IMG/VR virus record: IMGVR_UViG_3300031918_000005
Location: 103,486 to 167,485 of that record
Origin: a virus
DNA: 64,000 bases
Strand: one strand, 5' to 3'
The notes below the pieces were generated by a model, which saw only the letters and a list, made by a program, of their open reading frames with translations, was not told the DNA's origin and did not search any database. Below, piece by piece: positions 1 through 64,000 of the stretch (its first letter is position 1; the number at the start of each line of letters is the position of its first letter). The translations under genes were made by a program, and so were the position numbers.

Positions 1-193
1 GTAAATTATATTGGTTGATTATAGCCTCTGCAGCTGATTTTATTGTTATATCATCATCTTCTTCTATACCAACTAGATATTTTTTATTTTCTTTGCTATT
101 GAACAAATAATAATTGCCATCAGTGTCTTTAGATATCAACAATTTATTGTCATATTCAAGGAAGTAGCTTCCATCTGATATTTTCCAATTCAT
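1..193 (-). CDS. Hypothetical protein, partial (runs off window start)
   Basis: An open frame starting at an ATG at 193 reads to the window edge without a stop, giving at least 64 residues beginning MNWKISDGSYFLEYDNKLL. The visible part is acidic, has a DGNYYLF stretch and no recognisable motif. It lies downstream of a strong minus-strand terminator at 292-325, so it begins a new transcription unit or a leader. The frame is open and follows a terminator, but I cannot assign a function. Confidence 0.5.
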   Translation of the reverse strand, partial: MNWKISDGSYFLEYDNKLLISKDTDGNYYLFNSKENKKYLVGIEEDDDITIKSAAEAIINQYNL

Positions 194-291
194 AATCGAA
201 TATTTTAATTTTTATTTATTTATTTTTATTCATTACAAAAACGCAAAAATTCAATATTAATGTAAAGACATTTATTAATAATATAAAAACG

Positions 292-325
292 ATTCGACCA
301 TCAAATGAGGGTTTGATGGTCGAAT
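292..325 (-). terminator. Rho-independent terminator after the tail-tube-like gene
   Basis: A perfect 14-bp stem (ATTCGACCATCAAA and its complement) encloses a 6-nt loop. On the minus strand it is followed by CGTTTTTAT. It lies just past the stop of the minus-strand gene at 362-928. Confidence 0.85.
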
Positions 326-361
326 TGGGCATTGGATTAGAAAGGGGGTGTATTCAATATA

Positions 362-928
362 TTATCCAGCTAATAAATCCTTTTGATTTTCGCATTGGAA
401 CTTGAAACCAGTAATTTTATAGATACTTTCAGTATTTGTACTTAAATTCCAAGCTGGTAATTGTGTCACTGGAAAGAAAATTGGGATTTCATAATACTTT
501 ATAAGTTGTCCAATTTTGTTCGTAATTTCAATGCTTGCAGAACCAGTATGGTCTTTTTTCAATGTTTGGAGTGCTGTTGCAGGGTCATAAAGTAATTTAG
601 ACCAATCTCTCAACAAATCATATGGATAAGGAACTAATGTTTCAGGATTAACATTGACTTCAAAATCAAATGTTAATTGCATTTTTGTGTCAACAATAGT
701 TCCGATATAAGTTCTATCGTGGTGTCTATACTTTTGAGATACAGTTCCTGGAATTTTATCATTATCAAGACCATCAATTTTAAGATGTTGCTCAAGCAAT
801 AAAGCAGAACTTCCATATTTCTTTTGAAGTGAGGTTGGTAATATAATATTTGCTTTATATCTTGTTAAAAATACTGGTTCGTCCAGATTTATAGCAGCTC
901 TTGAGCCTCCAAAACTATAATTATCCAT
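362..928 (-). CDS. Tail tube protein-like (T4 gp19 type)
   Basis: 188 residues. The centre reads as a tail-tube fold: alternating beta strands around KMQLTFDFEVNVN, then YPYDLLRDWSKLLYDP (tube proteins carry a W-containing helix with a YDP-like turn here), a G-x-A-x-I-E-I strand, and a closing FFPVTQLPAWNLS / KITGFKFQCEN pair of strands. The length suits the family. It is followed by a terminator and preceded by an AT-rich late-type motif. Other structural genes lie upstream. The assignment rests on pattern and context, not on an alignment; another small virion protein with a tube-like fold is possible. Confidence 0.5.
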   Translation of the reverse strand: MDNYSFGGSRAAINLDEPVFLTRYKANIILPTSLQKKYGSSALLLEQHLKIDGLDNDKIPGTVSQKYRHHDRTYIGTIVDTKMQLTFDFEVNVNPETLVPYPYDLLRDWSKLLYDPATALQTLKKDHTGSASIEITNKIGQLIKYYEIPIFFPVTQLPAWNLSTNTESIYKITGFKFQCENQKDLLAG

Positions 929-951
929 ATTATTTCAATTTATATGATTAT

Positions 952-964
952 TTTTAATTATTTA
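952..964 (-). promoter_or_regulatory. Candidate late promoter motif (TAAATAATTAAAA)
   Basis: On the minus strand the motif lies 23 nt before the ATG of the tail-tube-like gene. Identical 13-mers occur ahead of the genes starting at 15317, 36766 and 47709. Confidence 0.5.
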
Positions 965-1006
965 GTAAAATGACAATATAATAAAAAGTATTTTGAAATA
1001 ATATAT

Positions 1007-1750
1007 TTAATCGAAGTACAATAAACCTAAATCTGCAGGGCTTTGTTGATATTCTTTAAGATATGTTTCAACTTCTTTTACCATATCTTTGCCTTCATCT
1101 TTGATAGCTTTGAAGTCTATTTTATATCCACCTATTAATTTTTGATCTGTAAATCCGATTATATTACCAAAAGATATTTTACATTTTCCAAGACAATATT
1201 TTCTGAACATGACATCATCGAAGAGTTTTTCTTCAGGAACATTCATCGAACATTCAGCCAAAATAGATGCTTTAACATCAACACCTTCAACAGTTATCAT
1301 ATGGGTATTTTGATTGAAAGCATAAACCAAGTCAGTAACGATGAAATTTGTAAGGAAAGATGTATAGTAATTATAGGTTATAGCAGTAAGCATCGCATTT
1401 GAGTTACCACCGATACCCATATTAAAATTCCAGTTCGTTTGTTTAAAATCCGTATCTTTACCATTATAAAGACCAAGATTATAATTACCTGAAATAGTTC
1501 TGATTCTAACAACAGCATGAACAGCCTTAGGCATTTCAATTTGTCTTCTAGCTTTGAACAAATCGGTATGGAATGCTGTATCATCAATAATTATATAACA
1601 GAATTCATGAGATAAATCCGAAAGTTCATAATAATAATCTCTAGTGTTTGATATTATTGTGTTTATCCTATTTTTATTAGGTGCTGAAGGTATTGTTCCA
1701 CCCTCACTCAATTCATCAATTAACCAATTAATAAATTCTTTTCTTGTCAT
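1007..1750 (-). CDS. Probable virion structural protein (neck or completion type)
   Basis: 247 residues starting MTRKEFINWLIDELSEGGTIP. The N-terminus is helical (a 'KEFINWLIDEL' start is common in small phage neck or connector proteins). The middle is beta-rich with many N, Y and F residues, and the C-terminus carries a helix KDMVKEVETYLKEYQQSP. There is no enzymatic motif. It lies directly upstream of the tail-tube-like gene on the same strand and has its own late-type upstream motif, so a head-tail joining or tail-completion role is plausible. I do not recognise the family. Confidence 0.4.
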   Translation of the reverse strand: MTRKEFINWLIDELSEGGTIPSAPNKNRINTIISNTRDYYYELSDLSHEFCYIIIDDTAFHTDLFKARRQIEMPKAVHAVVRIRTISGNYNLGLYNGKDTDFKQTNWNFNMGIGGNSNAMLTAITYNYYTSFLTNFIVTDLVYAFNQNTHMITVEGVDVKASILAECSMNVPEEKLFDDVMFRKYCLGKCKISFGNIIGFTDQKLIGGYKIDFKAIKDEGKDMVKEVETYLKEYQQSPADLGLLYFD

Positions 1751-1754
1751 ACCT

Positions 1755-1768
1755 TTTTATTTTATTTA
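1755..1768 (-). promoter_or_regulatory. Candidate late promoter motif (TAAATAAAATAAAA)
   Basis: Only 4 nt separate the motif from the ATG at 1750. The same 14-mer lies before the genes starting at 19181 (plus) and 39174 (minus). Confidence 0.45.
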
Positions 1769-1825
1769 GTATTATAAAAAGTTGGTATTATAAAAAGTTG
1801 GTACATTATTATTTTCCACAATATT

Positions 1826-1860
1826 AAATAAAATAAAATAAAATAAAATAAAATAAAATA
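1826..1860 (+). repeat. (AAATA)7 tandem repeat abutting a start codon
   Basis: Seven perfect AAATA units run up to and share the A of the ATG of the homing-endonuclease-like gene. With the preceding T the array contains TAAATAAAATAAAA, so it looks like an expanded copy of the motif found before virion genes. Just upstream TATTATAAAAAGTTGG is also duplicated, around 1770-1801. Confidence 0.9.
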
Positions 1861-2837
1861 TGAATTATTACAATTTATTACAATGGTATAATAAAAATAA
1901 AAATTGTTATTTTATTAAAAAAGGTGCTAAAGATTCAGAAGAATATACAAAAATTTTAAGTTTAACTTCTTTCCTTAATGAATATTATGATACAATTTCT
2001 CTATCTCAAAGAATGTGGCATATAGAAAATGATATATTTGAAATTCAAAAATGTGAAATATGTGGAAATATTGTAAAATTCGAAAGACACATAAAATATT
2101 ATAAAACATGTTGTAAAACATGCAATATAAAATACAGAAATTCTGATGAATTAAAACAAAAAACAAAAAACACTAATATTGAAAGATACGGTGTTGAATG
2201 GAGTCAACAATCTGTTATTATTAAACAAAAAATGATTGATAACAACATTAAAAAATATGGAGTTGTATCCACTTCTAAATTACAAAATGTTAAAAACAAA
2301 ATGTTAAAAACAAATTTAGAAAAATATAGTGGAACTGGATTTGCAAGTGATAAAAACAGAGAAAAACAGAGAAAAACAATGATTGAAAGATATGGAGCTG
2401 AAAATCCAAGTTTTATCACATCAATATTACAAAGAGGTCATTTAACCAAAATCAAAAACAATTCTTATCAAAAATCAAAGGAAGAAGATGAATTTTATCA
2501 AGATTTAGTATTATTGTTTGGAGAACATAATGTAATTAGACAATATCAAGATGAAAGATATTATAACAAAATCACAAACAAAAAATTTGTTTGTGATTTT
2601 TATGTGAAAAGTTTAGATTTATTTATAGAATATGATGGTCATTGGTCACATAAACCACAGTATTTAAAAGAGAAAGAAAGAAATGAATTTATTAAAAAAC
2701 TTAATAATAAAAACACAGAATATTCACAAAGTATGTTGAAAGCATATTATAGAGATATTGAAAAAAGAAATATTTCAAAAATCAACAATTTAAACATTGA
2801 ATTTGTACCAAGTAACAAATTATTAAGGCACATTTAA
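1860..2837 (+). CDS. Homing-endonuclease-like protein (Zn finger, repeats, PD-(D/E)XK/Vsr-like nuclease)
   Basis: 325 residues. A CxxC...CxxC zinc finger (CEICGN, then CCKTCN) lies near residues 60-85. It is followed by several copies of a short repeat, NIERYGVEWSQQS / NIKKYGVVSTSK / MIERYGAENPS, typical of DNA-contacting repeats in phage free-standing endonucleases. The C-terminal domain has F-V-C-D-F-Y-V...L-F-I-E-Y-D-G-H-W, the D...E-x-D core of Vsr/PD-(D/E)XK-like nucleases. It sits alone on the plus strand between minus-strand genes, overlapping the end of the next gene by 4 bp, as expected for an inserted mobile gene. I infer mobility; the sequence shows no element ends. Confidence 0.75.
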   Translation: MNYYNLLQWYNKNKNCYFIKKGAKDSEEYTKILSLTSFLNEYYDTISLSQRMWHIENDIFEIQKCEICGNIVKFERHIKYYKTCCKTCNIKYRNSDELKQKTKNTNIERYGVEWSQQSVIIKQKMIDNNIKKYGVVSTSKLQNVKNKMLKTNLEKYSGTGFASDKNREKQRKTMIERYGAENPSFITSILQRGHLTKIKNNSYQKSKEEDEFYQDLVLLFGEHNVIRQYQDERYYNKITNKKFVCDFYVKSLDLFIEYDGHWSHKPQYLKEKERNEFIKKLNNKNTEYSQSMLKAYYRDIEKRNISKINNLNIEFVPSNKLLRHI

Positions 2838-3388
2838 TTAAACAAAGTGTTTATATCAATACCATCTGATATACATCCACCAAGAAGATTTTGTAATATT
2901 TTTAAAAGAAGCTCTTCTTCTTGTTCTATATCTTCATTTTTATACCATTCCTCAATAAGTAATATAGAATCTAAACTATTGATTGGTATAGGTAATTTTT
3001 CAGATTTAAAATATTCATTTACACATATTAAATGTATAGACTTTGCATATAATTGCTTTATATTTTCTTCATCTACTTCAATACCAAAATTGAACTTACA
3101 ATCAAGTGCTAATACTGTGTGATATAATTCATCTTTTTTTGTGGGTTTAACTTGGTATTTTTTAATAATATCAAGTTTGTTGGAATTTTGCTCGATATAT
3201 TCAAATTGCTCGTCTTTTATTTTTGCAGAATATACAATACCTTCAAGTGTTACATAAAACACTTTTTCATCTTTGGAATTATTCTCAACGACATTACCAA
3301 ATTGACCAGCTTTTAAGATTTTAGTATCATAATTAGCTGAATAAACTTGTAGTCTGTCACACTTTAATATAGCTTTACCTTTTGCCAT
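2834..3388 (-). CDS. Hypothetical protein with N-terminal beta domain
   Basis: 184 residues. Residues 1-70 look like a small beta barrel (MAKGKAILKCDRLQVYSANY..., VVENNSKDEKVFYVTLEGIVYSAKI). The remainder is helical and acidic, with EDIEQEEELLLKILQNLL near the end. It starts 3 bp after the stop of the intein ORF and is convergent with the homing-endonuclease-like gene. I do not recognise the family. Confidence 0.5.
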   Translation of the reverse strand: MAKGKAILKCDRLQVYSANYDTKILKAGQFGNVVENNSKDEKVFYVTLEGIVYSAKIKDEQFEYIEQNSNKLDIIKKYQVKPTKKDELYHTVLALDCKFNFGIEVDEENIKQLYAKSIHLICVNEYFKSEKLPIPINSLDSILLIEEWYKNEDIEQEEELLLKILQNLLGGCISDGIDINTLFN

Positions 3389-3391
3389 AAA

Positions 3392-4066
3392 TCAACCTTT
3401 AGTTTTTTTATTTATTTTATAAATTGTTTTGTGTAACCAATATTCAAGTTTTGTTAGTAATGATTTCGATTCCATATTTTTATAATACAATTCAAAAATA
3501 GATATCTTCTCAAATTCCGATATTTGTGTGTTGAGTATGTCAACATCTGTATCATATGTTACACAATTATGAACCAACAATCCATCAGCAATAAACATAT
3601 GAAGCTTATCATCAATTGTTATGTCAAATACTTTATGTTTACCATTCAATAATTCAACTGATTCAATAATATCAAATTTACCTTCGGCATCGGTAAGACA
3701 ATATTCATTCATTACACAATCTTCCAAATGGCTTTTCAATCGTTTTGTTGAAAAGTATGTATTTTTAACAACGACTGTATTTCTTACAATACAGCAAGGA
3801 AATATATGGTCTTCAGTAGCTTGTATTATTTTACCAGTTTTAGTGGTTATTTTACACAATTCTTTTTTACCATTATAATGTACATGAGTTATTTTTGAAA
3901 TTCTTGTTTTATCTATATTAACAAAGTAACCAAAGGGTTCTATTTTATAAGACCTTTGGTTACTATATATTATAACATCTTCAATCAAAGATATCAAATA
4001 TATGATAAGCTTAGGGGAAAAATTTTTACACGATGTTTTTTGTAACTTCGACATAATCTTCATCAT
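3392..4066 (-). CDS. Split-intein protein: C-fragment fused directly to an N-fragment
   Basis: 224 residues. Residues about 60-90 carry intein block B (CKITTKTGKIIQATEDHIFP, with TxxH at T84-H87). Residues about 146-167 carry blocks F and G (VFDITIDDKLHMFIADG, then VHN). Cys168 follows at once, and CVTYDTDVDI...ISIFELYYKN is itself a textbook intein block A start (compare CLSYDTEIL of DnaE inteins). The ORF then ends after a helix LLTKLEYWLHKTIYKI. It is therefore an intein C-fragment split between blocks A and B, then HN, then an intein N-fragment, with no host-protein residues between. It overlaps the upstream gene by 41 bp. An alternative reading is that residues 168-224 are an ordinary C-extein. 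Confidence 0.75.
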   Translation of the reverse strand: MMKIMSKLQKTSCKNFSPKLIIYLISLIEDVIIYSNQRSYKIEPFGYFVNIDKTRISKITHVHYNGKKELCKITTKTGKIIQATEDHIFPCCIVRNTVVVKNTYFSTKRLKSHLEDCVMNEYCLTDAEGKFDIIESVELLNGKHKVFDITIDDKLHMFIADGLLVHNCVTYDTDVDILNTQISEFEKISIFELYYKNMESKSLLTKLEYWLHKTIYKINKKTKG

Positions 4067-4517
4067 TTGTTTTAAAGATGGTTTTAATTTTATCTTTTTT
4101 GACTATGGAAACGATTTCATGATCACAAAGATACCCACCAACCTTTATAAATTCAGTAACTTTTTCAAATGCTTCTTTAGCATCTTCTGCTGATACATAC
4201 ATGTTTGTGTTTGATGTTTTTGTAGATTTATCATCTGATTCAACACTAAATCTAACAATAATTTTGTAATAGCATTCTGAATCATCGCCAACAACATCAG
4301 AAATTTCTTCCTTAAGTATTTTTTTAATTTCAAACACCTTGTTACCTTCTCCATCACCAAGACACCCTATACAAATAAGCTCTTTTTTAATAAGCTCTTT
4401 GAATATCTTTTCAGATTTTTCATAATTCGTTGCAGGAATGTAATATTCTTGAGATTTTGGCACTATACCAAATTCTGTTTGTGTTTGTTCTTTGATAATT
4501 GCTTTGAAGTAAATCAT
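4026..4517 (-). CDS. DUF4494-like phage protein
   Basis: 163 residues. It has two halves: YFKAIIKEQTQTEFG...YYIPATNYEKSEKIFKEL and YYKIIVRFSVES...TNMYVSAEDAKEAFEKVTEF, ending DHEIVSIVKKDKIKTIF. The paired pattern of a beta strand followed by 'A-x-(D/N)-x-x-E-A' helices resembles the DUF4494 family of Bacteroidota and their phages, whose function is unknown. It is 5 bp downstream of the UvsW-like gene and probably cotranscribed with it. The family call is from memory of the pattern. Confidence 0.5.
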   Translation of the reverse strand: MIYFKAIIKEQTQTEFGIVPKSQEYYIPATNYEKSEKIFKELIKKELICIGCLGDGEGNKVFEIKKILKEEISDVVGDDSECYYKIIVRFSVESDDKSTKTSNTNMYVSAEDAKEAFEKVTEFIKVGGYLCDHEIVSIVKKDKIKTIFKTNDEDYVEVTKNIV

Positions 4518-4522
4518 GATAA

Positions 4523-6106
4523 TTAAGTTTTATTTATATTAATATTAATTGATTCAACTGAAAAACCTTCCTCATTATAATAAGCCCTTCTTTCTTTACC
4601 CCATTTATTCATATATGATATGATAGAGTCCATTTTACCAGTGGTCATATTTTGTTTTTTGGTGTTTGTAGTTTCTATAATGTCATATATTGTTGTCATG
4701 TCTTTACCTTCATAAAGACGAGCCAACCTTCCCATTGTTTGGTTATTGGTAGTATTGGATTTAAAAGCTTCGGCATATAATATATTAGCTAGACTTTTGA
4801 TTGATTGGCCAGTAGAGAATGTTGTATAATTAGCAACAAGTATGGAATTACCAGTATCATCTTTTTTGATTTCATCTTTATATATTTCCCTAAAATTTGT
4901 TTCTACATCACCATCAATATAATATATTTTTTTACCAAGATTATGGTAAATATTAAGCTCTCTAAGTCTTTCTGATATTTGTTTACCATATTCGCCTTTT
5001 TTATCTGTGAAATAAACAAGTGTATTACCTTTTAGTTGACTTATGAGTTGACATTTCCATTCAAAAAGTCTTTTATGTGACCTTATGAATTGTTGTTCAT
5101 ATCTCAATTTCTTTTCGGGGTCATCTATATAGTCCTTATCAATAGCAAGCTGTAATTTCTCTTTGTCAGTTGCGAAGTCAACAGTTATTTGTTTTACTCT
5201 ACAATCTGTTGTCGCACCAACATCAACCAAAGACTTCTTAGATATTACCTGAACAATTGGTCCAAAATTATCTTCATTAGTAAAATGGTCTGAAGTATCA
5301 CCAATTTTTGGATGTGAACCTGATAAACCTATCAGATTATTAACAACACCACAATTTTTAATTATATTTTTTATGGATGAAGAAACCGACCTATGTGATT
5401 CATCACACATTATAGTATCAAATTTTGATAAAAATTTATCATCATAATTAACAAGTGTAGAAAAATTACCAATTATATGATCAAATTTTTCTATATTTTT
5501 TCTATCTTTGGATTCACCATATGCCATACCAAGCTTTAAATTATATTTCCCATTTGAATATTCGGAAAACTCTTGGAATGTCTGTATAACAAGTGCAGGG
5601 TCGGGTTCTATTATAAGAACATGCTTAGATTGATTTGTATATCTAAGTAACATCAATAACAAATACATAATAAGTGTTTTACCACCACCAGTACCAACAT
5701 CAATTCTGCCAAATCTATATTTGAATGCGTTATAAACTGATTCAACCTGATAATCATATGGAGTTATGTCTTCAAGCTCTTCTGTCATATTATAGCAGAA
5801 GCTTTTAACTTGTTCATATGTTATTTTTTCTCTTAGGAAACTATCAAAGTTTTGAAAGCTAATAGGAAATCCAAATCTTTTACACATAGTAATAAGATTA
5901 GACCATTGAGTTGATCTAATCTTATCAGGTGATATCATATAATCAACAATACCTTTCCATCCCTTACCTTTAGCACCCATTTTTTTCTGAAGGATATAAA
6001 AATTTTCAACCTTTTTTCTGAAATAAATAGCAGTTTGAAGTTGTTCTGCTTCAGAATTATAAAATAATATTAAATATTGTTTATCTTCAGTTAATTTTGC
6101 TATCAT
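4523..6106 (-). CDS. uvsW: UvsW-like superfamily 2 DNA helicase
   Basis: 527 residues. An N-terminal region of about 110 residues precedes a Q-motif-like YDYQ (residues 117-120). Then come Walker A GTGGGKT (138-144), a DESH box at 235-238, and GLSGSHPK as motif III. The second RecA-like domain includes TLVYFTDKKGEYG, ILVANYTTFSTGQSIKS and QTMGRLARLYEGKD (motif VI with the arginine finger). T4 UvsW unwinds branched intermediates and R-loops during recombination-dependent replication; the domain order and length (T4 about 500) fit. It is the last large gene of the operon headed by the gp46-like gene and overlaps the membrane-protein gene upstream by 4 bp. Confidence 0.85.
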   Translation of the reverse strand: MIAKLTEDKQYLILFYNSEAEQLQTAIYFRKKVENFYILQKKMGAKGKGWKGIVDYMISPDKIRSTQWSNLITMCKRFGFPISFQNFDSFLREKITYEQVKSFCYNMTEELEDITPYDYQVESVYNAFKYRFGRIDVGTGGGKTLIMYLLLMLLRYTNQSKHVLIIEPDPALVIQTFQEFSEYSNGKYNLKLGMAYGESKDRKNIEKFDHIIGNFSTLVNYDDKFLSKFDTIMCDESHRSVSSSIKNIIKNCGVVNNLIGLSGSHPKIGDTSDHFTNEDNFGPIVQVISKKSLVDVGATTDCRVKQITVDFATDKEKLQLAIDKDYIDDPEKKLRYEQQFIRSHKRLFEWKCQLISQLKGNTLVYFTDKKGEYGKQISERLRELNIYHNLGKKIYYIDGDVETNFREIYKDEIKKDDTGNSILVANYTTFSTGQSIKSLANILYAEAFKSNTTNNQTMGRLARLYEGKDMTTIYDIIETTNTKKQNMTTGKMDSIISYMNKWGKERRAYYNEEGFSVESINININKT

Positions 6107-6588
6107 TTTTTAATAAATTTTTCTCTATGCTTTGTTATATTTTCTTCCGAAAGTTTGCTTAAACAAATTGAATATGTTAACAATATTTTCAGAAATTCGT
6201 TTGGTAATTCTTTACATCCAAATCGATTATAATTTTGGAAAAATTCAGCAGCTTCAACAATTTCTTGTTTGTCGGAACTCGTTACAAGAACATCAAACAT
6301 TTCATGGAATTGCTTTGTTTCAGGAAATTTTTCATCATAGTTTTTTTTAAGAATTAGCATCCTTTCAAAATTATAACATACAAATTCGAAAAGGATAATT
6401 TCTTGTTTTCTTATCATCCCATCAACCACAATCAAAGCTATTATTGTTAGATAATAAAGTATTCCGTATCCAGATACAGTATACAGTATTATTTTAAAAA
6501 ATAAATTCATATCAATGTTTGAAATAACCACAATCAATCCTATAAATAAACTCATTTTTAAAGATTTTAATAAAACACTTGTTACCAT
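6103..6588 (-). CDS. Small membrane protein, two TM segments
   Basis: 161 residues from an ATG at 6588 (a TTG at 6594 would overlap the preceding stop). Two hydrophobic segments lie near the N-terminus, roughly residues 8-25 (MSLFIGLIVVISNI) and 28-55 (FFKIILYTVSGYGILYYLTIIALIVV). A cytoplasmic helical tail of about 100 residues follows. It shares an operon with gp46-like and UvsW-like genes, with a 4-bp overlap into the latter. No family is recognised; a membrane-anchoring role near replication is a guess only. Confidence 0.55.
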   Translation of the reverse strand: MVTSVLLKSLKMSLFIGLIVVISNIDMNLFFKIILYTVSGYGILYYLTIIALIVVDGMIRKQEIILFEFVCYNFERMLILKKNYDEKFPETKQFHEMFDVLVTSSDKQEIVEAAEFFQNYNRFGCKELPNEFLKILLTYSICLSKLSEENITKHREKFIKK

Positions 6589-6590
6589 AA

Positions 6591-7118
6591 TCAACTAATT
6601 TTTCTAAATTCTTCAAGTTTAACAACCAATTCATGTCCGAAAGTCATATCCGAAACATTTTTAATTGATTCCATCAAAAAATTTATATGATTATCTAAAA
6701 ATGATATACAATATTGATATTGAGAAAGATTTGCATCAATCATTGTTCTTCTCTCAAAATCATTTGCTGGCTTTATACCATCGATATTAGTACCAAATTT
6801 ATATTTTTTAATTTCATTATTTTTAAGTATAACAAAATCTTTTGTAAGCCATATTTGGTCATCTATTATACATTGCTTGCGTATGATTAATGTTTGTCTA
6901 TCAAAATAAAATTCATTTTTTGATTTTGATAATAGTGAAGCATTTTTCATATTATAACTAAGACCTTGTATTTTCTTAGTTATTCTTTCAGTATCAAATT
7001 CTTTCCTTTTTTCTATAAAATCGGTGATATCGGTGATATTAGTTGTTAAAATGCTGTTACCGATAAAATACTTTATAGTTTTATTGAGGTCATATATATT
7101 TTCAGAAGAGTTCTCCAT
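6591..7118 (-). CDS. Hypothetical protein in recombination operon
   Basis: 175 residues starting MENSSENIYDLNKTIKYF. I chose the ATG at 7118, which overlaps the end of the preceding 57-aa gene by 17 bp; an in-frame start at 7154 would add 12 basic residues. The middle is beta-rich (EFYFDRQTLIIRKQCIIDDQIWLTKDF) and the C-terminus helical (SQYQYCISFLDNHINFLMESI). There is no catalytic motif. The tight packing between gp46-like and UvsW-like genes suggests coexpression with recombination functions. Confidence 0.5.
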   Translation of the reverse strand: MENSSENIYDLNKTIKYFIGNSILTTNITDITDFIEKRKEFDTERITKKIQGLSYNMKNASLLSKSKNEFYFDRQTLIIRKQCIIDDQIWLTKDFVILKNNEIKKYKFGTNIDGIKPANDFERRTMIDANLSQYQYCISFLDNHINFLMESIKNVSDMTFGHELVVKLEEFRKIS

Positions 7119-7275
7119 GAGTAGGTTTCTTTTTCTTTTTATGTTCTTGAACAACTTTTATGTTCAGTTTCTTAACAACTTTTATATTGGAATCTTCACC
7201 AATTTCAATTTCAGGAAGATTTATTTTTTCTTTCAAGTCGTTGTCAAAATTTATATTTCTTTTAAGATTCTGCAT
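7102..7275 (-). CDS. Small basic protein, 57 aa
   Basis: The ATG at 7275 lies inside the last codons of the gp46-like gene (14-bp overlap). The frame reads MQNLKRNINFDNDLKEKI and ends HKKKKKPTHGELF before a TGA. The N-terminal half is mixed charge, and the tail has a KKKKK run, as in small nucleic-acid-binding proteins. The gene fills the only gap in an otherwise tightly overlapping operon, which is the main reason to believe it is real. Function unknown. Confidence 0.55.
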   Translation of the reverse strand: MQNLKRNINFDNDLKEKINLPEIEIGEDSNIKVVKKLNIKVVQEHKKKKKPTHGELF

Positions 7276-10015
7276 TTTTCATTTTTGATAATTTTATTTG
7301 GGCAAAATTATTTTCAACATTAACTTCAATTTTATTATCAAAAAATGTTGGACTTATTACAGAATGATTTACCAAGAACACATTCATGTTCAATCCATCA
7401 ACTATTTCTCTTTTAGTTATCTCAAGCACTATAGGAAGCATAGACACATGGAGTGATGAGAATATCTCATCCAAGAACACAACATTAAGGTCTGTACATT
7501 TATTTTTGATAAATTTAACTATTGTACAGATGATTGAAAAGTCTATCATCTTTGATTGACCAAGAGATATTGTTCTGAACGATGCTTCATTACCAAATCT
7601 ATATATAGATGGTTTGAATTCATCGTCAAATTTAATAGTTAATGGTAGATCGAAATTACTAAGTATTGAATTAACTGAATGATTAATATAAGGAATGATT
7701 TTTGCTATAATAAAACTTTTTATTCCCTTATCCGATAATGAGTACTCAACAATCTTCAAGAAAATCAATGATTTGTTTATTATGGCATATTCATTAATAA
7801 CTTCATCAATTTGTTTAGTGTATTCAGCCATCTTCTCCACCATCAAATTTTTATTGTTGGTGATGATAAGATTATTGTTGTTTATGGTTTGTGTGTTTTT
7901 ATCGATTTCTTCAGTAAGAGTTAAATTTTCTTCAGATATTTCAGTTACAGATTTAGTTGCTTCTTCGAATTGTGAATTAAGCTCCTCAAGTTCAACACCT
8001 TCGAATAAAGTTTTAACTTCTTCGAATTGTGTTTCATCTTCAACAAGTTTTAACTCCAGTTTGCTTATTTCCAATTCTATGTTTTGCTTTCTAGTAAATT
8101 CATCTGTTATAAGTTGACCTACTGATTTTTTCTTAAGTTCCTCAATTTTACTTTCTTTATTAGCAACATTTTCATCATTAACTTCTTCAAGCTGGAATTT
8201 CAATTTATCGATTTCTTCGATTTTTGATTTATCAAATTTATCAATTTCATCCTGATAAACCTTTTTTGTTGAATCAAGTTCATCATGTTCTTTTGATAAA
8301 TTTTTGATTTCTTCTTCCTTATTTTTCAAGGCATCTTCTTTTAAATCAACAAATTGTATATTGAACTTAATAGCTTCAAATTTTTTCTTATCTGATTCAA
8401 AATCAACTTCGGTGCTGATATCAGTATAATTTAATAAAACATAACTAGCTTCAATAAGCTCTGATTTTTTGGAATCATCGATGAAGTTGTATTTTTCATT
8501 TGTATATTTTTCATTAGTAATATTGGTTTTTACTTTTAAACTGATTTTTAGCTCGATAGATTTTCTTTTCGATGCTTCCAATTTACCTTCAACTTCTTTG
8601 ATGAGTAAATCTTTTCCATCAACAGATTCCTTAATTATTGGTAATTCAATTTCAAGTTTTCTATTGTCATCTTCGAGTTCGGACATTTTTGATGAATATT
8701 CAGCATCGGAAAACAATGTTTCACATGTCGGGCATTTACCTTCCTTATATAAACCCAAGAAATAATTGTTCTTTTCAAGTTTCTGCTCTTTAATAACATA
8801 ACCAGCATTTTCTTGTTCTTTCAATTCTTTCAATTCGGTTATCTGTGTGGTGAAAGATTCAATAAGTTTATTTTCTGATATATATTGATTTCTTACAGTG
8901 TGTAAATCGAGCTGGTCTTCCAAAATGAAATCAATAGCATTGTTAAAATCGACATAAGCTCTAGATTTCAATAACTCATTATATTCAGTTTTTGCAGAAT
9001 CAATAATTTCAAGTTGTTTATCGATTTTTTTCTTAAGATTACCTATTTGCTCTGAATAATTGTTATATTGCTTAAGTGATGTCTTTTTGTAATATACTTG
9101 GATATCTGTTAGTATTGTTTGGATTTCATCAGTTGTCTTTGTTTCAGTTTTCTTCAGAATTTCCAAATTTTTCTCCAAATCAATGATGGATTGTTTTTGC
9201 TCACTGATGTTTGTTTTTACAGCCTCAAGTTCCAAGTATTCCAAGTATTTTGATATATTGTCACATTTCTTTTGCCATAATTCCATTTCATCAACCTTTT
9301 CACCTGATAAAGTGGTTTTTTCTGTGTTGATTCCCTTAAGCAGTTCTATTTCTTTTTCAAGCTCCGATATTTTATCATCGCTTTGCATATTGGCTTTTAA
9401 TTTTTCAATTTCACCTTCGATAAATTCCTTTTTAACATTATTGCTAACCAATTTATCGAGGTATGTTTTCATACCAATTTTATTCTGCTCGTTCATTTCA
9501 TTAAGAATATAGAATCCGAATATTCTATCACGAATTGCACGAGTATCTTTTGGTGTCATAGATATGAAGGACTTGAAATCAACCATTGAAAGAGATACTA
9601 TATTGGAGAATATATGATATTCAACATCAAGTATTCTCTCATAAACATATTTCTTTGTTTCAGGTATTTTACCAGTATCAATAAGTTCACCATCTTTATG
9701 GATTATTATGGATTTTATTGATGTTCTTGTATAATTGCTTTCAATAGACCATATACTGTTGAATGATTCAAGTTCCACTTTAATATAACCATTACCATTT
9801 ATGTCATTGGAAATTTCAGAAACACCAATAGGAACTTTATCGAAATACATACCAATCTTCAAACAATTGATGATTGAAGATTTTCCATGACCGTTTTTTC
9901 CTATTAATATATTGAGTGTTGCTTCATCTGATTCCGACAGATTTTCAAAATTTATCGTTTGTTTATTGTTACCAAAAAGAAATGTATTCTGAATTGTTAA
10001 TGATTTTATTCTCAT
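7262..10015 (-). CDS. 46: Recombination endonuclease subunit, SbcC/Rad50-like (T4 gp46)
   Basis: 917 residues. An N-terminal ABC half has a P-loop GKNGHGKSS near residues 39-47. Long coiled coils follow, broken near residue 425 by a zinc-hook CPTC. The C-terminal half has the signature SLGQSKMIDFS and Walker B NVVFLDEIFSSL near residue 845. With a Mre11-like partner it processes DNA ends for recombination-primed replication. It is longer than T4 gp46 (about 560 residues), the excess being in the coiled coil. The gp47-like partner is not adjacent: it lies 10 kb away on the other strand (20434-21573). The upstream region carries the motif ATATAAAAACATAAAC shared with other DNA-metabolism genes. 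Confidence 0.93.
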   Translation of the reverse strand: MRIKSLTIQNTFLFGNNKQTINFENLSESDEATLNILIGKNGHGKSSIINCLKIGMYFDKVPIGVSEISNDINGNGYIKVELESFNSIWSIESNYTRTSIKSIIIHKDGELIDTGKIPETKKYVYERILDVEYHIFSNIVSLSMVDFKSFISMTPKDTRAIRDRIFGFYILNEMNEQNKIGMKTYLDKLVSNNVKKEFIEGEIEKLKANMQSDDKISELEKEIELLKGINTEKTTLSGEKVDEMELWQKKCDNISKYLEYLELEAVKTNISEQKQSIIDLEKNLEILKKTETKTTDEIQTILTDIQVYYKKTSLKQYNNYSEQIGNLKKKIDKQLEIIDSAKTEYNELLKSRAYVDFNNAIDFILEDQLDLHTVRNQYISENKLIESFTTQITELKELKEQENAGYVIKEQKLEKNNYFLGLYKEGKCPTCETLFSDAEYSSKMSELEDDNRKLEIELPIIKESVDGKDLLIKEVEGKLEASKRKSIELKISLKVKTNITNEKYTNEKYNFIDDSKKSELIEASYVLLNYTDISTEVDFESDKKKFEAIKFNIQFVDLKEDALKNKEEEIKNLSKEHDELDSTKKVYQDEIDKFDKSKIEEIDKLKFQLEEVNDENVANKESKIEELKKKSVGQLITDEFTRKQNIELEISKLELKLVEDETQFEEVKTLFEGVELEELNSQFEEATKSVTEISEENLTLTEEIDKNTQTINNNNLIITNNKNLMVEKMAEYTKQIDEVINEYAIINKSLIFLKIVEYSLSDKGIKSFIIAKIIPYINHSVNSILSNFDLPLTIKFDDEFKPSIYRFGNEASFRTISLGQSKMIDFSIICTIVKFIKNKCTDLNVVFLDEIFSSLHVSMLPIVLEITKREIVDGLNMNVFLVNHSVISPTFFDNKIEVNVENNFAQIKLSKMKNAES

Positions 10016-10021
10016 CTTATA

Positions 10022-10037
10022 GTTTATGTTTTTATAT
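10022..10037 (-). promoter_or_regulatory. Candidate early/middle promoter motif
   Basis: On the minus strand ATATAAAAACATAAAC lies 6 nt before the ATG of the gp46-like gene. Near-identical sequence precedes mazG-like (43714), dut (47781, one extra A) and ligA (56282), and a shorter form precedes the gp47-like gene (20421). Confidence 0.4.
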
Positions 10038-10066
10038 TAAAAACAAATTAGATTTTTCTTATAAAA

Positions 10067-10104
10067 ACAAATTTGGCTAGGATAATTATCCTAGCCAAAT
10101 TTGT
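10067..10104 (-). terminator. Terminator, perfect 38-bp palindrome
   Basis: ACAAATTTGGCTAGGATAA is followed immediately by its complement. On the minus strand the palindrome is followed by TTTTTAT. It closes the unit containing the 59-aa membrane protein, upstream of the gp46-like operon. Confidence 0.8.
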
Positions 10105-10121
10105 GATTGTTTGTTGTTTTG

Positions 10122-10301
10122 TTAGTCTTTAAATGCTATTATCATAGTACCTAAAAGTCCTAGCCCTAACCCTAAATACCCAACAAAAGGAACTTGAGCG
10201 GTCAATGAATAAGTTCCAATAAATGCGGAACATGTTAAAAGTGCTGTACCAATTTTAACCCATTTAGGGCTAGTTGGTTGGTTGATGTTTGTTAGTTTCA
10301 T
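10122..10301 (-). CDS. Small membrane protein, 59 aa, two TM segments
   Basis: The frame starts MKLTNINQPTSPKWVKIG and has two hydrophobic segments, about residues 15-33 (VKIGTALLTCSAFIGTYS) and 37-56 (VPFVGYLGLGLGLLGTMIIA), ending AFKD. It is too short for routine ORF calling, but it is bracketed by the upstream gene and a terminator. Two short TM segments and a charged tail also describe small holins, but that would be a guess. Confidence 0.6.
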   Translation of the reverse strand: MKLTNINQPTSPKWVKIGTALLTCSAFIGTYSLTAQVPFVGYLGLGLGLLGTMIIAFKD

Positions 10302-10325
10302 AATCTAATAAATTTTAATTATTTA

Positions 10326-10730
10326 TTAATCTATAATTTTAATTTTATATGACAGATAAATAATTTCAACTATATCAGTGTTATTATTGGTTATTTTGAT
10401 AGAACCTTTTGTAAAAAATAAATGTTGGGCAATAAACAATTCGGTTGTTGTTGAGTTTTCAACTTTAATTGGTAAAGAATCTTTTACAAATATACAAAAA
10501 TTGTCTGATGTTATTTCAATAAATTCTGATGGATTTATTTTTGTAACAATTTTGTTAACTTCTCCATCAATGTTTAATTTAAAATCGCCTAAATAAATAT
10601 TATTACCTGATTGATTATAAGTGATAGATTCACCAAGAAATTCAAGTATATTTTTACTTTTTAAGATTTTCTTGTCGTATTGTATAAGTTCGCTTGGTTT
10701 TTCGTTACCAGTTATTACTTTACCGCCCAT
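10326..10730 (-). CDS. Hypothetical beta-rich protein
   Basis: 134 residues starting MGGKVITGNEKPSELIQYDKK. It is almost entirely predicted beta strand (NIYLGDFKLNIDG, FCIFVKDSLPIKV, TELFIAQHLFFTKGSIKI, VEIIYLSYKIKIID) with no enzymatic motif. It starts 6 bp after the stop of the ribonucleotide reductase gene, so it is probably in the same transcript. Function unknown. Confidence 0.5.
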   Translation of the reverse strand: MGGKVITGNEKPSELIQYDKKILKSKNILEFLGESITYNQSGNNIYLGDFKLNIDGEVNKIVTKINPSEFIEITSDNFCIFVKDSLPIKVENSTTTELFIAQHLFFTKGSIKITNNNTDIVEIIYLSYKIKIID

Positions 10731-10736
10731 AATATA

Positions 10737-12740
10737 TTAAATTGAATGTATTTCACAAGAACCACCTGAACAAGCAGATTCTCTCGTGGTTTCTTTATTT
10801 ATTGAAACGCCAACTTTTGATAAATCAATATCTTCAGGTATCATACTAATCATATATTCATATTGTTCTTTGTCGATTTTTTCAAAAGGTGTTTGTTGAT
10901 AAGTATTATCGATTTTAGGTAATAATGTAAGACCAGCACAATCTTTTCTGTTTTCCCAAATCCAATTAATAACTTCATCAACATCTTTGTTGTCAACAGA
11001 TACTGTTGCGGAAACATTATTGTAAGAAGAACCTTTATGATGTCCGTTTCTTATCCAATTGATATTATATCTTTTGATACGCTCAAGAAGTTCTATTGGT
11101 GATTCATTTTCTGTGATACAATTATCATCACTTTTCATAGGTAAAGATAACACCAATTTAGTTTTATCAAGCAAATCATCTTCAATAAAATCTGGCATTA
11201 CTTCTTTCAGATATTTTGCAATCGGCTGTGCCTTTTGAATTCTGATTCTTCTAGTATAATATTCAGCAAATGCAGAATGTACACCAGCACCAAATGCTTC
11301 AGCAACCAATGTTGTAGAGCCTTCAGGTTTTATACAAGTAACTCTATCAGCTGGATTTATACCAATAAGATTGGCAATTCTTTCATTTTCTTCTACTGCG
11401 CATTTTGCAGCTTGAGCCTCATCAAGATTTTCAATCTTACGACCAGCAATACCAGTTATTGAAACACCAAGTAATGCTTGTTTTTCAGCTTTTTCTTTCC
11501 AAGAATATCTAATATAATGAAAATCAGTAAATCCAGCTTGTAAAGTACCAAAGAAAGCAGCGATTTTTGAACGAATATCAAAATCTTCTTGAGATTCTAT
11601 ATTATAAGCATTAATTGTTGTTAAGTTACAGAATGACTCCGATTCAAAAACGATTTCACCACAAGGATTCGATAAAACATTATCTTCATTTGTGAACAGT
11701 ATTCCAGGCTCTCCAGTACCGTTTGTGATTGATTTTTTCATCACAGTTTTGAATTCATTTTCTGTGATATTATCATATCTTTCAGAAATAGAATTGTTAG
11801 ACATTGCTCTGTGTGGATAAACATGATACCATTGAATTTTATTGTATCTTAATAGAGCAATGTCTTCAACACTAACAGAGCTTATGCTTACTTCATGAGT
11901 TAAACCATCTTTTGTTATAATTTCATAAACGTTATTACCGTTTTCTTCTCTCAAGTATTTGTGAGATTTGAATTCAATTACTGATTTTGCATCAATAATA
12001 GTACTATCTTTATCAGCAAAAACAATGATAGCAGCCGAACGAATACCACCTGATACAACTGAATAAGCAATGATATCAACTATATCAAGACATTCTATAT
12101 CTGTTAATTGTCTTCCAATTGCATTTTTAAGAATAATATCAATTTTTGTTATAGCCCATTGAAGCTTCTCACTTCCAGGAGCTTGACATTGTAGTTTTTT
12201 GATTAAAGAACCTTTTGGTCTGATATCAGAGAAATCAAAGGTAGGATAATTATTTCCTCTGAAATAAGAATACATCAAAATTCTTATTGCATCAGACCAT
12301 CCCTCAACACTGTCAGAAATTCTGAATTTTTTTGGTGATGATGGTTGGATTACTGGAGGTAATTTGTTGATACATCTTTTTTTCAATGACACACCAACAC
12401 CACAACCCGATAGAGATAAAAACATAATTTCTGAAAAAACTTTAATATTGTCAAGTTCAATACCTGAACAATTATACATTCTCGCATGGTTGTTTTCAAT
12501 TGGAATACCAGAATACTGTAATGCTCTCATCGATGGAAAGACTTTTTTATTTTTTATAAACTGACCGTTTGAAATTATTTCATCTTCTAAATTTGGATAT
12601 TGCCTTACCATCATCTGTAAGTATTCGTCAACTATTTCTACCCAATTCATTTTTCTTTGTGGATTGCCTAATTCTTCTTTTATTCGTGAATACTTCGTGA
12701 ATACAACAATATCCGATAGTAATTGGTCTGGTTTAATCAT
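10737..12740 (-). CDS. nrdJ: Adenosylcobalamin-dependent ribonucleoside-triphosphate reductase (class II)
   Basis: 667 residues. Visible features are FIKNKKVFPSMRALQYSG, the first active-site Cys region (MYNCSG), SLSGCGVGVS, NPCGEIVFESESFCNLTTIN (class II RTPR has NPCGEI where class I has NLCLE), PEGSTTLVAEAFGAGVHSAF, and a C-terminal redox pair CSGGSC near residues 656-661. It reduces NTPs to dNTPs using a B12-derived radical, so it needs no oxygen or small subunit; no nrdB-like gene is seen nearby. Slightly shorter than the 739-residue Lactobacillus enzyme. The product pool feeds the MazG-like, PurZ-like and dUTPase steps encoded elsewhere here. Confidence 0.82.
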   Translation of the reverse strand: MIKPDQLLSDIVVFTKYSRIKEELGNPQRKMNWVEIVDEYLQMMVRQYPNLEDEIISNGQFIKNKKVFPSMRALQYSGIPIENNHARMYNCSGIELDNIKVFSEIMFLSLSGCGVGVSLKKRCINKLPPVIQPSSPKKFRISDSVEGWSDAIRILMYSYFRGNNYPTFDFSDIRPKGSLIKKLQCQAPGSEKLQWAITKIDIILKNAIGRQLTDIECLDIVDIIAYSVVSGGIRSAAIIVFADKDSTIIDAKSVIEFKSHKYLREENGNNVYEIITKDGLTHEVSISSVSVEDIALLRYNKIQWYHVYPHRAMSNNSISERYDNITENEFKTVMKKSITNGTGEPGILFTNEDNVLSNPCGEIVFESESFCNLTTINAYNIESQEDFDIRSKIAAFFGTLQAGFTDFHYIRYSWKEKAEKQALLGVSITGIAGRKIENLDEAQAAKCAVEENERIANLIGINPADRVTCIKPEGSTTLVAEAFGAGVHSAFAEYYTRRIRIQKAQPIAKYLKEVMPDFIEDDLLDKTKLVLSLPMKSDDNCITENESPIELLERIKRYNINWIRNGHHKGSSYNNVSATVSVDNKDVDEVINWIWENRKDCAGLTLLPKIDNTYQQTPFEKIDKEQYEYMISMIPEDIDLSKVGVSINKETTRESACSGGSCEIHSI

Positions 12741-13094
12741 CTTGTAATATTTTATTGTTTAAATTATATTTATATAGCTATACGCAAATAGCTCAAGTTA
12801 TTTATATTAGAAACAGATTTTTGACAGATATTAGAAATCCTTTGATTGAATATTGGTTTATATACATATTAAGATTTATTAAATATCTGTCAATTTATTA
12901 ATATTGTACATTATATTAATGCTAGTTTATATCTTATGTTTGAACAGTATATAAAGTATCAAATCTAAACAAAGATTATATATTTGTTATTATTATGTCA
13001 GTATTAACACATACATCATATTGAAAACAAGAACACAATCAATATGATAATAAAAATAGGTATATCCTATAAATAATTAGGATTAGAGCAACAT
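12741..13094. other. Divergent intergenic region (354 bp)
   Basis: It lies between the divergently read nrdJ and the 591-aa gene and has no credible ORF. It holds a 12-bp inverted repeat (12821-12832 / 12882-12893), a 10-bp inverted repeat ATCATATTGA (13015-13024 / 13039-13048, 14-nt spacer), and TATAAATA near 13068, which matches the T4 late-promoter core 20-odd nt before the ATG at 13095. It is likely to contain promoters in both directions and operator-type sites. Confidence 0.5.
12821..12893. repeat. 12-bp inverted repeat, 49-bp spacer
   Basis: TTGACAGATATT at 12821-12832 is exactly complementary to AATATCTGTCAA at 12882-12893. The spacing of about six helical turns centre to centre suits looping by a DNA-binding protein better than an RNA hairpin. 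Confidence 0.6.
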
Positions 13095-14870
13095 ATGGTC
13101 AATACAACAACAAAACAATTATCAATACCTCGAAGCTATATCTTAAATGATAAGCTCGAAGATAATTTATTAATATTTGTTTTAAAACTGAAATCAGAAT
13201 TTGAAAATGGGAACTTTTCAATATATGATATCCCGACATTACACAAAAAGTTGGGATATAATCAAGATATTTGTTTAAATCTTTTAAACAAATCTTTCAG
13301 ATATAATTTCTTGGCTGAAATTAACACAGATATCGATTTCAGTTCTTTGAATGACTTCAGATTGTTAATGAAGGATTACACACAATTATTCTTAGAAGCA
13401 CACAATATAAAAAAATATTCTGATTTATCAGAGGTGTCTTCCTTTTTATTAGAGTGTGATTCGGTATTAAACAATTTTAATTACAGAGAATATTTACGGA
13501 AAGCCTTCAATGTGGTTTCCTTGATTTTAAAGAGATACACAAGAGCAGACTTATACATAAATACTTTTATAAAGCTTTCAAATTCATCAATTTCTATAGA
13601 AAGCCAAAAAACACAACTTGATACAATATTATCAACAACTTCGAACATAATAATTTATTTGAAGTCAGATATTGTGTTGAGAAGAAAGTTATCATTTTCT
13701 GAATCACATCTTAAGAATCAATTTAATATTATTATGTCAACATATGATAATATCAATATTGAAAAATCAGGTAATAACAGACTTAATAACAACAACAGAA
13801 AATTAATCAAAAATATTAGGAGATATAATTTGTTTTGTATACAGAACAAGGAATTATTAAAAAAAGTTAATAATTATAACAATTTAAAACTGTTTTTTAA
13901 TAATGAAAAATCTCTCAACATAAAAATAAATTCCTTCAGACCAAAACTTGAGCAACTCAAAGATAAAATTCCAGTAAGTCTTAAAGATAAAGAAAATTTA
14001 AGTCTATCAATAAGCCAATTTGAATGGTTACAACTCAAGGATTACAATACAGTTAAAAATTTATTCATAAAGCCTGAAATAAATTACAAAGTAGACTTGG
14101 ACTTTATAAAAAACAATACTTTCCACACAATAAAAAGAAAATTGGTAGAACTTAGAATATTATATTTGGTTGAACATGAATCAAAGGGTATTTCTTATAC
14201 CGAACTTTCTAATTGTTGTAGATTAAGCAGGTCAAAGATTGTTGAGCTGGTTAATGAAATGGTTAAATCCAAAAAGATATTCAAGAATCATTTCGAAAGT
14301 ATATTAATGGGTTCATGTAGCGATAAATCAACACCAATAAACAATTTATGTTTTATACATAATGGTAATGTTTACATGAAACCAAAAAATGAATATGATG
14401 TTCTTGAAAAACCAGCACATTCATGGCAAACATCAAAAAAAATCAATATAAAATATTCAACAAACAAAAGACTTATTAATATTTCGGCTGAAAATCCTTT
14501 CAAAGAATTGATTAACAAACTTCAAAAATTCCATGATAAAAATATTGATAGGATAGAACATTTCAAAATCAGAACAAACAACAGAACAGCATATATCTAT
14601 GTTAATTTCAAAGGTACTCACTTTGAAATTTATAAATCAACAAAAAATACTTATTATAGAAATTTAATAAATGGTACACATGTAGAGGATTACATGTTAT
14701 ACAAGTTTTTAGGCAAAAATTCAAATGTGATAATGTACAGTACACTAGATTACGAGTCAGTAAAGTTTGACACAAGCCATGAAAATTTTATATCAAAAAT
14801 TTTTAATAAGAGAAGTGATAGTTATTTCTTTGGAGAAAAGAAATTTGAATTATTGTATAATCAGCGATAA
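13095..14870 (+). CDS. Unrecognised 591-aa basic protein with winged-helix-like segment
   Basis: The protein is rich in Lys, Asn and Leu. Helical segments fill residues 1-330. Around residues 355-395 RILYLVEHESKGISYTELSNCCRLSRSKIVELVNEMVKSKKI (described here in pieces) has the spacing of a winged helix: helix, G-x-S-Y-T-E-L, recognition helix SRSKIVELV, then a wing. The last 150 residues are beta-rich (RTAYIYVNFKGTHFEIYKS). It is the only gene here with long non-coding DNA on both sides (354 and 446 bp), and inverted repeats lie upstream. A regulator or replication initiator would fit, but no family signature is visible. Confidence 0.5.
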   Translation: MVNTTTKQLSIPRSYILNDKLEDNLLIFVLKLKSEFENGNFSIYDIPTLHKKLGYNQDICLNLLNKSFRYNFLAEINTDIDFSSLNDFRLLMKDYTQLFLEAHNIKKYSDLSEVSSFLLECDSVLNNFNYREYLRKAFNVVSLILKRYTRADLYINTFIKLSNSSISIESQKTQLDTILSTTSNIIIYLKSDIVLRRKLSFSESHLKNQFNIIMSTYDNINIEKSGNNRLNNNNRKLIKNIRRYNLFCIQNKELLKKVNNYNNLKLFFNNEKSLNIKINSFRPKLEQLKDKIPVSLKDKENLSLSISQFEWLQLKDYNTVKNLFIKPEINYKVDLDFIKNNTFHTIKRKLVELRILYLVEHESKGISYTELSNCCRLSRSKIVELVNEMVKSKKIFKNHFESILMGSCSDKSTPINNLCFIHNGNVYMKPKNEYDVLEKPAHSWQTSKKINIKYSTNKRLINISAENPFKELINKLQKFHDKNIDRIEHFKIRTNNRTAYIYVNFKGTHFEIYKSTKNTYYRNLINGTHVEDYMLYKFLGKNSNVIMYSTLDYESVKFDTSHENFISKIFNKRSDSYFFGEKKFELLYNQR

Positions 14871-15316
14871 TTTACAATAATTATCTTTAAAATATAGAGA
14901 ATTTATAATTTAATCGGTTGTATTTTTTCTAAAATCTATATTTTTTCGGAAATATCAATAAACATAAATTTGATATGTGAATGAATTGAATTCAAATCCT
15001 ATAAGTTTACGGAAATCCTACAATAACATGATATGTTTTAAAAGTATACACACAGCACAACTATTAATGCCACCTTTTCCAAAAAATCATTGTCTGAATA
15101 CAGACAACCACTTCGTTTGATTTTTTTTCTAAAGGTAACACTTCATTGTCCTATGTGACTGGCTCACTTCGTGAAGGTTTAAAGTAAATTACAAATGTTT
15201 CGGCTACGCCTAACATAAGGGATAAATATTGGATGATTTCTAATAACTTAAAATACATAAAATATTAATATAAGCATGATGTCAAAAGTGTAAATAATTA
15301 AAATAGAATTAAGGTT
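14871..15316. other. Intergenic region (446 bp) with small hairpins
   Basis: No ORF of useful size. The first 200 bp are AT-rich. 15060-15230 is visibly richer in G and C than its surroundings and contains short palindromes: TTGTCTG-AATA-CAGACAA (15090-15107), CACTTCGTG (15165-15173) and GGCTACGCC (15202-15210), with CACTTCG appearing twice. It could be a structured leader, a small RNA or protein-binding sites. I see no tRNA cloverleaf. Confidence 0.4.
15291..15303 (+). promoter_or_regulatory. Candidate late promoter motif (TAAATAATTAAAA)
   Basis: It lies 13 nt before the ATG of the virion protein gene at 15317, at the end of the long intergenic region, where a promoter is needed. Confidence 0.5.
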
Positions 15317-16945
15317 ATGAAGATTGACAAAAAACTTTTATCAGGTCAAGAACTTATTATAAAGATAGGGAAGATTGAGTACCCTATTTCCGAATTTGTT
15401 TGTGTACTTAATGCACATTTTATAACCTTTTCCGATTTATCGGTTTGGTTTTCTATATCGAAGGATGATAAAACTTATACTGATTGGGAATTAATATTGG
15501 AATCCGATTGGTTTGAAAGCTTAACTACTAATATACCTCTTTTCATAAAATTAAAGCTTTCCTATACTTCTGTTGTTGAAAGTTCTATAACAATAAGTGA
15601 CATAACATTAACCCAAACAAGACCAAAAACCATAATTGCTGTACAAGGTGAATCAATAGCTCTTTCAGCAGTAACAGAAGAAAGTCTTATGAATTATGCC
15701 GAAATGGGAGAAGGTCTTGTAAAATTAGAAACAGACCTTAATTATTATTTGAATAAACATAATGGTATTGAGGTTGATTATTTCCACACAAATCCTGATG
15801 TTGAAACAAAAGATGATTTTTTAAAGGAATATTCATTATATAATGTTGTTGATAGAAAGGTTGTTAAAGTTGTTGTAACAGATAATAAAACTCCTATACC
15901 AAAACATGAATTTTCTCAATGGGGTATAGAATTCGAAAAACTTGAAATTTATTTTGAAAAAACATACTTTGAAGAGGAATTTGGAATTAATGAAGCACCA
16001 AAACCATATGATTACATATATTTCCGAGAGCTTAATAGAATGTATTATATTGAAGATATGTACTTGGAGCATGGAATAAACGAAGTCGGTACATATCATG
16101 TTTGTGTTATTAAGAAATATGAAGACATTTCTGCAGTTGCTAAAGATGAAGATTCACTTGATTTCTTGAAGGAACATATTGATGTTTTGGAATTCACTGA
16201 TGAACAAAAAAATGAAATAAAAGATACTTATAACCCACAACAAAACATTGAAAAAGATATAATTTATGATAATGTCAGAACCCTTGTTTCTGAAAAAGTT
16301 ATTATAACTAAAGATATGTTTGACTTCAAATCTGGTATTATAAGTAAATATTTTTATGATATGCTTGATACCACTTCGGAAATTATTTATAAACCATTGG
16401 TTAATCTTGACTTTAATTCAGGTATGTCAATAATGTTTTGGATAAGACCTATAATAACTGATGCTGGTAAACCAAATGAAGCAAAACTTGCTGGTAAATT
16501 ATTATCTATTGGGGGTAATTTTGATTTATATGTTAATGATGACACAAAAGATAATAATTTCAATTTACCTCAATCATATAATGGATTCTATTGTGTTGTT
16601 GTTTCTATTAATAATCAATTTAATATAATGTCGAAATTTGTTTATGAAATGGCAGAAAACGGTCTTGAAAGAATTGATTACTCCAGTATTGTTCTTGGTG
16701 GTTCTGTAATCCTGAATGAATCTATAATGAAACTCCACGCTGGAAATTATAATATAAGATGTGTTAGATTGAGTAATTATGTTATACAAGACCAATATCA
16801 TCAATATATAATGCTAGCTAAAAACATTAAAAAAGCTTCAGCATTTACTATAATAGATGATTGTGAACCTATCACAAATTTAAGAAAAATCAAAAAATCA
16901 GTATTTCCTAATATTAATAGAGAAACATTTGGTGATGTTATATAA
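15317..16945 (+). CDS. Probable tail/baseplate structural protein with LamG-like domain
   Basis: 542 residues, beta-rich. Residues about 370-440 read as a concanavalin/LamG-type sandwich: LDFNSGMSIMFWIRPI, AKLAGKLLSIGGNFDLYVN, NGFYCVVVSINNQFN. The N-terminal part has SVWFSISKDDKTYTDWEL and ESDWFESLTTNIPLFIKLKL, typical of virion beta domains. It has its own late-type motif, and no enzymatic site is visible. A baseplate or tail-surface protein is the best reading; the exact T4 counterpart is not identifiable by eye. Confidence 0.5.
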   Translation: MKIDKKLLSGQELIIKIGKIEYPISEFVCVLNAHFITFSDLSVWFSISKDDKTYTDWELILESDWFESLTTNIPLFIKLKLSYTSVVESSITISDITLTQTRPKTIIAVQGESIALSAVTEESLMNYAEMGEGLVKLETDLNYYLNKHNGIEVDYFHTNPDVETKDDFLKEYSLYNVVDRKVVKVVVTDNKTPIPKHEFSQWGIEFEKLEIYFEKTYFEEEFGINEAPKPYDYIYFRELNRMYYIEDMYLEHGINEVGTYHVCVIKKYEDISAVAKDEDSLDFLKEHIDVLEFTDEQKNEIKDTYNPQQNIEKDIIYDNVRTLVSEKVIITKDMFDFKSGIISKYFYDMLDTTSEIIYKPLVNLDFNSGMSIMFWIRPIITDAGKPNEAKLAGKLLSIGGNFDLYVNDDTKDNNFNLPQSYNGFYCVVVSINNQFNIMSKFVYEMAENGLERIDYSSIVLGGSVILNESIMKLHAGNYNIRCVRLSNYVIQDQYHQYIMLAKNIKKASAFTIIDDCEPITNLRKIKKSVFPNINRETFGDVI

Positions 16946-17023
16946 TAAAAAAATGTATTCCCTGATAAAGATGATGTATTTTCCTTAAATTCAAAATATA
17001 CAAACAATATTAAAACAAATAAA

Positions 17024-17386
17024 ATGCAAGCAAAAATCAAAAAATTACAAGCCGTTATAACTGGACTTATTATTATATTATTGATATGTGTAACAATATT
17101 AGTGCTTTCAACAATCGATAATAAATCTCATGAAGCCAATATTGAAGCCAACAAAATTGAAATATTAAAAAGAGATTCCGTTATCGGGGTTTATAGAAAT
17201 AGGAATGATTCAATTGACATTCTTGTATTGAAGTATAAGAATAAAGTTGATAGCCTTCAAAAAGTAAAGAAAGTCATTTTGGATATACCAACAAAACAAA
17301 CTTCTAAAAATGTTGAAGAAGCCTATAATGAAATGATTAAAGAATTAAACAAATATAAACTTGAAACAAATGAAAACGATAAGTAA
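17024..17386 (+). CDS. Single-TM coiled-coil protein (possible inner-membrane spanin)
   Basis: 120 residues. The N-terminus has a short basic stretch then one TM segment at about residues 12-31 (TGLIIILLICVTILVLST). A coiled-coil-prone periplasmic tail follows (NIEANKIEILKRDSVIG, DILVLKYKNKVDSLQKV). The N-in TM plus coiled coil is the layout of an Rz-type i-spanin. It overlaps the next gene by 17 bp in another frame, as lysis pairs often do. The function is inferred from topology only. Confidence 0.45.
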   Translation: MQAKIKKLQAVITGLIIILLICVTILVLSTIDNKSHEANIEANKIEILKRDSVIGVYRNRNDSIDILVLKYKNKVDSLQKVKKVILDIPTKQTSKNVEEAYNEMIKELNKYKLETNENDK

Positions 17387-17783
17387 ATTATTAATTTTAT
17401 TTATATGCCTAATTACCGTTCAATCGATTTTTTCACAAGAACAAAAATGTGATAGTATAAAAAATGTTAATATATCCATGTGTGATATGGATAATATTAC
17501 ATCAGCTTTCAGAGAAAGAACGAAATATAAACAACTTAATGTTATTAATGATTCTATTATTATTGCTCAATCCGTTGTTATTGTTAATACCACTGAAAAA
17601 TTGAAAAATGATTCAATAATGATGGCTAATTACCAAAAAAATGAACTTGATTTGAAATCTATTGTTGTTGATCAAGATTTCATTATCACCAAAGAAAAAA
17701 AGAAAGTTAAAGTTTGGAAATATACTTCTTATGGTTTTGGAATTCTTGCAGGTATTTTTGGTATTGTAGCATATATAAAATAA
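17370..17783 (+). CDS. Exported protein with C-terminal TM segment (possible lysis partner)
   Basis: 137 residues from the ATG at 17370 (a TTG lies 9 nt earlier). It starts with a cleavable-looking signal peptide, MKTISKLLILFICLITVQS then IFSQEQ, of the style common in Bacteroidota. A helical region with repeated V-I-x-(D/N) follows, and a C-terminal TM lies near residues 114-136 (YTSYGFGILAGIFGIVAYI). No lipobox Cys follows the signal peptide, which argues against a classic o-spanin. Together with the overlapping upstream gene it may form an envelope complex. Confidence 0.45.
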   Translation: MKTISKLLILFICLITVQSIFSQEQKCDSIKNVNISMCDMDNITSAFRERTKYKQLNVINDSIIIAQSVVIVNTTEKLKNDSIMMANYQKNELDLKSIVVDQDFIITKEKKKVKVWKYTSYGFGILAGIFGIVAYIK

Positions 17784-17789
17784 TTAATA

Positions 17790-19142
17790 ATGAGCAAGTT
17801 AGACAACATTTCTCCGATAGATAGTAGATATAACAAACAACACATCATAAGAAATTTATGCTCTTATAAAAACCAACTACAGTCAAAGGTGACAGTTGAA
17901 CTTAGTTGGTTTTTCCATTTATGTAAAGAATATGGATTTGAAATAAAAGATGGTGAATTTATTGAATTAACAAATCGTTCAGTTAATGAAATTAATCATG
18001 TTATTGAAATTGAAAAATCAACTAAACATGATATAAAAGCCATTGAATATTATATTCGTGAAATCGTATTTACATCTGAATTCTTTAATAGACACACAGA
18101 AGAAGAAAAGGTAAAAATTTTAAATCTTATACATTTTGGTCTTACAAGCCAAGATATAGTTAGTTTAGCAACAAATTTATTGTTTTATAAAATATCTCAA
18201 GTTTTCATATGTGGTATAAATGATGTTATATCACATATGAAAACGATATTTTCCGAAAACAATGTTTTGATGGTTGGTTATACTCATGGTCAACCAGCAA
18301 TACCAATTAATTCCAGTCTTATATATCATAATTATCGTGAAAGACTGGAAGCATTAATTACAAAACTTGAAAATATACAACCGAGAGCAAAATTTGGTGG
18401 AGCTATTGGTGATAATTCTTCTTTAAAGCTTGTTGGTGTTATTGATATTGAGGAAATTATGGATTCATTCATTAATGAATATGATTATTCCAAAAATTTT
18501 ATCCGCTCAAAAAACACAACACAAATAGATAATTGGGTATATCTTGTTGATTTATTGAAAGAATATCTTCAAATATCTTCAATATTTATTGATTTATGTC
18601 GTGATATTTGGCATTATTGTTCAATAAATTATTTGGTACAAAAGAAAGATGATAAACAAATAGGTTCATCAACTATGGTTCAAAAAACCAATCCAATAAA
18701 TTTTGAAAATTGTGAAGGTATAATGGAAAAATTGGAATCTGATTTTTCATTTTATATTAAGAAATTTTCAAAATCTAGATTACAAAGAGATTTATCCGAT
18801 TCTGTTGTAATCAGAATGGTTTTTGAAAGTTTCGCAATGTTCAATACTGGTATGATTTCATTTTCTAGAGGATTATCCAATATTGAATTTAACACCGAAA
18901 AAATAACTTCTGAATTGAACAATCATTATGAAATATCAACAGAATATATTCAATTATTTTTAAAATATAACGGTGTTGATATGGCTTACGAGCTTGTTAA
19001 AGAAAAACTTGAAATTATACCTTTGACAAATCGTGAAAGTTATGTTAAATTTATTGATTCTCTTATTGATGAGAGAATCATAACTGAAGAAATGTATTAT
19101 GAAATGATGGAATTTAATTTATCACATTATAAAAACTCATGA
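17790..19142 (+). CDS. purB: Adenylosuccinate lyase (PurB-type)
   Basis: 450 residues, close in order and length to bacterial PurB. Visible are ISPIDSRY at the start, STKHDIKAIEYYI (PurB TNHDVKAVEYF), FGLTSQDI, THGQPA (catalytic His), TTQIDNWVYLVDLL, RDIWHYCSIN, and the mobile loop GSSTMVQKTNPINFEN carrying the catalytic Ser. The usual MPHKVNP reads MVQKTNP, with the Lys and Asn kept. The family removes fumarate from (S)AMP and SAICAR. Phages that make 2-aminoadenine normally borrow host PurB for dSMP, so a phage copy together with a PurZ-like gene 4 kb away suggests a dedicated step (inference). It starts 7 bp after the membrane-protein gene. Confidence 0.9.
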   Translation: MSKLDNISPIDSRYNKQHIIRNLCSYKNQLQSKVTVELSWFFHLCKEYGFEIKDGEFIELTNRSVNEINHVIEIEKSTKHDIKAIEYYIREIVFTSEFFNRHTEEEKVKILNLIHFGLTSQDIVSLATNLLFYKISQVFICGINDVISHMKTIFSENNVLMVGYTHGQPAIPINSSLIYHNYRERLEALITKLENIQPRAKFGGAIGDNSSLKLVGVIDIEEIMDSFINEYDYSKNFIRSKNTTQIDNWVYLVDLLKEYLQISSIFIDLCRDIWHYCSINYLVQKKDDKQIGSSTMVQKTNPINFENCEGIMEKLESDFSFYIKKFSKSRLQRDLSDSVVIRMVFESFAMFNTGMISFSRGLSNIEFNTEKITSELNNHYEISTEYIQLFLKYNGVDMAYELVKEKLEIIPLTNRESYVKFIDSLIDERIITEEMYYEMMEFNLSHYKNS

Positions 19143-19162
19143 TATAATACATTTTTATTTCT

Positions 19163-19176
19163 TAAATAAAATAAAA
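19163..19176 (+). promoter_or_regulatory. Candidate late promoter motif (TAAATAAAATAAAA)
   Basis: 4 nt before the ATG of the gp53-like gene and 20 nt after the purB stop, so it separates a metabolic gene from a virion gene. Confidence 0.45.
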
Positions 19177-19180
19177 GTTT

Positions 19181-19879
19181 ATGCTTATACAAAAAGCGAT
19201 ATCGCCTATAGCATATTATTCGATTGAATCTAGACAAGAAATTGAAATCGAAGGTGAAAAAATTATTGATTTCACATCCCAAGTGTTTTCTGAAAAGAAA
19301 TTAGTGGGATTTAATGATGCTGGTGCTTCATCAATATCATCAGAATTTGAAGGTAAACCAAACCTTGTATCTATGGCATTATATAACGATCAAAATTCTG
19401 CAGATATCATGATGTTTTATAATGAAATAAGCAATCCCTTTTCTATTTCATCAGATATGATAATCCTTATGCCATCAATATCTGATGGTATATCTGCTAT
19501 TGATTCCCAAACATCATCTGTTCAGAAAAATAAAAAAAATAAATCACAAATAGAATTTAATAAAAAAATTAATGTACAAGATAAAAAGAGAATAATGGAA
19601 CTTATTAAACAAAATAATAATTCTATTACTATTCCTAATACCGATGCAGGTATAAATGATGCTGGCATTAACTCAAATGGTGAAGTAGCTACTTTTGATG
19701 ATTTTATAAAATCACCTAATATGACAACTGAAGACCAACTGAAGATTGTGGATGGTAAAGTTATTTTGGGTGCTAATATTTCAAATCGTCGTTGTAGCGA
19801 CAAAGCCACGAAAACACAGGGTTTATCAATTTCTATAAGACAATCCATTCTTGACAAAATAAAATCGGGTGAAATTTAG
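19181..19879 (+). CDS. Baseplate wedge protein-like (T4 gp53 type)
   Basis: 232 residues. The best clue is NLVSMALYNDQNSADIMMFYNEISNPFSISSDMIILMPS at about residues 61-100 (quoted in parts), which matches the gp53/LysM-like pattern 'Y-x-(D/N)...I-x-x-x-N-x-I-x-(D/N)-P-F-x-I-x-x-x-(D)-x-I-x-I-P'. The rest is low in predicted structure, with NTDAGINDAGINSNG and a C-terminal helix SIRQSILDKIKSGEI. It ends 4 bp inside the convergent gene at 19876. The call rests on this motif and on a late-type upstream motif. Confidence 0.45.
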   Translation: MLIQKAISPIAYYSIESRQEIEIEGEKIIDFTSQVFSEKKLVGFNDAGASSISSEFEGKPNLVSMALYNDQNSADIMMFYNEISNPFSISSDMIILMPSISDGISAIDSQTSSVQKNKKNKSQIEFNKKINVQDKKRIMELIKQNNNSITIPNTDAGINDAGINSNGEVATFDDFIKSPNMTTEDQLKIVDGKVILGANISNRRCSDKATKTQGLSISIRQSILDKIKSGEI

Positions 19880-20328
19880 TATTCTTTCGGTTTTTCTTCT
19901 TCAACTTTATAATATTCCATTAGAATCTTCTTCAGTGATTTTCTTAATTCATTAATGTCATAATTGTTTACCATTATATCAATTAATTTTTCACTATTGA
20001 TTTCATCTTTGAAAGTTTCCTCAACAAATCCAAAAGTTTTTTTATCAAATACTGATAAAGTTATGTTTTTTTGCATAGAATTTTTCTGTTTTCTAGATAA
20101 TATATCTTGAACAGTTTTTTCTACTTCTGATTTTGGTTTGCTTATTGATTGTAATATAGTGTTATTTTGTGAATTTTTATTAGGTTTCAAATCGACATTT
20201 TGTAAATAAACTTTTGATTCACCATCAGTCACAGCAACATCTTTTGTTCCTTTCACTATTGCTTCTAATTCAGGGTCAAACAATTCAAAATCTTTAGATT
20301 CAATTTCTTCAATTCCATCTTTAGTCAT
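19876..20328 (-). CDS. Hypothetical acidic helical protein
   Basis: 150 residues. The N-terminal third is acidic and probably flexible (MTKDGIEEIESKDFELFDPELEA). The C-terminal half is helical (SEKLIDIMVNNYDINELRKSLKKILMEYYKVEEE). It is a lone minus-strand gene, convergent with the gp53-like gene and divergent from the gp47-like gene. I do not recognise it. Confidence 0.45.
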   Translation of the reverse strand: MTKDGIEEIESKDFELFDPELEAIVKGTKDVAVTDGESKVYLQNVDLKPNKNSQNNTILQSISKPKSEVEKTVQDILSRKQKNSMQKNITLSVFDKKTFGFVEETFKDEINSEKLIDIMVNNYDINELRKSLKKILMEYYKVEEEKPKEY

Positions 20329-20433
20329 AATAATATTATTTAATATTTATAATTTTTTATAAATTTAAAAAATTGATATTTTCATATATTGATACAAATT
20401 TATTGTGTTGAATATAAATATATAAAACATATT

Positions 20434-21573
20434 ATGACAATACCACCAATTAATATAGTTATAGGCGATTTACATTTTGGTAGATATAGCAATGATTTGA
20501 AAGAACTCGAAATTTCAATACAATACTTCAAAAACTTTATTTTCCCAATGTTAAAAGAACTCAACGAAAAATTTGGTAAAGAAAATATTGGTGTCATACA
20601 AATTGGTGATATTTATGATAATCGTTCATTGATATCGACCGAAATACAAGATTCTATACTTGATATATTTGAAGAAATGGCTGAAGAAAATCTTGTTATT
20701 GCTGATACTGGAAACCATGACAAATTTAATCAATTAATCACAACAAGTCGTATTATATCATATATTAAAAACTGTAAAACTGTAAACAAACCTACAAGAT
20801 TTACAACAGCAAACGGAAAAACAATTTCTATGATTCCAGCTATGGAAACCAAAGAAAAATTTTTGGAAGCTATATCAAAAGATGAACCAGCTGATTATAT
20901 GTTTGGTCATGATGATATCGCTGGATTTTCGCACGAAGGTATTATGGTAACAGAAGAAAAATCAATAAATATCAAAGAATTGTCAAAATATGGTCATGCT
21001 ATATTAGGCCATATACATAAAGCACAAGCAAAAGGTAATATAACATATGTTGGTTCTGCTTATCATACACGAAAAAATGAATGGGAGAATTCACCACATA
21101 TAATGGTTATTAATTTGGATACTTCAAAATATAATTTTATTAAAAATATAATTTCTCCAAAATATGTTAACATATATGTTGATGATTTGCTGGAAATGAC
21201 TGTTGATGAAGCTAATGAAGCAATTAAAAACAATAAGGTGTCTATATTTGTTGATGACTTCAACAAAATAAACACAACTAAAATATCAGAATTCCTGACT
21301 GGTCAATATTCCCTGAAATATGAACAAAAAGTAGGCAAAATATATTCACAAAACGAAGTTGATAATAATTCATATGATGAGAATATAAAATATGAAACAG
21401 TTGATGATATCAAGAAAACTATAATCGAATATATAGAATCAAACGATTCATTCATTATTGATAAACAAATGATTGCAATCAGCACAAAAGCAAAAGAAAC
21501 ATTAATAACAAAACTTAATAATTTGTATAATGCTTCGAAAGATAAAGTTAAGATGATTGATGATAACAACTAA
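20434..21573 (+). CDS. 47: Recombination endonuclease subunit, SbcD/Mre11-like (T4 gp47)
   Basis: 379 residues from the ATG at 20434; an upstream in-frame start at 20389 would add 15 residues that do not belong to the fold. Calcineurin-type phosphoesterase motifs appear in order: GDLHFGR, QIGDIYDNR, TGNHDKF, a GHDD segment, and GHIHKAQ. The C-terminal 120 residues are the capping region. It should form the nuclease with the Rad50-like protein at 7262-10015. TATAAAACATA precedes the start, similar to the motif before the gp46-like gene, so the two separated partners may be coregulated. Confidence 0.92.
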   Translation: MTIPPINIVIGDLHFGRYSNDLKELEISIQYFKNFIFPMLKELNEKFGKENIGVIQIGDIYDNRSLISTEIQDSILDIFEEMAEENLVIADTGNHDKFNQLITTSRIISYIKNCKTVNKPTRFTTANGKTISMIPAMETKEKFLEAISKDEPADYMFGHDDIAGFSHEGIMVTEEKSINIKELSKYGHAILGHIHKAQAKGNITYVGSAYHTRKNEWENSPHIMVINLDTSKYNFIKNIISPKYVNIYVDDLLEMTVDEANEAIKNNKVSIFVDDFNKINTTKISEFLTGQYSLKYEQKVGKIYSQNEVDNNSYDENIKYETVDDIKKTIIEYIESNDSFIIDKQMIAISTKAKETLITKLNNLYNASKDKVKMIDDNN

Positions 21574-21955
21574 ACAACTAAATATTATGCAAAAGCTAAT
21601 TAAAGTTTTCATAAACCTAAAAAACAACTTACAACTTCAAAAATCTTATAACGAACTTGATAAATTGTATAATGAGCAATATTTTTCAGAAATGAAGAAA
21701 AATATTGATACTATAATTTCTGAACTTACAGAAGGTAAAATTAACAGAGATAATATTTCTGTTAAACCAATCGAATATAAATCTTTGATTGAAGAACTTA
21801 TTGAAAAAAGGAAAAAGATTGAGGATTTTAACGATAAAAATTCTACTACTGAAAGAGCTAAAATAACATCATATATTGATTTGTTAACTCATGTTATTGA
21901 AATTTTCAATTCTGAAATAGGTGAACAACTGAAAGATAAATATACACAAAATTAA
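21560..21955 (+). CDS. Hypothetical coiled-coil protein
   Basis: 131 residues from the ATG at 21560, overlapping the gp47-like gene by 14 bp; an alternative ATG at 21587 begins after that stop. It is nearly all helix (LQKSYNELDKLYNEQYFSEMKKNID, LIEELIEKRKKIEDFNDKN) with heptad-like spacing. It is sandwiched between the gp47-like and PurZ-like genes in one transcript. No family is recognised. Confidence 0.5.
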   Translation: MITTKQLNIMQKLIKVFINLKNNLQLQKSYNELDKLYNEQYFSEMKKNIDTIISELTEGKINRDNISVKPIEYKSLIEELIEKRKKIEDFNDKNSTTERAKITSYIDLLTHVIEIFNSEIGEQLKDKYTQN

Positions 21956-21967
21956 TATTGAATTAAA

Positions 21968-23368
21968 ATGAAACATTCACAAACGACTTTTAATTATTTC
22001 TTTGCAGAAGGAAAAATAAGTTTCTTACTTGATGGGTTTGCAGGCTCGAGTGGTAAAGGACTTTTATCATCTAACATTGTTAAAAATAGCACAAATTGTA
22101 ATTTTGCTATTTCAACAAATGGTCAAAATGCATCACATTATTATGAGGAAAAATTTCCTGATGGTTCTGAAAAAATCATTTTGTTCAAAGTACTTCCAAC
22201 ATCTTCTGTTTATCATAAAAAGCTTGATGCCGTTTATGTGTGTCAAGGAGCAGCATTTGAACCAAAAAGACTTCTTGAGGAAATAGAACTTACTGGTATT
22301 CCAAGACATAAAGTGAGAATTCATTATAAAGCTGGTATTATATCTCAACAAGACAGAGATTTTGAATCTGGTGTTTGTGATTATGAAGGTAATATTAATA
22401 AAGAACGACAAAAGGGTACTGTAACTTCGGGTACTACAGCAAGTGGTGCTGGTGCTGTTCGTGCTAAAAAATGTATGCGTAATCCAGACCAAAAAATTTA
22501 CGCTTATGAATACCCTGAATTACAGGAGTTTTTATGTGATACGGAAAGAGAAATCATGTATAGACTTGATTCAGGCCAATCTGGTCTTTTCGAAATCGCT
22601 CAAGGTTTTGCACTTTCTTATGGTTTATCATACAGCAAAAGAAATACAACTGCTCGAAACTGCTCGATAACTGCTGCTATCGATGATGCTATGATTGCAC
22701 CTTTTTATATTGGTAATGTTTTTATTAATTTAAGAACACATCCTATCAAGATAAACAATATGAAATGGGTATTGAAAGGTGATGTTCCATATTATGTAAC
22801 TGCTGAATTATCTTTAGCTGAAGCTAAAGCAAGATTCGAAGAAAGACTTTTCAATTTTGTTGATAACGGTATAGTAATAACAGTTATTACTAAAAAAGAT
22901 ATATTTTTAACTGGTTTTGATTTAGAAAAATATCCCGAAATACCATATGAAGTTGTTGATTCTTATTCAGGTGATTGGTATCGTAATGGTTGGGAAAAAC
23001 CTGAAACACAAGAAGAATTGACTTGGGAACAAGTTGAGGAACAATATGGTGATAAAATAAACAAAAAAGCTATTTATACATCACTTACATTAATGCCAAG
23101 AAGAGTTGGAAGCTTTTCTACAGAACTCCTTGAAGATTCAATTAGATACAATATGCCACCAAGTGGTTACAAGGTTTATCTTTCATTAAATTTCTGTAAC
23201 TGGCTTGATAAAGAAATTGAAGGCAAAACAGAAGTTCAAGATATAACAGAAAAAGTTGAAAATTGGATTAATAAAAATATTGATTCTGTTGTTTTAAATT
23301 TTAAAGGTAGTGTAAAACTTGCTATACTTGGAACTGGTAAATGGGTTGATGAATTTATCCAAGTATAA
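21968..23368 (+). CDS. purZ: PurZ-like (2-aminoadenylosuccinate) / PurA-family synthetase
   Basis: 466 residues. The PurA P-loop WGDEGKGK reads FAGSSGKG, so the catalytic Asp13 (E. coli numbering) is Ser and Glu14 is Ser. Other PurA elements remain: GQNASHYYE (GHNAGH, with N38 and H41 kept), TSGTTASGAGAVRAKK (GTTGRGIGPAYEDK), FEIAQGFALSYG (FEGAQG), KRNTTARN (SSNTTAGG), MPRRVGSFS (TGRRRRTGWLD loop), NFCNWLD and GTGKW. As I recall, loss of this Asp to Ser is the hallmark of viral PurZ, which joins aspartate to the 2-amino purine dGMP and needs no base to activate IMP. A plain adenylosuccinate synthetase for AMP is the alternative but would lack its base. Confidence 0.8.
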   Translation: MKHSQTTFNYFFAEGKISFLLDGFAGSSGKGLLSSNIVKNSTNCNFAISTNGQNASHYYEEKFPDGSEKIILFKVLPTSSVYHKKLDAVYVCQGAAFEPKRLLEEIELTGIPRHKVRIHYKAGIISQQDRDFESGVCDYEGNINKERQKGTVTSGTTASGAGAVRAKKCMRNPDQKIYAYEYPELQEFLCDTEREIMYRLDSGQSGLFEIAQGFALSYGLSYSKRNTTARNCSITAAIDDAMIAPFYIGNVFINLRTHPIKINNMKWVLKGDVPYYVTAELSLAEAKARFEERLFNFVDNGIVITVITKKDIFLTGFDLEKYPEIPYEVVDSYSGDWYRNGWEKPETQEELTWEQVEEQYGDKINKKAIYTSLTLMPRRVGSFSTELLEDSIRYNMPPSGYKVYLSLNFCNWLDKEIEGKTEVQDITEKVENWINKNIDSVVLNFKGSVKLAILGTGKWVDEFIQV

Positions 23369-23387
23369 TAATTAACATAAATAATAC

Positions 23388-23425
23388 TTTATTGGGGATA
23401 ATTGTTTTTTATTATCCCCAATAAA
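23388..23425 (+). terminator. Hairpin between purZ-like gene and virion genes
   Basis: A 15-bp stem (TTTATTGGGGATAAT and its complement) has a T-rich 8-nt loop. No T-run follows on the plus strand, so it is a weak terminator or an mRNA 3'-end stabiliser. It falls exactly between a metabolic gene and the next late-type motif. Confidence 0.6.
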
Positions 23426-23431
23426 CATATT

Positions 23432-23444
23432 TAAATAATAAAAA
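23432..23444 (+). promoter_or_regulatory. Candidate late promoter motif (TAAATAATAAAAA)
   Basis: It begins 7 nt after the hairpin and ends 6 nt before the ATG at 23451, a stop-then-restart layout. Confidence 0.5.
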
Positions 23445-23450
23445 ACAATT

Positions 23451-24248
23451 ATGTCCGATACTTTTAATAACGAAATGACTGTGACCAAGAACTATGATGA
23501 TATATTCTTGAGGTCTATTATTGTTGCTATTTCTGCATTTATGACTAACATTATAACATTTAAAAGATATAGAAATAATACTCTTGAAGTTGTTGAATGC
23601 CCAGTGATGTATTCTGTAACTGGTGACCAAAGGTTTATAACAGATTTATTTTTGGATTCACATCAATACCCATATAGTGGTGAAAAACCAAAAGCTGATG
23701 GCAATTATAATAAAATTCCATCAGGTGTTTTCACTATAACAGAAGCTGGTTTACAAAATCAAAATGTTAGTGGTGGTAATGAGAGATTAAAATACTTCAT
23801 TGATGAACAAAATGAACATGGTATAACACCACAAGTACCATACACAGCGAGAGGTGCTTGGTTCCCTGAAACATTTAAGATGGAACTTGAAATAAGAACT
23901 GCTTCAGAAAATGAAAGACTTAAAATATATGATGTTATAATAGAAACTTTATATAAGGTTAGAAAAACATATATCAACGATTATAAAGGTTTCAAAAAGA
24001 TACCGTTAACATTGTCGTTTCCTGAAAGTCAAGAAATAAAAAGGAATTTTACATTTACTATGAATTCTCAAGATAAATTACCGTCATTAAAATTAACGCT
24101 TGAAGTTCATACTAAAAGACCTATTGTTGATTATTCCACAGCTATCAAACTTGATAACAAAATCAAAACTGTAACTGTTCAAGGTTCTGCTAAAACTTCT
24201 TCTGCTAATAAAGAACCTTTGAATAATATAACAATTGGAGAACAATAA
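23451..24248 (+). CDS. Tail sheath stabiliser / tail completion protein-like (T4 gp15 type)
   Basis: 265 residues. The order of features resembles T4 gp15: an N-terminal helix ending in IITFKRYRNN, a strand pair VVECPVMYSVTGDQRFITDLF, a region after IPSGVFTITEAGLQNQ, then FKMELEIRTASENERLKIYDVIIETLYKVRK (gp15 has KMIYELSIFTRYEDDMFQIVEQIL at this place), then KIPLTLSFPESQEIKRNFTFTM and LKLTLEVHTKRP. The C-terminus is flexible. It begins a unit that goes on to the packaging genes, which matches the neck/terminase gene order of T4-like phages. Confidence 0.5.
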   Translation: MSDTFNNEMTVTKNYDDIFLRSIIVAISAFMTNIITFKRYRNNTLEVVECPVMYSVTGDQRFITDLFLDSHQYPYSGEKPKADGNYNKIPSGVFTITEAGLQNQNVSGGNERLKYFIDEQNEHGITPQVPYTARGAWFPETFKMELEIRTASENERLKIYDVIIETLYKVRKTYINDYKGFKKIPLTLSFPESQEIKRNFTFTMNSQDKLPSLKLTLEVHTKRPIVDYSTAIKLDNKIKTVTVQGSAKTSSANKEPLNNITIGEQ

Positions 24249-24249
24249 A

Positions 24250-25353
24250 ATGTCTGATATAAAGATAATTAAAATACCATCACAACCAATAGAACAAACC
24301 TTATCACAACCATACAAGACCGATACGGTCGGTTACTTTGTGAATGTTCTTGATGGTAAATCTAAGGCATCAAAAAGAAAATTTAATTTTCCAAGTAAAA
24401 AAGCTGCTGGTGATTTCTATAAAGAAAATGCTGGTAAATGGAGAATAGATTTTTCTGATATGTCTGGAAATCCTATGCCACAAACTGAATCTTTACTTTT
24501 TGATTCTCAAAAAGAAGCATATGATAGATATGCTTTATTAATGAAATCAAATGAAAAAATTGTTGAATCAACAAACGATGAAGAAGATGATTTTGTTATA
24601 AATGAACTTGAAAAAAGTTTCGGACAATTTCTTCCTGAATATATGAAACCAAAACAATTTGGACTTAGTGGGGAAGATGAAAAAGATGAAGATATTGTTC
24701 AAGATGAAGATGTTACCCAAGCTGAAGAAAAATACCTTCAAGCATCATCCGTTGCGCTAAATGCCGCTAAAGAATTATTGAATTCAATATCGGAACTTTA
24801 TATTGATAAAGGTGTATTGGAAAAATATCCTTACTTTAAAAATAAACTTTATTTTGAGGAGAATTCGATACAAATGATTCATACTCAAATGATGATGTCA
24901 CAACTTGTATTAAAAAAATTTTTCAAACAAGTAATCAAAAACCCGACACCAAAAAATATAGAATCTCTGTCAAAAATTCAAATGTCACAACTTGCAATTA
25001 GTAAGTATCAAAGGGAATATTTGTCAGATGTTGAGGATTCATTTAAGAAACTTAAAAAGGATTATGGTGATGGTCAATTTGTTAATCAATCAGGTGTTGA
25101 AGAAGGAGAAGTTGTACAACCTGATTCACCAGTTATCAATGATAGGAAAAAACTTATCAGAGAACTTGCTGAAGTTACTGTTTCTGAAGAGTTGATACCT
25201 TTGTCACCAAATCAAAGGTTGAGAGATAAAATAGCAAAAGAAGATATTGGAAAATATGAACAGAAATTCTTAATAAGAACTGAAGCAATAGATTCACCAT
25301 TGGAAGATATATTGGAAGAGAAAAAAGATGTATTTGGAAGTTATATAGATTAA
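24250..25353 (+). CDS. Possible small terminase subunit (T4 gp16 position)
   Basis: 367 residues from the ATG at 24250, two bases after the previous stop (a TTG at 24235 would overlap it). The N-terminal 110 residues are a compact domain (GYFVNVLDGKSKASKRKFNFPSKKAAGDFY). An acidic linker EDEKDEDIVQDEDV follows, then a long helical region with ALNAAKELLNSISELY and IESLSKIQMSQLAISKYQREYLSDVEDSFKK, reminiscent of the helical oligomerisation core of gp16-type small terminases. It lies just upstream of the terminase ATPase gene, with the HAD gene between. The call leans on position. Confidence 0.4.
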   Translation: MSDIKIIKIPSQPIEQTLSQPYKTDTVGYFVNVLDGKSKASKRKFNFPSKKAAGDFYKENAGKWRIDFSDMSGNPMPQTESLLFDSQKEAYDRYALLMKSNEKIVESTNDEEDDFVINELEKSFGQFLPEYMKPKQFGLSGEDEKDEDIVQDEDVTQAEEKYLQASSVALNAAKELLNSISELYIDKGVLEKYPYFKNKLYFEENSIQMIHTQMMMSQLVLKKFFKQVIKNPTPKNIESLSKIQMSQLAISKYQREYLSDVEDSFKKLKKDYGDGQFVNQSGVEEGEVVQPDSPVINDRKKLIRELAEVTVSEELIPLSPNQRLRDKIAKEDIGKYEQKFLIRTEAIDSPLEDILEEKKDVFGSYID

Positions 25354-25364
25354 AAAAATAAAAT

Positions 25365-25745
25365 ATGAATATTGGTGTGGATTTTGATGGAACATGTGTA
25401 ACACATGAATTTCCAAAAATTGGAGAAAATATTGGTGCTGTCCCAGTACTTAAAAAAATTATTAAATCTGGACATAATATAATACTTAATACTATGCGAA
25501 GCGATATATGTAATTTGCAAGAAGCCATAGATTGGTTCGCTTCTAATGGTATTAAATTGTATGGTATTAATGAAAATCCTAGACAAAAATCTTGGACTAC
25601 AAGCCCTAAAGTATATGCTGATTTATATATAGATGATGCTGCTATTGGGTGTCCACTTCTATTTGATATTAATATATCTACAAGACCTTATGTTGATTGG
25701 GTAAGAATAGAGAAAGCACTTATAGACTGTAAAATCATAAGATGA
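25365..25745 (+). CDS. HAD-superfamily hydrolase-like protein
   Basis: 126 residues beginning MNIGVDFDGTCVTHEFPKIG. DFDGT is HAD motif I with both catalytic Asp residues. IILNTMRS gives the motif II position, and YADLYIDDAAIG is the motif IV acidic pair. The length and the DFDGTCVTHEFP...GAVPVLK start match the small BT0820-like HAD proteins common in Bacteroidota and their phages. The substrate cannot be predicted. Its stop overlaps the start of the terminase gene by 4 bp. Confidence 0.75.
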   Translation: MNIGVDFDGTCVTHEFPKIGENIGAVPVLKKIIKSGHNIILNTMRSDICNLQEAIDWFASNGIKLYGINENPRQKSWTTSPKVYADLYIDDAAIGCPLLFDINISTRPYVDWVRIEKALIDCKIIR

Positions 25746-26818
25746 TGGTTAAATTTCTTAAGATAATATTAAAAATTGTTATATATTTTAATCATAAACT
25801 TTGGAAATATAAAGTTGATGAAGATTGTATAATTAATTCTGTTGTTCCTAAAAACAACACGCTTATAGGTGGTGTTAAAGGAAGCCAACACTTATCTGCT
25901 GTTCATATAAAAACCAATTCAGAAATACTTAAGATAACAACTAAAAACGGTTGTTGTGTTAAATGTTCAATAAACCATTTATTTTATGATTCCAACATGC
26001 AAATTGTTGAGGCTAAAAATATCACAAGACAAACATTCTTGGTAACAAAATATGGTTTATCAAGAGTTGTTATGATTCAAAAATTACCAAGAGAATTTAC
26101 ATTTGATGTTACAATAGGTTCGGGTGAAATGAGTTATTTTTCGAATGATATATTGAGCCATAATTCAATTATATCAGGTATTTTCATAATGTGGTATCTT
26201 CTTACAAATTACGATAAGGGTGTGGCCTGTACTTCTGCAACCGATGATAAAGTAAAAGAACTTATTGAAAAAATAGAAACGGTATATGATAACTTACCGT
26301 TTTATATGAAACTTGGTATATGTACAGATAACCAAAAAAGGAAAGTGTATGATAATGGTTGCTCTATAAAGGGTGAAACTGCAACGGAAAAAGCTGGAGC
26401 TGGATTAACAGTTAATGGTATACTTTATTGTGATGAGTTTGCGTTAATTGACCCAACAGTACTGAAGGTATTCTATACAACAATATTTCCAACAATGTCT
26501 TCTTCACAAACAGCAAAAATGATTATAACATCAACTGCAAGGGGAAGAAATTTATTTTGGCAACTTTATACAGATGGACTGCTTGGTAAAAATTATTTTA
26601 ATCCTATTCGTGTTGATTATTTTGAGGTTGAAGGTCGTGATGAAAATTGGAAACAACAAGAAATTGCAAATCTTGGTGGTTCTATTGAATCATTTGAACA
26701 AGAATATGCAAATTCTTTTGATACAAATCAACAATTGCTTTTACCAGCTGATGTAATGAAAGTTATGAAATCATATCAATCACATTTCAAAAATAATTGT
26801 TTATCACAAGCATCTTGA
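25742..26818 (+). CDS. terL: Terminase large subunit, middle fragment: intein C-fragment + ATPase domain
   Basis: 358 residues. Residues 1-141 are an intein C-fragment lacking block A: block B-like LKITTKNGCCVKCSINHLFY, block F FDVTIGSGEMSYFSNDIL, and the end SHN. Ser142 starts the extein, SIISGIFIMWYLLTN, which aligns just after GK of Walker A (T4 gp17 RQLGKTT-VVAIFLAHFV). Walker B is ILYCDEFALID (D231, E232), and the coupling motif is TSTARGR. The protein stops after FEQEYANSF...KSYQSHFKNN, at the ATPase-nuclease linker. The N-terminal terminase piece with the intein N-fragment is not in this window, and the nuclease domain is at 48269. Splicing in trans is required for a complete ATP site (inference). 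Confidence 0.88.
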   Translation: MMVKFLKIILKIVIYFNHKLWKYKVDEDCIINSVVPKNNTLIGGVKGSQHLSAVHIKTNSEILKITTKNGCCVKCSINHLFYDSNMQIVEAKNITRQTFLVTKYGLSRVVMIQKLPREFTFDVTIGSGEMSYFSNDILSHNSIISGIFIMWYLLTNYDKGVACTSATDDKVKELIEKIETVYDNLPFYMKLGICTDNQKRKVYDNGCSIKGETATEKAGAGLTVNGILYCDEFALIDPTVLKVFYTTIFPTMSSSQTAKMIITSTARGRNLFWQLYTDGLLGKNYFNPIRVDYFEVEGRDENWKQQEIANLGGSIESFEQEYANSFDTNQQLLLPADVMKVMKSYQSHFKNNCLSQAS

Positions 26819-26859
26819 AAAACAACTCATATTTATAATATAAAGAAATAAAAACTGAA

Positions 26860-27150
26860 ATGAAAAGTAAATCTCTAGCTATTTTAAATTCCATTAAAAA
26901 TTCCATCACAAATTATTCTGTTTTGGAAGGTGTAAACAAAAAAGATATTGAAGAATTTAATGAAGATATACTTAATTCTTTACCTAAAAATAATTATAAA
27001 GAATATAAAGAATTTATTGATGAAGTTTGTGAAGTTTTTATAGAATGTTTGGAAGAAGATGAAGATATAATTCTTCCCGATGTACTCGAGCATGTATATA
27101 AAGAATCTCAAATAAAACAATATTTTAACGATTTAATCGAAAAATGCTGA
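26860..27150 (+). CDS. Hypothetical small acidic protein
   Basis: 96 residues starting MKSKSLAILNSIKNSITNYS. It is helical and strongly acidic (CEVFIECLEEDEDIILPDVLEHVYKESQ). It overlaps the next membrane-protein gene by 7 bp, so it is part of the unit leading into the polymerase and chaperonin genes. Not recognised. Confidence 0.5.
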   Translation: MKSKSLAILNSIKNSITNYSVLEGVNKKDIEEFNEDILNSLPKNNYKEYKEFIDEVCEVFIECLEEDEDIILPDVLEHVYKESQIKQYFNDLIEKC

Positions 27151-27668
27151 TGGAAATAATATTAAAAATTGTGGTTGTAGCAATAATAGCTGCAATTTTA
27201 TACTGGAAAACAGTAAAATTATATTATTACACAATAGGGTGTTTTAGAAATATATGTTCTTTGAAAGACATACAAGATAAATATAAATTGACAATTAATA
27301 ACCAAGTTATTAATAACTTAAGGATGTCAACTTTTGGAATAATGTATATAGTTGTCGTTATTCCTGAAGAAATTGAATCAAAACATTTTGATGAGTATCT
27401 TCAGGAATATTGTAAATTTCTTGAGCAATCAATGTCTGTACAAAATTTATACGGACTTGTTATGACAAGGAAAGAAAAATTTATAATGAAGTCCGATGAA
27501 GAAGTCACAAACACAATATTTTATCTGAAGTTTATACCTATATTGTACAAAAACACATTTGGAAGATTTCTGCTATTTTTATCGCTTTCTGCAATATCAA
27601 TATATCTAATCAACCGATTTGATGTTGCCCAAATGTTATTGGATTTAGTCAAATTAATCAATCTATAA
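27144..27668 (+). CDS. Membrane protein with N- and C-terminal TM segments
   Basis: 174 residues. A TM at residues 3-20 (MEIILKIVVVAIIAAILYW) and one near 146-168 (FLLFLSLSAISIYLINRF) flank a soluble domain of about 110 residues (MSTFGIMYIVVVIPEEIES, EYLQEYCKFLEQSMSV). It shares one base with the next gene, another membrane protein, so the two are translationally coupled and may work together. Function unknown. Confidence 0.5.
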   Translation: MLMEIILKIVVVAIIAAILYWKTVKLYYYTIGCFRNICSLKDIQDKYKLTINNQVINNLRMSTFGIMYIVVVIPEEIESKHFDEYLQEYCKFLEQSMSVQNLYGLVMTRKEKFIMKSDEEVTNTIFYLKFIPILYKNTFGRFLLFLSLSAISIYLINRFDVAQMLLDLVKLINL

Positions 27669-28195
27669 TGGTAAGTAATAACTTTCATATCAAGTATAAT
27701 AAAATGTTTATGATATTTTTTATACTTGTTATGTTGGGTTCTCTTGTTTCGGCTTATCACATATTTGAAACAATGTCTATTGGCAATCCAATAATTTTTG
27801 CATTAGCAATAGCTGTTGTTTATGAATTTGCTCAAGTACTAATAGTATTGTTAATACCTCAAATAAAAGATAAAACTAAATCATATGTTTTTTCTGTATT
27901 CGCAATTATAATACTCATACAATTATTTTCCAATATATATTATTCATATAATTTTATCCAATCACATATGGATAAAAACGCTGTTATGTTCAATAATTTT
28001 TATGATATACTGAATATCTTTAGTGAAATAACTGATAAGAAACTTGTTACATTCATATTTGCATCAATTATAGGTATGCCTATTCCTATCATAACATTGC
28101 TACTAGCAAAGATTTTTTCTGATAAAAATGACGAAGATGATGATGTACAGAGTACAGATGAATATTATAAAAAATTAATATCAGAATTGGAATGA
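27668..28195 (+). CDS. Polytopic membrane protein (about four TM)
   Basis: 175 residues. Hydrophobic segments lie at about residues 14-32 (MFMIFFILVMLGSLVSAY), 38-60 (IGNPIIFALAIAVVYEFAQ), 75-97 (YVFSVFAIIILIQLFSNIYY) and 127-148 (LVTFIFASIIGMPIPIITLL). An acidic tail DKNDEDDDVQSTDEYY follows. Its stop overlaps the polymerase start in an ATGA arrangement. A polymerase gene directly coupled to a membrane protein is unusual, but no functional link can be shown from sequence. Confidence 0.5.
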   Translation: MVSNNFHIKYNKMFMIFFILVMLGSLVSAYHIFETMSIGNPIIFALAIAVVYEFAQVLIVLLIPQIKDKTKSYVFSVFAIIILIQLFSNIYYSYNFIQSHMDKNAVMFNNFYDILNIFSEITDKKLVTFIFASIIGMPIPIITLLLAKIFSDKNDEDDDVQSTDEYYKKLISELE

Positions 28196-29673
28196 TAAAT
28201 GCGAAGCAGATTTTTGATAACATGTCTATCTCGTACTTTAATGAAGATGGTATAATTGAAATAATGAATTTACCAATTTCTGATAATGAAAAATTTATAT
28301 GGGAAGAAACTACAGAAGAAGATAGATATAAGCATAATGTTATTACTTCTCAATTTGATAGACCAGTAAAAAGAATAAGGAAAAATTATTTGTCAAAATA
28401 CAGACAGATAGAATATATCAATAACTTACCACAAGAACTTAAAGACAAAATATTTTCAGATAATAAACCGAAAAAATGGTTTTGGGATATTGAAACTGAA
28501 ATCATAGATGGTGTATTCCCTGATGCATCAAATCCTATAGGAAAAATTTTACTCCATACAATATGTGATGAATTCGGCAATGGAACTATATTTGGTCTAA
28601 AACCGATGACTGGTGAAGAGCTTAAACGTATTGAAATTGACTTAATCAATCACTTATCCAAAGTTAAGGATAAGAAATTGATTAAGAAGGTTAATCTTCA
28701 ATATCGCCAATATGCCGATGAATATTCCATGAATCATGATTTCATTTCAAATTACATGATAAAGTTTCCTATAACTTTTGGTTGGAATGTTTTGAAATTT
28801 GATGCTCAATATTTTTTCAATAGATGCAAAAAACTTGGAATCGATTATGTTAAAATCCTTTCTCCAGTTCATAAATCTTTTTCACATTCTTTATCTGATA
28901 AGTACAATAAAGAAAATAAAATACTACTTGATTTACCGCTTCATAGACCTATAATTGACTACATGCAGATTTTTGAATTTTTCGACCAATCTGTAAAGTA
29001 TAAAACATCAATGTCGCTTGGATTTATATCTGAAGAAGTACTTGGAGTTACCAAAGTTGAATATTCTGGTAATTTACAAACACTATATGAAAAAGATTTT
29101 CCTAAATTCTGTTTCTATGGTATAGTTGATGCATTTCTTGTGCAAATGATTGATGAAAAAACCGATATTTATTCACTTATGCAATCAATTACCAACATTG
29201 GTAAAGTTGAATTATTATTTGGCACATCGGTTTCTATAATTATTGAATCTTTGTTTAGTGACTATTATTATAGAGTGTATAACAAAGTGTTTATCAAAAA
29301 AGAGAATGTTCATGAAGGATATGATGGTGCTTTTGTAATAGACCCTATTGTTGGGCTTTACGAATATATTGGGATTTATGACTTTGAAAGTCTATATCCT
29401 TCAATCATGCAATTCCTCAATATTGGTCTTGATACATTTGTTGGTCAAACCTATGGTGGAGATAAAACAACTGTAATTACTAACACTGGTGAACAAATGC
29501 CATTTGATAAAGCTACTATGATTAGAGCCAATAATGGTGTTGTTTATACAAACAAAATTGAAGGATGCGTGAGAACATCCATTAATGAATTATTCACAAG
29601 GCGTGTAAATGCTAAATATGCCAATAATGATATTGGTAATGAAGTGGAGCAACTCAAAAAACTATTAATATAA
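28192..29673 (+). CDS. 43: Family-B DNA polymerase, N-terminal part (exonuclease + motif A)
   Basis: 493 residues. The 3'-5' exonuclease motifs are WDIETE (D99, E101), FGWNVLKFDAQ (N199, D204) and YGIVD (Y309, D313). Polymerase motif A is DFESLYPSIMQFL (397-409). The protein ends RRVNAKYANNDIGNEVEQLKKLLI and stops, exactly where family-B enzymes continue into motif B (K-x-x-x-N-S-x-Y-G). Motif C (YGDTDS) is absent from the window. So the gene is split, and the C-terminal palm and thumb must be supplied by another gene; no intein N-fragment is attached. It is followed 6 bp later by groES. Confidence 0.9.
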   Translation: MINAKQIFDNMSISYFNEDGIIEIMNLPISDNEKFIWEETTEEDRYKHNVITSQFDRPVKRIRKNYLSKYRQIEYINNLPQELKDKIFSDNKPKKWFWDIETEIIDGVFPDASNPIGKILLHTICDEFGNGTIFGLKPMTGEELKRIEIDLINHLSKVKDKKLIKKVNLQYRQYADEYSMNHDFISNYMIKFPITFGWNVLKFDAQYFFNRCKKLGIDYVKILSPVHKSFSHSLSDKYNKENKILLDLPLHRPIIDYMQIFEFFDQSVKYKTSMSLGFISEEVLGVTKVEYSGNLQTLYEKDFPKFCFYGIVDAFLVQMIDEKTDIYSLMQSITNIGKVELLFGTSVSIIIESLFSDYYYRVYNKVFIKKENVHEGYDGAFVIDPIVGLYEYIGIYDFESLYPSIMQFLNIGLDTFVGQTYGGDKTTVITNTGEQMPFDKATMIRANNGVVYTNKIEGCVRTSINELFTRRVNAKYANNDIGNEVEQLKKLLI

Positions 29674-29679
29674 ATTTAT

Positions 29680-29976
29680 ATGGAAGGTAAAAAAGTAATT
29701 GTTAATGTAATCAAAAAGAGAATCCTTGTAAAAATCGAGGAACAAAAAGAGGAAACCGAGAAAGGTCTTATTGCTATAAAACTTGATGATACAGACCAAA
29801 CTCTTGGTGTGATTGTCGGTACTGGTTCTGAAGCTTTGGAAGCTAAAGTTGGTCAAAGAATAATGTTTAACCGATATTCGGGAACATCCTTGACAATAGA
29901 AAATGAGCCATATAGAGTTATGCAAGAAGAAGATATTCTACTCATAATAACAAATAAATACTCTATTAAACCATAA
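29680..29976 (+). CDS. groES: Co-chaperonin GroES-like
   Basis: 98 residues in a cpn10 fold pattern: NVIKKRILVKIEEQKEETEKGLIAI (barrel start and mobile loop), TLGVIVGTGSEAL, KVGQRIMFNRYSGTSLTIENEPYRVMQEEDILLII. The length matches GroES (97 residues in E. coli). It lies 61 bp upstream of groEL, so the phage carries a complete chaperonin system; T4 encodes only the gp31 co-chaperonin. A role in capsid-protein folding is likely by analogy. Confidence 0.88.
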   Translation: MEGKKVIVNVIKKRILVKIEEQKEETEKGLIAIKLDDTDQTLGVIVGTGSEALEAKVGQRIMFNRYSGTSLTIENEPYRVMQEEDILLIITNKYSIKP

Positions 29977-30037
29977 GAGATCCTCTCTTTAATTCGTGAT
30001 ATTCACAGAATATTAAAACACCATAAAATAGAAGAAA

Positions 30038-31636
30038 ATGAACGAAAAAGTACAGATAAAATCAGGTGCTGATGCAAGAAGTATTATACTTGAAGGAGCA
30101 AAACAGCTATGCGATATTGTGTCATCCACACTTGGACCAGGAGGTAAAAATGTTTTGCTAAAGCATTTGAATGAAAAAATTATACAATCAACAAAAGATG
30201 GTGTAACCGTTGCGAGATTTATCGAACTTGAAAACGAATGGGAAAACATAGGTAGTAATCTTTTGAAGCAATCATCTATGCGTACAGCAATAAATGCTGG
30301 TGATGGAACTACATCAACAGTTATATTTGCTTATTCTTTGATGTGTGAAATAAATGAATTCCTTAAAAATAACCCTGATTACAATGTTCACAAACTTCGT
30401 GATGAATTGAACACATGTAAGGATTTGATGATTGAATATATTAAGGAAAAATCTATCATATCAAAAACAAATCAAGATATTAGAAATATTGCTATGATTT
30501 CAACAAATGGCGATGAAAAAATTTCAAACTTGATTGCATCTGCTTATGAAAAATTTGGTAATGAACATGGTGCTATTGTTGTTGAACCGTCGCCATCAAC
30601 CGAAACATCCATTTCAATTCAAAGTGGTATCAAAGTGGCTTCAGGATATACAAGTTATATGTTTATGACAGATACAAACAAAATGGTTTGTGAATTGAAC
30701 AATTGTGGTGTACTTATAACAGACCAACCTATATCAAAAGGTTCTGATATGTTAAAACTTCTTGGTGTTGTTAACGATAAACATGATTCATTGCTTATCA
30801 TTGCTGAAAATATTGAAGGTGAGGCTGTTCAAACTCTTGTTGCAAACCATTTACAGAAGAAAATGCAAATATGTCTAGTTAAACCAACATTCTATGGTGA
30901 AAGAAGAAAAGATTATTTGTCAATGATTGCTTCTGCAATAAATTCAAAACCTTTTTACGTTGAATCAGGAAATAAATTATCTGATTTCAGCAATGAATAT
31001 GTTGGTACTGCTGAAAAAGTTATAATTACAAAAGATGAAACAACAATCCAAATTTATGAAAATAATAAAGTAAAACTGGATTTCAAAATTGCTGAAATAA
31101 CTTCCAATATTAAATCGATGGTTGATAAAGGAGTTCCCGAAGAAAGCGAAGATATTCAATGGAAACGAAATTTATTATCATTCGCAAAAGGTAATATAGC
31201 TACAATCCGACTTGGTGGCAACTCCGATACTGAAATATATGAAGTTAAAGATAGAATTGATGATGCAATAGCTGCGGTAAAATCATCACTTGAAGAAGGT
31301 GTATCAGTTGGTGCTGGTGTATCATATATTAGAGCAGCAAATTCTTTACCAAGTACATTGACTGCTGACTTAATCAAATCGGCATCTTGTTCTATAAAAA
31401 GAAAATTATTGAGCAATTTATGTGCAAAAGATATTGATATATTGATTAACTTTGATATCATAAGTAAAGGAAATTCAGGCATTAATAGAGATTTTGAAAG
31501 GGTTGATTTAATGGAATCTGGTATTATCGACCCGACAAAAGTTGTCAGAAACTGTGTTGAAAATGCTGTTTCTGTAGCAACAATGTTCTTACTTACTGAT
31601 AATATTGCTATGAAAGTTGAAGATTTGTTAATCTAA
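30038..31636 (+). CDS. groEL: Chaperonin GroEL-like (cpn60)
   Basis: 532 residues. Visible are STLGPGGKNVLL (GroEL TLGPKGRNV), TKDGVTVARFIELENEWENIG, AINAGDGTTSTVIFAYSL (the ATP-binding GDGTTT stretch), NMAMISTNGDEKISNLIA, and DRIDDAIAAVKSSLEEGVSVGAGVSYIRA (GroEL DALHATRAAVEEGVVAGGG). The C-terminus ends KVEDLLI without a GGM tail. The apical domain diverges from bacterial GroEL, suggesting adaptation to phage substrates or to its own GroES. It is followed 78 bp later by the gp32-like SSB gene. Confidence 0.92.
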   Translation: MNEKVQIKSGADARSIILEGAKQLCDIVSSTLGPGGKNVLLKHLNEKIIQSTKDGVTVARFIELENEWENIGSNLLKQSSMRTAINAGDGTTSTVIFAYSLMCEINEFLKNNPDYNVHKLRDELNTCKDLMIEYIKEKSIISKTNQDIRNIAMISTNGDEKISNLIASAYEKFGNEHGAIVVEPSPSTETSISIQSGIKVASGYTSYMFMTDTNKMVCELNNCGVLITDQPISKGSDMLKLLGVVNDKHDSLLIIAENIEGEAVQTLVANHLQKKMQICLVKPTFYGERRKDYLSMIASAINSKPFYVESGNKLSDFSNEYVGTAEKVIITKDETTIQIYENNKVKLDFKIAEITSNIKSMVDKGVPEESEDIQWKRNLLSFAKGNIATIRLGGNSDTEIYEVKDRIDDAIAAVKSSLEEGVSVGAGVSYIRAANSLPSTLTADLIKSASCSIKRKLLSNLCAKDIDILINFDIISKGNSGINRDFERVDLMESGIIDPTKVVRNCVENAVSVATMFLLTDNIAMKVEDLLI

Positions 31637-31713
31637 TAAGAAACCAACTTATTATATAAAATATAAAATATTTTGAATTTTTGAACCTAATGTTAAATTA
31701 AAATTTTTGAAAA

Positions 31714-32976
31714 ATGAGTGAAAATGTAGAAAAAAATGAAACTTTTGAATTCAATGGAATTTTTGAAGTAAAAGCCGAAGATTTTGAACAAAAAAATCAG
31801 AGCATGTTGTCTGAAGATTTCTATCAAACGAAATTGGATGATGAAAAAGTAAAGGATGGTCGTTATGTAACAACTGGTCGTTTAGTACCTGATGTTAATT
31901 GCGGTGAAATAAGAAAAGATAGAGTAACAAAACATGTTTATTATCTTCCTAATCCCGAAGACCCTACCAAAAAAATGTATGTTGATGCTCCAAGCAACAA
32001 CCCAAAATCGAAAGATCTATGTACAGCAGCTTATATGAAGCATGTTTATGACAAAGGAAAAAATTACGACCAATCGACACCTATCCAGTTGTCTAAAAAA
32101 TTGGAAGTTCTTAAACGAAACACGTACCATTATGCCTTATTTTTGATTTATGATGATATTCAGCATCCTGAATTGAATGGTAAAATCAAAATCATGAGAT
32201 TTGGTAAAGTTTTGAACGACAAATTGGATTTCCTACTTAAGGGTGATCAGGCTCTTAAAAAGAAACCTATTGTACCGTTTGATCTAATTAATGGTAAAGA
32301 TTTAACTATTGTCGTGTCGGAGGGTAATCAAAATTTACCAACTTATGAACAAAGTTTCTTCAATGATGGAATTTGTGGTATATCTTTTGATTGTGGTAAA
32401 AGTACAGTAGCTGAATTTAATGCAGAAACAGGGAGACAAATTTTTGATTTCCTAAAATTGAATTCACCTGATTTAACACAAACTTATTATAAAGGTACAT
32501 CTGAAGCAGATGAAAAACTTTTAACAGAATGTGTTAAAAGTGCCTTTGGTGAGCAATATTATGACAAATTTTGTGAGTTATACTTTGAAGTATACGGTAC
32601 TCCTTATGTTCCTAATTACAACAATGTTACAAATGTTAAAGAAGAATCTACAACATCTAGCGTAGCAGATGGCAGACCTGCAGCAGTTGTTACTCAACCT
32701 GCAGCAGTTGTTACTACTGATAAAGCAGTTGTTACTGAATCTAGTACTACATCAAATTTCAAATCGTTGAAAGAATCTGCTGTTGAAACAGTAGCAGAAG
32801 CACCTATTGAAACTGCGCCAATTACGACAGTTGTTGAAACAGTAGCAGAAGCACCTATTGTGACTGCACCAATCGCCACAACAGTTGAAACAGTAGCAGA
32901 AGCACCAATCGCCACATCAGAGGCATCAGAGTATTCAACTCTTGATTTTGATAAAATCCCTGATGATATAAAATAA
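31714..32976 (+). CDS. 32: Single-stranded DNA-binding protein, T4 gp32-like
   Basis: 420 residues. The OB core resembles T4 gp32: KRNTYHYALFLIYDDIQHP then GKIKIMRFGKVLNDKLDFLL (gp32 has [33 protein letters not shown]). N-terminal and core regions are about 310 residues, then a low-complexity linker of about 90 residues with three VETVAEAPI repeats, then an acidic end STLDFDKIPDDIK, the usual partner-binding tail. The CxxC zinc ribbon of T4 gp32 is not evident. It is followed by a strong terminator. As the core ssDNA coat protein it should be abundant. Confidence 0.8.
   Translation: MSENVEKNETFEFNGIFEVKAEDFEQKNQSMLSEDFYQTKLDDEKVKDGRYVTTGRLVPDVNCGEIRKDRVTKHVYYLPNPEDPTKKMYVDAPSNNPKSKDLCTAAYMKHVYDKGKNYDQSTPIQLSKKLEVLKRNTYHYALFLIYDDIQHPELNGKIKIMRFGKVLNDKLDFLLKGDQALKKKPIVPFDLINGKDLTIVVSEGNQNLPTYEQSFFNDGICGISFDCGKSTVAEFNAETGRQIFDFLKLNSPDLTQTYYKGTSEADEKLLTECVKSAFGEQYYDKFCELYFEVYGTPYVPNYNNVTNVKEESTTSSVADGRPAAVVTQPAAVVTTDKAVVTESSTTSNFKSLKESAVETVAEAPIETAPITTVVETVAEAPIVTAPIATTVETVAEAPIATSEASEYSTLDFDKIPDDIK
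32782..32934 (+). repeat. 51-bp tandem repeats in the SSB linker
   Basis: GTTGAAACAGTAGCAGAAGC recurs at 32782, 32833 and 32884, an in-frame 17-residue period (VETVAEAPI...). The copies have diverged slightly. The repeat encodes the flexible linker before the acidic tail. Confidence 0.8.
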
Positions 32977-32996
32977 GCTTAAAAGCTGAATACTTA

Positions 32997-33030
32997 AAAG
33001 CCTGAAATTGCTTTAGCAATTTCAGGCTTT
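32997..33030 (+). terminator. Terminator after gp32-like gene
   Basis: AAAGCCTGAAATTGC, a 4-nt loop TTTA and the exact complement form a 15-bp stem, followed by a T-run on the plus strand. It stops one base short of the convergent baseplate gene's stop codon, so it may serve both directions. Confidence 0.88.
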
Positions 33031-33031
33031 T

Positions 33032-34663
33032 TTATGCTTTATAGGCTTCTATGTTTAAATTAACACACCCCATATAATCTTCTGAAGGATCAAATTCATC
33101 TTTATAATATACTCCACTGCTGTCAGTCCAATCTCCTCTGATTATAGCTATTTGATTGTTATCGACTTTTATATTACCTAAGTCATCAATATACCCACTT
33201 TCTTGAGCAACAAATATTACTTTTACTGAATATATATTTTCTAAATCATGTAATATAGAAACTATATCAGAATGTATTATACATGATGTTGAACTTCTGT
33301 TTAAAAGGTAATTACTTAAAGCATTCAATATATATTGGCGTACTATCAGCATGCTTGATATGTCAGAATCAGAATCTTTATTAAGTTCACAATAAACCAT
33401 CATTATAAAATTTTTTATTACAGGGTCTGAAATATTTATGGTTATATTTGCTGATTTTATTCCAGCTTCTTGAATTTGTGTTAATATTTGTGTTTTTTCA
33501 TTATCTATAAGTAAAAATTTGTCTTTACTTATAGTGAAATAATTATCACCACTTACTAGTCTATTTTTTAATAACGGAACTAAGTATACAGAATATTCAT
33601 TTATATTATCGACTGTCTTTTTATATATATTGATTGATGAAAAATAATTCATTTTATTGAAGAAATAATTTATAGACCTGTCATCGTGTATAATAAAACT
33701 TCTTGAAATATTTGGTGCTAATACCTTTGTTAAATTTATATCTTCAGAATTTGCACCAAGTGTTGGTAATATGTTGTTGTTGGCATAAAAAATGTCGCTC
33801 ATATCAACTTCTTTACCATTACCATCAAAACAAGTATCTGTTAAATTCCAGACGGTTTTGTTGTTTAATATATTACCAAGTGTACCATTTGTTGTTAATA
33901 CATTAACCTTTATTTCCGAGCCAAGAGAGGGTACTTCTTGGAAGTTCTTTTTACCAAATATTATGTCAATACCTGAAGTCATTCCAGTTTTAACGAGAAC
34001 ACCAGCAGTACCATATGGAATGTCATAAAGCGATACAAATTGCTCGTATAATTTTCCATTAACAAAAATTTCAACAAATGAATCATCATACATTTGATAC
34101 TGTAAATTTGGTAATTCAAATGTTTGTATATTTTCACCAGTTCCAGTGAAAGTGTGTGTTTCAATTACACCTTCTATTATTGGAACTGAAAGCTCTTTAA
34201 TATCATCAAGATTAAATGTCTTGAAATCTGTATTCAACAAAATCGTATACTGGAGTCCAGTATCAACATTCAAAACTCTTGTGTAATTCGAAATATGAAC
34301 TTTATTACCAGCAACTTCAGTTTCTATGGAAGGTTTTTTAATCAATATAATGTTACCTCTTGCAGAAGACCCTCTGAAAGCATTGTGTCCTTGTAATCTT
34401 GAAAGACCATGAACTGAATGAATTCTATTGGCTGTTTTGAAATTTGATTGATTTGATGAATCAGTTATATAATACACAACATTGTTTACATGATTCTGTA
34501 AAACAAGTGTTAACTGACCAAATACTGATGAATACGAAAATGTGCGTAAATTATTTTTAAATCTAGTTATAAGATTAGTTGTGACTTCATTTATAGCATC
34601 AATAGCTCTAACCTTATTTTTTGGTATCAAATTTTTTTCTATGTTGTCATTATTTACAGCCAT
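33032..34663 (-). CDS. Baseplate wedge protein-like (T4 gp6 / baseplate J type)
   Basis: 543 residues. The start has NEVTTNLITRFKNNLRTFSYSSVFGQLTLVLQNHVNNVVYY, as in gp6/J-type wedge proteins, then SARGNIILIKKPSIETEVAGNKVHISNYTRV (the J-type 'r.l.a...gt...pagt.f' beta domain). The C-terminus has SMLIVRQYILNALSNYLLN, SDIVSILHDLENIYSVKVIFVAQESG and a closing strand. These are the expected order and spacing for a wedge protein that joins baseplate spokes. Other baseplate genes lie upstream on the same strand. Confidence 0.62.
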   Translation of the reverse strand: MAVNNDNIEKNLIPKNKVRAIDAINEVTTNLITRFKNNLRTFSYSSVFGQLTLVLQNHVNNVVYYITDSSNQSNFKTANRIHSVHGLSRLQGHNAFRGSSARGNIILIKKPSIETEVAGNKVHISNYTRVLNVDTGLQYTILLNTDFKTFNLDDIKELSVPIIEGVIETHTFTGTGENIQTFELPNLQYQMYDDSFVEIFVNGKLYEQFVSLYDIPYGTAGVLVKTGMTSGIDIIFGKKNFQEVPSLGSEIKVNVLTTNGTLGNILNNKTVWNLTDTCFDGNGKEVDMSDIFYANNNILPTLGANSEDINLTKVLAPNISRSFIIHDDRSINYFFNKMNYFSSINIYKKTVDNINEYSVYLVPLLKNRLVSGDNYFTISKDKFLLIDNEKTQILTQIQEAGIKSANITINISDPVIKNFIMMVYCELNKDSDSDISSMLIVRQYILNALSNYLLNRSSTSCIIHSDIVSILHDLENIYSVKVIFVAQESGYIDDLGNIKVDNNQIAIIRGDWTDSSGVYYKDEFDPSEDYMGCVNLNIEAYKA

Positions 34664-34679
34664 AATTCTTAATTTTTAT

Positions 34680-34952
34680 TTATTGTGATATTTCCCATCC
34701 AAACGATTTGGCAAGGTCTAATGCTGGTTGTTCATCAACCAATCCTGCAGCTATTAATCTATGATAATAATCTTTTATGCGTGATAAATGGTCTATGGCT
34801 ATTTCTCTTGCTATTGATGTAGTACTACTATGTTCAACTTCAACCAAGCATCCAACTTGTAATTCTTCTTGGTCTAATGTTGAAGTATCTGTTTCGTCAC
34901 CATCACCACCTTTTATAATATCTATCGATTCAAACACTTTTAATTTTTTCAT
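34680..34952 (-). CDS. Small protein with DUF5661-like domain
   Basis: 90 residues from the ATG at 34952; a longer frame to 34988 would run into the upstream gene. LQVGCLVEVEHSSTTSIAREIAIDHLSRIKDYYHRLIAAG follows the pattern 'G-x-x-V-E-x-E-H-(T/S)-x-x-x-x-x-A-x-x-I-A-x-D-H-L-x-E-x-x-x-Y-Y-x-x-L' of a small domain common in large phage genomes. The N-terminus MKKLKVFESIDII is a short tag. It lies between two baseplate-type genes. The domain name is from memory. Confidence 0.5.
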   Translation of the reverse strand: MKKLKVFESIDIIKGGDGDETDTSTLDQEELQVGCLVEVEHSSTTSIAREIAIDHLSRIKDYYHRLIAAGLVDEQPALDLAKSFGWEISQ

Positions 34953-34963
34953 ATATTCAATTT

Positions 34964-36766
34964 TTAATATACTATACCTCCAGCACATTGAGAATCGGTG
35001 GCATTAACATATAGATTGTCTTTAACATTTTTATCTTGGAATTCTACCGAAGCACCATTTGAATTTGTTTTTAATTTATCATCATCACCAATAATTTCTT
35101 CCAACATTCCTGAAAGCGGTAAATATGTTCTTCCTTGACCCGAATTCATTATTGCTTGTATATCGGAACTATCCATTTTTCTAGCTCTTTTTAAGCTAAC
35201 TTCTAAAGTCCATTGAGTTGGAAAATCATCAAATCCTAAATCATCTCCTGGAGTTATAGTAAAATCTTCACAAATTAAATTACCTATAGTATAAATTGGG
35301 TTGTAAGGATTACCAACAACCAAATGATATTCACCAACTGGAACACCTGATACCAATGAGTGAATGGCAACAATATTTGGTCTTGATTTTCTTGTTGCTA
35401 CATCAAGCATTTTTGTACCACTCATTTTAGCACCACCAAGTAAATCACTAAACAATGTTTGCCAATTTCCTGACATCATATTTTTCCAAAGTCCTGACAA
35501 CGCATCACCAGCCTTACCCATAGTAGAACCTACACTATCAGCCATAGATTTGAAAAACCCACCATAATCACCTGAATATAATTTGTGATAATCACCTAAA
35601 AATCCGTATTGCTCCATGTGTCTTGGTAAGAATCTGTTAGCTCCACCCCACCATTTTGCATGATAAAAAGTTAAAGCAAGCATATTGCTGATTAAATCCA
35701 ACATGGCCAATTTTGGATTTATGTTTTTATATGATTTTAATTCATATTCAAATTTTAATTTGAAAGCTAAATCAGCACCAATACCAGTATCTCTTGTCAT
35801 TGTGTCTTTGATTACATTAATCGGTCCAAGAACTTTATGAATATATGATACATCCCTCGATGCTTTTATTGCATCGATTTGAGAACTGTGTTCACCTGAT
35901 ATATCTGAATATTGATTTGTTCCAGTTAGTGCTGTAGCTTGTGATGCGTATGTCATACCACTACCAACAGCACTCTGTAAATTTATTCCAGCCAACCTAT
36001 TACCAAGTGAAACATTTGGAACAAATCCACTTATAAATCCCTTTTGTTGCTCAAGAGTTGGTATATTTGCTTGAGCTTCATCCCAAATTTGTGCAGATAC
36101 ATTTTTCCATCCAATCTTACCTGTTATTGAAAATAATGATGACAATGTGTTACCAGTTGGATCACCGAAGTAAGTTATTGCCTGTGCAACTGGTTTTATA
36201 TCGGTTCTATTTGAATTTGTAAATTGTAAATTGTCATATACTGGATATGCAAATCGCCTTAAAGTTAAAAGTCGGTTTAAAGGGATCTTTTTATAATACT
36301 TTGCATAAAGGAAATCATTTGCATAATATGGCATTGCGGACATCTTATCAGGTGCAAAATCTGTCAATAAATTGCCGATTGTTAATTCTGGTTTATCTTT
36401 TTTATGTGAAAAAACACCATCTTCATCTTTTTTATCATAGAAATCATTTATACTATTACAAAATGAGTGAGTGAATAAAATATAATTATTAAACAGCGAA
36501 TTAACACCATTTATACTCTGACCAGCAGTATAATTTTTATCAGCTTTTCCTTGATGTGTATACATTCTCATACCATTACCACTCATCAAAGATGTTTTTG
36601 GTTTATTAACAGGGTCGGATTTAGGCTTGCTTGTACCTTTGAAAGAACCGTTTGTATAAGATTGCTTTTCAGGTATATTGTTTTTTATAGAACCAGCACC
36701 TGAAACATCTTTCAATGATTCATTTGGAGTTACCAATTTTTCTAAAGATTGAGATGCCTCTGTCAT
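34964..36766 (-). CDS. Large tail/baseplate structural protein
   Basis: 600 residues. The N-terminal 60 residues are low-complexity (KSYTNGSFKGTSKPKSDPVNK-like). The middle holds helices with KYYKKIPLNRLLTLRRFAYP. The C-terminal 150 residues carry GVPVGEYHLVVGNPYNPIYTIGNL, DDLGFDDFPTQWTLEVSLKRARKMD and IQAIMNSGQGRTYLPL. That last block (GNP-x-N-P-I...DDFP...LKRAR-x-x-D...I-Q-x-x-x-N-x-G-x-G-R-x-Y) recurs in tail or baseplate proteins of large myophages, in my experience. It is transcribed with the gp6-like gene and preceded by a late-type motif. Confidence 0.5.
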   Translation of the reverse strand: MTEASQSLEKLVTPNESLKDVSGAGSIKNNIPEKQSYTNGSFKGTSKPKSDPVNKPKTSLMSGNGMRMYTHQGKADKNYTAGQSINGVNSLFNNYILFTHSFCNSINDFYDKKDEDGVFSHKKDKPELTIGNLLTDFAPDKMSAMPYYANDFLYAKYYKKIPLNRLLTLRRFAYPVYDNLQFTNSNRTDIKPVAQAITYFGDPTGNTLSSLFSITGKIGWKNVSAQIWDEAQANIPTLEQQKGFISGFVPNVSLGNRLAGINLQSAVGSGMTYASQATALTGTNQYSDISGEHSSQIDAIKASRDVSYIHKVLGPINVIKDTMTRDTGIGADLAFKLKFEYELKSYKNINPKLAMLDLISNMLALTFYHAKWWGGANRFLPRHMEQYGFLGDYHKLYSGDYGGFFKSMADSVGSTMGKAGDALSGLWKNMMSGNWQTLFSDLLGGAKMSGTKMLDVATRKSRPNIVAIHSLVSGVPVGEYHLVVGNPYNPIYTIGNLICEDFTITPGDDLGFDDFPTQWTLEVSLKRARKMDSSDIQAIMNSGQGRTYLPLSGMLEEIIGDDDKLKTNSNGASVEFQDKNVKDNLYVNATDSQCAGGIVY

Positions 36767-36771
36767 ATTAT

Positions 36772-36784
36772 TTTTAATTATTTA
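36772..36784 (-). promoter_or_regulatory. Candidate late promoter motif (TAAATAATTAAAA)
   Basis: 5 nt before the ATG at 36766 on the minus strand, heading the baseplate gene cluster 36766-33032. Confidence 0.5.
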
Positions 36785-36862
36785 CAAAAAAAGTTTTACT
36801 GTCATTATGTGACAAATATGACCGATTTGTTGTATAAATTAATAAACTTTATATAAATTAAT

Positions 36863-37123
36863 ATGGAACTTAAAGATTCTCTTGAAAAACAAGATGAAAG
36901 AGCCGAAAATGAAGAAAAACTAAATCATTTAACAGCCTTAACATTTGTTTATAGAACTATCGGAATGTCGGTTGATGTAAAAGATGCATTATTGATTGAA
37001 AAATTTACTGATTTCGTTAAAGATAAAACAATGACTGATATCAAATTGTCTGATATTGATGAAATAATAAAAGAATCAAACAAAGATTTTGAAGCTATCA
37101 TAGCGAAATCAACACTTGTATAA
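36863..37123 (+). CDS. Hypothetical small helical protein
   Basis: 86 residues starting MELKDSLEKQDERAENEEKL. It is all helix with charged residues, and ends DEIIKESNKDFEAIIAKSTLV. It is divergent from the baseplate cluster and lies 3 bp upstream of the adenosine-deaminase-like gene, with which it is probably cotranslated. Not recognised. Confidence 0.5.
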   Translation: MELKDSLEKQDERAENEEKLNHLTALTFVYRTIGMSVDVKDALLIEKFTDFVKDKTMTDIKLSDIDEIIKESNKDFEAIIAKSTLV

Positions 37124-37126
37124 ACT

Positions 37127-38158
37127 ATGTTTGCAGAACTTCATACTCATTTAGGTGGTGCTACATCACCTCAAACTTTATTTTCAATAGCTTACGATAG
37201 AGGTTTTAATATAAAAAGGTTTTCCAATTATGAAAATTTTTCAAACTTAATTCGTAATGGTATTGATAGTCGAGCAATTAGAAGAGGTAATGAATTTACT
37301 GAATATCTTGATAGATATAAGATGATTCAGGAAATATGTTCTTATCCACAGTCAATACAAGAATCTGTTTATAAAGTACTTGAAGACTTATACATAAATC
37401 ATAATTACAGACTTGTTGAATTGAAATTCAATCCAGCATTGAGAAATCAAAAAGGATTATATGACCTTGATTCTATAATATTGTCCGCATGTAATGGTAT
37501 TCAAAAAGCCAAAAATATATTCAAAGATTTGGAATGTGGTATAATAATTGAATCAGACCAATCATTCCCACTTAAGCTTACTCAAATTATTTTTGAGAAA
37601 GCTGTTAAATTTAAGAATTTTGGTGTAATTGGTGTCGATATTTCAGGATTTTATGGTGATTATTCACATAATCTCTATGGTGGTTTTTATAAGGAAGTAT
37701 TCAAATATGTTAAAGATAACGGATTAAAGATAACTTTACATCTTGGTGAAACACTTGTTGACGTGCCGAAGGAATCAGAAAGAAAATCACTTGAAGATTT
37801 TAAATCTATAATTGAACAAGTTGATAGAATAGGTCATGGTGTTCAGTTTTTATTATATTCTAAATTTGCCACTGATTTAATAAGAGCGTTAAAAATTCCA
37901 ATAGAATTTTGCCCAAATTCAAATTTAAAAACAAAGGTTATAAATCAGGAAGAAATAGAAACTGTTGTTACAAAAGCACATTATAACGATATTGATATAG
38001 TTTTGTGTACCGATGGTCATGTTTTCAATGGAAATTTTGAAGACAATCTCAAGACAATACAACACTGTGTGAAGGATAAAGACATTTTTGAAGTATTCAA
38101 AAATTCGGTATCAAATTTTGATAGAACTAAAAAACATTCATTCATTAATATTTTATAG
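37127..38158 (+). CDS. Adenosine deaminase-family protein
   Basis: 343 residues, the usual ADA length. Metal and catalytic motifs are present: ELHTHLGGA (H6, H8), ITLHLGE (ADA H-A-G-E, with catalytic Glu and metal His), RIGHGV, EFCPNSNLKT, and VLCTDGHVF for the usual TDDP-x-V-F. The first Asp of that last motif (metal and water) is kept, while the second (ADA Asp296, which holds purine N7) is Gly. The family hydrolyses the 6-amino group of adenosine or related nucleosides or nucleotides. The change points to an altered substrate. It sits directly before a guanylate-kinase-like gene (1 bp gap), which suggests a shared role in the purine pool. Confidence 0.85.
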   Translation: MFAELHTHLGGATSPQTLFSIAYDRGFNIKRFSNYENFSNLIRNGIDSRAIRRGNEFTEYLDRYKMIQEICSYPQSIQESVYKVLEDLYINHNYRLVELKFNPALRNQKGLYDLDSIILSACNGIQKAKNIFKDLECGIIIESDQSFPLKLTQIIFEKAVKFKNFGVIGVDISGFYGDYSHNLYGGFYKEVFKYVKDNGLKITLHLGETLVDVPKESERKSLEDFKSIIEQVDRIGHGVQFLLYSKFATDLIRALKIPIEFCPNSNLKTKVINQEEIETVVTKAHYNDIDIVLCTDGHVFNGNFEDNLKTIQHCVKDKDIFEVFKNSVSNFDRTKKHSFINIL

Positions 38159-38159
38159 C

Positions 38160-38648
38160 ATGTTTGGTAAAAAAATTATATTGGTAGGTGCTGGAGCATC
38201 AGGAAAAGATTATTTCAGACAGAACTTCCAAAAACATTTAGGATTGAAATTTAGTTTATCATGTACCACAAGAGAACCAAGAGAAGGTGAAATTGATGGT
38301 AAGGACTATAAATTTATACCAAAAGAAATGTTTGAAAGCTTTATTAAATTTGGTAATATGCTTCAATATGCTGAATTTAATGGAGAATTTTATGGTACTA
38401 CAAAAGATGACTTCAACGAATGTGATTTATTCATAATGTCACCTGATGGCATTGCACAAATGTCACCTGAAGATAGAAAACTTTGTTCTGTCGTGTTTAT
38501 ATTTGCTGATGCTGCTGTAACATATGACAGATTTTTACAAAGAGGATTCAGTGAATTACAAATCGGTCAAAGACTTGTTGCTGATGAAAAATTGTTTAGT
38601 GGATTTAACAACTATGACTATATAATTGTTAATAACTTTAAAGGTTAG
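38160..38648 (+). CDS. gmk: Guanylate kinase-like protein
   Basis: 162 residues from the ATG at 38160, one base after the ADA-like stop. The P-loop region is LVGAGASGKDYF, with Asp17 where kinases have Ser or Thr. The GMP-binding segment is SCTTREPREGEIDGKDYKF (Gmk STTTRPPRPGEVDGVDYHF), followed by YAEFNGEFYGTTKDDF (YAEVFGNYYGTS). The lid region is short and the protein is about 45 residues shorter than bacterial Gmk. Guanylate kinase is also the enzyme that phosphorylates dZMP in 2-aminoadenine phages. The odd P-loop residue leaves catalytic competence uncertain. Confidence 0.78.
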   Translation: MFGKKIILVGAGASGKDYFRQNFQKHLGLKFSLSCTTREPREGEIDGKDYKFIPKEMFESFIKFGNMLQYAEFNGEFYGTTKDDFNECDLFIMSPDGIAQMSPEDRKLCSVVFIFADAAVTYDRFLQRGFSELQIGQRLVADEKLFSGFNNYDYIIVNNFKG

Positions 38649-39174
38649 TATCAGTATTTTCACCTTTTGGAAAATCGCCTTTGGAAAGTTGTGTTGTTAT
38701 ATTTGACAGGAATTTGTCACCTGAATCATTATAACCAGTTCTGTATTGTGAAAATTTTTTCCCAGCCAAATAAAGATTTGAAATATAATCATCATCGATT
38801 ATAAACAATCTCCAACCTGAATCTTTGGCATAACCAGTTATTTTATTAGAAGTTGATTTTTGAGAAACAGACCTATGTCTTGATATTTTATTGGTAACAG
38901 TTGAATCTTTTGATGTGTCTGCAACAACATACATTCTTAAGTATGTTATATTTTTCCCTTTTTTATTTGTTCTAGAACCCAAAACGTAAGGCTCACCGAA
39001 CCTTGGACCGCTTGTGTTGTCACCAGTTTTATCAGTATAATAGAAGCTTATATATTGGCGTGATTTTATAGCTGATATAAGGTTGTTAATTTTTACAGAA
39101 CCTATACCCTCAAATATTGGTAATATTTTCTTCTTAACATCATCTACATTCTCAAATAATTTTAATGGCTTCAT
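38638..39174 (-). CDS. WYL-like domain protein
   Basis: 178 residues from the ATG at 39174. The pattern INNLISAIKSRQYISFYYTD, GPRFGEPYVLGSRTNKKGK, TYLRMYVVAD and GWRLFIIDDDYISNLYL follows the WYL-domain layout ('I-x-x-A-I-x-x-x-x-x-I-x-x-x-Y ... R-x-x-x-P-Y-x-L-G ... L-R-x-Y ... W-R-L-F-x-x-D-x-I'). WYL domains bind nucleic acid or nucleotide ligands and occur in regulators, but no helix-turn-helix is attached here. It is convergent with the guanylate-kinase-like gene (11-bp overlap). Confidence 0.5.
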   Translation of the reverse strand: MKPLKLFENVDDVKKKILPIFEGIGSVKINNLISAIKSRQYISFYYTDKTGDNTSGPRFGEPYVLGSRTNKKGKNITYLRMYVVADTSKDSTVTNKISRHRSVSQKSTSNKITGYAKDSGWRLFIIDDDYISNLYLAGKKFSQYRTGYNDSGDKFLSNITTQLSKGDFPKGENTDTNL

Positions 39175-39178
39175 CAAA

Positions 39179-39192
39179 TTTTATTTTATTTA
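39179..39192 (-). promoter_or_regulatory. Candidate late promoter motif (TAAATAAAATAAAA)
   Basis: 4 nt before the ATG at 39174 on the minus strand. A matching plus-strand copy lies at 39215, so this short gap carries divergent copies. Confidence 0.45.
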
Positions 39193-39214
39193 AAGATTGT
39201 GTGCTTTTATGTTT

Positions 39215-39227
39215 TAAATAAAATAAA
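39215..39227 (+). promoter_or_regulatory. Candidate late promoter motif (TAAATAAAATAAA)
   Basis: 9 nt before the ATG at 39237. It heads the three-gene structural unit 39237-42892. Confidence 0.45.
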
Positions 39228-39236
39228 TTGATAACG

Positions 39237-40895
39237 ATGGATTTAACAAAAATTGGTTCAACATATTCTAATGCTAAATCAGGGAATTTGGTATCATCAC
39301 TTACAGATAAAAACGCTGGTAAAGATGCTATATTTGAATATGTGGAAAAAAAGAAATCCGAAAACAGCCAATTTCTTGATAAATTAAGTACTAGATTTTA
39401 TAATCCACAATCAAATTATAAGGTAAATTCTCCAAGTTCTGACTGGATAGACACTGACGATGAATATGTATTGAAATATGTTGATGACCCAACATTGCTT
39501 GGTTTCAGATTAATAATAAGTTCTCATAGCCCACTTTTCAATACAAATATTTCTCAAACAGATGAAGAACAAGAGGAATCTGCATTCAATTATCTATTAT
39601 CAATAAACCAAATTGATAGAGCTAAAAAACTCCTTAATTTCATAGAATCTTTCAAACTCCTTATTGATGAATATCCTTATTATATGTCAGAAATGTCAGG
39701 TCTTGGCGATATTTATAAAATTGAATCAAAGAAATCATATTATGAAAGAAAATTAAAGATTAAGACAATTGAATCTATTGATATGTTTATTTCGGCAATG
39801 ATGCATGATTACATCAATGCTGTTTATGATTTTAATGAACTCAAATGGGTAGTTCCTATAAATTTGTTATTCTTTGATATAATAATTTATATATCTGAAG
39901 TTAGAAAATTCAAATCTGTTAGTACTGCAATAGAAGAAACTTTAATTGCTAATTCAAAGAGTGAAAAAATTGTTGATAAAGATAATATGTTTTTACTCAA
40001 CAAATATATAGGTGCTTATGCCTTGAGATTTAATGAATGTGAATTCACTTCTGAAGGTATGAACGGTTATCTATCAACAATTAGCCATACAGCACCTAAG
40101 CCAATTGAAAATGAGATTAATATGAAACTTGGAAAGATGTCATTCCATTTGACAAATCTACACCCATTTTCTCATATTCAACAATATTATGATGAAATTT
40201 ATCCACATATAAATCCAATAAATTCTGTTACAGAATCCGATTTATCTAGATTTGGTAATGAAAAGATTGAAAAATCTGATAAAACATTGTTCCAAATGGC
40301 TGGCGATGCTATTAAAAAAGAAGCAAAATCTGCTGCAGATGGTATTGTGAAGCAGATTGACACAAAAATAGGTAATACTATATCACTTGCTGAAGATAAA
40401 CTTCAAACACTTGGTAAAGAACTTGTTTCTGAATACTCTCCAGCTAATATATCAAATAGGCTTATTGGCGATGAACTTAGTAAGGTTTCTAAAAAAGTAA
40501 ATGATGGTTTGAACTCACTTATTAATGATTTGGAAGATAAGACAACGAATAAAACTGGAAATTTAATAAAAAGTTCTGATTCAGAACATTTGGCATCACT
40601 TATAATAAATCAAGATGGTATTCAATCTTCACAATCTGTAATTACTGGTAATGGGGAATATATTATAAATAGAGAGAAAGGTACTTCCGAGCCTCTTCCT
40701 GACATTCAAAAAATAAACAAGGATTTACAAGCCCAATATAAAATAGAATTAAAGGAAAAGGATAGAAATACTAAAGATGAGAGTTCTACCGATATAAACA
40801 AACGAATACTCGATCTAATACTCGATGGAACTAGTGCTGATAAATTATTGAGAGAAACCTTGTTTTTGAGAGATATAAATCAAAAAATAAATTAA
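39237..40895 (+). CDS. Probable virion structural protein
   Basis: 552 residues from the ATG at 39237 (an in-frame TTG at 39228 is the alternative). Residues about 1-330 are mixed helix and strand (DEYVLKYVDDPTLLGFRLIISSHSPLF, INQIDRAKKLLNFIESFKLLIDEYPYYMSEMSGL). The C-terminal 200 residues are helical and coiled (AGDAIKKEAKSAADGIVKQIDTKIGN). 'DDPTLLGF' and a following 'Y-Y-M-S-x-x-x-G-L' occur in other large-phage structural proteins as I remember them. It is the first gene of a late-type unit. The precise role is unknown. Confidence 0.45.
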   Translation: MDLTKIGSTYSNAKSGNLVSSLTDKNAGKDAIFEYVEKKKSENSQFLDKLSTRFYNPQSNYKVNSPSSDWIDTDDEYVLKYVDDPTLLGFRLIISSHSPLFNTNISQTDEEQEESAFNYLLSINQIDRAKKLLNFIESFKLLIDEYPYYMSEMSGLGDIYKIESKKSYYERKLKIKTIESIDMFISAMMHDYINAVYDFNELKWVVPINLLFFDIIIYISEVRKFKSVSTAIEETLIANSKSEKIVDKDNMFLLNKYIGAYALRFNECEFTSEGMNGYLSTISHTAPKPIENEINMKLGKMSFHLTNLHPFSHIQQYYDEIYPHINPINSVTESDLSRFGNEKIEKSDKTLFQMAGDAIKKEAKSAADGIVKQIDTKIGNTISLAEDKLQTLGKELVSEYSPANISNRLIGDELSKVSKKVNDGLNSLINDLEDKTTNKTGNLIKSSDSEHLASLIINQDGIQSSQSVITGNGEYIINREKGTSEPLPDIQKINKDLQAQYKIELKEKDRNTKDESSTDINKRILDLILDGTSADKLLRETLFLRDINQKIN

Positions 40896-40896
40896 T

Positions 40897-41148
40897 ATGA
40901 ATATAGATTATTCAATATATAAATCACTTAAGCATAGGAAAGACAATATAAAGAATCTTGGATATGATTACAGAGGAAAGATTGTTAATAATTCTGTATC
41001 AAATTTAATCAGAAACAGCAATAATCAGGTTTTGAAAGATTTACTCATTCTTTTTGAAAGATGTATAGGTTTTATGATACTTGGAGTAAAAACCATAAAA
41101 TCAAGAAATAATATATGTGTTGATAAAGATACAGACCTTATAAATTAA
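40897..41148 (+). CDS. Hypothetical small basic protein
   Basis: 83 residues starting MNIDYSIYKSLKHRKDNIKN. It is basic, with a hydrophobic helix LLILFERCIGFMILGVKTI near residues 47-65. It is packed one base after the preceding structural gene and one base before the next, so it is cotranslated with virion proteins. Not recognised. Confidence 0.5.
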   Translation: MNIDYSIYKSLKHRKDNIKNLGYDYRGKIVNNSVSNLIRNSNNQVLKDLLILFERCIGFMILGVKTIKSRNNICVDKDTDLIN

Positions 41149-41149
41149 T

Positions 41150-42892
41150 ATGGATAAAGAAATTGTTAAGTCAATATTACCTGATGATTTATATCAAGAA
41201 TTTACAGCACTTGAAAATAAACAACCAGCAGAGCTTGATACTTGTAAAATTCCTAACAGAAACATTTCAATATCACCACTTTCAGGTTGTGTACCTATTG
41301 TACCAAATTTCGACTCATCAAAAGAGGTTAAAAAAATAGCAAATTTAGTTGAATCAATTTTATCGGGTCTGATGAAATCTGATGAGCAGAATAAATCATT
41401 GTATAATGATAAAAAAAACAATTGTTTTGATATAATAGATTTAGCAGTTAAAAAAATTTCTACATCAACTATAGAAAAAGCAAATAAAAATCAATTTGTT
41501 CCACTTCAGCAAATTTTAAAAAATCTTGCTGAAGTGGTTGTATATAATACAATACTTGAACAAATAAGTTACAAATATTCGGGGCAAGAAAAACTGTACT
41601 TGAAATTTGATAATTCATTTACTTTAGAGCTTAATGATAATGGATATTATAAACATATATCAAAATTACCACATTACCATTTATCAAATGGTATAAGAAA
41701 TTTTGATATTCATAATGCGTTTGATGATTTAATAAAATCGGTTGTTGTTAGAAAGGAATATAAATTAAATCAACAAGTTTCACAAATTAATATTATTAAG
41801 TATTATGTAGATGTATTTGAACTTTCTACAACTGATATAGGTGATGGGAATGTTGATTTCAACAAAATATTTTATGACAAAATACTTTTGTTTAAGTTGT
41901 ATGTTGTAAAATTTTTGAATGAACTTTACAATAAGGTACTATCGAATAAAACTAATATAGACAATCTTGCTGTTATGCAAATGTACTCGTTTGGTAGCAA
42001 GGAATCGGAGGTTGGTTATTATAAAAATAATATAATTATGTTTTATGATGGAATTGATAGCATTATAAATTCCTATATAAACGATGATATATCAAATATT
42101 ACAAATTTGAAATTGTATACGCAAATATCAATTGATTCAATATCATATGATTATATTGTTGTATATTTTGAAAAATTAAATTTAATTTTTCAAAAAAATA
42201 TTAGTGATTACTTCCTAACAATAGATATACTTGATTTTGAGCAAATCAAATATGAGACAATTTATGAATTACTTCAAATCCCTTGTACTTCAAATATAGA
42301 ATCTGTATTATCTGAAGAAGTTACAGAAGAACAAACACCTTTTGATGCAACTTTGAAAAGAATATCAAAAAACAAAGACGATTATGATTTTTTAAATTCA
42401 AAATATTGGAAAAGTTGGACTAGAGGATTCAATCTTATATCTTTGATTCCTACACATTGGACTGTGGGCATAATAACTCCTACTGGTACAAAAATAAAAT
42501 TACCAATAATTTATACACATTTATTAACAGTATCTGCTGGTTCAACAGTATTTGTTGTGTGGTTGTCAATAAATGGATTGGCTATTTCACCAGTTATAAT
42601 GACAATTGATAATAATATGAAATCTACTTGGAAAACATTGTTTAGAGGCGGAAATCAGCTTATTGAATCAAGTCAAGGTTCTAAGCCAGTCCCCACTGGA
42701 TTTGAAATTCCTCAATCGGTTGATGGTGCTACAGCAACCATTGATACAAAACCAGATTTAACATCAATTGCTCCTATGTTAGAAGATTCATTCCCATCCA
42801 AAGATAGAATGTCTATATCAAATCCAGCTCACTTAAAATTTTTAAATACAGTATGTAACAGTGCAAAAAATTTCATGGGATTAGTTCCATGA
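41150..42892 (+). CDS. Probable virion structural protein with hydrophobic C-terminal region
   Basis: 580 residues. A long helical and beta region is rich in Asn, Ile and Tyr. At about residues 420-490 there is an unusually hydrophobic stretch (GFNLISLIPTHWTVGIITPTG, LPIIYTHLLTVSAGSTVFVVWLS, INGLAISPVIMTI). This could be membrane-active or a buried hub element. The last 90 residues are Pro/Ser/Thr-rich. It shares a late-type unit with the two genes before it. I cannot assign a T4 counterpart. Confidence 0.45.
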   Translation: MDKEIVKSILPDDLYQEFTALENKQPAELDTCKIPNRNISISPLSGCVPIVPNFDSSKEVKKIANLVESILSGLMKSDEQNKSLYNDKKNNCFDIIDLAVKKISTSTIEKANKNQFVPLQQILKNLAEVVVYNTILEQISYKYSGQEKLYLKFDNSFTLELNDNGYYKHISKLPHYHLSNGIRNFDIHNAFDDLIKSVVVRKEYKLNQQVSQINIIKYYVDVFELSTTDIGDGNVDFNKIFYDKILLFKLYVVKFLNELYNKVLSNKTNIDNLAVMQMYSFGSKESEVGYYKNNIIMFYDGIDSIINSYINDDISNITNLKLYTQISIDSISYDYIVVYFEKLNLIFQKNISDYFLTIDILDFEQIKYETIYELLQIPCTSNIESVLSEEVTEEQTPFDATLKRISKNKDDYDFLNSKYWKSWTRGFNLISLIPTHWTVGIITPTGTKIKLPIIYTHLLTVSAGSTVFVVWLSINGLAISPVIMTIDNNMKSTWKTLFRGGNQLIESSQGSKPVPTGFEIPQSVDGATATIDTKPDLTSIAPMLEDSFPSKDRMSISNPAHLKFLNTVCNSAKNFMGLVP

Positions 42893-42894
42893 TT

Positions 42895-42907
42895 TAAATA
42901 AATAAAA
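42895..42907 (+). promoter_or_regulatory. Candidate late promoter motif (TAAATAAATAAAA)
   Basis: 27 nt before the ATG at 42935. The identical 13-mer lies before the genes at 51767 (minus) and 51841 (plus). Confidence 0.45.
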
Positions 42908-42934
42908 ACCTGAATATTAATTAAAAAATTTATT

Positions 42935-43630
42935 ATGAAACTTAATTCAGTTAAAAATTTTGTTCTATCAAGAACAAAGGTAAGTAATTCATCAGTACAA
43001 GTTGGTGATTTATTTATTACTCCAAATTTCGATTCAAAAATGTCTGATGAGATATTGAAGGATGTAGTTGAATTTGCTAAAAAGAATTTCAGTGATATAC
43101 AAACATTGAATGGTAAATCAATCAGACATTTAAGATATTTGTTTGAAGATGACACAAAAATGACACAATTTTTCATGGGTGCACTAACATTTTCCACAAT
43201 TGATAATTGTAAATTCTCAATTGTTAACAGCAAAATTGGCAATTCAGCAACGCCTTTAATTTCTGTTTCAGACCTTAAAGAAAATGAGCCTGCTAAAGAA
43301 TTCGAAGCAGTTGATGAAGGTGATAATGTGAAAACTGAAACTGAAACTGATGCTGATGCTGAAACTGAAACTGATGCTGAAACTGATGCTGAAAAAGAAG
43401 TGAAAACTGAAGGTGATAATGTGAAAACTGAAGGTGATAATGTGAAAACTGAAGGTGATAATGTGAAAACTGAAACTGAAACTGTTGCTGAAACTGATGC
43501 TGAAAAAGAAGTGAAAACTGAAGGTTATGATGTGAAAACTGAAACTGTTGCTGAAGAAGAAGTTGAAGCCGATAAAAAATCTATAAGCAGAAAGAAAAAT
43601 GCTGACACAATCGGAAGTAAATTGAATTAA
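42935..43630 (+). CDS. Protein with acidic repeat tail
   Basis: 231 residues. Residues 1-105 form an ordinary domain (MKLNSVKNFVLSRTKVSNS, KSIRHLRYLFEDDTKMTQFFMGALTFSTIDN). Residues 118-210 are a repetitive acidic tail built from GDNVKTE and ETDAE/ETVAE units, and the last 20 residues are basic (KKSISRKKNADTIGSKLN). The tail looks unstructured. A late-type motif lies upstream and a strong terminator just downstream, so this is a one-gene transcript that is probably highly expressed. A head-interior or scaffold-like protein is possible but unproven. Confidence 0.5.
   Translation: MKLNSVKNFVLSRTKVSNSSVQVGDLFITPNFDSKMSDEILKDVVEFAKKNFSDIQTLNGKSIRHLRYLFEDDTKMTQFFMGALTFSTIDNCKFSIVNSKIGNSATPLISVSDLKENEPAKEFEAVDEGDNVKTETETDADAETETDAETDAEKEVKTEGDNVKTEGDNVKTEGDNVKTETETVAETDAEKEVKTEGYDVKTETVAEEEVEADKKSISRKKNADTIGSKLN
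43317..43570 (+). repeat. Tandem in-frame repeats (21-bp unit) in acidic tail
   Basis: GAAGGTGATAATGTGAAAAC recurs about four times, three of them in direct tandem, interleaved with GAAACTGATGCT-type units. The repeats keep the reading frame, so unit number can vary by slippage without frameshift. Confidence 0.85.
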
Positions 43631-43650
43631 TCATTAACTCAATTTAAAAT

Positions 43651-43686
43651 AGAAAAAGCCAAGAGAGTGATCTCTTGGCTTTTTCT
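43651..43686 (+). terminator. Terminator before the MazG-like gene
   Basis: A perfect 16-bp stem (AGAAAAAGCCAAGAGA and complement) has the loop GTGA, and TTTTTCT forms the descending arm. The symmetrical A/T ends would allow function in both directions. Confidence 0.85.
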
Positions 43687-43713
43687 ATTGTGATTATTTA
43701 TATTCTATCATCA

Positions 43714-43728
43714 TATAAAAACATAAAA
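43714..43728 (+). promoter_or_regulatory. Candidate early/middle promoter motif (TATAAAAACATAAAA)
   Basis: It ends 6 nt before the ATG of the MazG-like gene and follows the terminator by 27 nt. It is identical over 15 nt to the copy before ligA. Confidence 0.4.
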
Positions 43729-43734
43729 CAATCT

Positions 43735-44355
43735 ATGAAAGTAACAGTTAATAGTATAGAAGAACTTTCAAATGAATTGAATAAATACTCCGATTATAAG
43801 CATTCTAAAAAATTTATGAATAATAAATTTTTTATATTCAAATCAAAAATTTTTGAAAGTTCAACACTTAACATAAAAATCGAATTTGGTAAAACTTTGG
43901 TTAAGGTAATAGAAATACAATCACTTCCTAAAACATACGATTATATCGAAAATTATATAAATTATGTTGGTCAAGAAATAAACAACAACAAATCTGGTAA
44001 TAAAATAATACTTGATTTATTAAATATGTGTATGGGTAATTCAATTGAGGCTAATGAGGTTCTTGGCGTTTTGCAAAAGAATGTATTCTTCGGCAAAGAA
44101 TATGAAAAATGGAAAATGATTGATGAATTATCGGACAACTTATTTTATTTTGTTGGAATTATGCGTTTGATAGGTACTAACTTTGAAGAGGTTATTAATG
44201 CCAATATGATAAAATTGAAATCTAGATATCCTGATGGTAGGAGAAATCTTAGTGTTTTCATTAATAAAAATAAAGAAAAAGAAAAAGTACTAATACAAGA
44301 ATTAATAGATAAAAACGAAAAAAATGGAAAGTCTAAAAATCCTGAAATTCAGTAA
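43735..44355 (+). CDS. mazG: MazG-like nucleotide pyrophosphohydrolase (MazZ candidate)
   Basis: 206 residues from the ATG at 43735 (a TTG at 43675 falls inside the terminator). The MazG core is clear: LLNMCMGNSIEANEVLGVLQKNVFFGKE..., then MIDELSDNLFYFVGIMRLIGTNFEEVINANMIKLKSRYPDGR (cited in parts). It contains the E-x-x-E pair (E-A-N-E) and E-x-x-D (E-L-S-D) that bind Mg. It would hydrolyse a dNTP to dNMP plus PPi. In Z-genome phages the MazZ member makes dGMP for PurZ, and this phage has a PurZ-like gene. Specificity cannot be read from sequence. It is followed, with a 32-bp overlap, by the next gene. Confidence 0.83.
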   Translation: MKVTVNSIEELSNELNKYSDYKHSKKFMNNKFFIFKSKIFESSTLNIKIEFGKTLVKVIEIQSLPKTYDYIENYINYVGQEINNNKSGNKIILDLLNMCMGNSIEANEVLGVLQKNVFFGKEYEKWKMIDELSDNLFYFVGIMRLIGTNFEEVINANMIKLKSRYPDGRRNLSVFINKNKEKEKVLIQELIDKNEKNGKSKNPEIQ

Positions 44356-45154
44356 ACTTAATGTAAAAAGGTTTATTGATTATTTGTCTGATACAAACAT
44401 AAAAGAAAAAGAAACTATTGACTTTGAACAAACAAGATTGGTATGTAAATCTCATAGCGAAATGAAGATGTATATCAAATTTGTTGAGGTTGGTATTGAC
44501 AAATTATTCGGAGAAATCAATCCTTACAAACACCTATATTTTCCATTAAATGATGTCGGTAAACTTATTAAGATTTTTGAATTGTACAATTCTAATAATA
44601 TTGAAACAGTTGATGGTGATATACATTATTATGATGATAATGAAGGTAATCAAGTTGCCACACTTTTTAATATCAAAGCTGGACAGCTGAAAAACAAAAT
44701 AGCTCTTGGTGAGTATGGAAATATTCAATATTTGAAAACTGATATATGGGAAAAAACCATATCAGAAGTTGAAAAATCTTCAATTGTTTTCAAATTATTG
44801 GCTATTGATGTTGATAATTTACTTAAATTATTGGCTATTGATAAGGACACAGCTTTTTTAAATAAAACGAAGGATTTCAACAAATTCGCTGTTAAACCAA
44901 CAAGCAATGGAAAAATATCAATAAATTCATTTGAAGGCAAATGGGAATATTTGATAGAAGATGTTGAGATAATGACAGAAAAGAAAGAAATTTATTTCTT
45001 TGATATAACGCTTAAACTTCTTGATAAAAAAGACCATAAAGTTAGCGTATATCTTTCATCGAGAGGTCTTTATATGGGATACATTGAAGAAATTAAATTA
45101 GAAGAAACTATAAAACCTAAAAAATACTTGGTAAGCTGTGATATCAAACGATGA
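44324..45154 (+). CDS. Unrecognised 276-aa protein in MazG-like operon
   Basis: It starts MESLKILKFSKLNVKRFIDYLSD. It is mixed alpha/beta with two roughly equal halves: IDFEQTRLVCKSHSEMKMYIKF...YKHLYFPLNDVGKLIKIFELYNS, and WEKTISEVEKSSIVFKLLAIDVDNLLKLLAIDKD... A two-domain layout with 'F-P-L-N-D-V-G-K-L-I-K-I-F-E-L' loosely recalls sliding clamps, and a T4-like phage needs one. The resemblance is weak and unverified. It overlaps both neighbours, so expression is coupled. Confidence 0.4.
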   Translation: MESLKILKFSKLNVKRFIDYLSDTNIKEKETIDFEQTRLVCKSHSEMKMYIKFVEVGIDKLFGEINPYKHLYFPLNDVGKLIKIFELYNSNNIETVDGDIHYYDDNEGNQVATLFNIKAGQLKNKIALGEYGNIQYLKTDIWEKTISEVEKSSIVFKLLAIDVDNLLKLLAIDKDTAFLNKTKDFNKFAVKPTSNGKISINSFEGKWEYLIEDVEIMTEKKEIYFFDITLKLLDKKDHKVSVYLSSRGLYMGYIEEIKLEETIKPKKYLVSCDIKR

Positions 45155-45743
45155 AGAAGAAATAATTGATAAAATAGAAAAAATAGAAGATGGCTCTGAA
45201 TACATCATCAACAGCCAATCAACTCTATCTTTTTCTATTGATATTTGTGTGGAAATAGACCAAGAGCTTACAGACCCCGAGGCATATTATAATAATAAAT
45301 TTATATATGAAAGGGTTGTAAAAGCACTCAAGGAAATATCTCACTCAAACGAAAAATATAACTACATAAGAGATTTATCGATTGAATTCATTGAAATAGG
45401 CTCACTTGTTTTGTATTCTGATATTCTGTTTAAGGTTGAATACGTATTCGATGATGATGATACAGTTCTTATACACAATGAAGTTAATGATGAAATTAAG
45501 CTGGTTTATAAGCTTGAGTTAATGCCGAACGATAATGCTTGTAAGAAAATAACAAACAAAGATATACAATTTATATTCAGTGAACTTATATCAAAGTTCA
45601 CAATCAATAGAGATAAAGACGCAATATATGATGTGTTCATGTCATTTTCCAATTACATGAAAATAGATGTAAAGAAAATATATAAATCTCTAGATGATAA
45701 AACACAAAAAATTTTAGTAGCTGCACTTAATAAAAAGATTTGA
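45138..45743 (+). CDS. Hypothetical acidic protein (GTG start)
   Basis: 201 residues. No ATG is available near the N-terminus; a GTG at 45138, overlapping the preceding gene by 17 bp, is the best start. The N-terminal part is acidic (SNDEEEIIDKIEKIEDGSEY). The centre is beta-rich (SLVLYSDILFKVEYVFDDDDTVLIHNEV). The C-terminal 60 residues are helical (IQFIFSELISKFTINRDKDAIYDVFMSFSNY). Its place behind the 276-aa gene would suit a small replication accessory protein, but there is no motif to prove it. Confidence 0.45.
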   Translation: MISNDEEEIIDKIEKIEDGSEYIINSQSTLSFSIDICVEIDQELTDPEAYYNNKFIYERVVKALKEISHSNEKYNYIRDLSIEFIEIGSLVLYSDILFKVEYVFDDDDTVLIHNEVNDEIKLVYKLELMPNDNACKKITNKDIQFIFSELISKFTINRDKDAIYDVFMSFSNYMKIDVKKIYKSLDDKTQKILVAALNKKI

Positions 45744-45748
45744 AAAAA

Positions 45749-46186
45749 ATGGAAAATCAAACTAAGGCTTTTAACGATTTAACACTTAAAATCGTTAAAA
45801 ACAGATGTGAATTGACTGGATTCGATTACAACCCACCGTTTATTGAAGAAATAAAAATAATTGGTGGTCGATTTGACAGTACAAAATTCTTATACTTCTT
45901 CGATGATTTAACACAAAAAACTTATGACAAAATAGTTGAAGTGTGTAATTATTATTTTACTCCTCAAAAACACTATACTTCAGGCCAAAGAAGTCTCGTT
46001 AAAAAAATAAGCACCATATTTGGAGAATGTTCAGGTGACTTTATTTTTAGAAAAGATGATGAAGGACTTTCATTCGTTGATTTGAATCAAGCATGTGGTG
46101 TTCCTAATCAAATAGCAACAGTTCTTAGGAACAATAAAGTCAAGGTTGTTAAAACTACAGAAAGAAGGATTTATATCAGTAATTAA
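45749..46186 (+). CDS. Hypothetical protein, last gene of MazG-like operon
   Basis: 145 residues from the ATG at 45749 (a TTG at 45740 overlaps the preceding stop). It begins MENQTKAFNDLTLKIVKNRC, has a helical middle with FFDDLTQKTYDKIVEVCNYYF, and ends FVDLNQACGVPNQIATVLRNNKVKVVKTTERRIYIS. The last segment looks like a small helix-turn-helix followed by a strand. It is convergent with the virion gene at 46183, overlapping by 4 bp. Not recognised. Confidence 0.5.
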   Translation: MENQTKAFNDLTLKIVKNRCELTGFDYNPPFIEEIKIIGGRFDSTKFLYFFDDLTQKTYDKIVEVCNYYFTPQKHYTSGQRSLVKKISTIFGECSGDFIFRKDDEGLSFVDLNQACGVPNQIATVLRNNKVKVVKTTERRIYISN

Positions 46187-47709
46187 TCAAGAGTGTACTT
46201 GAATTTGCTGAAAATTGATTCATTATTCCCATTTAATGATTTACCAACAACATAACATGTTGAATTATTGCTAACTTCATATATCTTTTTGGAAGTTGCT
46301 TCATCAATTGTGAATAAAAGTTGACCATTTGTTTTACTTATAGTACTGTCAATGGTTTCTTTGATTTCCACCTTGCTCGAAGCTGAATTCGGGAATGTCA
46401 AATAATACACAACGCTGTTGGGTATTTCTTTACTTGAACCAGAGGTATCTGTGAATTCAAGAAGTAATGTTTTCTTCAGTGGTGCTATTTCTATTGCTTC
46501 ATCTGATGATTTTATAGCAAACTTATCAACAAACTTATCAACAACAATAGTTTTTATAACTTCATCAATTTGAGTAGCTATATTTCTATTTGTTTTTACT
46601 ATATGATTATAAACATCAAATTTTGTTGGTAATATATCTAATTGTATGAGTTTATTTCCAAAAATTGATGTATTGAGAGTTGAGACAGATGAAGTTATAG
46701 TTACACCCATACCATCACTACTGTTGATAAGTTGAACAGTGTAATCTATTGATATTGATGATATATTATTATTTTGTATTACTGGTCTAAACTTAAACAA
46801 TTTTTGGAAATTGTTATTTTGTATTGTTGTATATTTATCGGCTTCAATATAAGTATCACCAACTTGTTCTATAACATTTATTGTGTGAATTATATAAAAA
46901 TTATTTCCTGAAATGGAATTTAATTTATATATAAAATCTTCAATCTGTTCATTGTTGTATCTTAATTGATACTCGAAATAGTCACCTTCGGTTGATAATT
47001 GAATAAATCCTGACAAATTAGTATATTTATCTTGTGTGACAAGTTGATTTTTTATCGTGTCAACAAGTAAAAATTTGTAGAACCCATTAACGTATTCACC
47101 ATAATTCACTAATGAATATTCGAAGTATAATGCGTGATCTGTAACCAAATTATCACCTATAACATTGAATACATCTTCAGATTTGATATCTTGTAACATC
47201 AACCAATATTCTAATGATGGTATTTGTATTTCCAAATATTTATCAAATATAGCTTCGGAAAGTTTTATTGGTGTTGAATTATATTGTATGATGCTGGAAA
47301 ACTTTCTTATATAAACAAAATCGGCGAAATAAATTTTTTGGCCAGTTTTTGAATATGTATAGATTTTTAAATTAAAACCATCATTTCCTATAAAATTAAA
47401 CCCTGAAGCTAGATTTATTCTTATAATATTGTATTTCATTATAAATGATTCCGCTAAATCAGGAATTATTTTATTGATATTTTGATCTACTGAAGCTAAA
47501 TCGTATACACCATCTTCATTGATTATTGTGAAATTATTGGTGGTTTCTGCAGATGAATATTTGTCTTGACCATTTTTTAAAATGATTTTTGAATTATCAT
47601 ATAAATTTTCAATAACATATAATTTATTGGATATTACATTTTCACTTGTTTCTTGATAATCGTATTCTAGTAATACTTCATCCTGTAATCTTATGACCGT
47701 TTTTGACAT
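46183..47709 (-). CDS. Probable tail/baseplate structural protein
   Basis: 508 residues, starting MSKTVIRLQDEVLLEYDYQ. It is almost wholly beta (YVIENLYDNSKIILKNG, ESFIMKYNIIRINLASGFNF, LKIYTYSKTGQKIYFADFVYIRK) with repeated modules of similar length, as in tail fibre-base or baseplate outer proteins. The C-terminal domain (SVVYYLTFPNSASSKVEI ... KFKYTLD) is Ig-like. It carries its own late-type motif. The specific function is unknown. Confidence 0.5.
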   Translation of the reverse strand: MSKTVIRLQDEVLLEYDYQETSENVISNKLYVIENLYDNSKIILKNGQDKYSSAETTNNFTIINEDGVYDLASVDQNINKIIPDLAESFIMKYNIIRINLASGFNFIGNDGFNLKIYTYSKTGQKIYFADFVYIRKFSSIIQYNSTPIKLSEAIFDKYLEIQIPSLEYWLMLQDIKSEDVFNVIGDNLVTDHALYFEYSLVNYGEYVNGFYKFLLVDTIKNQLVTQDKYTNLSGFIQLSTEGDYFEYQLRYNNEQIEDFIYKLNSISGNNFYIIHTINVIEQVGDTYIEADKYTTIQNNNFQKLFKFRPVIQNNNISSISIDYTVQLINSSDGMGVTITSSVSTLNTSIFGNKLIQLDILPTKFDVYNHIVKTNRNIATQIDEVIKTIVVDKFVDKFAIKSSDEAIEIAPLKKTLLLEFTDTSGSSKEIPNSVVYYLTFPNSASSKVEIKETIDSTISKTNGQLLFTIDEATSKKIYEVSNNSTCYVVGKSLNGNNESIFSKFKYTLD

Positions 47710-47720
47710 ACCAATATTGA

Positions 47721-47733
47721 TTTTAATTATTTA
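47721..47733 (-). promoter_or_regulatory. Candidate late promoter motif (TAAATAATTAAAA)
   Basis: 11 nt before the ATG at 47709 on the minus strand, back to back with the motif that precedes the dUTPase gene. Confidence 0.5.
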
Positions 47734-47780
47734 AATGATTTTAGTAAATATTATGTTTGATTAATAAATCGGAACGCAAA

Positions 47781-47796
47781 TATAAAAAACATAAAC
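47781..47796 (+). promoter_or_regulatory. Candidate early/middle promoter motif (TATAAAAAACATAAAC)
   Basis: 28 nt before the dut ATG. It has one A more than the copies before mazG-like and ligA. Confidence 0.35.
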
Positions 47797-47824
47797 TTGA
47801 TTTTAACCATTTAAAAATTATATC

Positions 47825-48259
47825 ATGCAAGTAAAAATCATTAACAAATCAAAACATGACCTTCCAGAATATACAACAGTGAATTCTGCTGGAATGGATT
47901 TAAGAGCTAATATTGATGGCTTGATTAAATTATCACCTCTTGAAAGAAAACTCATTCCAACTGGATTATTCATTGAATTACCAGTAGGTTTTGAAGCTCA
48001 AATCAGACCAAGAAGTGGTTTAGCACTTAAACTAGGAATAACTGTTTTGAATAGCCCAGGTACTATCGATGCCGATTATCGAGGTGAAATTGGTGTTATT
48101 TTAATCAATCTTTCTTCGGAATCAAGAGTTGTTGCTGATGGTGACCGCATTTGCCAAATGGTTATAGCCAAACATGAACAAGCTGAATGGGAACAAGTTG
48201 AAGTACTTGAAGACACTGAAAGAGGTGCTGGTGGATTTGGTCATACTGGAAAAAAATAA
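47825..48259 (+). CDS. dut: dUTP diphosphatase (trimeric dUTPase)
   Basis: 144 residues with all five motifs in order: [33 protein letters not shown] (catalytic Asp and uracil-pocket Tyr), [22 protein letters not shown]. It hydrolyses dUTP to dUMP, which keeps uracil out of DNA and feeds dTMP synthesis. The length is typical. It lies 9 bp upstream of the terminase nuclease gene, an unusual pairing of an early-type and a packaging function. Confidence 0.97.
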
Positions 48260-48268
48260 AACTTTTAT

Positions 48269-49108
48269 ATGGGTTATTCTGAAACACTTTTGGATTATGA
48301 TATGTATTTATATCTTCATGAATCTATAAACATTTCAAGGTTTCAGGATGAAAGAAGAATGTTTGTACACACAATAGATTTGGCAGAAGGTGCTGGAGGT
48401 GATTATTCAGTTATCAATATATTTGAACTTTTACCAATGACACTTGAGGAAATCGAAAATGTTACATTAATAGAAGATGAATATTCGTTTTTCAAATTGG
48501 TTCAAATAGCAATGTTTAGGTCTAACACAATAATAGTTCCTGATTTAGCAAAATGGTATTATCACTTCTTAGTAGAAGTTTGTATTCCCGACAACACAAA
48601 AATATGTCTCGAAAATAATTACGATGGTAATTATTTTCGAGAAGTGTTGACCAAATTGTATGGTGATGAAAATGAACTTGATGGTGATTTCATGTTCTTT
48701 GTATTTCCATACAATATGAAAGATGACCAGTCTTATGCAGTTAGAATTGGTCTTAGACAATCAGAACACACAAAGAATTTGGGTACTACAATGATGAAAA
48801 CTCAAATGCGACAAAATCAACTTATACTTACCGAATTCATAACAATAGAAGAAGCATTATCTTTTGCAAGGAAGAAAACAAAAGATGGTGGTTTTGGTGG
48901 GTATTGCGCTATGATTGGTAATGATGATTGTATAATGTCTGTAGTTAATATAACGCATATTAGAAAACTTCCTGAATTCCAAGAACTGATTGATGAAGTA
49001 TCCAAATATTGCCCTAAAGAATTTTGGGATGCTATCAGCAAGAAAATGAAAACAATTGCATCTTCAGATTCATCAGGTGATATAACATCAATTTTTGGCG
49101 CAAAGTAA
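48269..49108 (+). CDS. terL: Terminase large subunit, separate nuclease domain
   Basis: 279 residues. It aligns with the C-terminal RNase-H-fold nuclease of T4 gp17: TIDLAEGAGGDYSVINIFEL (D37; gp17 [20 protein letters not shown]), then ICLENNYDGNYF (E115; gp17 VYIELNSTG), then GNDDCIMSVV (D219/D220; gp17 HDDLVMSL). All three acidic catalytic positions are thus present. There is no ATPase domain and no intein sequence. The ATPase part (25742-26818) ends in the same linker where this begins, so the two domains are encoded as separate proteins 21 kb apart and must assemble non-covalently, or be joined by means not visible here. Confidence 0.88.
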   Translation: MGYSETLLDYDMYLYLHESINISRFQDERRMFVHTIDLAEGAGGDYSVINIFELLPMTLEEIENVTLIEDEYSFFKLVQIAMFRSNTIIVPDLAKWYYHFLVEVCIPDNTKICLENNYDGNYFREVLTKLYGDENELDGDFMFFVFPYNMKDDQSYAVRIGLRQSEHTKNLGTTMMKTQMRQNQLILTEFITIEEALSFARKKTKDGGFGGYCAMIGNDDCIMSVVNITHIRKLPEFQELIDEVSKYCPKEFWDAISKKMKTIASSDSSGDITSIFGAK

Positions 49109-49150
49109 TATATAAATTTTAATAAATAAGGAAATTAAAATTTATCGATT

Positions 49151-50410
49151 ATGTCCGAATATAAAAGTCCTTATACTGGCGAACAAACTGATGCTTTATT
49201 ACATGCATCGAATTTTAATTTATATAAAGCACTTAATGCAAGTGGCACAAATTTAGATGTTGCTGGTAATAATAATACAGCTTCTCCAACCAATGATCCA
49301 TCTCCTGGAAGATTTCTTGGTACATTTGATGAATTTAAAAATGAATTTGTAAAGCTTCTCAATAGAACTTATATGAAGGATTATTTCATCACAGATTCTA
49401 TAACCAAGGATGTTACGTTAAATTTAGTTGAAATTTTTAGACAATTTTCCATAAGAAAATCATCCGCTGGTCTTAGTTTTGACCAGAATGGTGTCGAATA
49501 TCTAACAATTAGTGATTCAGGTATCACAATTAAAAAGAATGATACTATTTCTGAATCAGATATAACACATGTGGCTATATTCAATACCGCTGGTCTTATT
49601 GGTAAACTTGCTAAATCATGGTTTGCATCACAATTAGAGCTTAATGAAGTTAGAGCTACTGCACAAGGTGCTACAGTAGCTTATGTTTTTGATAATATAT
49701 CAATACTTGATTCTTGGATTGCAGGAACTGGTGGATTGCCATCAAACAATCCAACAGCTATACCAGCAGATTTGCAAATAGGCAACAATCTTTACACTTT
49801 ACATGAAGAAGAACAAGATTATTGGTGGGATGGTAATCAAAAACAGCCTCTTGGTGATAATATTATAATATCAAATTATATACAGAAATCCAACGTAATT
49901 AACAATTTAACTTCTGATAATATTGATTTACCTTTGTCAGCAAATCAAGGTAAAATACTTGATGAAAAAGATGGTTATTCTACAATTATATTTTCTAAAA
50001 CTCTTAATAATACTGTAACATCGATATCAGGAACTATTAAAGGATTTACATCGGCTCTTATATATGATGATGGTGTAGGTAATCAATGGTATGGTGTAAA
50101 ACCAAATAATAATGGTTATATAGATATATTCTTTTATCAAAATGGTGGTGTATTACCTTCAACTACAAATGTAAGTATTTTGAGAATGTCAATAATGAAA
50201 GTAATTGCAACAAGCTTAAATTATTGGAACGATAAGGATATTGTTGTTGATTTTGTTGAGTCTACTAATGTGGTCAATTCAGAAGCTTTAACTCCTAAAA
50301 ATTCAATAAGAATTCCAGTTGATAGTAATTATTTTTATTTTTATGATTGTGCTGCTGATCTGCCAATTATATATAATATGACTGTTTCGATACATTTTCA
50401 AGCTTTGTAA
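49151..50410 (+). CDS. Tail fibre-like protein
   Basis: 419 residues. The N-terminus SPYTGEQTDALLHASNFNLYKAL resembles virion-attachment segments. The middle has NGVEYLTISDSGITIKKND and helices for trimerisation. NVINNLTSDNIDLPLSANQGKILDEKD is a hallmark of phage tail fibres ('N-N-L-T-S...A-L-S-A-x-Q-G-K-x-L'). The C-terminal 130 residues are beta-rich and may bind receptor. A looser AT-rich motif, TTTTAATAAATAAGG, lies upstream. Confidence 0.7.
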   Translation: MSEYKSPYTGEQTDALLHASNFNLYKALNASGTNLDVAGNNNTASPTNDPSPGRFLGTFDEFKNEFVKLLNRTYMKDYFITDSITKDVTLNLVEIFRQFSIRKSSAGLSFDQNGVEYLTISDSGITIKKNDTISESDITHVAIFNTAGLIGKLAKSWFASQLELNEVRATAQGATVAYVFDNISILDSWIAGTGGLPSNNPTAIPADLQIGNNLYTLHEEEQDYWWDGNQKQPLGDNIIISNYIQKSNVINNLTSDNIDLPLSANQGKILDEKDGYSTIIFSKTLNNTVTSISGTIKGFTSALIYDDGVGNQWYGVKPNNNGYIDIFFYQNGGVLPSTTNVSILRMSIMKVIATSLNYWNDKDIVVDFVESTNVVNSEALTPKNSIRIPVDSNYFYFYDCAADLPIIYNMTVSIHFQAL

Positions 50411-50411
50411 T

Positions 50412-51767
50412 TTATTCAGCGAAATCTCTTTTATTACAATCTATATTCATTGTGATAATATTTCCTTCTGAAAAAATATATCTGATTTTTGTGGAAATAT
50501 AAAATCCACTAACAAATTTATCAATAACAATATCTTTCTTTAAGGTATCATTATATTTTGTATCATTGTTTTCATCTTCGGGTCTATCATGTAGAAATTT
50601 ATCAACATCTCTATTTTGTATTATTATCGGTATTTGCATAAAACATCTTATGGCTGGATTTATAGCTGTTAATGTTACCGATATTTTGTAATTTGATAAA
50701 CTTGTTATGTTCATTTCATTCAATCCTTTTGCAGCGAAATAATTTTTATGAACATTAACATTGTTTTGTTCCCCAAAATGTATAGTTTTTGTTATTTTGT
50801 CGGAAAGTTCATTTGTTTTATGAGGAGTTTTGTTACCTTCTGTAACTAATGGTTGTATATAAAATTCCTTGAATTCCTCATCGGTTTTTTCATACATTTG
50901 TAAATATAGCTTACTACCAAGACCATTAATAACAGAACCTATATTATTTTTATTCGAATAATCAACTATGAAATTTGCTCTTCCTAAATCATCAATATTA
51001 TGAAGAAAAAAATCTTTTAATTCGCCTTCATCTTCCTGGCCATTCTGAACATCAGCAATGGCCATTTCTTTTATTTCCGTTATCTTCATAAGCTCACCAT
51101 CCGTAACAACCATCTTATTAATTTCCACAAAATTTAGGTAATAATGTTGGTCTATAAACACCTTAAAAAATGAGTTATCATCTTTATAGATTGATGGTAA
51201 TATATCATATTGTATGAAATCTAAGAATGACATTGAAGGACAAACATGGCACATTGAATCATTTGTATACGTTTCGTTTGCTGCATAACCAAGTTTTAAT
51301 TCTTTTGCAACTTTTTTTAGTGTATCAAAACTTGTTAATTTACCAAAACTAATAACCTTTTCATTAAAAAGTTCGGGTAAATTAAGTACAGCAGTTATAT
51401 AAACATAAGTATCTTCTTTTGAAAAAGATGTAATCTTATAATCTTGTCTTATAGGTTTGAATTCCTTATTTTTACTTCTTACAAATAATTTAACAATTGA
51501 ATCTGTTACACCAGCTTGATTTGAAAGTATTCTTTCTTCATCATCTATTGTTAAATTTAATTTAGGTAAAAAATCACCAACTTCTATCGATGAATATTTT
51601 ATGGAATTATGGTCAAAATACTTACCATTTATTTCAACTATTGGAGCGTACAACCCGATAGCCATATTTGGATTTGATTCATCATAACCTTTTTTCTCTT
51701 CTGTATTCGGTACTGAAAGCTCTGAAAGCTCTATTTCGGGATTGAAAATTACTACTATATCTATCAT
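50412..51767 (-). CDS. Baseplate hub protein-like (gp27 / late-control D type)
   Basis: 451 residues. The order resembles hub proteins: an N-terminal strand-rich part with KYSSIEVGDFLPKLNLTIDDEE, then KEDTYVYITAVLNLPELFNEKVISFGKLTSFDTLKKVAKELKLGYAANET (the 'S-x-x-x-x-L-x-x-I-A-x-x-L-x-L' of gpD/gp27), then YDILPSIYKDDNSFFKVFIDQHYYLNFVEINK, and a C-terminal barrel with FVSGFYISTKIRYIFSEGNIITMNIDCNKRD. It is convergent with the tail fibre gene, one base apart, and has a late-type motif upstream. Confidence 0.55.
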   Translation of the reverse strand: MIDIVVIFNPEIELSELSVPNTEEKKGYDESNPNMAIGLYAPIVEINGKYFDHNSIKYSSIEVGDFLPKLNLTIDDEERILSNQAGVTDSIVKLFVRSKNKEFKPIRQDYKITSFSKEDTYVYITAVLNLPELFNEKVISFGKLTSFDTLKKVAKELKLGYAANETYTNDSMCHVCPSMSFLDFIQYDILPSIYKDDNSFFKVFIDQHYYLNFVEINKMVVTDGELMKITEIKEMAIADVQNGQEDEGELKDFFLHNIDDLGRANFIVDYSNKNNIGSVINGLGSKLYLQMYEKTDEEFKEFYIQPLVTEGNKTPHKTNELSDKITKTIHFGEQNNVNVHKNYFAAKGLNEMNITSLSNYKISVTLTAINPAIRCFMQIPIIIQNRDVDKFLHDRPEDENNDTKYNDTLKKDIVIDKFVSGFYISTKIRYIFSEGNIITMNIDCNKRDFAE

Positions 51768-51780
51768 AATCGGATTGTGA

Positions 51781-51793
51781 TTTTATTTATTTA
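51781..51793 (-). promoter_or_regulatory. Candidate late promoter motif (TAAATAAATAAAA)
   Basis: 13 nt before the ATG at 51767 (minus). With the plus-strand copy at 51816 it makes a divergent pair in a 73-bp gap. Confidence 0.5.
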
Positions 51794-51815
51794 TATACTG
51801 GATTTTGTTTTGATT

Positions 51816-51828
51816 TAAATAAATAAAA
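51816..51828 (+). promoter_or_regulatory. Candidate late promoter motif (TAAATAAATAAAA)
   Basis: 12 nt before the ATG at 51841, heading the two-gene unit that ends at the 56240 terminator. Confidence 0.5.
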
Positions 51829-51840
51829 CAAAATTTGATT

Positions 51841-52854
51841 ATGGAAATGATTGAACTTATAAAGGAAAAAATCAAAGAATCTCAATCTTTTGATTTGTTA
51901 CACCAACTCGACTTAAAAATTAAAGATATCAATACTAGTGATAAAGATGTAATACTGCTTGAAGTAATATCTGAAATGTTGGAAGATAATGAAGGTGAAA
52001 AAGGTTCTGTTCTTATTGATAAATTACCAAATTTTTCCGAATATCAACTTGGATTATTGAATGACACCATAAGTTCATGTTGTACTACCAATTTCCAAAC
52101 AAAAGATGAATTAACAAATTTTTTGTTTAACTTCTTTAATACTCAAGAATTACTACATTTCAATATTGATGATTTAACAGATGAAAATATTTATGATTTA
52201 AATAAAATATTTTCAGATTATCAAGAGTCTATTGGTTCTGAAATAACAACCGAAACATTGGCTTTCAATCCAGACCTTGTTGCTCAAATAAGATTTGATG
52301 TTGTTAAATATCTTCAGGACATAAAAAAATTTGATAATAATTTTATTGATAATGTTGAATCTGCAAAGTACACTCGTGATGTTTTCGATGATGAAGATAT
52401 TATACTAGAAGGTGTATCGGGCGATGATAAAATGAAGAAAATAGAAGAAATGGATGATCAATCTATTATTTTTCTTTATGCTTTGTTTAGTGGTGATTAT
52501 ACCAAATCCTATTCTTATTCAATGCGTTCAGAACTTGCTGATGAAGTTATGAAGCACCCCGATGGTAAAATATCACAATATCTTTCTCCAATAACACCTC
52601 AACAACAACAAGAACTTTTTAACAACAACAATACTGAAAAAGTTGATGTTGACCAGTTTTGGAAATCAATGAAAGATAAATATGGAACCCAAATCAATGA
52701 AAATCTTCTTTCATTATATGTGAAATTGTTCCCAATTAATGAATGTAAGAGATTATTGATTTCACTTTCCAATATAAATGTAATAAAAGGTATCAATGAA
52801 AACTATTATATGGTTTCAGGAAAATCTCTTAATAATATAAAACTATTAAAATAA
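51841..52854 (+). CDS. Putative prohead/internal protein with INE motifs
   Basis: 337 residues from the ATG at 51841. It is acidic and helical (IELIKEKIKESQSFDLLHQLDLKIKD). The last 80 residues contain TQINENLLSLYV, PINECKRLLIS and GINENYYMVSGKS, three I-N-E sites resembling the (L/I)-x-E cleavage consensus of T4-type prohead protease. The next gene has many more such sites and is 6 bp away in the same late-type unit. A scaffold or internal head role is inferred. Confidence 0.45.
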   Translation: MEMIELIKEKIKESQSFDLLHQLDLKIKDINTSDKDVILLEVISEMLEDNEGEKGSVLIDKLPNFSEYQLGLLNDTISSCCTTNFQTKDELTNFLFNFFNTQELLHFNIDDLTDENIYDLNKIFSDYQESIGSEITTETLAFNPDLVAQIRFDVVKYLQDIKKFDNNFIDNVESAKYTRDVFDDEDIILEGVSGDDKMKKIEEMDDQSIIFLYALFSGDYTKSYSYSMRSELADEVMKHPDGKISQYLSPITPQQQQELFNNNNTEKVDVDQFWKSMKDKYGTQINENLLSLYVKLFPINECKRLLISLSNINVIKGINENYYMVSGKSLNNIKLLK

Positions 52855-52860
52855 TACACA

Positions 52861-55800
52861 ATGATTACTAAAGTAAAAAAACTTGTAAGTGATAACAAAA
52901 ATAATAGAGTTAATAAAAACTTTAGGAATTTTGTTAATGAAAACCAAATCTTATTGAATTCAACCGATTCCAAAGCTATTAATGAAAAATTAAATTCATT
53001 TTTAGCAGATAACTCTATTTTACATGTTGATTTTAAGCCAGTAAAAAGAAAAATGCTGGTTACTGAATCATCAAAAATAATTAGTTCATTAAATAGGTTA
53101 AGACTTACAAATAGAAAAATCTATAATGAAGTCAAAAAGGTATTTGAAAGTAAAAAGAATAACAGATATATTGTTAAGTTAATCAATGAATCATATTCTA
53201 TTCTTTTCCATAAATATGGTCACCTTTCAAGAGCCATAAATGAAAATGCTGGTTTGGACTTAACAACTGGTACTTTCAATATTAGTTCTATTCAAGAACT
53301 TAAAGATAATTTCTCACCAAATTTTGTTAAAGCATTTAGTGCTGATTTTGATAATGTTGCACTTAATGAATTGTTTACACATGAAGGTGAACTTGATTTA
53401 ACAATTTCCAAAGACCCAAATACTATGTCGGGATATACAGCAAGTGTTGTATTAAATGCTCCTGATGTCAATGATATTGACCAACAATTGGAAATAAGCT
53501 GGAATACTGTAGCTAAACAATTTTTTGAAAAAGAAATCGTTGAAGAAGTTTCTGAAGCTTGGTATATAAATGAAGCTCTTCAATTTGAGGATTCTGATAT
53601 TCAGAAAAAAGCTAAAGAACTTATGAAGCCTGAAGATATAGACCACCATGCAAGTGATTTATATTTGAAGGTAAATGACATTTCTAAAAAATTGGTTGAT
53701 GAATATGAATATAAATCGGTTGTTACTCAATTCAAGAGTAAAACCGATGGTGGCCAATGGTATGAAATACCATTTGCATATAATGAACATCCAGTAAATG
53801 AAGCCGAAAAAACCATATCAGTTGAAAAACTTATGGATATGGCTGACAGAGCTGGTGAATATTGTATTGATGCTAAAGAAGCATTAAAAGAATTAGGTTC
53901 TGCTTATGGTTCTGCTCAAATTCCACTTGATGCAATTGAAGAAAGACTTTATGAATATGATATGGAACTTTCTGATGTTACAGATGAAGTGTTTGAAAAA
54001 ATCAATGAAGATGCTACAGAGCCTGAAATTATTACACAATTGAAGAAAATTGTTTCAGACCAACAATATGCAGACTTGAAAGATTCTGTAACTGGAAGTA
54101 CTGTAAGAGTTGATATGGGTTCAGCATCATCGATGTTACAAATATATGATAATATAAATGATATCCAAAAAGCAGATTTTATTTCTAAAGGTTTGGTTGG
54201 TATGCAAGACCTTGCTAACAAGATATATGGTAAAATGAATGAAAGTGTTGATTTCAAAAAATCTATCAATGAAAGCTATGAAGATTATGACGATGAAAGC
54301 GATGAAAATCTTGCCCATCAAATTTACAATATTTTAAAAAATGAAAATAAAGAAATAACACAATCAAATATCCAAGATGTGATTAGAGATGTTGATAATA
54401 GCGGTTATTCTATATGGGTTGATGAATTACAAGAAGATAGTGGTAAGCTTATTAAAATAGAAAATATCATACTTAATGGTGTTGTTAATGAACAATTGGA
54501 TGAAGAACAATTGGACGCTATTGCTGATTCTACTGGTGTTCTTGATGCCAAGCTTGATACTTGGGATGGTAAAGGTGAACTTAAATTTATAGCTCCAACA
54601 CTTATTAAACCTGAATCTGAAAAATCATTTATAAAAACAGCAGGAAGCATTATTGAAAAGAAATTTGGAAGACCATATCAAGTTGAAATAAATAACAACG
54701 AAATAAAGATTACTAGCTTTGATAATATCAATGAAAATGCTGGTGAATTTGAATTTGAATATACACCAATTGATAATGATATAGTTTTGAAATTACAAGC
54801 TGGTAATGGTGATAATTTCAATACTGTTTCAATAGCTGTTGATTTATTGGCTGTTTATAATACTCAATCAGAACATATTGGTACTTTGAAGCATAATATT
54901 GATGGAGCATTCAGTCTTATGACAGATTTATCAATTGATGAATTTAAAAAAAATATCGGTCTATCACCAGTGAATGAAGATTGGAATAAAGATGATGGAA
55001 GTCCCGAATATATAGCAAAAGTTCAAGCCGAATATGATATCCTTGTTGAAAAATATAACAACGGTGAAAATGTTTTGAAACAATTGAATGATGCTGAAAG
55101 ATTTTTGGGATTACCTGAAACTAATAAAAAACCAATTAATGAAAGTATTGATGATGATGTAGAATTTGTTAATAAAGCAATGAAAGAAAGACAAGTTAAT
55201 AATGGTACAGGTAGTTTAGAATTTTTATCTGAATTAATCAATGCTATTAAGACTAAAGATAATGGTACTATAGAAATGATAATTCCTGAAAAATTTGGAA
55301 GTATGGATGTAGAAGCAGCAGTTAATATCTTAAATAAAAACAACTTTACGGCATCAGCTAATGAATTAAAATCATTATATCCTGAAACTGTTAATGAAGA
55401 TGATAGTTCTGATGAAATTACAATGAATAACCTTGATTGGGGTAAAACCACAGAAGAAAGAAATAAAAATCTTGATATATTTAATTCTTTAAAAACTGAA
55501 GAAGAAAAACAAGATTTCATTAAAAAATTAAAAGGTGTTAACAATTCTGTTAATGAAGCTGGTGAAGATTTTATCAATGAATATGTTAACAAAGATGACA
55601 AATTTAAGTACATGTTGCTTAGCCGTATGCAGTCTGATTGTGAATATTACTTAGGTAATGGTGGTCGTGCTGATAAGCATTTGTTTATGGGTAATGTACC
55701 TGACCAAATTACATTGATGAATGCTTTATGGGATTCATTCACTGAAAAACCTGAATGGTTATCAAAAGAACAAATTGATGAATATGCTGAAAAAATGGGT

Positions 55801-56217
55801 TCAAAAGTAAATGAAAGCGATGATTCCGAAGGCTACAATAAGTTTATTGAAAATTATCCTTCTAAACCAGTTGGTGGTTCTGATAGAGTTAGCTTTGATG
55901 TTGATTATAAAAATCTATCTAATGAAGATAAAAAGAAAGCTAATGAATTTTATAAATCAGGTGGAGCTGTTAATGAAGATGAACAACTTGATAATTTTTA
56001 TAAAGTTGTTGAAATTATAAAAAACTATGGTTATCAACTTCCTCAAGAATTATTTGATGAATATTTAACTACTGAAAATGTTAAATCATTTATTGACCAA
56101 TATAAAGTTGTTGAAGCTGATTCTGATGTAGATAATTTTACTGAAATGATTGAAGCATTTGTTGTTAAGCAAGTTGAAGCGATCTTTCCAAAAGATGTGA
56201 TACTTCAATACATTTAA
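52861..56217 (+). CDS. Large acidic protein with about 20 [V/I]NE sites; putative processed head protein
   Basis: 1118 residues, acidic, rich in N, E, K and I, with no enzymatic motif. The striking feature is repeated (V/I/M)-N-E-(S/A/D/N) at about residues 25, 40, 108, 126, 236, 312, 381, 459, 469, 542, 623, 704, 759, 844, 897, 905, 983 and 1037. Most lie in acidic, probably exposed linkers between helical domains of 60-120 residues (KLINESYS, PVNEAEKT, KINEDATE, KVNESDDS, AVNEDEQ). This suits a polyprotein or core protein cut by a T4 gp21-like protease (consensus L/I-x-E). Two segments, YEDYDDESDE and a 'GK(T)'-free helical repeat, have no homologues I know. Confidence 0.5.
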   Translation: MITKVKKLVSDNKNNRVNKNFRNFVNENQILLNSTDSKAINEKLNSFLADNSILHVDFKPVKRKMLVTESSKIISSLNRLRLTNRKIYNEVKKVFESKKNNRYIVKLINESYSILFHKYGHLSRAINENAGLDLTTGTFNISSIQELKDNFSPNFVKAFSADFDNVALNELFTHEGELDLTISKDPNTMSGYTASVVLNAPDVNDIDQQLEISWNTVAKQFFEKEIVEEVSEAWYINEALQFEDSDIQKKAKELMKPEDIDHHASDLYLKVNDISKKLVDEYEYKSVVTQFKSKTDGGQWYEIPFAYNEHPVNEAEKTISVEKLMDMADRAGEYCIDAKEALKELGSAYGSAQIPLDAIEERLYEYDMELSDVTDEVFEKINEDATEPEIITQLKKIVSDQQYADLKDSVTGSTVRVDMGSASSMLQIYDNINDIQKADFISKGLVGMQDLANKIYGKMNESVDFKKSINESYEDYDDESDENLAHQIYNILKNENKEITQSNIQDVIRDVDNSGYSIWVDELQEDSGKLIKIENIILNGVVNEQLDEEQLDAIADSTGVLDAKLDTWDGKGELKFIAPTLIKPESEKSFIKTAGSIIEKKFGRPYQVEINNNEIKITSFDNINENAGEFEFEYTPIDNDIVLKLQAGNGDNFNTVSIAVDLLAVYNTQSEHIGTLKHNIDGAFSLMTDLSIDEFKKNIGLSPVNEDWNKDDGSPEYIAKVQAEYDILVEKYNNGENVLKQLNDAERFLGLPETNKKPINESIDDDVEFVNKAMKERQVNNGTGSLEFLSELINAIKTKDNGTIEMIIPEKFGSMDVEAAVNILNKNNFTASANELKSLYPETVNEDDSSDEITMNNLDWGKTTEERNKNLDIFNSLKTEEEKQDFIKKLKGVNNSVNEAGEDFINEYVNKDDKFKYMLLSRMQSDCEYYLGNGGRADKHLFMGNVPDQITLMNALWDSFTEKPEWLSKEQIDEYAEKMGSKVNESDDSEGYNKFIENYPSKPVGGSDRVSFDVDYKNLSNEDKKKANEFYKSGGAVNEDEQLDNFYKVVEIIKNYGYQLPQELFDEYLTTENVKSFIDQYKVVEADSDVDNFTEMIEAFVVKQVEAIFPKDVILQYI

Positions 56218-56239
56218 AATATTATTTTCTTCTCCAATT

Positions 56240-56274
56240 AACAGCCAAATTGTCGTTATGATGATTTGGCTGTT
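56240..56274 (+). terminator. Terminator after the 1118-aa protein gene
   Basis: An 11-bp stem (AACAGCCAAAT and complement) has a 13-nt loop and is followed by TTGTTATT. It separates a late-type unit from ligA. Confidence 0.75.
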
Positions 56275-56281
56275 TTGTTAT

Positions 56282-56296
56282 TATAAAAACATAAAA
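56282..56296 (+). promoter_or_regulatory. Candidate early/middle promoter motif (TATAAAAACATAAAA)
   Basis: It starts 8 nt past the terminator stem and ends 6 nt before the ligA ATG, the same 6-nt spacing as at mazG-like and gp46-like. Confidence 0.4.
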
Positions 56297-56302
56297 ATAA
56301 TT

Positions 56303-58399
56303 ATGATAACAATAGGTGATAAAATTTTCAAAAACTTTATTGAATTAAAATCGGAATTGGAAAGATTTAATAACTTATATAGAATTGGTCTGCCTGAAAT
56401 TTCTGACAAAGAATTTAATATCCTATACCAAAAATACGTTGAATTGACTGGTCAACATATCTATTCTCTTGATGGTAAAGTTGAATATATCAAGCTTAAT
56501 GGCGATAAAGTTAAAAACCTGTTGCCGATGACTGGTATTAACAAAATTACCACTATTGATGAATTCATCAAATGGATCACAAAATATGGATTATTTAATA
56601 AAAAACTTATTATCACACCTAAATATGATGGGGTGTCGTGTGTTCTTAATAATATTGAAGAAGATACACTTGAAGAAGGTCATAGAATTGTTACTATTAA
56701 AGGAAAAGAAAACGAAGCTTACCCTATAAATCATCACTTCTCACATATCAATAAAAATATTGGTTCTCATTCACCACTTTTTGACAATTATTTTCATGTT
56801 GGTGAACTTATAATGTCTAATGAAACATTTGATTTAAAATATTCTCACATATACAAAAATGTGAGAAATATGGTTGCAGGAAAACTCAACCCACTTTCGG
56901 AATCATCTGAAGAATTGAGAGATATCAATTTTATTAGATACAACATATATGATAAATCTTTAACAGAACTCAATAAAATTGATATCTTAAATTATCTTAA
57001 CACACATTATAATAATCAGTTCAAAGTTCCATATGTTGAATTAACTATATTTAACACTGATACTGATAAACAATTATTAGAAGATCATTTTTATAATCTT
57101 TATAAGCAATGGTCTAGAGATTTTGCTATTGATGGAATAATTATTGATGTTAATGTTTCTGATATACGCAAAGAACTTGGATTTGATACAAAAGGAAATC
57201 CAAAATTTACAGTTGCTTATAAAAATGAAGACACATTTGGTGATAGAGCTGCTGTTAAAATTAGGTCATTACAATTTCCTATTGATAAAGATGGTTATTT
57301 CAATCCTTGCATTACCACCGATTTGGCAAATCTTGATGGTGCTGAATGTGGTAAAAATATTTATATCGATACTATTGATTTTATGCGTAAAAACAAAATA
57401 TCGGTTGGTGCTGATATTATTATTAAAAGAGGCGGTCAAATTATACCAAGGGTTTATAAGGTTAGCACCAACTTTGAACACAAGGATGAAGTTTTTGAAT
57501 CTTATCAATCAATGATTGATGCTGATATATTGCCTAGCAAGTGCCCTTATTGTGAAACACCAATCATGTATGATGAAAAAGAGGTGATGATGAAATGTAA
57601 CTACGATGAATGTCCTGAAATATTTCAAAAACAAATAGAATTCTTTTTTACACAAATAAAAGCCAAAGGTATTGGTGAAAAACTTATCAGACAATTCCAA
57701 TCAGAACTTTATAAATATAATAAATACCATCTTGATTTTATTTCAATTATACTTCAAACTTCAGAAGCTGATTTCAGAAAATTTGAAAGTTTTGGTGAAA
57801 GAAAAGCCGAAATTGTTTATTCCTCAATACATAAATCTTTAAATAATGCTTCTTTACCATTATTAATGTCCGCAACCAATTTATTTTCAGGTCTTGCTGA
57901 AACTAAAATTAGTTGGGTTCTTGATAATTTTGGTATAACATTTAATAACATTGAAAAATTGAGAGAACTCACTTTGGATGGTATCAAGAATGTTAAAGGG
58001 TATTCCGATATAACAGCTTCTGTGTTTCATTGTGGAATTACTGGATTTGGTTTATGGTATGAAAGCATCAAAGAACTGCTTGAATGCAAGGAAGACATAT
58101 CTTCTGCAGTCGGGGATATATCGGAAGAATTGGTTGGTCAAAAATTCTGCTTTACTGGATTTAGAAATACCGAACTTGAAAATAAAATAATTCAAAAAGG
58201 CGGTAAAATCAAGAATTCTTTCTCACTTGATATAACCACACTGGTTGTGAAAGATAAATCAATATCAACAACAAAGGTTCAAAAAGCTGAAAAAGCTGGG
58301 ATTACAATAATTGATGAACAAGAATTAAAAAAATCGCTTTTCATACATGAAGATACACAAATAATATTTTCAGAAGAATCTAATAAAGCATTATTTTGA
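56303..58399 (+). CDS. ligA: NAD-dependent DNA ligase (LigA)
   Basis: 698 residues from the ATG at 56303; an upstream in-frame ATG at 56258 overlaps the terminator. The domains are: an N-terminal Ia-like region, the adenylation motif TPKYDGVSC with lysine at K107, DGIIIDVN, VAYKNED and VKIRSLQF of the nucleotidyltransferase core, OB fold with ISVGADIIIKRGGQIIPRVYKV, a four-Cys zinc finger (CPYCETPI...CNYDECPE), helix-hairpin-helix repeats (FESFGERKAEIVYSSI), and a C-terminal BRCT (GQKFCFTGFRNTELENKII). It is a complete bacterial-type ligase, whereas T4 uses an ATP enzyme. It seals nicks in replication and recombination. Confidence 0.93.
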   Translation: MITIGDKIFKNFIELKSELERFNNLYRIGLPEISDKEFNILYQKYVELTGQHIYSLDGKVEYIKLNGDKVKNLLPMTGINKITTIDEFIKWITKYGLFNKKLIITPKYDGVSCVLNNIEEDTLEEGHRIVTIKGKENEAYPINHHFSHINKNIGSHSPLFDNYFHVGELIMSNETFDLKYSHIYKNVRNMVAGKLNPLSESSEELRDINFIRYNIYDKSLTELNKIDILNYLNTHYNNQFKVPYVELTIFNTDTDKQLLEDHFYNLYKQWSRDFAIDGIIIDVNVSDIRKELGFDTKGNPKFTVAYKNEDTFGDRAAVKIRSLQFPIDKDGYFNPCITTDLANLDGAECGKNIYIDTIDFMRKNKISVGADIIIKRGGQIIPRVYKVSTNFEHKDEVFESYQSMIDADILPSKCPYCETPIMYDEKEVMMKCNYDECPEIFQKQIEFFFTQIKAKGIGEKLIRQFQSELYKYNKYHLDFISIILQTSEADFRKFESFGERKAEIVYSSIHKSLNNASLPLLMSATNLFSGLAETKISWVLDNFGITFNNIEKLRELTLDGIKNVKGYSDITASVFHCGITGFGLWYESIKELLECKEDISSAVGDISEELVGQKFCFTGFRNTELENKIIQKGGKIKNSFSLDITTLVVKDKSISTTKVQKAEKAGITIIDEQELKKSLFIHEDTQIIFSEESNKALF

Positions 58400-58417
58400 A
58401 ATGATGATTTGAAATGA

Positions 58418-58459
58418 GTTTTTAGGCACACATAACTTAAAAAATGTGTGCCTAAAAAC
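58418..58459 (+). terminator. Terminator after ligA
   Basis: A 16-bp stem (GTTTTTAGGCACACAT and complement) has a 10-nt loop and is followed by TTTTAAAT. The stem directly abuts the next late-type motif. Confidence 0.85.
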
Positions 58460-58462
58460 TTT

Positions 58463-58475
58463 TAAATAAACAAAA
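58463..58475 (+). promoter_or_regulatory. Candidate late promoter motif (TAAATAAACAAAA)
   Basis: It lies between the ligA terminator (3 nt away) and the ATG at 58480 (4 nt away), leaving room for almost no leader. Confidence 0.45.
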
Positions 58476-58479
58476 AAAC

Positions 58480-61400
58480 ATGTTAGATAAAAAATCATCA
58501 CTGATTCTGTGTACAAATTCTCGTTTAACTGGTAACGTTAAGATTGTTGTTGACTCTTTGGATAAATTATATCTTGAGCTAATTCCAGCTAATTCAACAT
58601 TGAAATCAACAACTATAAGTAACCCAATCATAGATAAAAATGGTGAATTTGTAAATGATATATGTAACAAATATAAATCTATACCCGATAATTTGTTTTA
58701 TGATATCGAAAAAAATGATGTAACTACACAAAAAACAAGCATACTTGAGCAATTCAATACACTTTATTCATATGGACTTGATAATTGTATATCAAAATTG
58801 CACAATGAACAATTTAAGTTATTTGCTCCACTTCTTATAGGTGAAAAAGTGCCGAAATATTTTGTTATTTTTAAGGTTGATGAACTTGATGATGAAAAAA
58901 CTAATCAAACTGAACTTATTATAGGAAATCAGTATATAGTTCAAACTTTAACAAGTGATGACTATATAACTCATAACAATAAAAAATATACGCATTCCAA
59001 TATTTTCATTGCCGAAACAACAACTTATACATCGAATAAAAATATCAATGTAAAGGTTGTTAATTATTCTGATTCTCCAAATGATATAAATCAGGACTTA
59101 TTCAATTCTTATATTAAGAAATCAAATATTGTTAAGATATTTGATTTACAAAATTCATCAATAGGAACATATCTATCAAAATTAACTTCAAACAAAAAAT
59201 TTACTGATGCACCTATAAAAGTTGATTTCAATGCTAAAGTTATATATTATACTGGTATCTCAAAAAACAAAGGTGAAATAATAACTGTCGAAGAGAATAT
59301 AGAGAGTATTTTCAAAAAAGAAATGGAAATATCAAAATTTGACAGATATGTTACCGATGGATTTATGCGGAACGGAATATGTATGTCGAATCTCATAAAT
59401 TTTGAATTTTTATTCGATGATGATACTTCTGAAGATTTCCAATTTAACCGTTATTTTGGATTGTATCTTGATGAATTTTCTGAAGATGATGTTGATCTTT
59501 CCATTTTAAGTGATGTTGAAGGATTATTTTATACAAAAGATGTTTATGCTGATATATTCCATTTGGTTGATTTTGACACAAAACAACCAAAAACAGAACT
59601 TGATACTTCCAAAGCATTAATAGAGAAATTACAAACCAAAAGAACTAAAACCAATGGTATTTCATCAATAAACCTAGAAATAACTGATAAGGTGTATATT
59701 GGGCATGAAATACAGATTTTTAAAAATGGTAACATATTAGGTTCTATAGTTTCTGATGAATTACCTCAATTAACCTCAACAGATTTTGTATATGATAAAT
59801 GGAAAAATGAAGGTACTGTGTTTAATATGTATAATCCAATCGGTTCTATTGCTGAAATAGCAAAAAGAATGTGTACAGCAATAAATTATGAAATAGGAAA
59901 TTATGGATTTGGTGATATGAAATATATGTGGAGTGGAAGCAACATTATGTTTTATATGACATATATGCCTGATATAACATTGGAATTTAAAGTTTCGGAA
60001 TGTTTTAAATCAGAATCCATTTCAATACCAATTTCCAGCTTTACTGGAAATGCGAAAACCAAAAACCATAGATTTATTATTGATAAGGCTAATAGAAAAT
60101 TGTTTGATAGTTCAGCATATGTTCAGACAATGTCAGGTAATTTAGCTGGAATTAAAAATTTTTCAAGTTATTTTGATGTTGATGTTATTGAACTTTCGGA
60201 ATCAAACGAACTGATAAATTATAATGAACTCAACAAATATTTATCAGTGACTATTGATGATAAATCTGATGAAGTGTTATTTACACAAAAGAATAAAGTT
60301 TTAATTTATAAAGATAGAATATTCAAAGATGGTGTATTTGATATAACACCTATAAAATCTTTCTTCATAGATTTCGAGCAAGCATATGTTAACCCACATT
60401 TGCATGAATATAATAAGTACTATAATTTGATAGATAATCAACTTATTGTAGGTGAAGCATATTTGCTTTTCTCTTCCAATAAGTTGATAACAACAATACA
60501 CCACAATGGTGTTCAGTATTCAACATCGGTTATTACTCCTGAAACTCCAACCGAATTCATAGCAACAGCAACATCTTTTAATATATTAAAAGGTATTCCA
60601 GTTATTATTAATAAAAAATATTATAACGACCAAGAAATCAGCAATTTTTCGGGATTCTATGGATTAAACGAAGATTCTTCTAGTTTTTCATATCAATTGA
60701 ATATATATCAAAATCTTACACATCAACCATATCTTGTGAGAACATTAACGCTTACTGAAGATAATACTGAAGAGCCATTAAATCAATATGTATCTTATAA
60801 TGTTGTTGTTAATAAAGAAGATGAGCCTCTATCATATGATAATTATTATGTCAAATTTGCTCAAAACTTTGTCCAAACGATAATTGTTCAACAAGACAAA
60901 ATCAAATATCTTCTTTCATATGATTTCATTAATGAGTATAAACGTATGAAAGAAGATATCAATGGTGTCTATGAAGATAGTAAACTTTTACCGTTTATTA
61001 TTAATAAGTGGTCTATGAAGGACAAAGATGCGAGATGCGATAATTACAGACTTAACATATCACCATCATTTGGAGAAACCAATCAATGCTCATCAATTGA
61101 TAGATTTGCTGTTAATCAGCAATATTACACAAATGAGTGGTTTTATATATCATCTTATCCTGATTTGATTTTATCTGAAAACATAAAATCAAACAAATTT
61201 TATTTTGATAAGTTGTTTGATTCCAATTCTCATAAATCCGATGGAGTTGATTATTTCACAAGATATTTCACAGTTTATTCTGCAAACATAGATAATGCAA
61301 AATATAGTGTTAATTACCAAAAAAGATGGGCTACATTCGAGAAAACATTTGATAATCAGTATGATATATTTTTTAATGGTATAAAATACAGAATCATATC

Positions 61401-63189
61401 AAACAATATAGATTACACAGATTATAAATTTGCTGTTATTCTCAATGTCAAAAAAGAAGTAAGTAATGGAATAATGGAAGTTGATATTTCAACAAATCAT
61501 AAATATAAGTCTATTTGCTTGTGTATTAATGTCGAAATCAATGATTACAAGATAATCGATAAAGATGGTAATCTTAGACCTGATTATGTTTATATGTATG
61601 CTATGAGGTCTTTAGTATCTGTTGTTGGTGACAACGTTCTTGATGTTTCAACAACAAAGGTGTATGGTCAACAGACCAATTTATCAAATCTTCCATATGA
61701 CTTATTCTCTAGAACAACTGCTATAGATTCTGAAACACAGTTACCGATAGATGTTCAAATCAACAACACATATGGTTATAAAATGAAGTCAATATTTGAT
61801 TTTGATTTGGAATCATTGAGTTTGAGATTAAAAGCGGATCCATTATATCTTAGAAATATTTTACAATCAATACAAGATCTGTCAATATTAATTGATGAAA
61901 ACCAAGAATATATAGCACCACTTGCAAAATCAATTCTTGATAACTCTACTGAAATACACATTAATAACTTAGAATCTGTTGTAACAAAAATATCTGATTA
62001 TAAATATGTTTTGTCACAACATATAGAATCGTACAAAAGTGGTGTTACAACTCCAATATCTGATATTGATAACAATTTATTATCTGAACTTGCATATATT
62101 TTTATAGTTGGTGGTGGTCAAAATATATATTTGAAATTACAGCAACTTCTTACAGCATCATCATTTTTTAGACTTATACAAGAAAATAAAAGTTATATCA
62201 ATAACTCAATTATTGATGATGGTAATAAATTTTTGATGATACAACACACTAAATTGCATCTTGATAAAACATATAATACTAAAACAGAAAATTTTGATGA
62301 CACTAGATTTGATTTTGTTAGAATGTCTGGAAGATATTATCCTGAAACTTTTGATGTAATCAATTTCAAATCAATAATTAAAAGTGAAATGATAAAGGAA
62401 TCTGAATTATTTCTTGATTCACAAATCACTTTTATTCCTACAGATTATTCCAATGAGGTTGATAAACTTAGAAATTCGGAACTTGTTTTAGAAACAAATT
62501 TAGAAATCGAGAAATATAATCCTTTCATATTTTATGGCTATAATGTTAAACTCAATCAAAAATATGAGCTTGATGAATCTATTGGTAGATATAAGCTTGA
62601 TGTATTCAAAAATATGTTTGAAAAATATTATACAGTTTTTGAAAATGTTGGTGCATCTAAATTAGTTAATATTTCACAAAGCAAGGAATTTGAATTTTTA
62701 AAGACATTTTTTAACTCCACGAATTTGAAGTTACCTTTTCAGATTTCATCATCACAATTTCAGTCAGTAACAACTCAAGAAAGCCTAATTGTGAATTCAT
62801 CACTTTATTATTTGAAAACTCAAGATAATAAACTCAATATAAGAATTGATTATATCAACTTACTTAAAGATATTGTATATTATAAAATTAAAGACCAAAT
62901 ATTCAAATATTCAATAATAAATGTTGATATTGATGTGTTTATAAAGCTTATAGTAGAAAGAATTTACAAATTTTATGTAATCAATCTTGTAAAAATTTAT
63001 GAAAGAGAAGATGGACTTGGTAAATTTGAATTTGAAGATATATCTGAATCATATTTAACAAGGATAAATTATAAACAGATTAAAAACTATATTCTGAATA
63101 CTTATATTGAAAATGGGTATTCCGAAATAGAAGTAAATAACTACACAGATCAATCAATATGTGTAAGATATGATTTGACTTTATTATAA
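58480..63189 (+). CDS. Giant virion structural protein (1569 aa), baseplate/tail type
   Basis: The largest gene in the window. It is beta-rich, with repeated modules such as SSLILCTNSRLTGNVKIVVDSLDKLYLELI, APLLIGEKVPKYFVIFKVDEL, GFMRNGICMSNLINFEFLFDDD and RYFGLYLDEFSEDD. The C-terminal 400 residues are more helical (LLKDIVYYKIKDQIFKYSIINVDID). No enzymatic motif was found. The size, the late-type start directly behind a terminator and the fibre gene downstream suggest an outer-baseplate or tail-spoke protein like those of other jumbo myophages. The 'N-S-R-x-T-G-N-x-K' opening is reminiscent of such proteins in large phages, as far as I recall. Confidence 0.55.
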   Translation: MLDKKSSLILCTNSRLTGNVKIVVDSLDKLYLELIPANSTLKSTTISNPIIDKNGEFVNDICNKYKSIPDNLFYDIEKNDVTTQKTSILEQFNTLYSYGLDNCISKLHNEQFKLFAPLLIGEKVPKYFVIFKVDELDDEKTNQTELIIGNQYIVQTLTSDDYITHNNKKYTHSNIFIAETTTYTSNKNINVKVVNYSDSPNDINQDLFNSYIKKSNIVKIFDLQNSSIGTYLSKLTSNKKFTDAPIKVDFNAKVIYYTGISKNKGEIITVEENIESIFKKEMEISKFDRYVTDGFMRNGICMSNLINFEFLFDDDTSEDFQFNRYFGLYLDEFSEDDVDLSILSDVEGLFYTKDVYADIFHLVDFDTKQPKTELDTSKALIEKLQTKRTKTNGISSINLEITDKVYIGHEIQIFKNGNILGSIVSDELPQLTSTDFVYDKWKNEGTVFNMYNPIGSIAEIAKRMCTAINYEIGNYGFGDMKYMWSGSNIMFYMTYMPDITLEFKVSECFKSESISIPISSFTGNAKTKNHRFIIDKANRKLFDSSAYVQTMSGNLAGIKNFSSYFDVDVIELSESNELINYNELNKYLSVTIDDKSDEVLFTQKNKVLIYKDRIFKDGVFDITPIKSFFIDFEQAYVNPHLHEYNKYYNLIDNQLIVGEAYLLFSSNKLITTIHHNGVQYSTSVITPETPTEFIATATSFNILKGIPVIINKKYYNDQEISNFSGFYGLNEDSSSFSYQLNIYQNLTHQPYLVRTLTLTEDNTEEPLNQYVSYNVVVNKEDEPLSYDNYYVKFAQNFVQTIIVQQDKIKYLLSYDFINEYKRMKEDINGVYEDSKLLPFIINKWSMKDKDARCDNYRLNISPSFGETNQCSSIDRFAVNQQYYTNEWFYISSYPDLILSENIKSNKFYFDKLFDSNSHKSDGVDYFTRYFTVYSANIDNAKYSVNYQKRWATFEKTFDNQYDIFFNGIKYRIISNNIDYTDYKFAVILNVKKEVSNGIMEVDISTNHKYKSICLCINVEINDYKIIDKDGNLRPDYVYMYAMRSLVSVVGDNVLDVSTTKVYGQQTNLSNLPYDLFSRTTAIDSETQLPIDVQINNTYGYKMKSIFDFDLESLSLRLKADPLYLRNILQSIQDLSILIDENQEYIAPLAKSILDNSTEIHINNLESVVTKISDYKYVLSQHIESYKSGVTTPISDIDNNLLSELAYIFIVGGGQNIYLKLQQLLTASSFFRLIQENKSYINNSIIDDGNKFLMIQHTKLHLDKTYNTKTENFDDTRFDFVRMSGRYYPETFDVINFKSIIKSEMIKESELFLDSQITFIPTDYSNEVDKLRNSELVLETNLEIEKYNPFIFYGYNVKLNQKYELDESIGRYKLDVFKNMFEKYYTVFENVGASKLVNISQSKEFEFLKTFFNSTNLKLPFQISSSQFQSVTTQESLIVNSSLYYLKTQDNKLNIRIDYINLLKDIVYYKIKDQIFKYSIINVDIDVFIKLIVERIYKFYVINLVKIYEREDGLGKFEFEDISESYLTRINYKQIKNYILNTYIENGYSEIEVNNYTDQSICVRYDLTLL

Positions 63190-63201
63190 AAATTTTCAGC
63201 T

Positions 63202-64000
63202 ATGGCAAAATATGATTTAAACGGAACAGAATATATTAATATAACCGAAATATCGGAAAGTGATTCATCTGAACAAATGTTGGAGATTATAAATGAAAAT
63301 TTTAAGTCTTTAGCACAAATTGCTGATGTTTCTTTCTCCGATTTCTTGACACGAAAGATATCTGACCATATTAATGCTGGAAATATATCAGTAAATAGCA
63401 TCGGAAAACCTGGAAAATCAGGTATTAGTATTCTTGATGATACAGTAAAAAAACAAGTAGTTTCACAAGGTTCGGAATTTATAAGTTTTAACAAATTTGG
63501 CAGAACTGTTTATTTATCGATACATCTGATAAGTACAAATTCAGGAACCCAATTTTTAGTTCCCGAAAAATATGTTCCAATTATTAGTGCCAATATTGTT
63601 GAAACAAAAATTTTGGTAACAGAAATTGGAACATTAATTTATAACAGTGAAACTAACACAATAACAAAAAGTGGAAATTTTTCAGGTGATTATATTGTCA
63701 CATATATTTCACAAATTTCATCAGTTGAAAGTGGTGGTTATCAAGAACTGCTTGATAACAAGGAAGATATATCAAATAAAGTCACAACTATAACAGAAGA
63801 TAATAAAGATTCAGAAGTACTATACACATCAGTTAAATCTGTTGATGAAAGAATAACTGAAAGAATAACAACACTTGATAACAAGGAAGATATATCAAAT
63901 AAAGTCACAACTATAACAGAAGATAATAAAGATTCAGAAGTACTATACACATCAGTTAAATCTGTTGATGAAAGAATAACTGAAAGAATAACAACACTTG
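63202..64000 (+). CDS. Tail fibre-like protein with 41-residue repeats, partial (runs off window end)
   Basis: The frame opens MAKYDLNGTEYINITEISES 12 bp after the preceding stop and stays open to the edge (at least 266 residues). Residues 1-180 hold a beta domain (GSEFISFNKFGRTVYLSIHLIS, GTQFLVPEKYVPIISANIV) typical of fibre modules. From residue 184 on, an exact 41-residue unit starting LDNKEDISNKVTTIT repeats: two full copies and the start of a third. The repeats are predicted helical and coiled, as in elongated trimeric fibre shafts. It is probably cotranscribed with the 1569-aa gene. Confidence 0.65.
   Translation, partial: MAKYDLNGTEYINITEISESDSSEQMLEIINENFKSLAQIADVSFSDFLTRKISDHINAGNISVNSIGKPGKSGISILDDTVKKQVVSQGSEFISFNKFGRTVYLSIHLISTNSGTQFLVPEKYVPIISANIVETKILVTEIGTLIYNSETNTITKSGNFSGDYIVTYISQISSVESGGYQELLDNKEDISNKVTTITEDNKDSEVLYTSVKSVDERITERITTLDNKEDISNKVTTITEDNKDSEVLYTSVKSVDERITERITTL
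63751..64000 (+). repeat. Exact 123-bp tandem repeat in fibre gene
   Basis: The units at 63751-63873 and 63874-63996 are identical by eye, and a third begins at 63997 with CTTG. The period is a multiple of 3, so the frame is kept. The array continues past the window. Confidence 0.95.

Follow-up and report, generated by a model that had tools for sequence, protein, structure and literature searches.

A canonical phage MazG that accompanies PurZ and PurB in a lineage of large phages and may supply dGMP for Z synthesis

The window analysed here, a stretch of 64,000 bases (bases 103486-167485 of a 167,485-base IMG/VR record, labelled G000), encodes a MazG-like protein as well as a PurZ and a PurB, enzymes of the pathway to the unusual DNA base Z (2-aminoadenine). 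This protein has a MazG domain with intact metal motifs, and its gene tracks PurZ and PurB in a phage lineage whose members have diverged deeply. By sequence, it is a member of the canonical phage MazG family (PF03819/PHROG 229) and not, by descent, a MazZ-1 or a MazZ-2. The best explanation, which we consider about as probable as its negation, is that a phage MazG of the canonical kind, whether recruited or co-inherited, makes dGMP from dGTP for PurZ and thereby does the job of MazZ from within another MazG subfamily.

The mazG gene and its product

An alternative TTG start at 43675 would lengthen the mazG reading frame. Since this codon falls within a terminator-type hairpin (−28.4 kcal/mol, z = −8.0), the ATG at 43735 is the likely start. 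The hairpin also parts mazG from the upstream gene, so that mazG likely opens a transcription unit of its own together with the reading frames at 44324-45154, 45138-45743 and 45740-46186. The protein matched the Pfam MazG family PF03819 with 25.6 bits, above the cutoff of 22, and PHROG 229 ('MazG-like pyrophosphatase') with E = 1e-20; on these two profiles, its assignment as MazG is well above chance. As the preliminary description had stated, the E-x-x-E and E-x-x-D metal motifs are intact: E105, E108, E131 and D134 are invariant in an alignment of 29 phage MazG sequences, and so are Y138, N157, K160, L161, R164 and P166.

An AlphaFold2 model computed with the 29-sequence alignment had a mean pLDDT of 80, rising to about 87-97 in the MazG helices, which span roughly residues 70-197, compared to a pLDDT of 44 with a 3-sequence alignment only. 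The metal motifs were modelled on helices 90-119 and 125-146, and residues 1-61, with lower confidence, as an N-terminal extension rich in beta structure. The top viral structure matches of the model were MazG/NTP-PPase proteins; a fold search of the PDB returned mostly CorA helices with TM-scores < 0.3.

Table 1 Features of the window and related loci (positions refer to the window unless a genome or locus is named)
Feature	Position	Strand	Basis or remark
Second intein C-half, fused to short C-extein	3392-4066	-	PF14890, E = 2e-8
Class II ribonucleoside-triphosphate reductase-like	10737-12740	-	214 bits, below equivalog cutoff
PurB (adenylosuccinate lyase-like), 450 aa	17790-19142	+	Profile match
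PurZ, 466 aa, Ser28 in GSSGKG where PurA has Asp	21968-23368	+	PDB matches, alignment, tree
Terminase large subunit, ORF 1	25742-26818	+	Starts with intein C-half (PF14890)
Family B DNA polymerase, ORF 1	28192-29673	+	
Adenosine deaminase-like	37127-38158	+	Directly upstream of guanylate kinase
Guanylate kinase-like	38160-38648	+	Proposed dZMP kinase
Terminator-like 19-bp hairpin with few T after it	43648-43689	+	Between upstream gene and mazG
MazG-domain protein, 206 aa	43735-44355	+	Pfam, PHROG, alignment, AlphaFold2 model
E105-A-N-E108 (E-x-x-E metal motif)	44047-44058	+	
E131-L-S-D134 (E-x-x-D metal motif)	44125-44136	+	
276-aa protein of no assigned function	44324-45154	+	Counterparts after mazG in relatives
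Terminase large subunit, ORF 2	48269-49108	+	
Terminase large subunit, ORF 3	G000 88806-89363	-	Outside the window
Family B DNA polymerase, ORF 2	G000 89387-90604	-	Outside the window
HD-domain phosphohydrolase	L003:5065-5847 of the same genome	+	PHROG 318 (dNMP phosphatase)
MaF61 ORF62 (MazG domain)	L009:36416-37003	+	Pfam, 24.1 bits
G006 PurZ	L038:1795-3048		Same new clade

Relationship to MazZ and other MazG proteins

The gene had been proposed to encode the dGTP-hydrolysing MazZ step of the Z pathway. Comparison with the MazZ proteins by family and by profile places the window protein outside both MazZ families. MazZ-1 of S-2L (PDB 7ody) matches PF04447 and other PHROGs; the window protein has no PF04447 match and thus lies outside this family (searching the lineage for PF04447 gave no hits, but neither did the controls). 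A profile of the window group showed no significant match to MazZ-1 (probability 4.6%), and the probability for MazZ-2 (PHROG 9860) was 0.2%, which leaves the protein outside that family too. When searched against the PDB, the same profile found E. coli MazG (3cra, E = 7e-12) and did not retrieve S-2L MazZ, although 7ody is present in the library. MazZ-1 residues I56 and D60 are said to preserve guanine specificity (PMC8342488); counted from the common ExxD motif, they align with F137 and G141 of the window protein, so the guanine contacts are not kept. What the window protein shares with MazZ-1 is the all-alpha MazG-like NTP-PPase superfamily, the ExxE and ExxD ligands and the reaction proposed for both, whereas the Z-cluster is missing here. 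With MazZ-2 of phiVC8 and Ochrobactrum phage OH it has in common that it is a small MazG-like protein of PurZ phages with conserved acidic ligands. However, the MazZ-2 gene adjoins purZ and datZ, whereas mazG of the window is 20 kb from purZ and not part of a datZ-mazZ-purZ cluster.

The PHROG 229-type MazG of S-PM2, a cyanophage not reported to contain Z, has the positions G-x3-E-x2-E, E-x2-D-x3-Y and N-x2-K-L-x2-R in common with the window protein, although the two are only about 27% identical, the window protein has the beta-rich N-terminal extension and it carries ELSD-LFY where S-PM2 has ELGD-WY. The S-PM2 enzyme prefers dGTP (Km 0.14 mM, kcat 400 per min), followed by dCTP (PMC6850273). 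Since the window MazG bears the same signature, activity with dGTP is plausible by analogy, and to this extent the proposed MazZ step is supported, whereas by family, profile and guanine-contacting residues the protein is neither MazZ-1 nor MazZ-2; dGTP activity alone would not be evidence for Z. Hydrolysis of (p)ppGpp, by which MazG would blunt the stringent response of the host, goes back to the historic MazG annotation mentioned in the literature (PMC8515928), but the cyanophage MazG tested showed no binding or hydrolysis of (p)ppGpp (PMC6850273), and we regard this function as extremely improbable.

The protein could also be an ordinary phage MazG, encoded alongside replication genes (as in T4-like cyanophages), that recycles dNTPs or cleans the pool (dGTP, dCTP, dUTP, damaged nucleotides) and is merely co-inherited with PurZ, having no special role in Z synthesis. 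Its family and signature are indeed common to the MazG of many PurZ-less phages, and cyanophage MazG has a similar dGTP/dCTP activity without Z. Genes for recombination, a nuclease, a chaperonin or a polymerase lie close to mazG in G005 and MaF61, which fits such a role as well, and so does the distance of mazG from purZ. On the other hand, MazG is absent from most PurZ-less relatives within this phage group, although guanylate kinase is kept where tested. We judge the ordinary role to be a substantial possibility, though one that falls somewhat below an even chance. The MazG tree, built from 84 columns, was poorly resolved, with a p-AU of 0.44 for a single clade of PurZ-associated MazGs.

PurZ, PurB and the distribution of mazG in the phage lineage

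The closest cultured relative that we found is Flavobacterium phage MaF61 (PQ858689, 167.8 kb), a myovirus (PMC13269007). G000 and MaF61 have capsid, sheath, portal, polymerase and helicase genes in common at roughly 25-40% identity and are, judged from these sequences, distantly related. A dUTPase, GroEL and the initial portion of a family B DNA polymerase are also encoded in the window.

Two genes of this genome are split. The terminase large subunit is encoded by three ORFs (Table 1), two of them far apart; the MaF61 terminase is whole. Since G001 has the same three pieces, the sequences suggest that they are joined in trans by split inteins. The polymerase is encoded by two distant ORFs and is also split in G001, split but adjacent in G007, and whole in MaF61. 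A second intein C-half is present in the window.

In a PDB search, the PurZ-like protein matched phiVC8 PurZ and S-2L PurZ (7odx). We aligned it with PurZ, PurZ0 and E. coli PurA sequences and calculated a small tree. The diagnostic Ser, in place of Asp13 of PurA, is present in all six members of its clade (G000, G001, G005, G006, G007 and MaF61); the clade (support 100/100) joins PurZ, excludes PurZ0 (100/99) and is apart from PurA. On this evidence, the gene is a real PurZ relative, and the six sequences form a third clade within PurZ in this small tree. The PurB-like protein scored 282.7 bits with the adenylosuccinate lyase model, below the equivalog cutoff. The two partner genes reported earlier from the same 64 kb are both real. 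A protein of G067, considered as a further PurZ, is a canonical PurA with Asp (GDEGKG), and a PurZ search of bacterial and archaeal genomes found nothing.

The PurZ/PurB pair might produce something other than genomic Z, or be a relic, in which case MazG would feed no Z pathway. The lineage PurZs have long insertions and low identity to the assayed PurZ, the phage polymerase is of family B, DpoZ was not found, and there was no DatZ (PHROG 7076) among the proteins scanned. However, the diagnostic Ser and the nucleotide-binding residues are kept, and PurZ and PurB are retained together across phages that are 35% identical; we therefore regard this explanation as improbable.

MazG was present in five of the six PurZ records and in one of 29 PurZ-less relatives (Fisher p = 1e-4, or 5e-4 with G000 and G001 merged; the values ignore relatedness, and many of the records are fragments). 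Four records (G009, G014, G039 and G040) that look like fragments of the window's genus or its nearest neighbour were left out of this count. Among the records found through PurZ, G000, G001, G005 and MaF61 have both genes, and the G001 MazG is 66% identical to that of the window. The remaining one, G006, is a 67-kb fragment with PurZ but no detected MazG and few genes in common with the others; it has class I RNR and DHFR genes elsewhere, and its sequence hints at horizontal transfer of this type of PurZ. We also gathered 34 records of the lineage by tail sheath or helicase, and not by PurZ or MazG: PurZ was present in one of them (G007) and MazG above the cutoff in two (G007 and G025). Although only ~35% identical to G000, G007 keeps PurZ, PurB, MazG, the adenosine deaminase-like enzyme, the HD protein and guanylate kinase. 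In both PurZ-less relatives tested (G008 and G010), MazG and PurB are absent and guanylate kinase is present; the kinase is thus not a marker of PurZ.

The records with the next closest MazGs gave a different picture: 29 of 30 had no PurA/PurZ match and the other one had a canonical PurA. By sequence, many phages that lack PurZ carry a generic MazG, in agreement with the earlier remark that it means little alone. We looked among lineage members for relatives that have this MazG and lack PurZ, a case named in the preliminary description as refuting its proposal, and found none; the co-occurrence that it had suggested checking does hold. Since the phages with both PurZ and MazG are one lineage, the association may go back to one event in evolution.

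In all five genomes, mazG precedes a gene whose product is 270-281 aa long, with one gene between the two in G007. Profiles of this neighbour link the genomes (window/G001 with G005, 94.8%, and with G007, 96.2%; G005 and G007 together with MaF61, 90.8%), and therefore the five mazG genes are likely positional counterparts. The 276-aa neighbour had no Pfam, PHROG or PDB match, and the guess that it is a sliding clamp was not supported. In G007, the guanylate kinase gene overlaps the start of mazG. MaF61 ORF62 resembles the window MazG in its domain, its PurZ- and PurB-encoding phage and the following gene of similar length, but it is very divergent: direct homology was not significant (BLASTP, hhalign), and the two are linked only by position, Pfam domain and the C-terminal N-x2-KL-x2-R motif. 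The domain of ORF62 is longer by about 57 residues; these lie between the ExxD helix and the N-x2-KL-x2-R tail and may be a degenerate second MazG repeat.

A possible route to Z and the described Z phages

As an all-alpha NTP pyrophosphohydrolase with its metal held by E105, E108, E131 and D134, MazG would convert dNTPs to dNMPs and pyrophosphate, and its most useful product in this phage would be dGMP from dGTP. The ribonucleotide reductase looks, by sequence, like a triphosphate-type enzyme that would yield dGTP and not dGMP; dGMP would thus have to come from dGTP. PurZ would then combine dGMP with aspartate to succino-2-amino-dAMP, PurB would release fumarate to give dZMP, guanylate kinase would form dZDP, and the host NDK would produce dZTP. 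Judged by sequence, each enzyme class of this pathway except NDK is encoded. The HD protein of G000, which has counterparts in MaF61 and G007, was weighed as a DatZ candidate, but in G000 and MaF61 it scores with PHROG 318 and not with PHROG 7076. The adenosine deaminase-like gene is also present in G001 and G007 and was not found in MaF61. We can only guess that the deaminase-like enzyme removes deoxyadenosine in the Z pathway and that, together with the HD protein, it takes the place of DatZ in keeping dATP out.

If a canonical MazG indeed serves PurZ in this way, it would be catalytically active with a preference for dGTP, its product would flow through PurZ and Z would be present in the phage genome. 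The position outside the MazZ families, the distance of mazG from purZ and the failure to find DatZ and DpoZ count against this reading. To summarize, the gene and its setting are as the preliminary description had it; whether the gene completes the upstream step of the Z pathway, that is, works like a MazZ, is evenly balanced, and that it is a MazZ is not supported. A more specific proposal, which we put forward tentatively and with somewhat less than even confidence, is that of a third, separately recruited MazZ: an ordinary MazG would supply dGMP for the third PurZ clade in large Flavobacterium-type myoviruses. These phages, which have a family B polymerase and encode PurB and guanylate kinase themselves, would make Z-DNA with neither DpoZ nor a DatZ-family enzyme nor a Z-cluster.

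A MazG that feeds PurZ has already been proposed for Alteromonas phage ZP6 (PMC8515928). In the literature consulted, Z phages are siphoviruses and podoviruses (PMC8342488; PMC8599892); they use DpoZ or PrimPol, and their PurB is supplied by the host (PMC12884076, PMC12783734). If our reading is true, a lineage of 167-kb myoviruses that encode PurB, the kinase, MazG and a family B polymerase themselves would widen the biology of Z-DNA and the set of enzymes for making it. Since MaF61 has already been cultured, the question can be put to a direct test. An ordinary gene family is found here in an unusual setting that is open to experiment.

Follow-up and report, generated by a model that had tools for sequence, protein, structure and literature searches.

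A stand-alone MazG pyrophosphohydrolase as a functional candidate for dGMP supply to a PurZ route in a large contractile-tailed phage

Does a MazG-family gene in a large phage genome supply the dGMP from which a PurZ route would start? The stretch of DNA analyzed here, hereafter the window, is the final 64 kb of virus record G000 (167,485 bases), and coordinates refer to it unless the whole record is named. MazG-family enzymes convert a dNTP and water to the corresponding dNMP and pyrophosphate, using Mg or Mn held by four acidic residues. The first-pass annotation had presented the MazG gene (43735-44355, plus strand) as the MazZ step that completes the upstream, dGTP-consuming part of such a route, on the grounds that PurZ-like and PurB-like genes occur in the same 64 kb. 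Both genes are indeed there, at 21968-23368 and 17790-19142 (both +). Our overall reading, based on sequence comparison, gives about an even chance that the window MazG feeds dGMP made from dGTP into a route formed by PurZ, PurB and guanylate kinase. In this role a functional stand-in for MazZ is plausible, but descent from MazZ, as set out below, did not hold.

About 55 G000 proteins align with those of Flavobacterium phage MaF61, a complete, contractile-tailed isolate of 167,814 bp from a Finnish lake, at roughly 25-40% identity. More distant relatives, judged by tail sheath and capsid, are the Prevotella Lak phages, Tenacibaculum phages PTm1 and pT24, Sphingomonas phage PAU and Chryseobacterium phage MA9V-1. 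From these relatives we infer a Bacteroidota host for G000, an AT-rich phage. The N-terminal part of a family-B DNA polymerase is encoded at 28192-29673 (+); in contrast to the known Z phages, the G000 clade consists of large myoviruses with a polymerase of this family.

The MazG gene encodes 206 amino acids, translated without a stop, and its assignment draws on Pfam, PHROG and orthologue alignments. The program-made open reading frame containing it begins at a TTG at 43675; a terminator-like hairpin (43648-43689, +) covers this codon, so that the ATG at 43735 is the likelier start. Residues 1-65 form a variable extension that lies outside the MazG domain and is poorly conserved; the domain itself spans residues 66-175 approximately, and the remainder is a charged tail. 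That the protein is MazG-like was borne out by Pfam family PF03819, which matches residues 105-167 (E 1.5e-5, 25.6 bits against a curated cut-off of 22), and by phrog_229 'MazG-like pyrophosphatase' (E 1e-20); no NCBIfam model matched. Both metal motifs, reported as intact, are present: E105-A-N-E108 (E-x-x-E; 44047-44058, +) and E131-L-S-D134 (E-x-x-D; 44125-44136, +). Since both orthologues, in records G001 (66-67% identity) and G002 (30-31%), keep these residues unchanged, the PF03819 match exceeds chance. Against the PDB, a single-sequence search gave a thymidine kinase as its sole match, by chance, and a profile search gave weak NTP-PPase/HisE/MazG matches only. Structure prediction recovered the expected helices at a mean pLDDT of 60.5, with no significant Foldseek match, and the two predictions made are too poor for judging specificity. 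On these alignments, the product is predicted to be a MazG-type NTP pyrophosphohydrolase with intact metal residues.

The putative partner of this enzyme is the product of the gene at 21968-23368, a divergent, succinoaminodeoxyadenylate synthetase-like PurZ. Its product scores 26.7 with the Pfam adenylosuccinate synthetase family, slightly under the cut-off of 27, and the PHROG family of PurZ, phrog_1211, gives a match at 1.7e-19. Ser27 replaces the catalytic Asp of PurA: the window protein and four relatives read GSSGKG where two PurA read GDEGKG (Ser at PurA Asp13), and published work reports a Ser here for every phage PurZ looked at (PMC12884076). The window protein also keeps the N-F pair that PurZ has at the adenine site. 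A profile of these five proteins gave 137 bits with phiVC8 PurZ, 105 with S-2L PurZ and 79 with an archaeal PurA. In a phylogenetic tree, the five clade proteins came together (100/100) and, away from PurA, joined the PurZ of Ochrobactrum phage OH (89/90), all of them falling within the set of PurZ proteins (89/87); support for this placement is moderate. The NCBIfam PurZ model gives 75 bits, and an archaeal-type PurA model 83; we call the protein divergent because the former value is far under the PurZ cut-off of 300. Altogether, sequence evidence argues for grouping it with known PurZ rather than with PurA. Bacterial and archaeal genomes scanned with the PurZ alignment yielded no relative, and in the part of the literature covered we found no paper on PurZ in such phages. 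Megaphage LR756501 gave a PurZ-like match that is in fact a true PurA, with GDEGKG, and was therefore counted as PurZ-negative.

Which kind of MazG accompanies this PurZ? We built a domain tree including MazZ-1, MazZ-2 and stand-alone phage MazG proteins; its branches are long and its finer order is unsure. The window protein and its G001 and G002 orthologues join the MazG of S-PM2, S-CAM1, S-SM2, QB2, P11B and PK5.1 (96/96), while MazZ-1 and MazZ-2 fall apart from them. The suggested identity with MazZ was thus contradicted by the tree, and family matches and residues agree. The MazZ of S-2L, SH-Ab 15497 and PMBT28 match PF04447 (MazZ-1; phrog_801) and those of phiVC8 and OH match phrog_9860 (MazZ-2), and PF03819 matches in none of these five known Z phages. 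Conversely, the window MazG has no match to PF04447 even at E 1 and none to phrog_9860, and we rejected both identities. MazZ-1 lies between datZ and purZ; the window MazG is not so placed, and it is not part of a Z-cluster. The S-2L enzyme has in common with the window protein a MazG-like all-alpha pyrophosphohydrolase type and four acidic metal ligands, and it would do the same step, but the two share no Pfam or PHROG family. MazZ-2 of phiVC8 is likewise a small MazG-like protein of a PurZ phage, with no sequence match to ours. We assign the window MazG, on these comparisons, to the stand-alone phage type, of the S-PM2 or 'NTP-PPase_u4' subtype, with an added N-terminal extension. By function it is a candidate for the MazZ step; it does not belong to the MazZ families.

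S-PM2 MazG resembles the window protein in domain subtype, in its metal motifs and in an N-x-x-K-L-x-x-R-Y-P stretch, with 29% identity over 120 amino acids; it differs in coming from outside the PurZ phages, and the N-terminal extension and charged tail of the window protein are unrelated to it. Among its measured substrates, dGTP has the highest kcat and the lowest Km (400 per min, 0.14 mM), against 345 per min and 1.16 mM for dCTP and 63 per min and 1.2 mM for dATP (PMC6850273). The reported guanine contacts of S-2L MazZ, Ile56 and Asp60 (PMC8342488), align with Phe and Gly in the window MazG and with Trp and Gln in S-PM2 MazG. As the latter prefers dGTP even so, the absence of this pair excludes recognition of the MazZ-1 type but not dGTP cutting.

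The position of the gene offers less. It heads a run of four genes, each overlapping the next (43735-46186), and those that follow it encode proteins of unknown function: a 276-residue protein that overlaps the MazG gene end (44324-45154, +), a 201-residue protein with an overlapping start (45138-45743, +) and a 148-residue protein that closes the run (45740-46186, +). This order is kept in G001. In the far more distant G002, MazG and the next gene remain together, so the 276-residue product adjoins a MazG orthologue in both records; it matches no Pfam or NCBIfam family above cut-off, and no relative was found in the phage collection. The hairpin mentioned above, which has a 19-bp stem and resembles an intrinsic terminator, parts the MazG gene from the upstream gene, and purZ lies 20 kb away, past a terminator, in another gene run. 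Between MazG and purZ we found no link stronger than co-residence.

Co-occurrence across genomes was assessed in six PurZ-bearing records of at least 50 kb (G000, G001, G002, G003, G008 and MaF61), which are few and related, and in eight PurZ-lacking relatives. Some MazG-type domain occurs in five of the six, but the orthologue of the window gene in only three (G000, G001 and G002). MaF61, a complete genome, has no orthologue; its ORF62, like the window protein, is a MazG domain in a related PurZ-bearing myovirus, but it belongs to another subtype, carries a long insertion, has some likeness to pT24 and PAU proteins and is not significantly like ours (E 0.011). In G003, a GC-richer and otherwise distant PurZ phage, a MazG-like domain forms residues 422-529 of a 612-residue protein whose gene follows an HD-domain gene (the two together at L102:12470-15257); the N-terminal part of the larger protein is ribbon-helix-helix-like. 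No MazG of any subtype was found in the 110-kb contig G008, perhaps because it is a fragment; it carries PurZ, guanylate kinase, adenosine deaminase and an HD protein. Two of the eight PurZ-lacking relatives (pT24 and LR756501) have a MazG above cut-off and three have weaker matches. Enrichment beside PurZ is not significant (5/6 versus 2/8, Fisher p 0.10; p 0.58 with weak matches included).

These counts bear on the strongest alternative, namely that this is an ordinary phage MazG which recycles or cleans the dNTP pool while host DNA is broken down and has no dedicated tie to PurZ, the dGMP coming from host turnover or other enzymes. We take it seriously, at a probability somewhat short of even. 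The caution in the first-pass annotation that MazG is common in phages and weak evidence alone was well founded: the S-PM2-type subtype occurs in hundreds of phage records, mostly of cyanophages, while our PurZ search matched only 44 records and no cyanomyoviruses. PurZ-less phages thus commonly keep the subtype, although we saw none that keeps the strict orthologue: the orthologue with its neighbor gene appeared only in PurZ-bearing phages. The first-pass annotation had named PurZ-lacking relatives that retain this MazG as refuting its reading; by that standard the subtype counts against the reading and the strict orthologue does not. The separate transcription unit and loose co-occurrence with PurZ also favor an ordinary role, as does the proposal of the S-PM2 authors that their enzyme serves an AT-rich phage by recycling the dGTP and dCTP of the host (PMC6850273), G000 being AT-rich too. 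Set against this, MazG-type domains of three subtypes accompany PurZ in our set. That the window MazG supplies dGMP from dGTP is plausible, at about even chances, and the enzyme may not be dedicated to the task.

Genes for the steps downstream are present as well. Besides the PurB (adenylosuccinate lyase) homologue, the window encodes a guanylate kinase (GMK) homologue at 38160-38648 (+), and MaF61 has relatives of both, at 30% and 38% identity, respectively. The search for PurB turned it up in G000, G001, G002 and MaF61 and in no PurZ-lacking relative out of eight (Fisher p 0.015, counting also the two PurZ records in which no PurB was found). Two further contigs fit the pairing: G009, which carries PurZ, guanylate kinase and a piece of PurB, and G006, which has PurB with a related capsid gene. 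In MaF61 and others, PurB and guanylate kinase travel with PurZ. In the three Z phages with a worked-out pathway, the steps after PurZ are carried out by host enzymes (PMC12884076).

In our preferred reading, that of a MazG feeding PurZ, the window enzyme most likely splits dNTPs into dNMP and pyrophosphate and accepts dGTP as one of its better substrates; the resulting dGMP would be joined to aspartate by the divergent PurZ, phage PurB would release 2-amino-dAMP, and phage guanylate kinase would phosphorylate this product, leaving the final phosphorylation to the host. The series dGTP to dGMP to dSMP to dZMP to dZDP would then proceed on phage enzymes. That all of it may be phage-encoded follows from PurB and guanylate kinase traveling with PurZ; the preference for dGTP, a flux of the MazG product to PurZ and 2-aminoadenine as a base of the phage DNA are presumed from the comparisons above.

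Other nucleotide genes in G000 suggest where a dATP-removing activity might be sought. An HD-domain protein occurs in the three PurZ-bearing phages G000, MaF61 and G008 (5065-5847 of the full G000 record, locus L034; L010:21500-22132; L094:5257-5955). In G000 its best family is deoxyribonucleoside 5'-monophosphatase, and it weakly resembles the dATP triphosphohydrolase family; to judge by these matches, it is a candidate that fits dATP or dAMP removal better than the window MazG. It therefore weighs against a second alternative, in which MazG would mainly lower dATP so that dZTP is used, like DutZ and DUF5664 in PurZ0 phages. The PurZ0-phage enzymes that cut both dATP and dGTP do prefer dATP (PMC12884076), and G000 yielded no clear member of the DatZ family; nevertheless, S-PM2 MazG is poor on dATP (PMC6850273), and we hold this explanation to be very improbable. 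Least credible of all is that the window MazG hydrolyses (p)ppGpp and so damps the host stringent response, a role suggested for the E. coli enzyme and, on one occasion, for cyanophage MazG, since S-PM2 MazG, whose subtype is the nearest among the assayed phage enzymes, shows neither binding nor cleavage of (p)ppGpp (PMC6850273).

The MazG gene alone is ordinary; what deserves attention is the PurZ, PurB and guanylate kinase set in large myoviruses with a family-B polymerase. It is conceivable, if on balance a little doubtful, that these Bacteroidota-type phages are a further 2-aminoadenine lineage which encodes most of the dZTP route (dGMP supply, PurZ, PurB and guanylate kinase) and, for the dGTP step, took unrelated MazG subtypes instead of MazZ. 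If so, 2-aminoadenine DNA would reach contractile-tailed phages of 170 kb that infect a Bacteroidota host, have a polymerase of a different family and carry their own PurB and kinase, and pool enzymes would have been recruited convergently around PurZ in one more case. Because the MaF61 isolate exists in culture, its DNA base composition is directly measurable.

Several further features of the genome were recorded. An adenosine deaminase homologue (37127-38158, +), also present in G001 and G008 and unannotated in MaF61, directly precedes guanylate kinase, as does the one at L094:11115-12116. The dUTPase (47825-48259, +) scores as an ordinary member of its family and passes the NCBIfam cut-off. 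A thymidylate synthase at 74557-75732 of the full G000 record (L037) has 391 amino acids and exceeds the Pfam profile that it spans by about 120 residues. Three pieces, set apart from one another, encode the terminase large subunit, and two encode the family-B DNA polymerase; in both cases all pieces align to a single MaF61 gene (they lie at 25742-26818, 48269-49108 and 28192-29673 of the window and at 88806-90604 of the full G000 record, locus L038). The middle terminase piece begins with an intein-like half (Intein_splicing, E 2.7e-4), and split inteins may therefore rejoin the pieces. Another intein-like reading frame, at 3392-4066 (minus strand), matches Intein_splicing slightly under cut-off (E 1.8e-8) and contains VHN-C, which resembles an intein end. 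Finally, DUF7487 proteins are encoded at 1860-2837 of the window and at 50457-52043 of the full G000 record; relatives of the latter occur in several copies in G002 and are perhaps mobile endonucleases.
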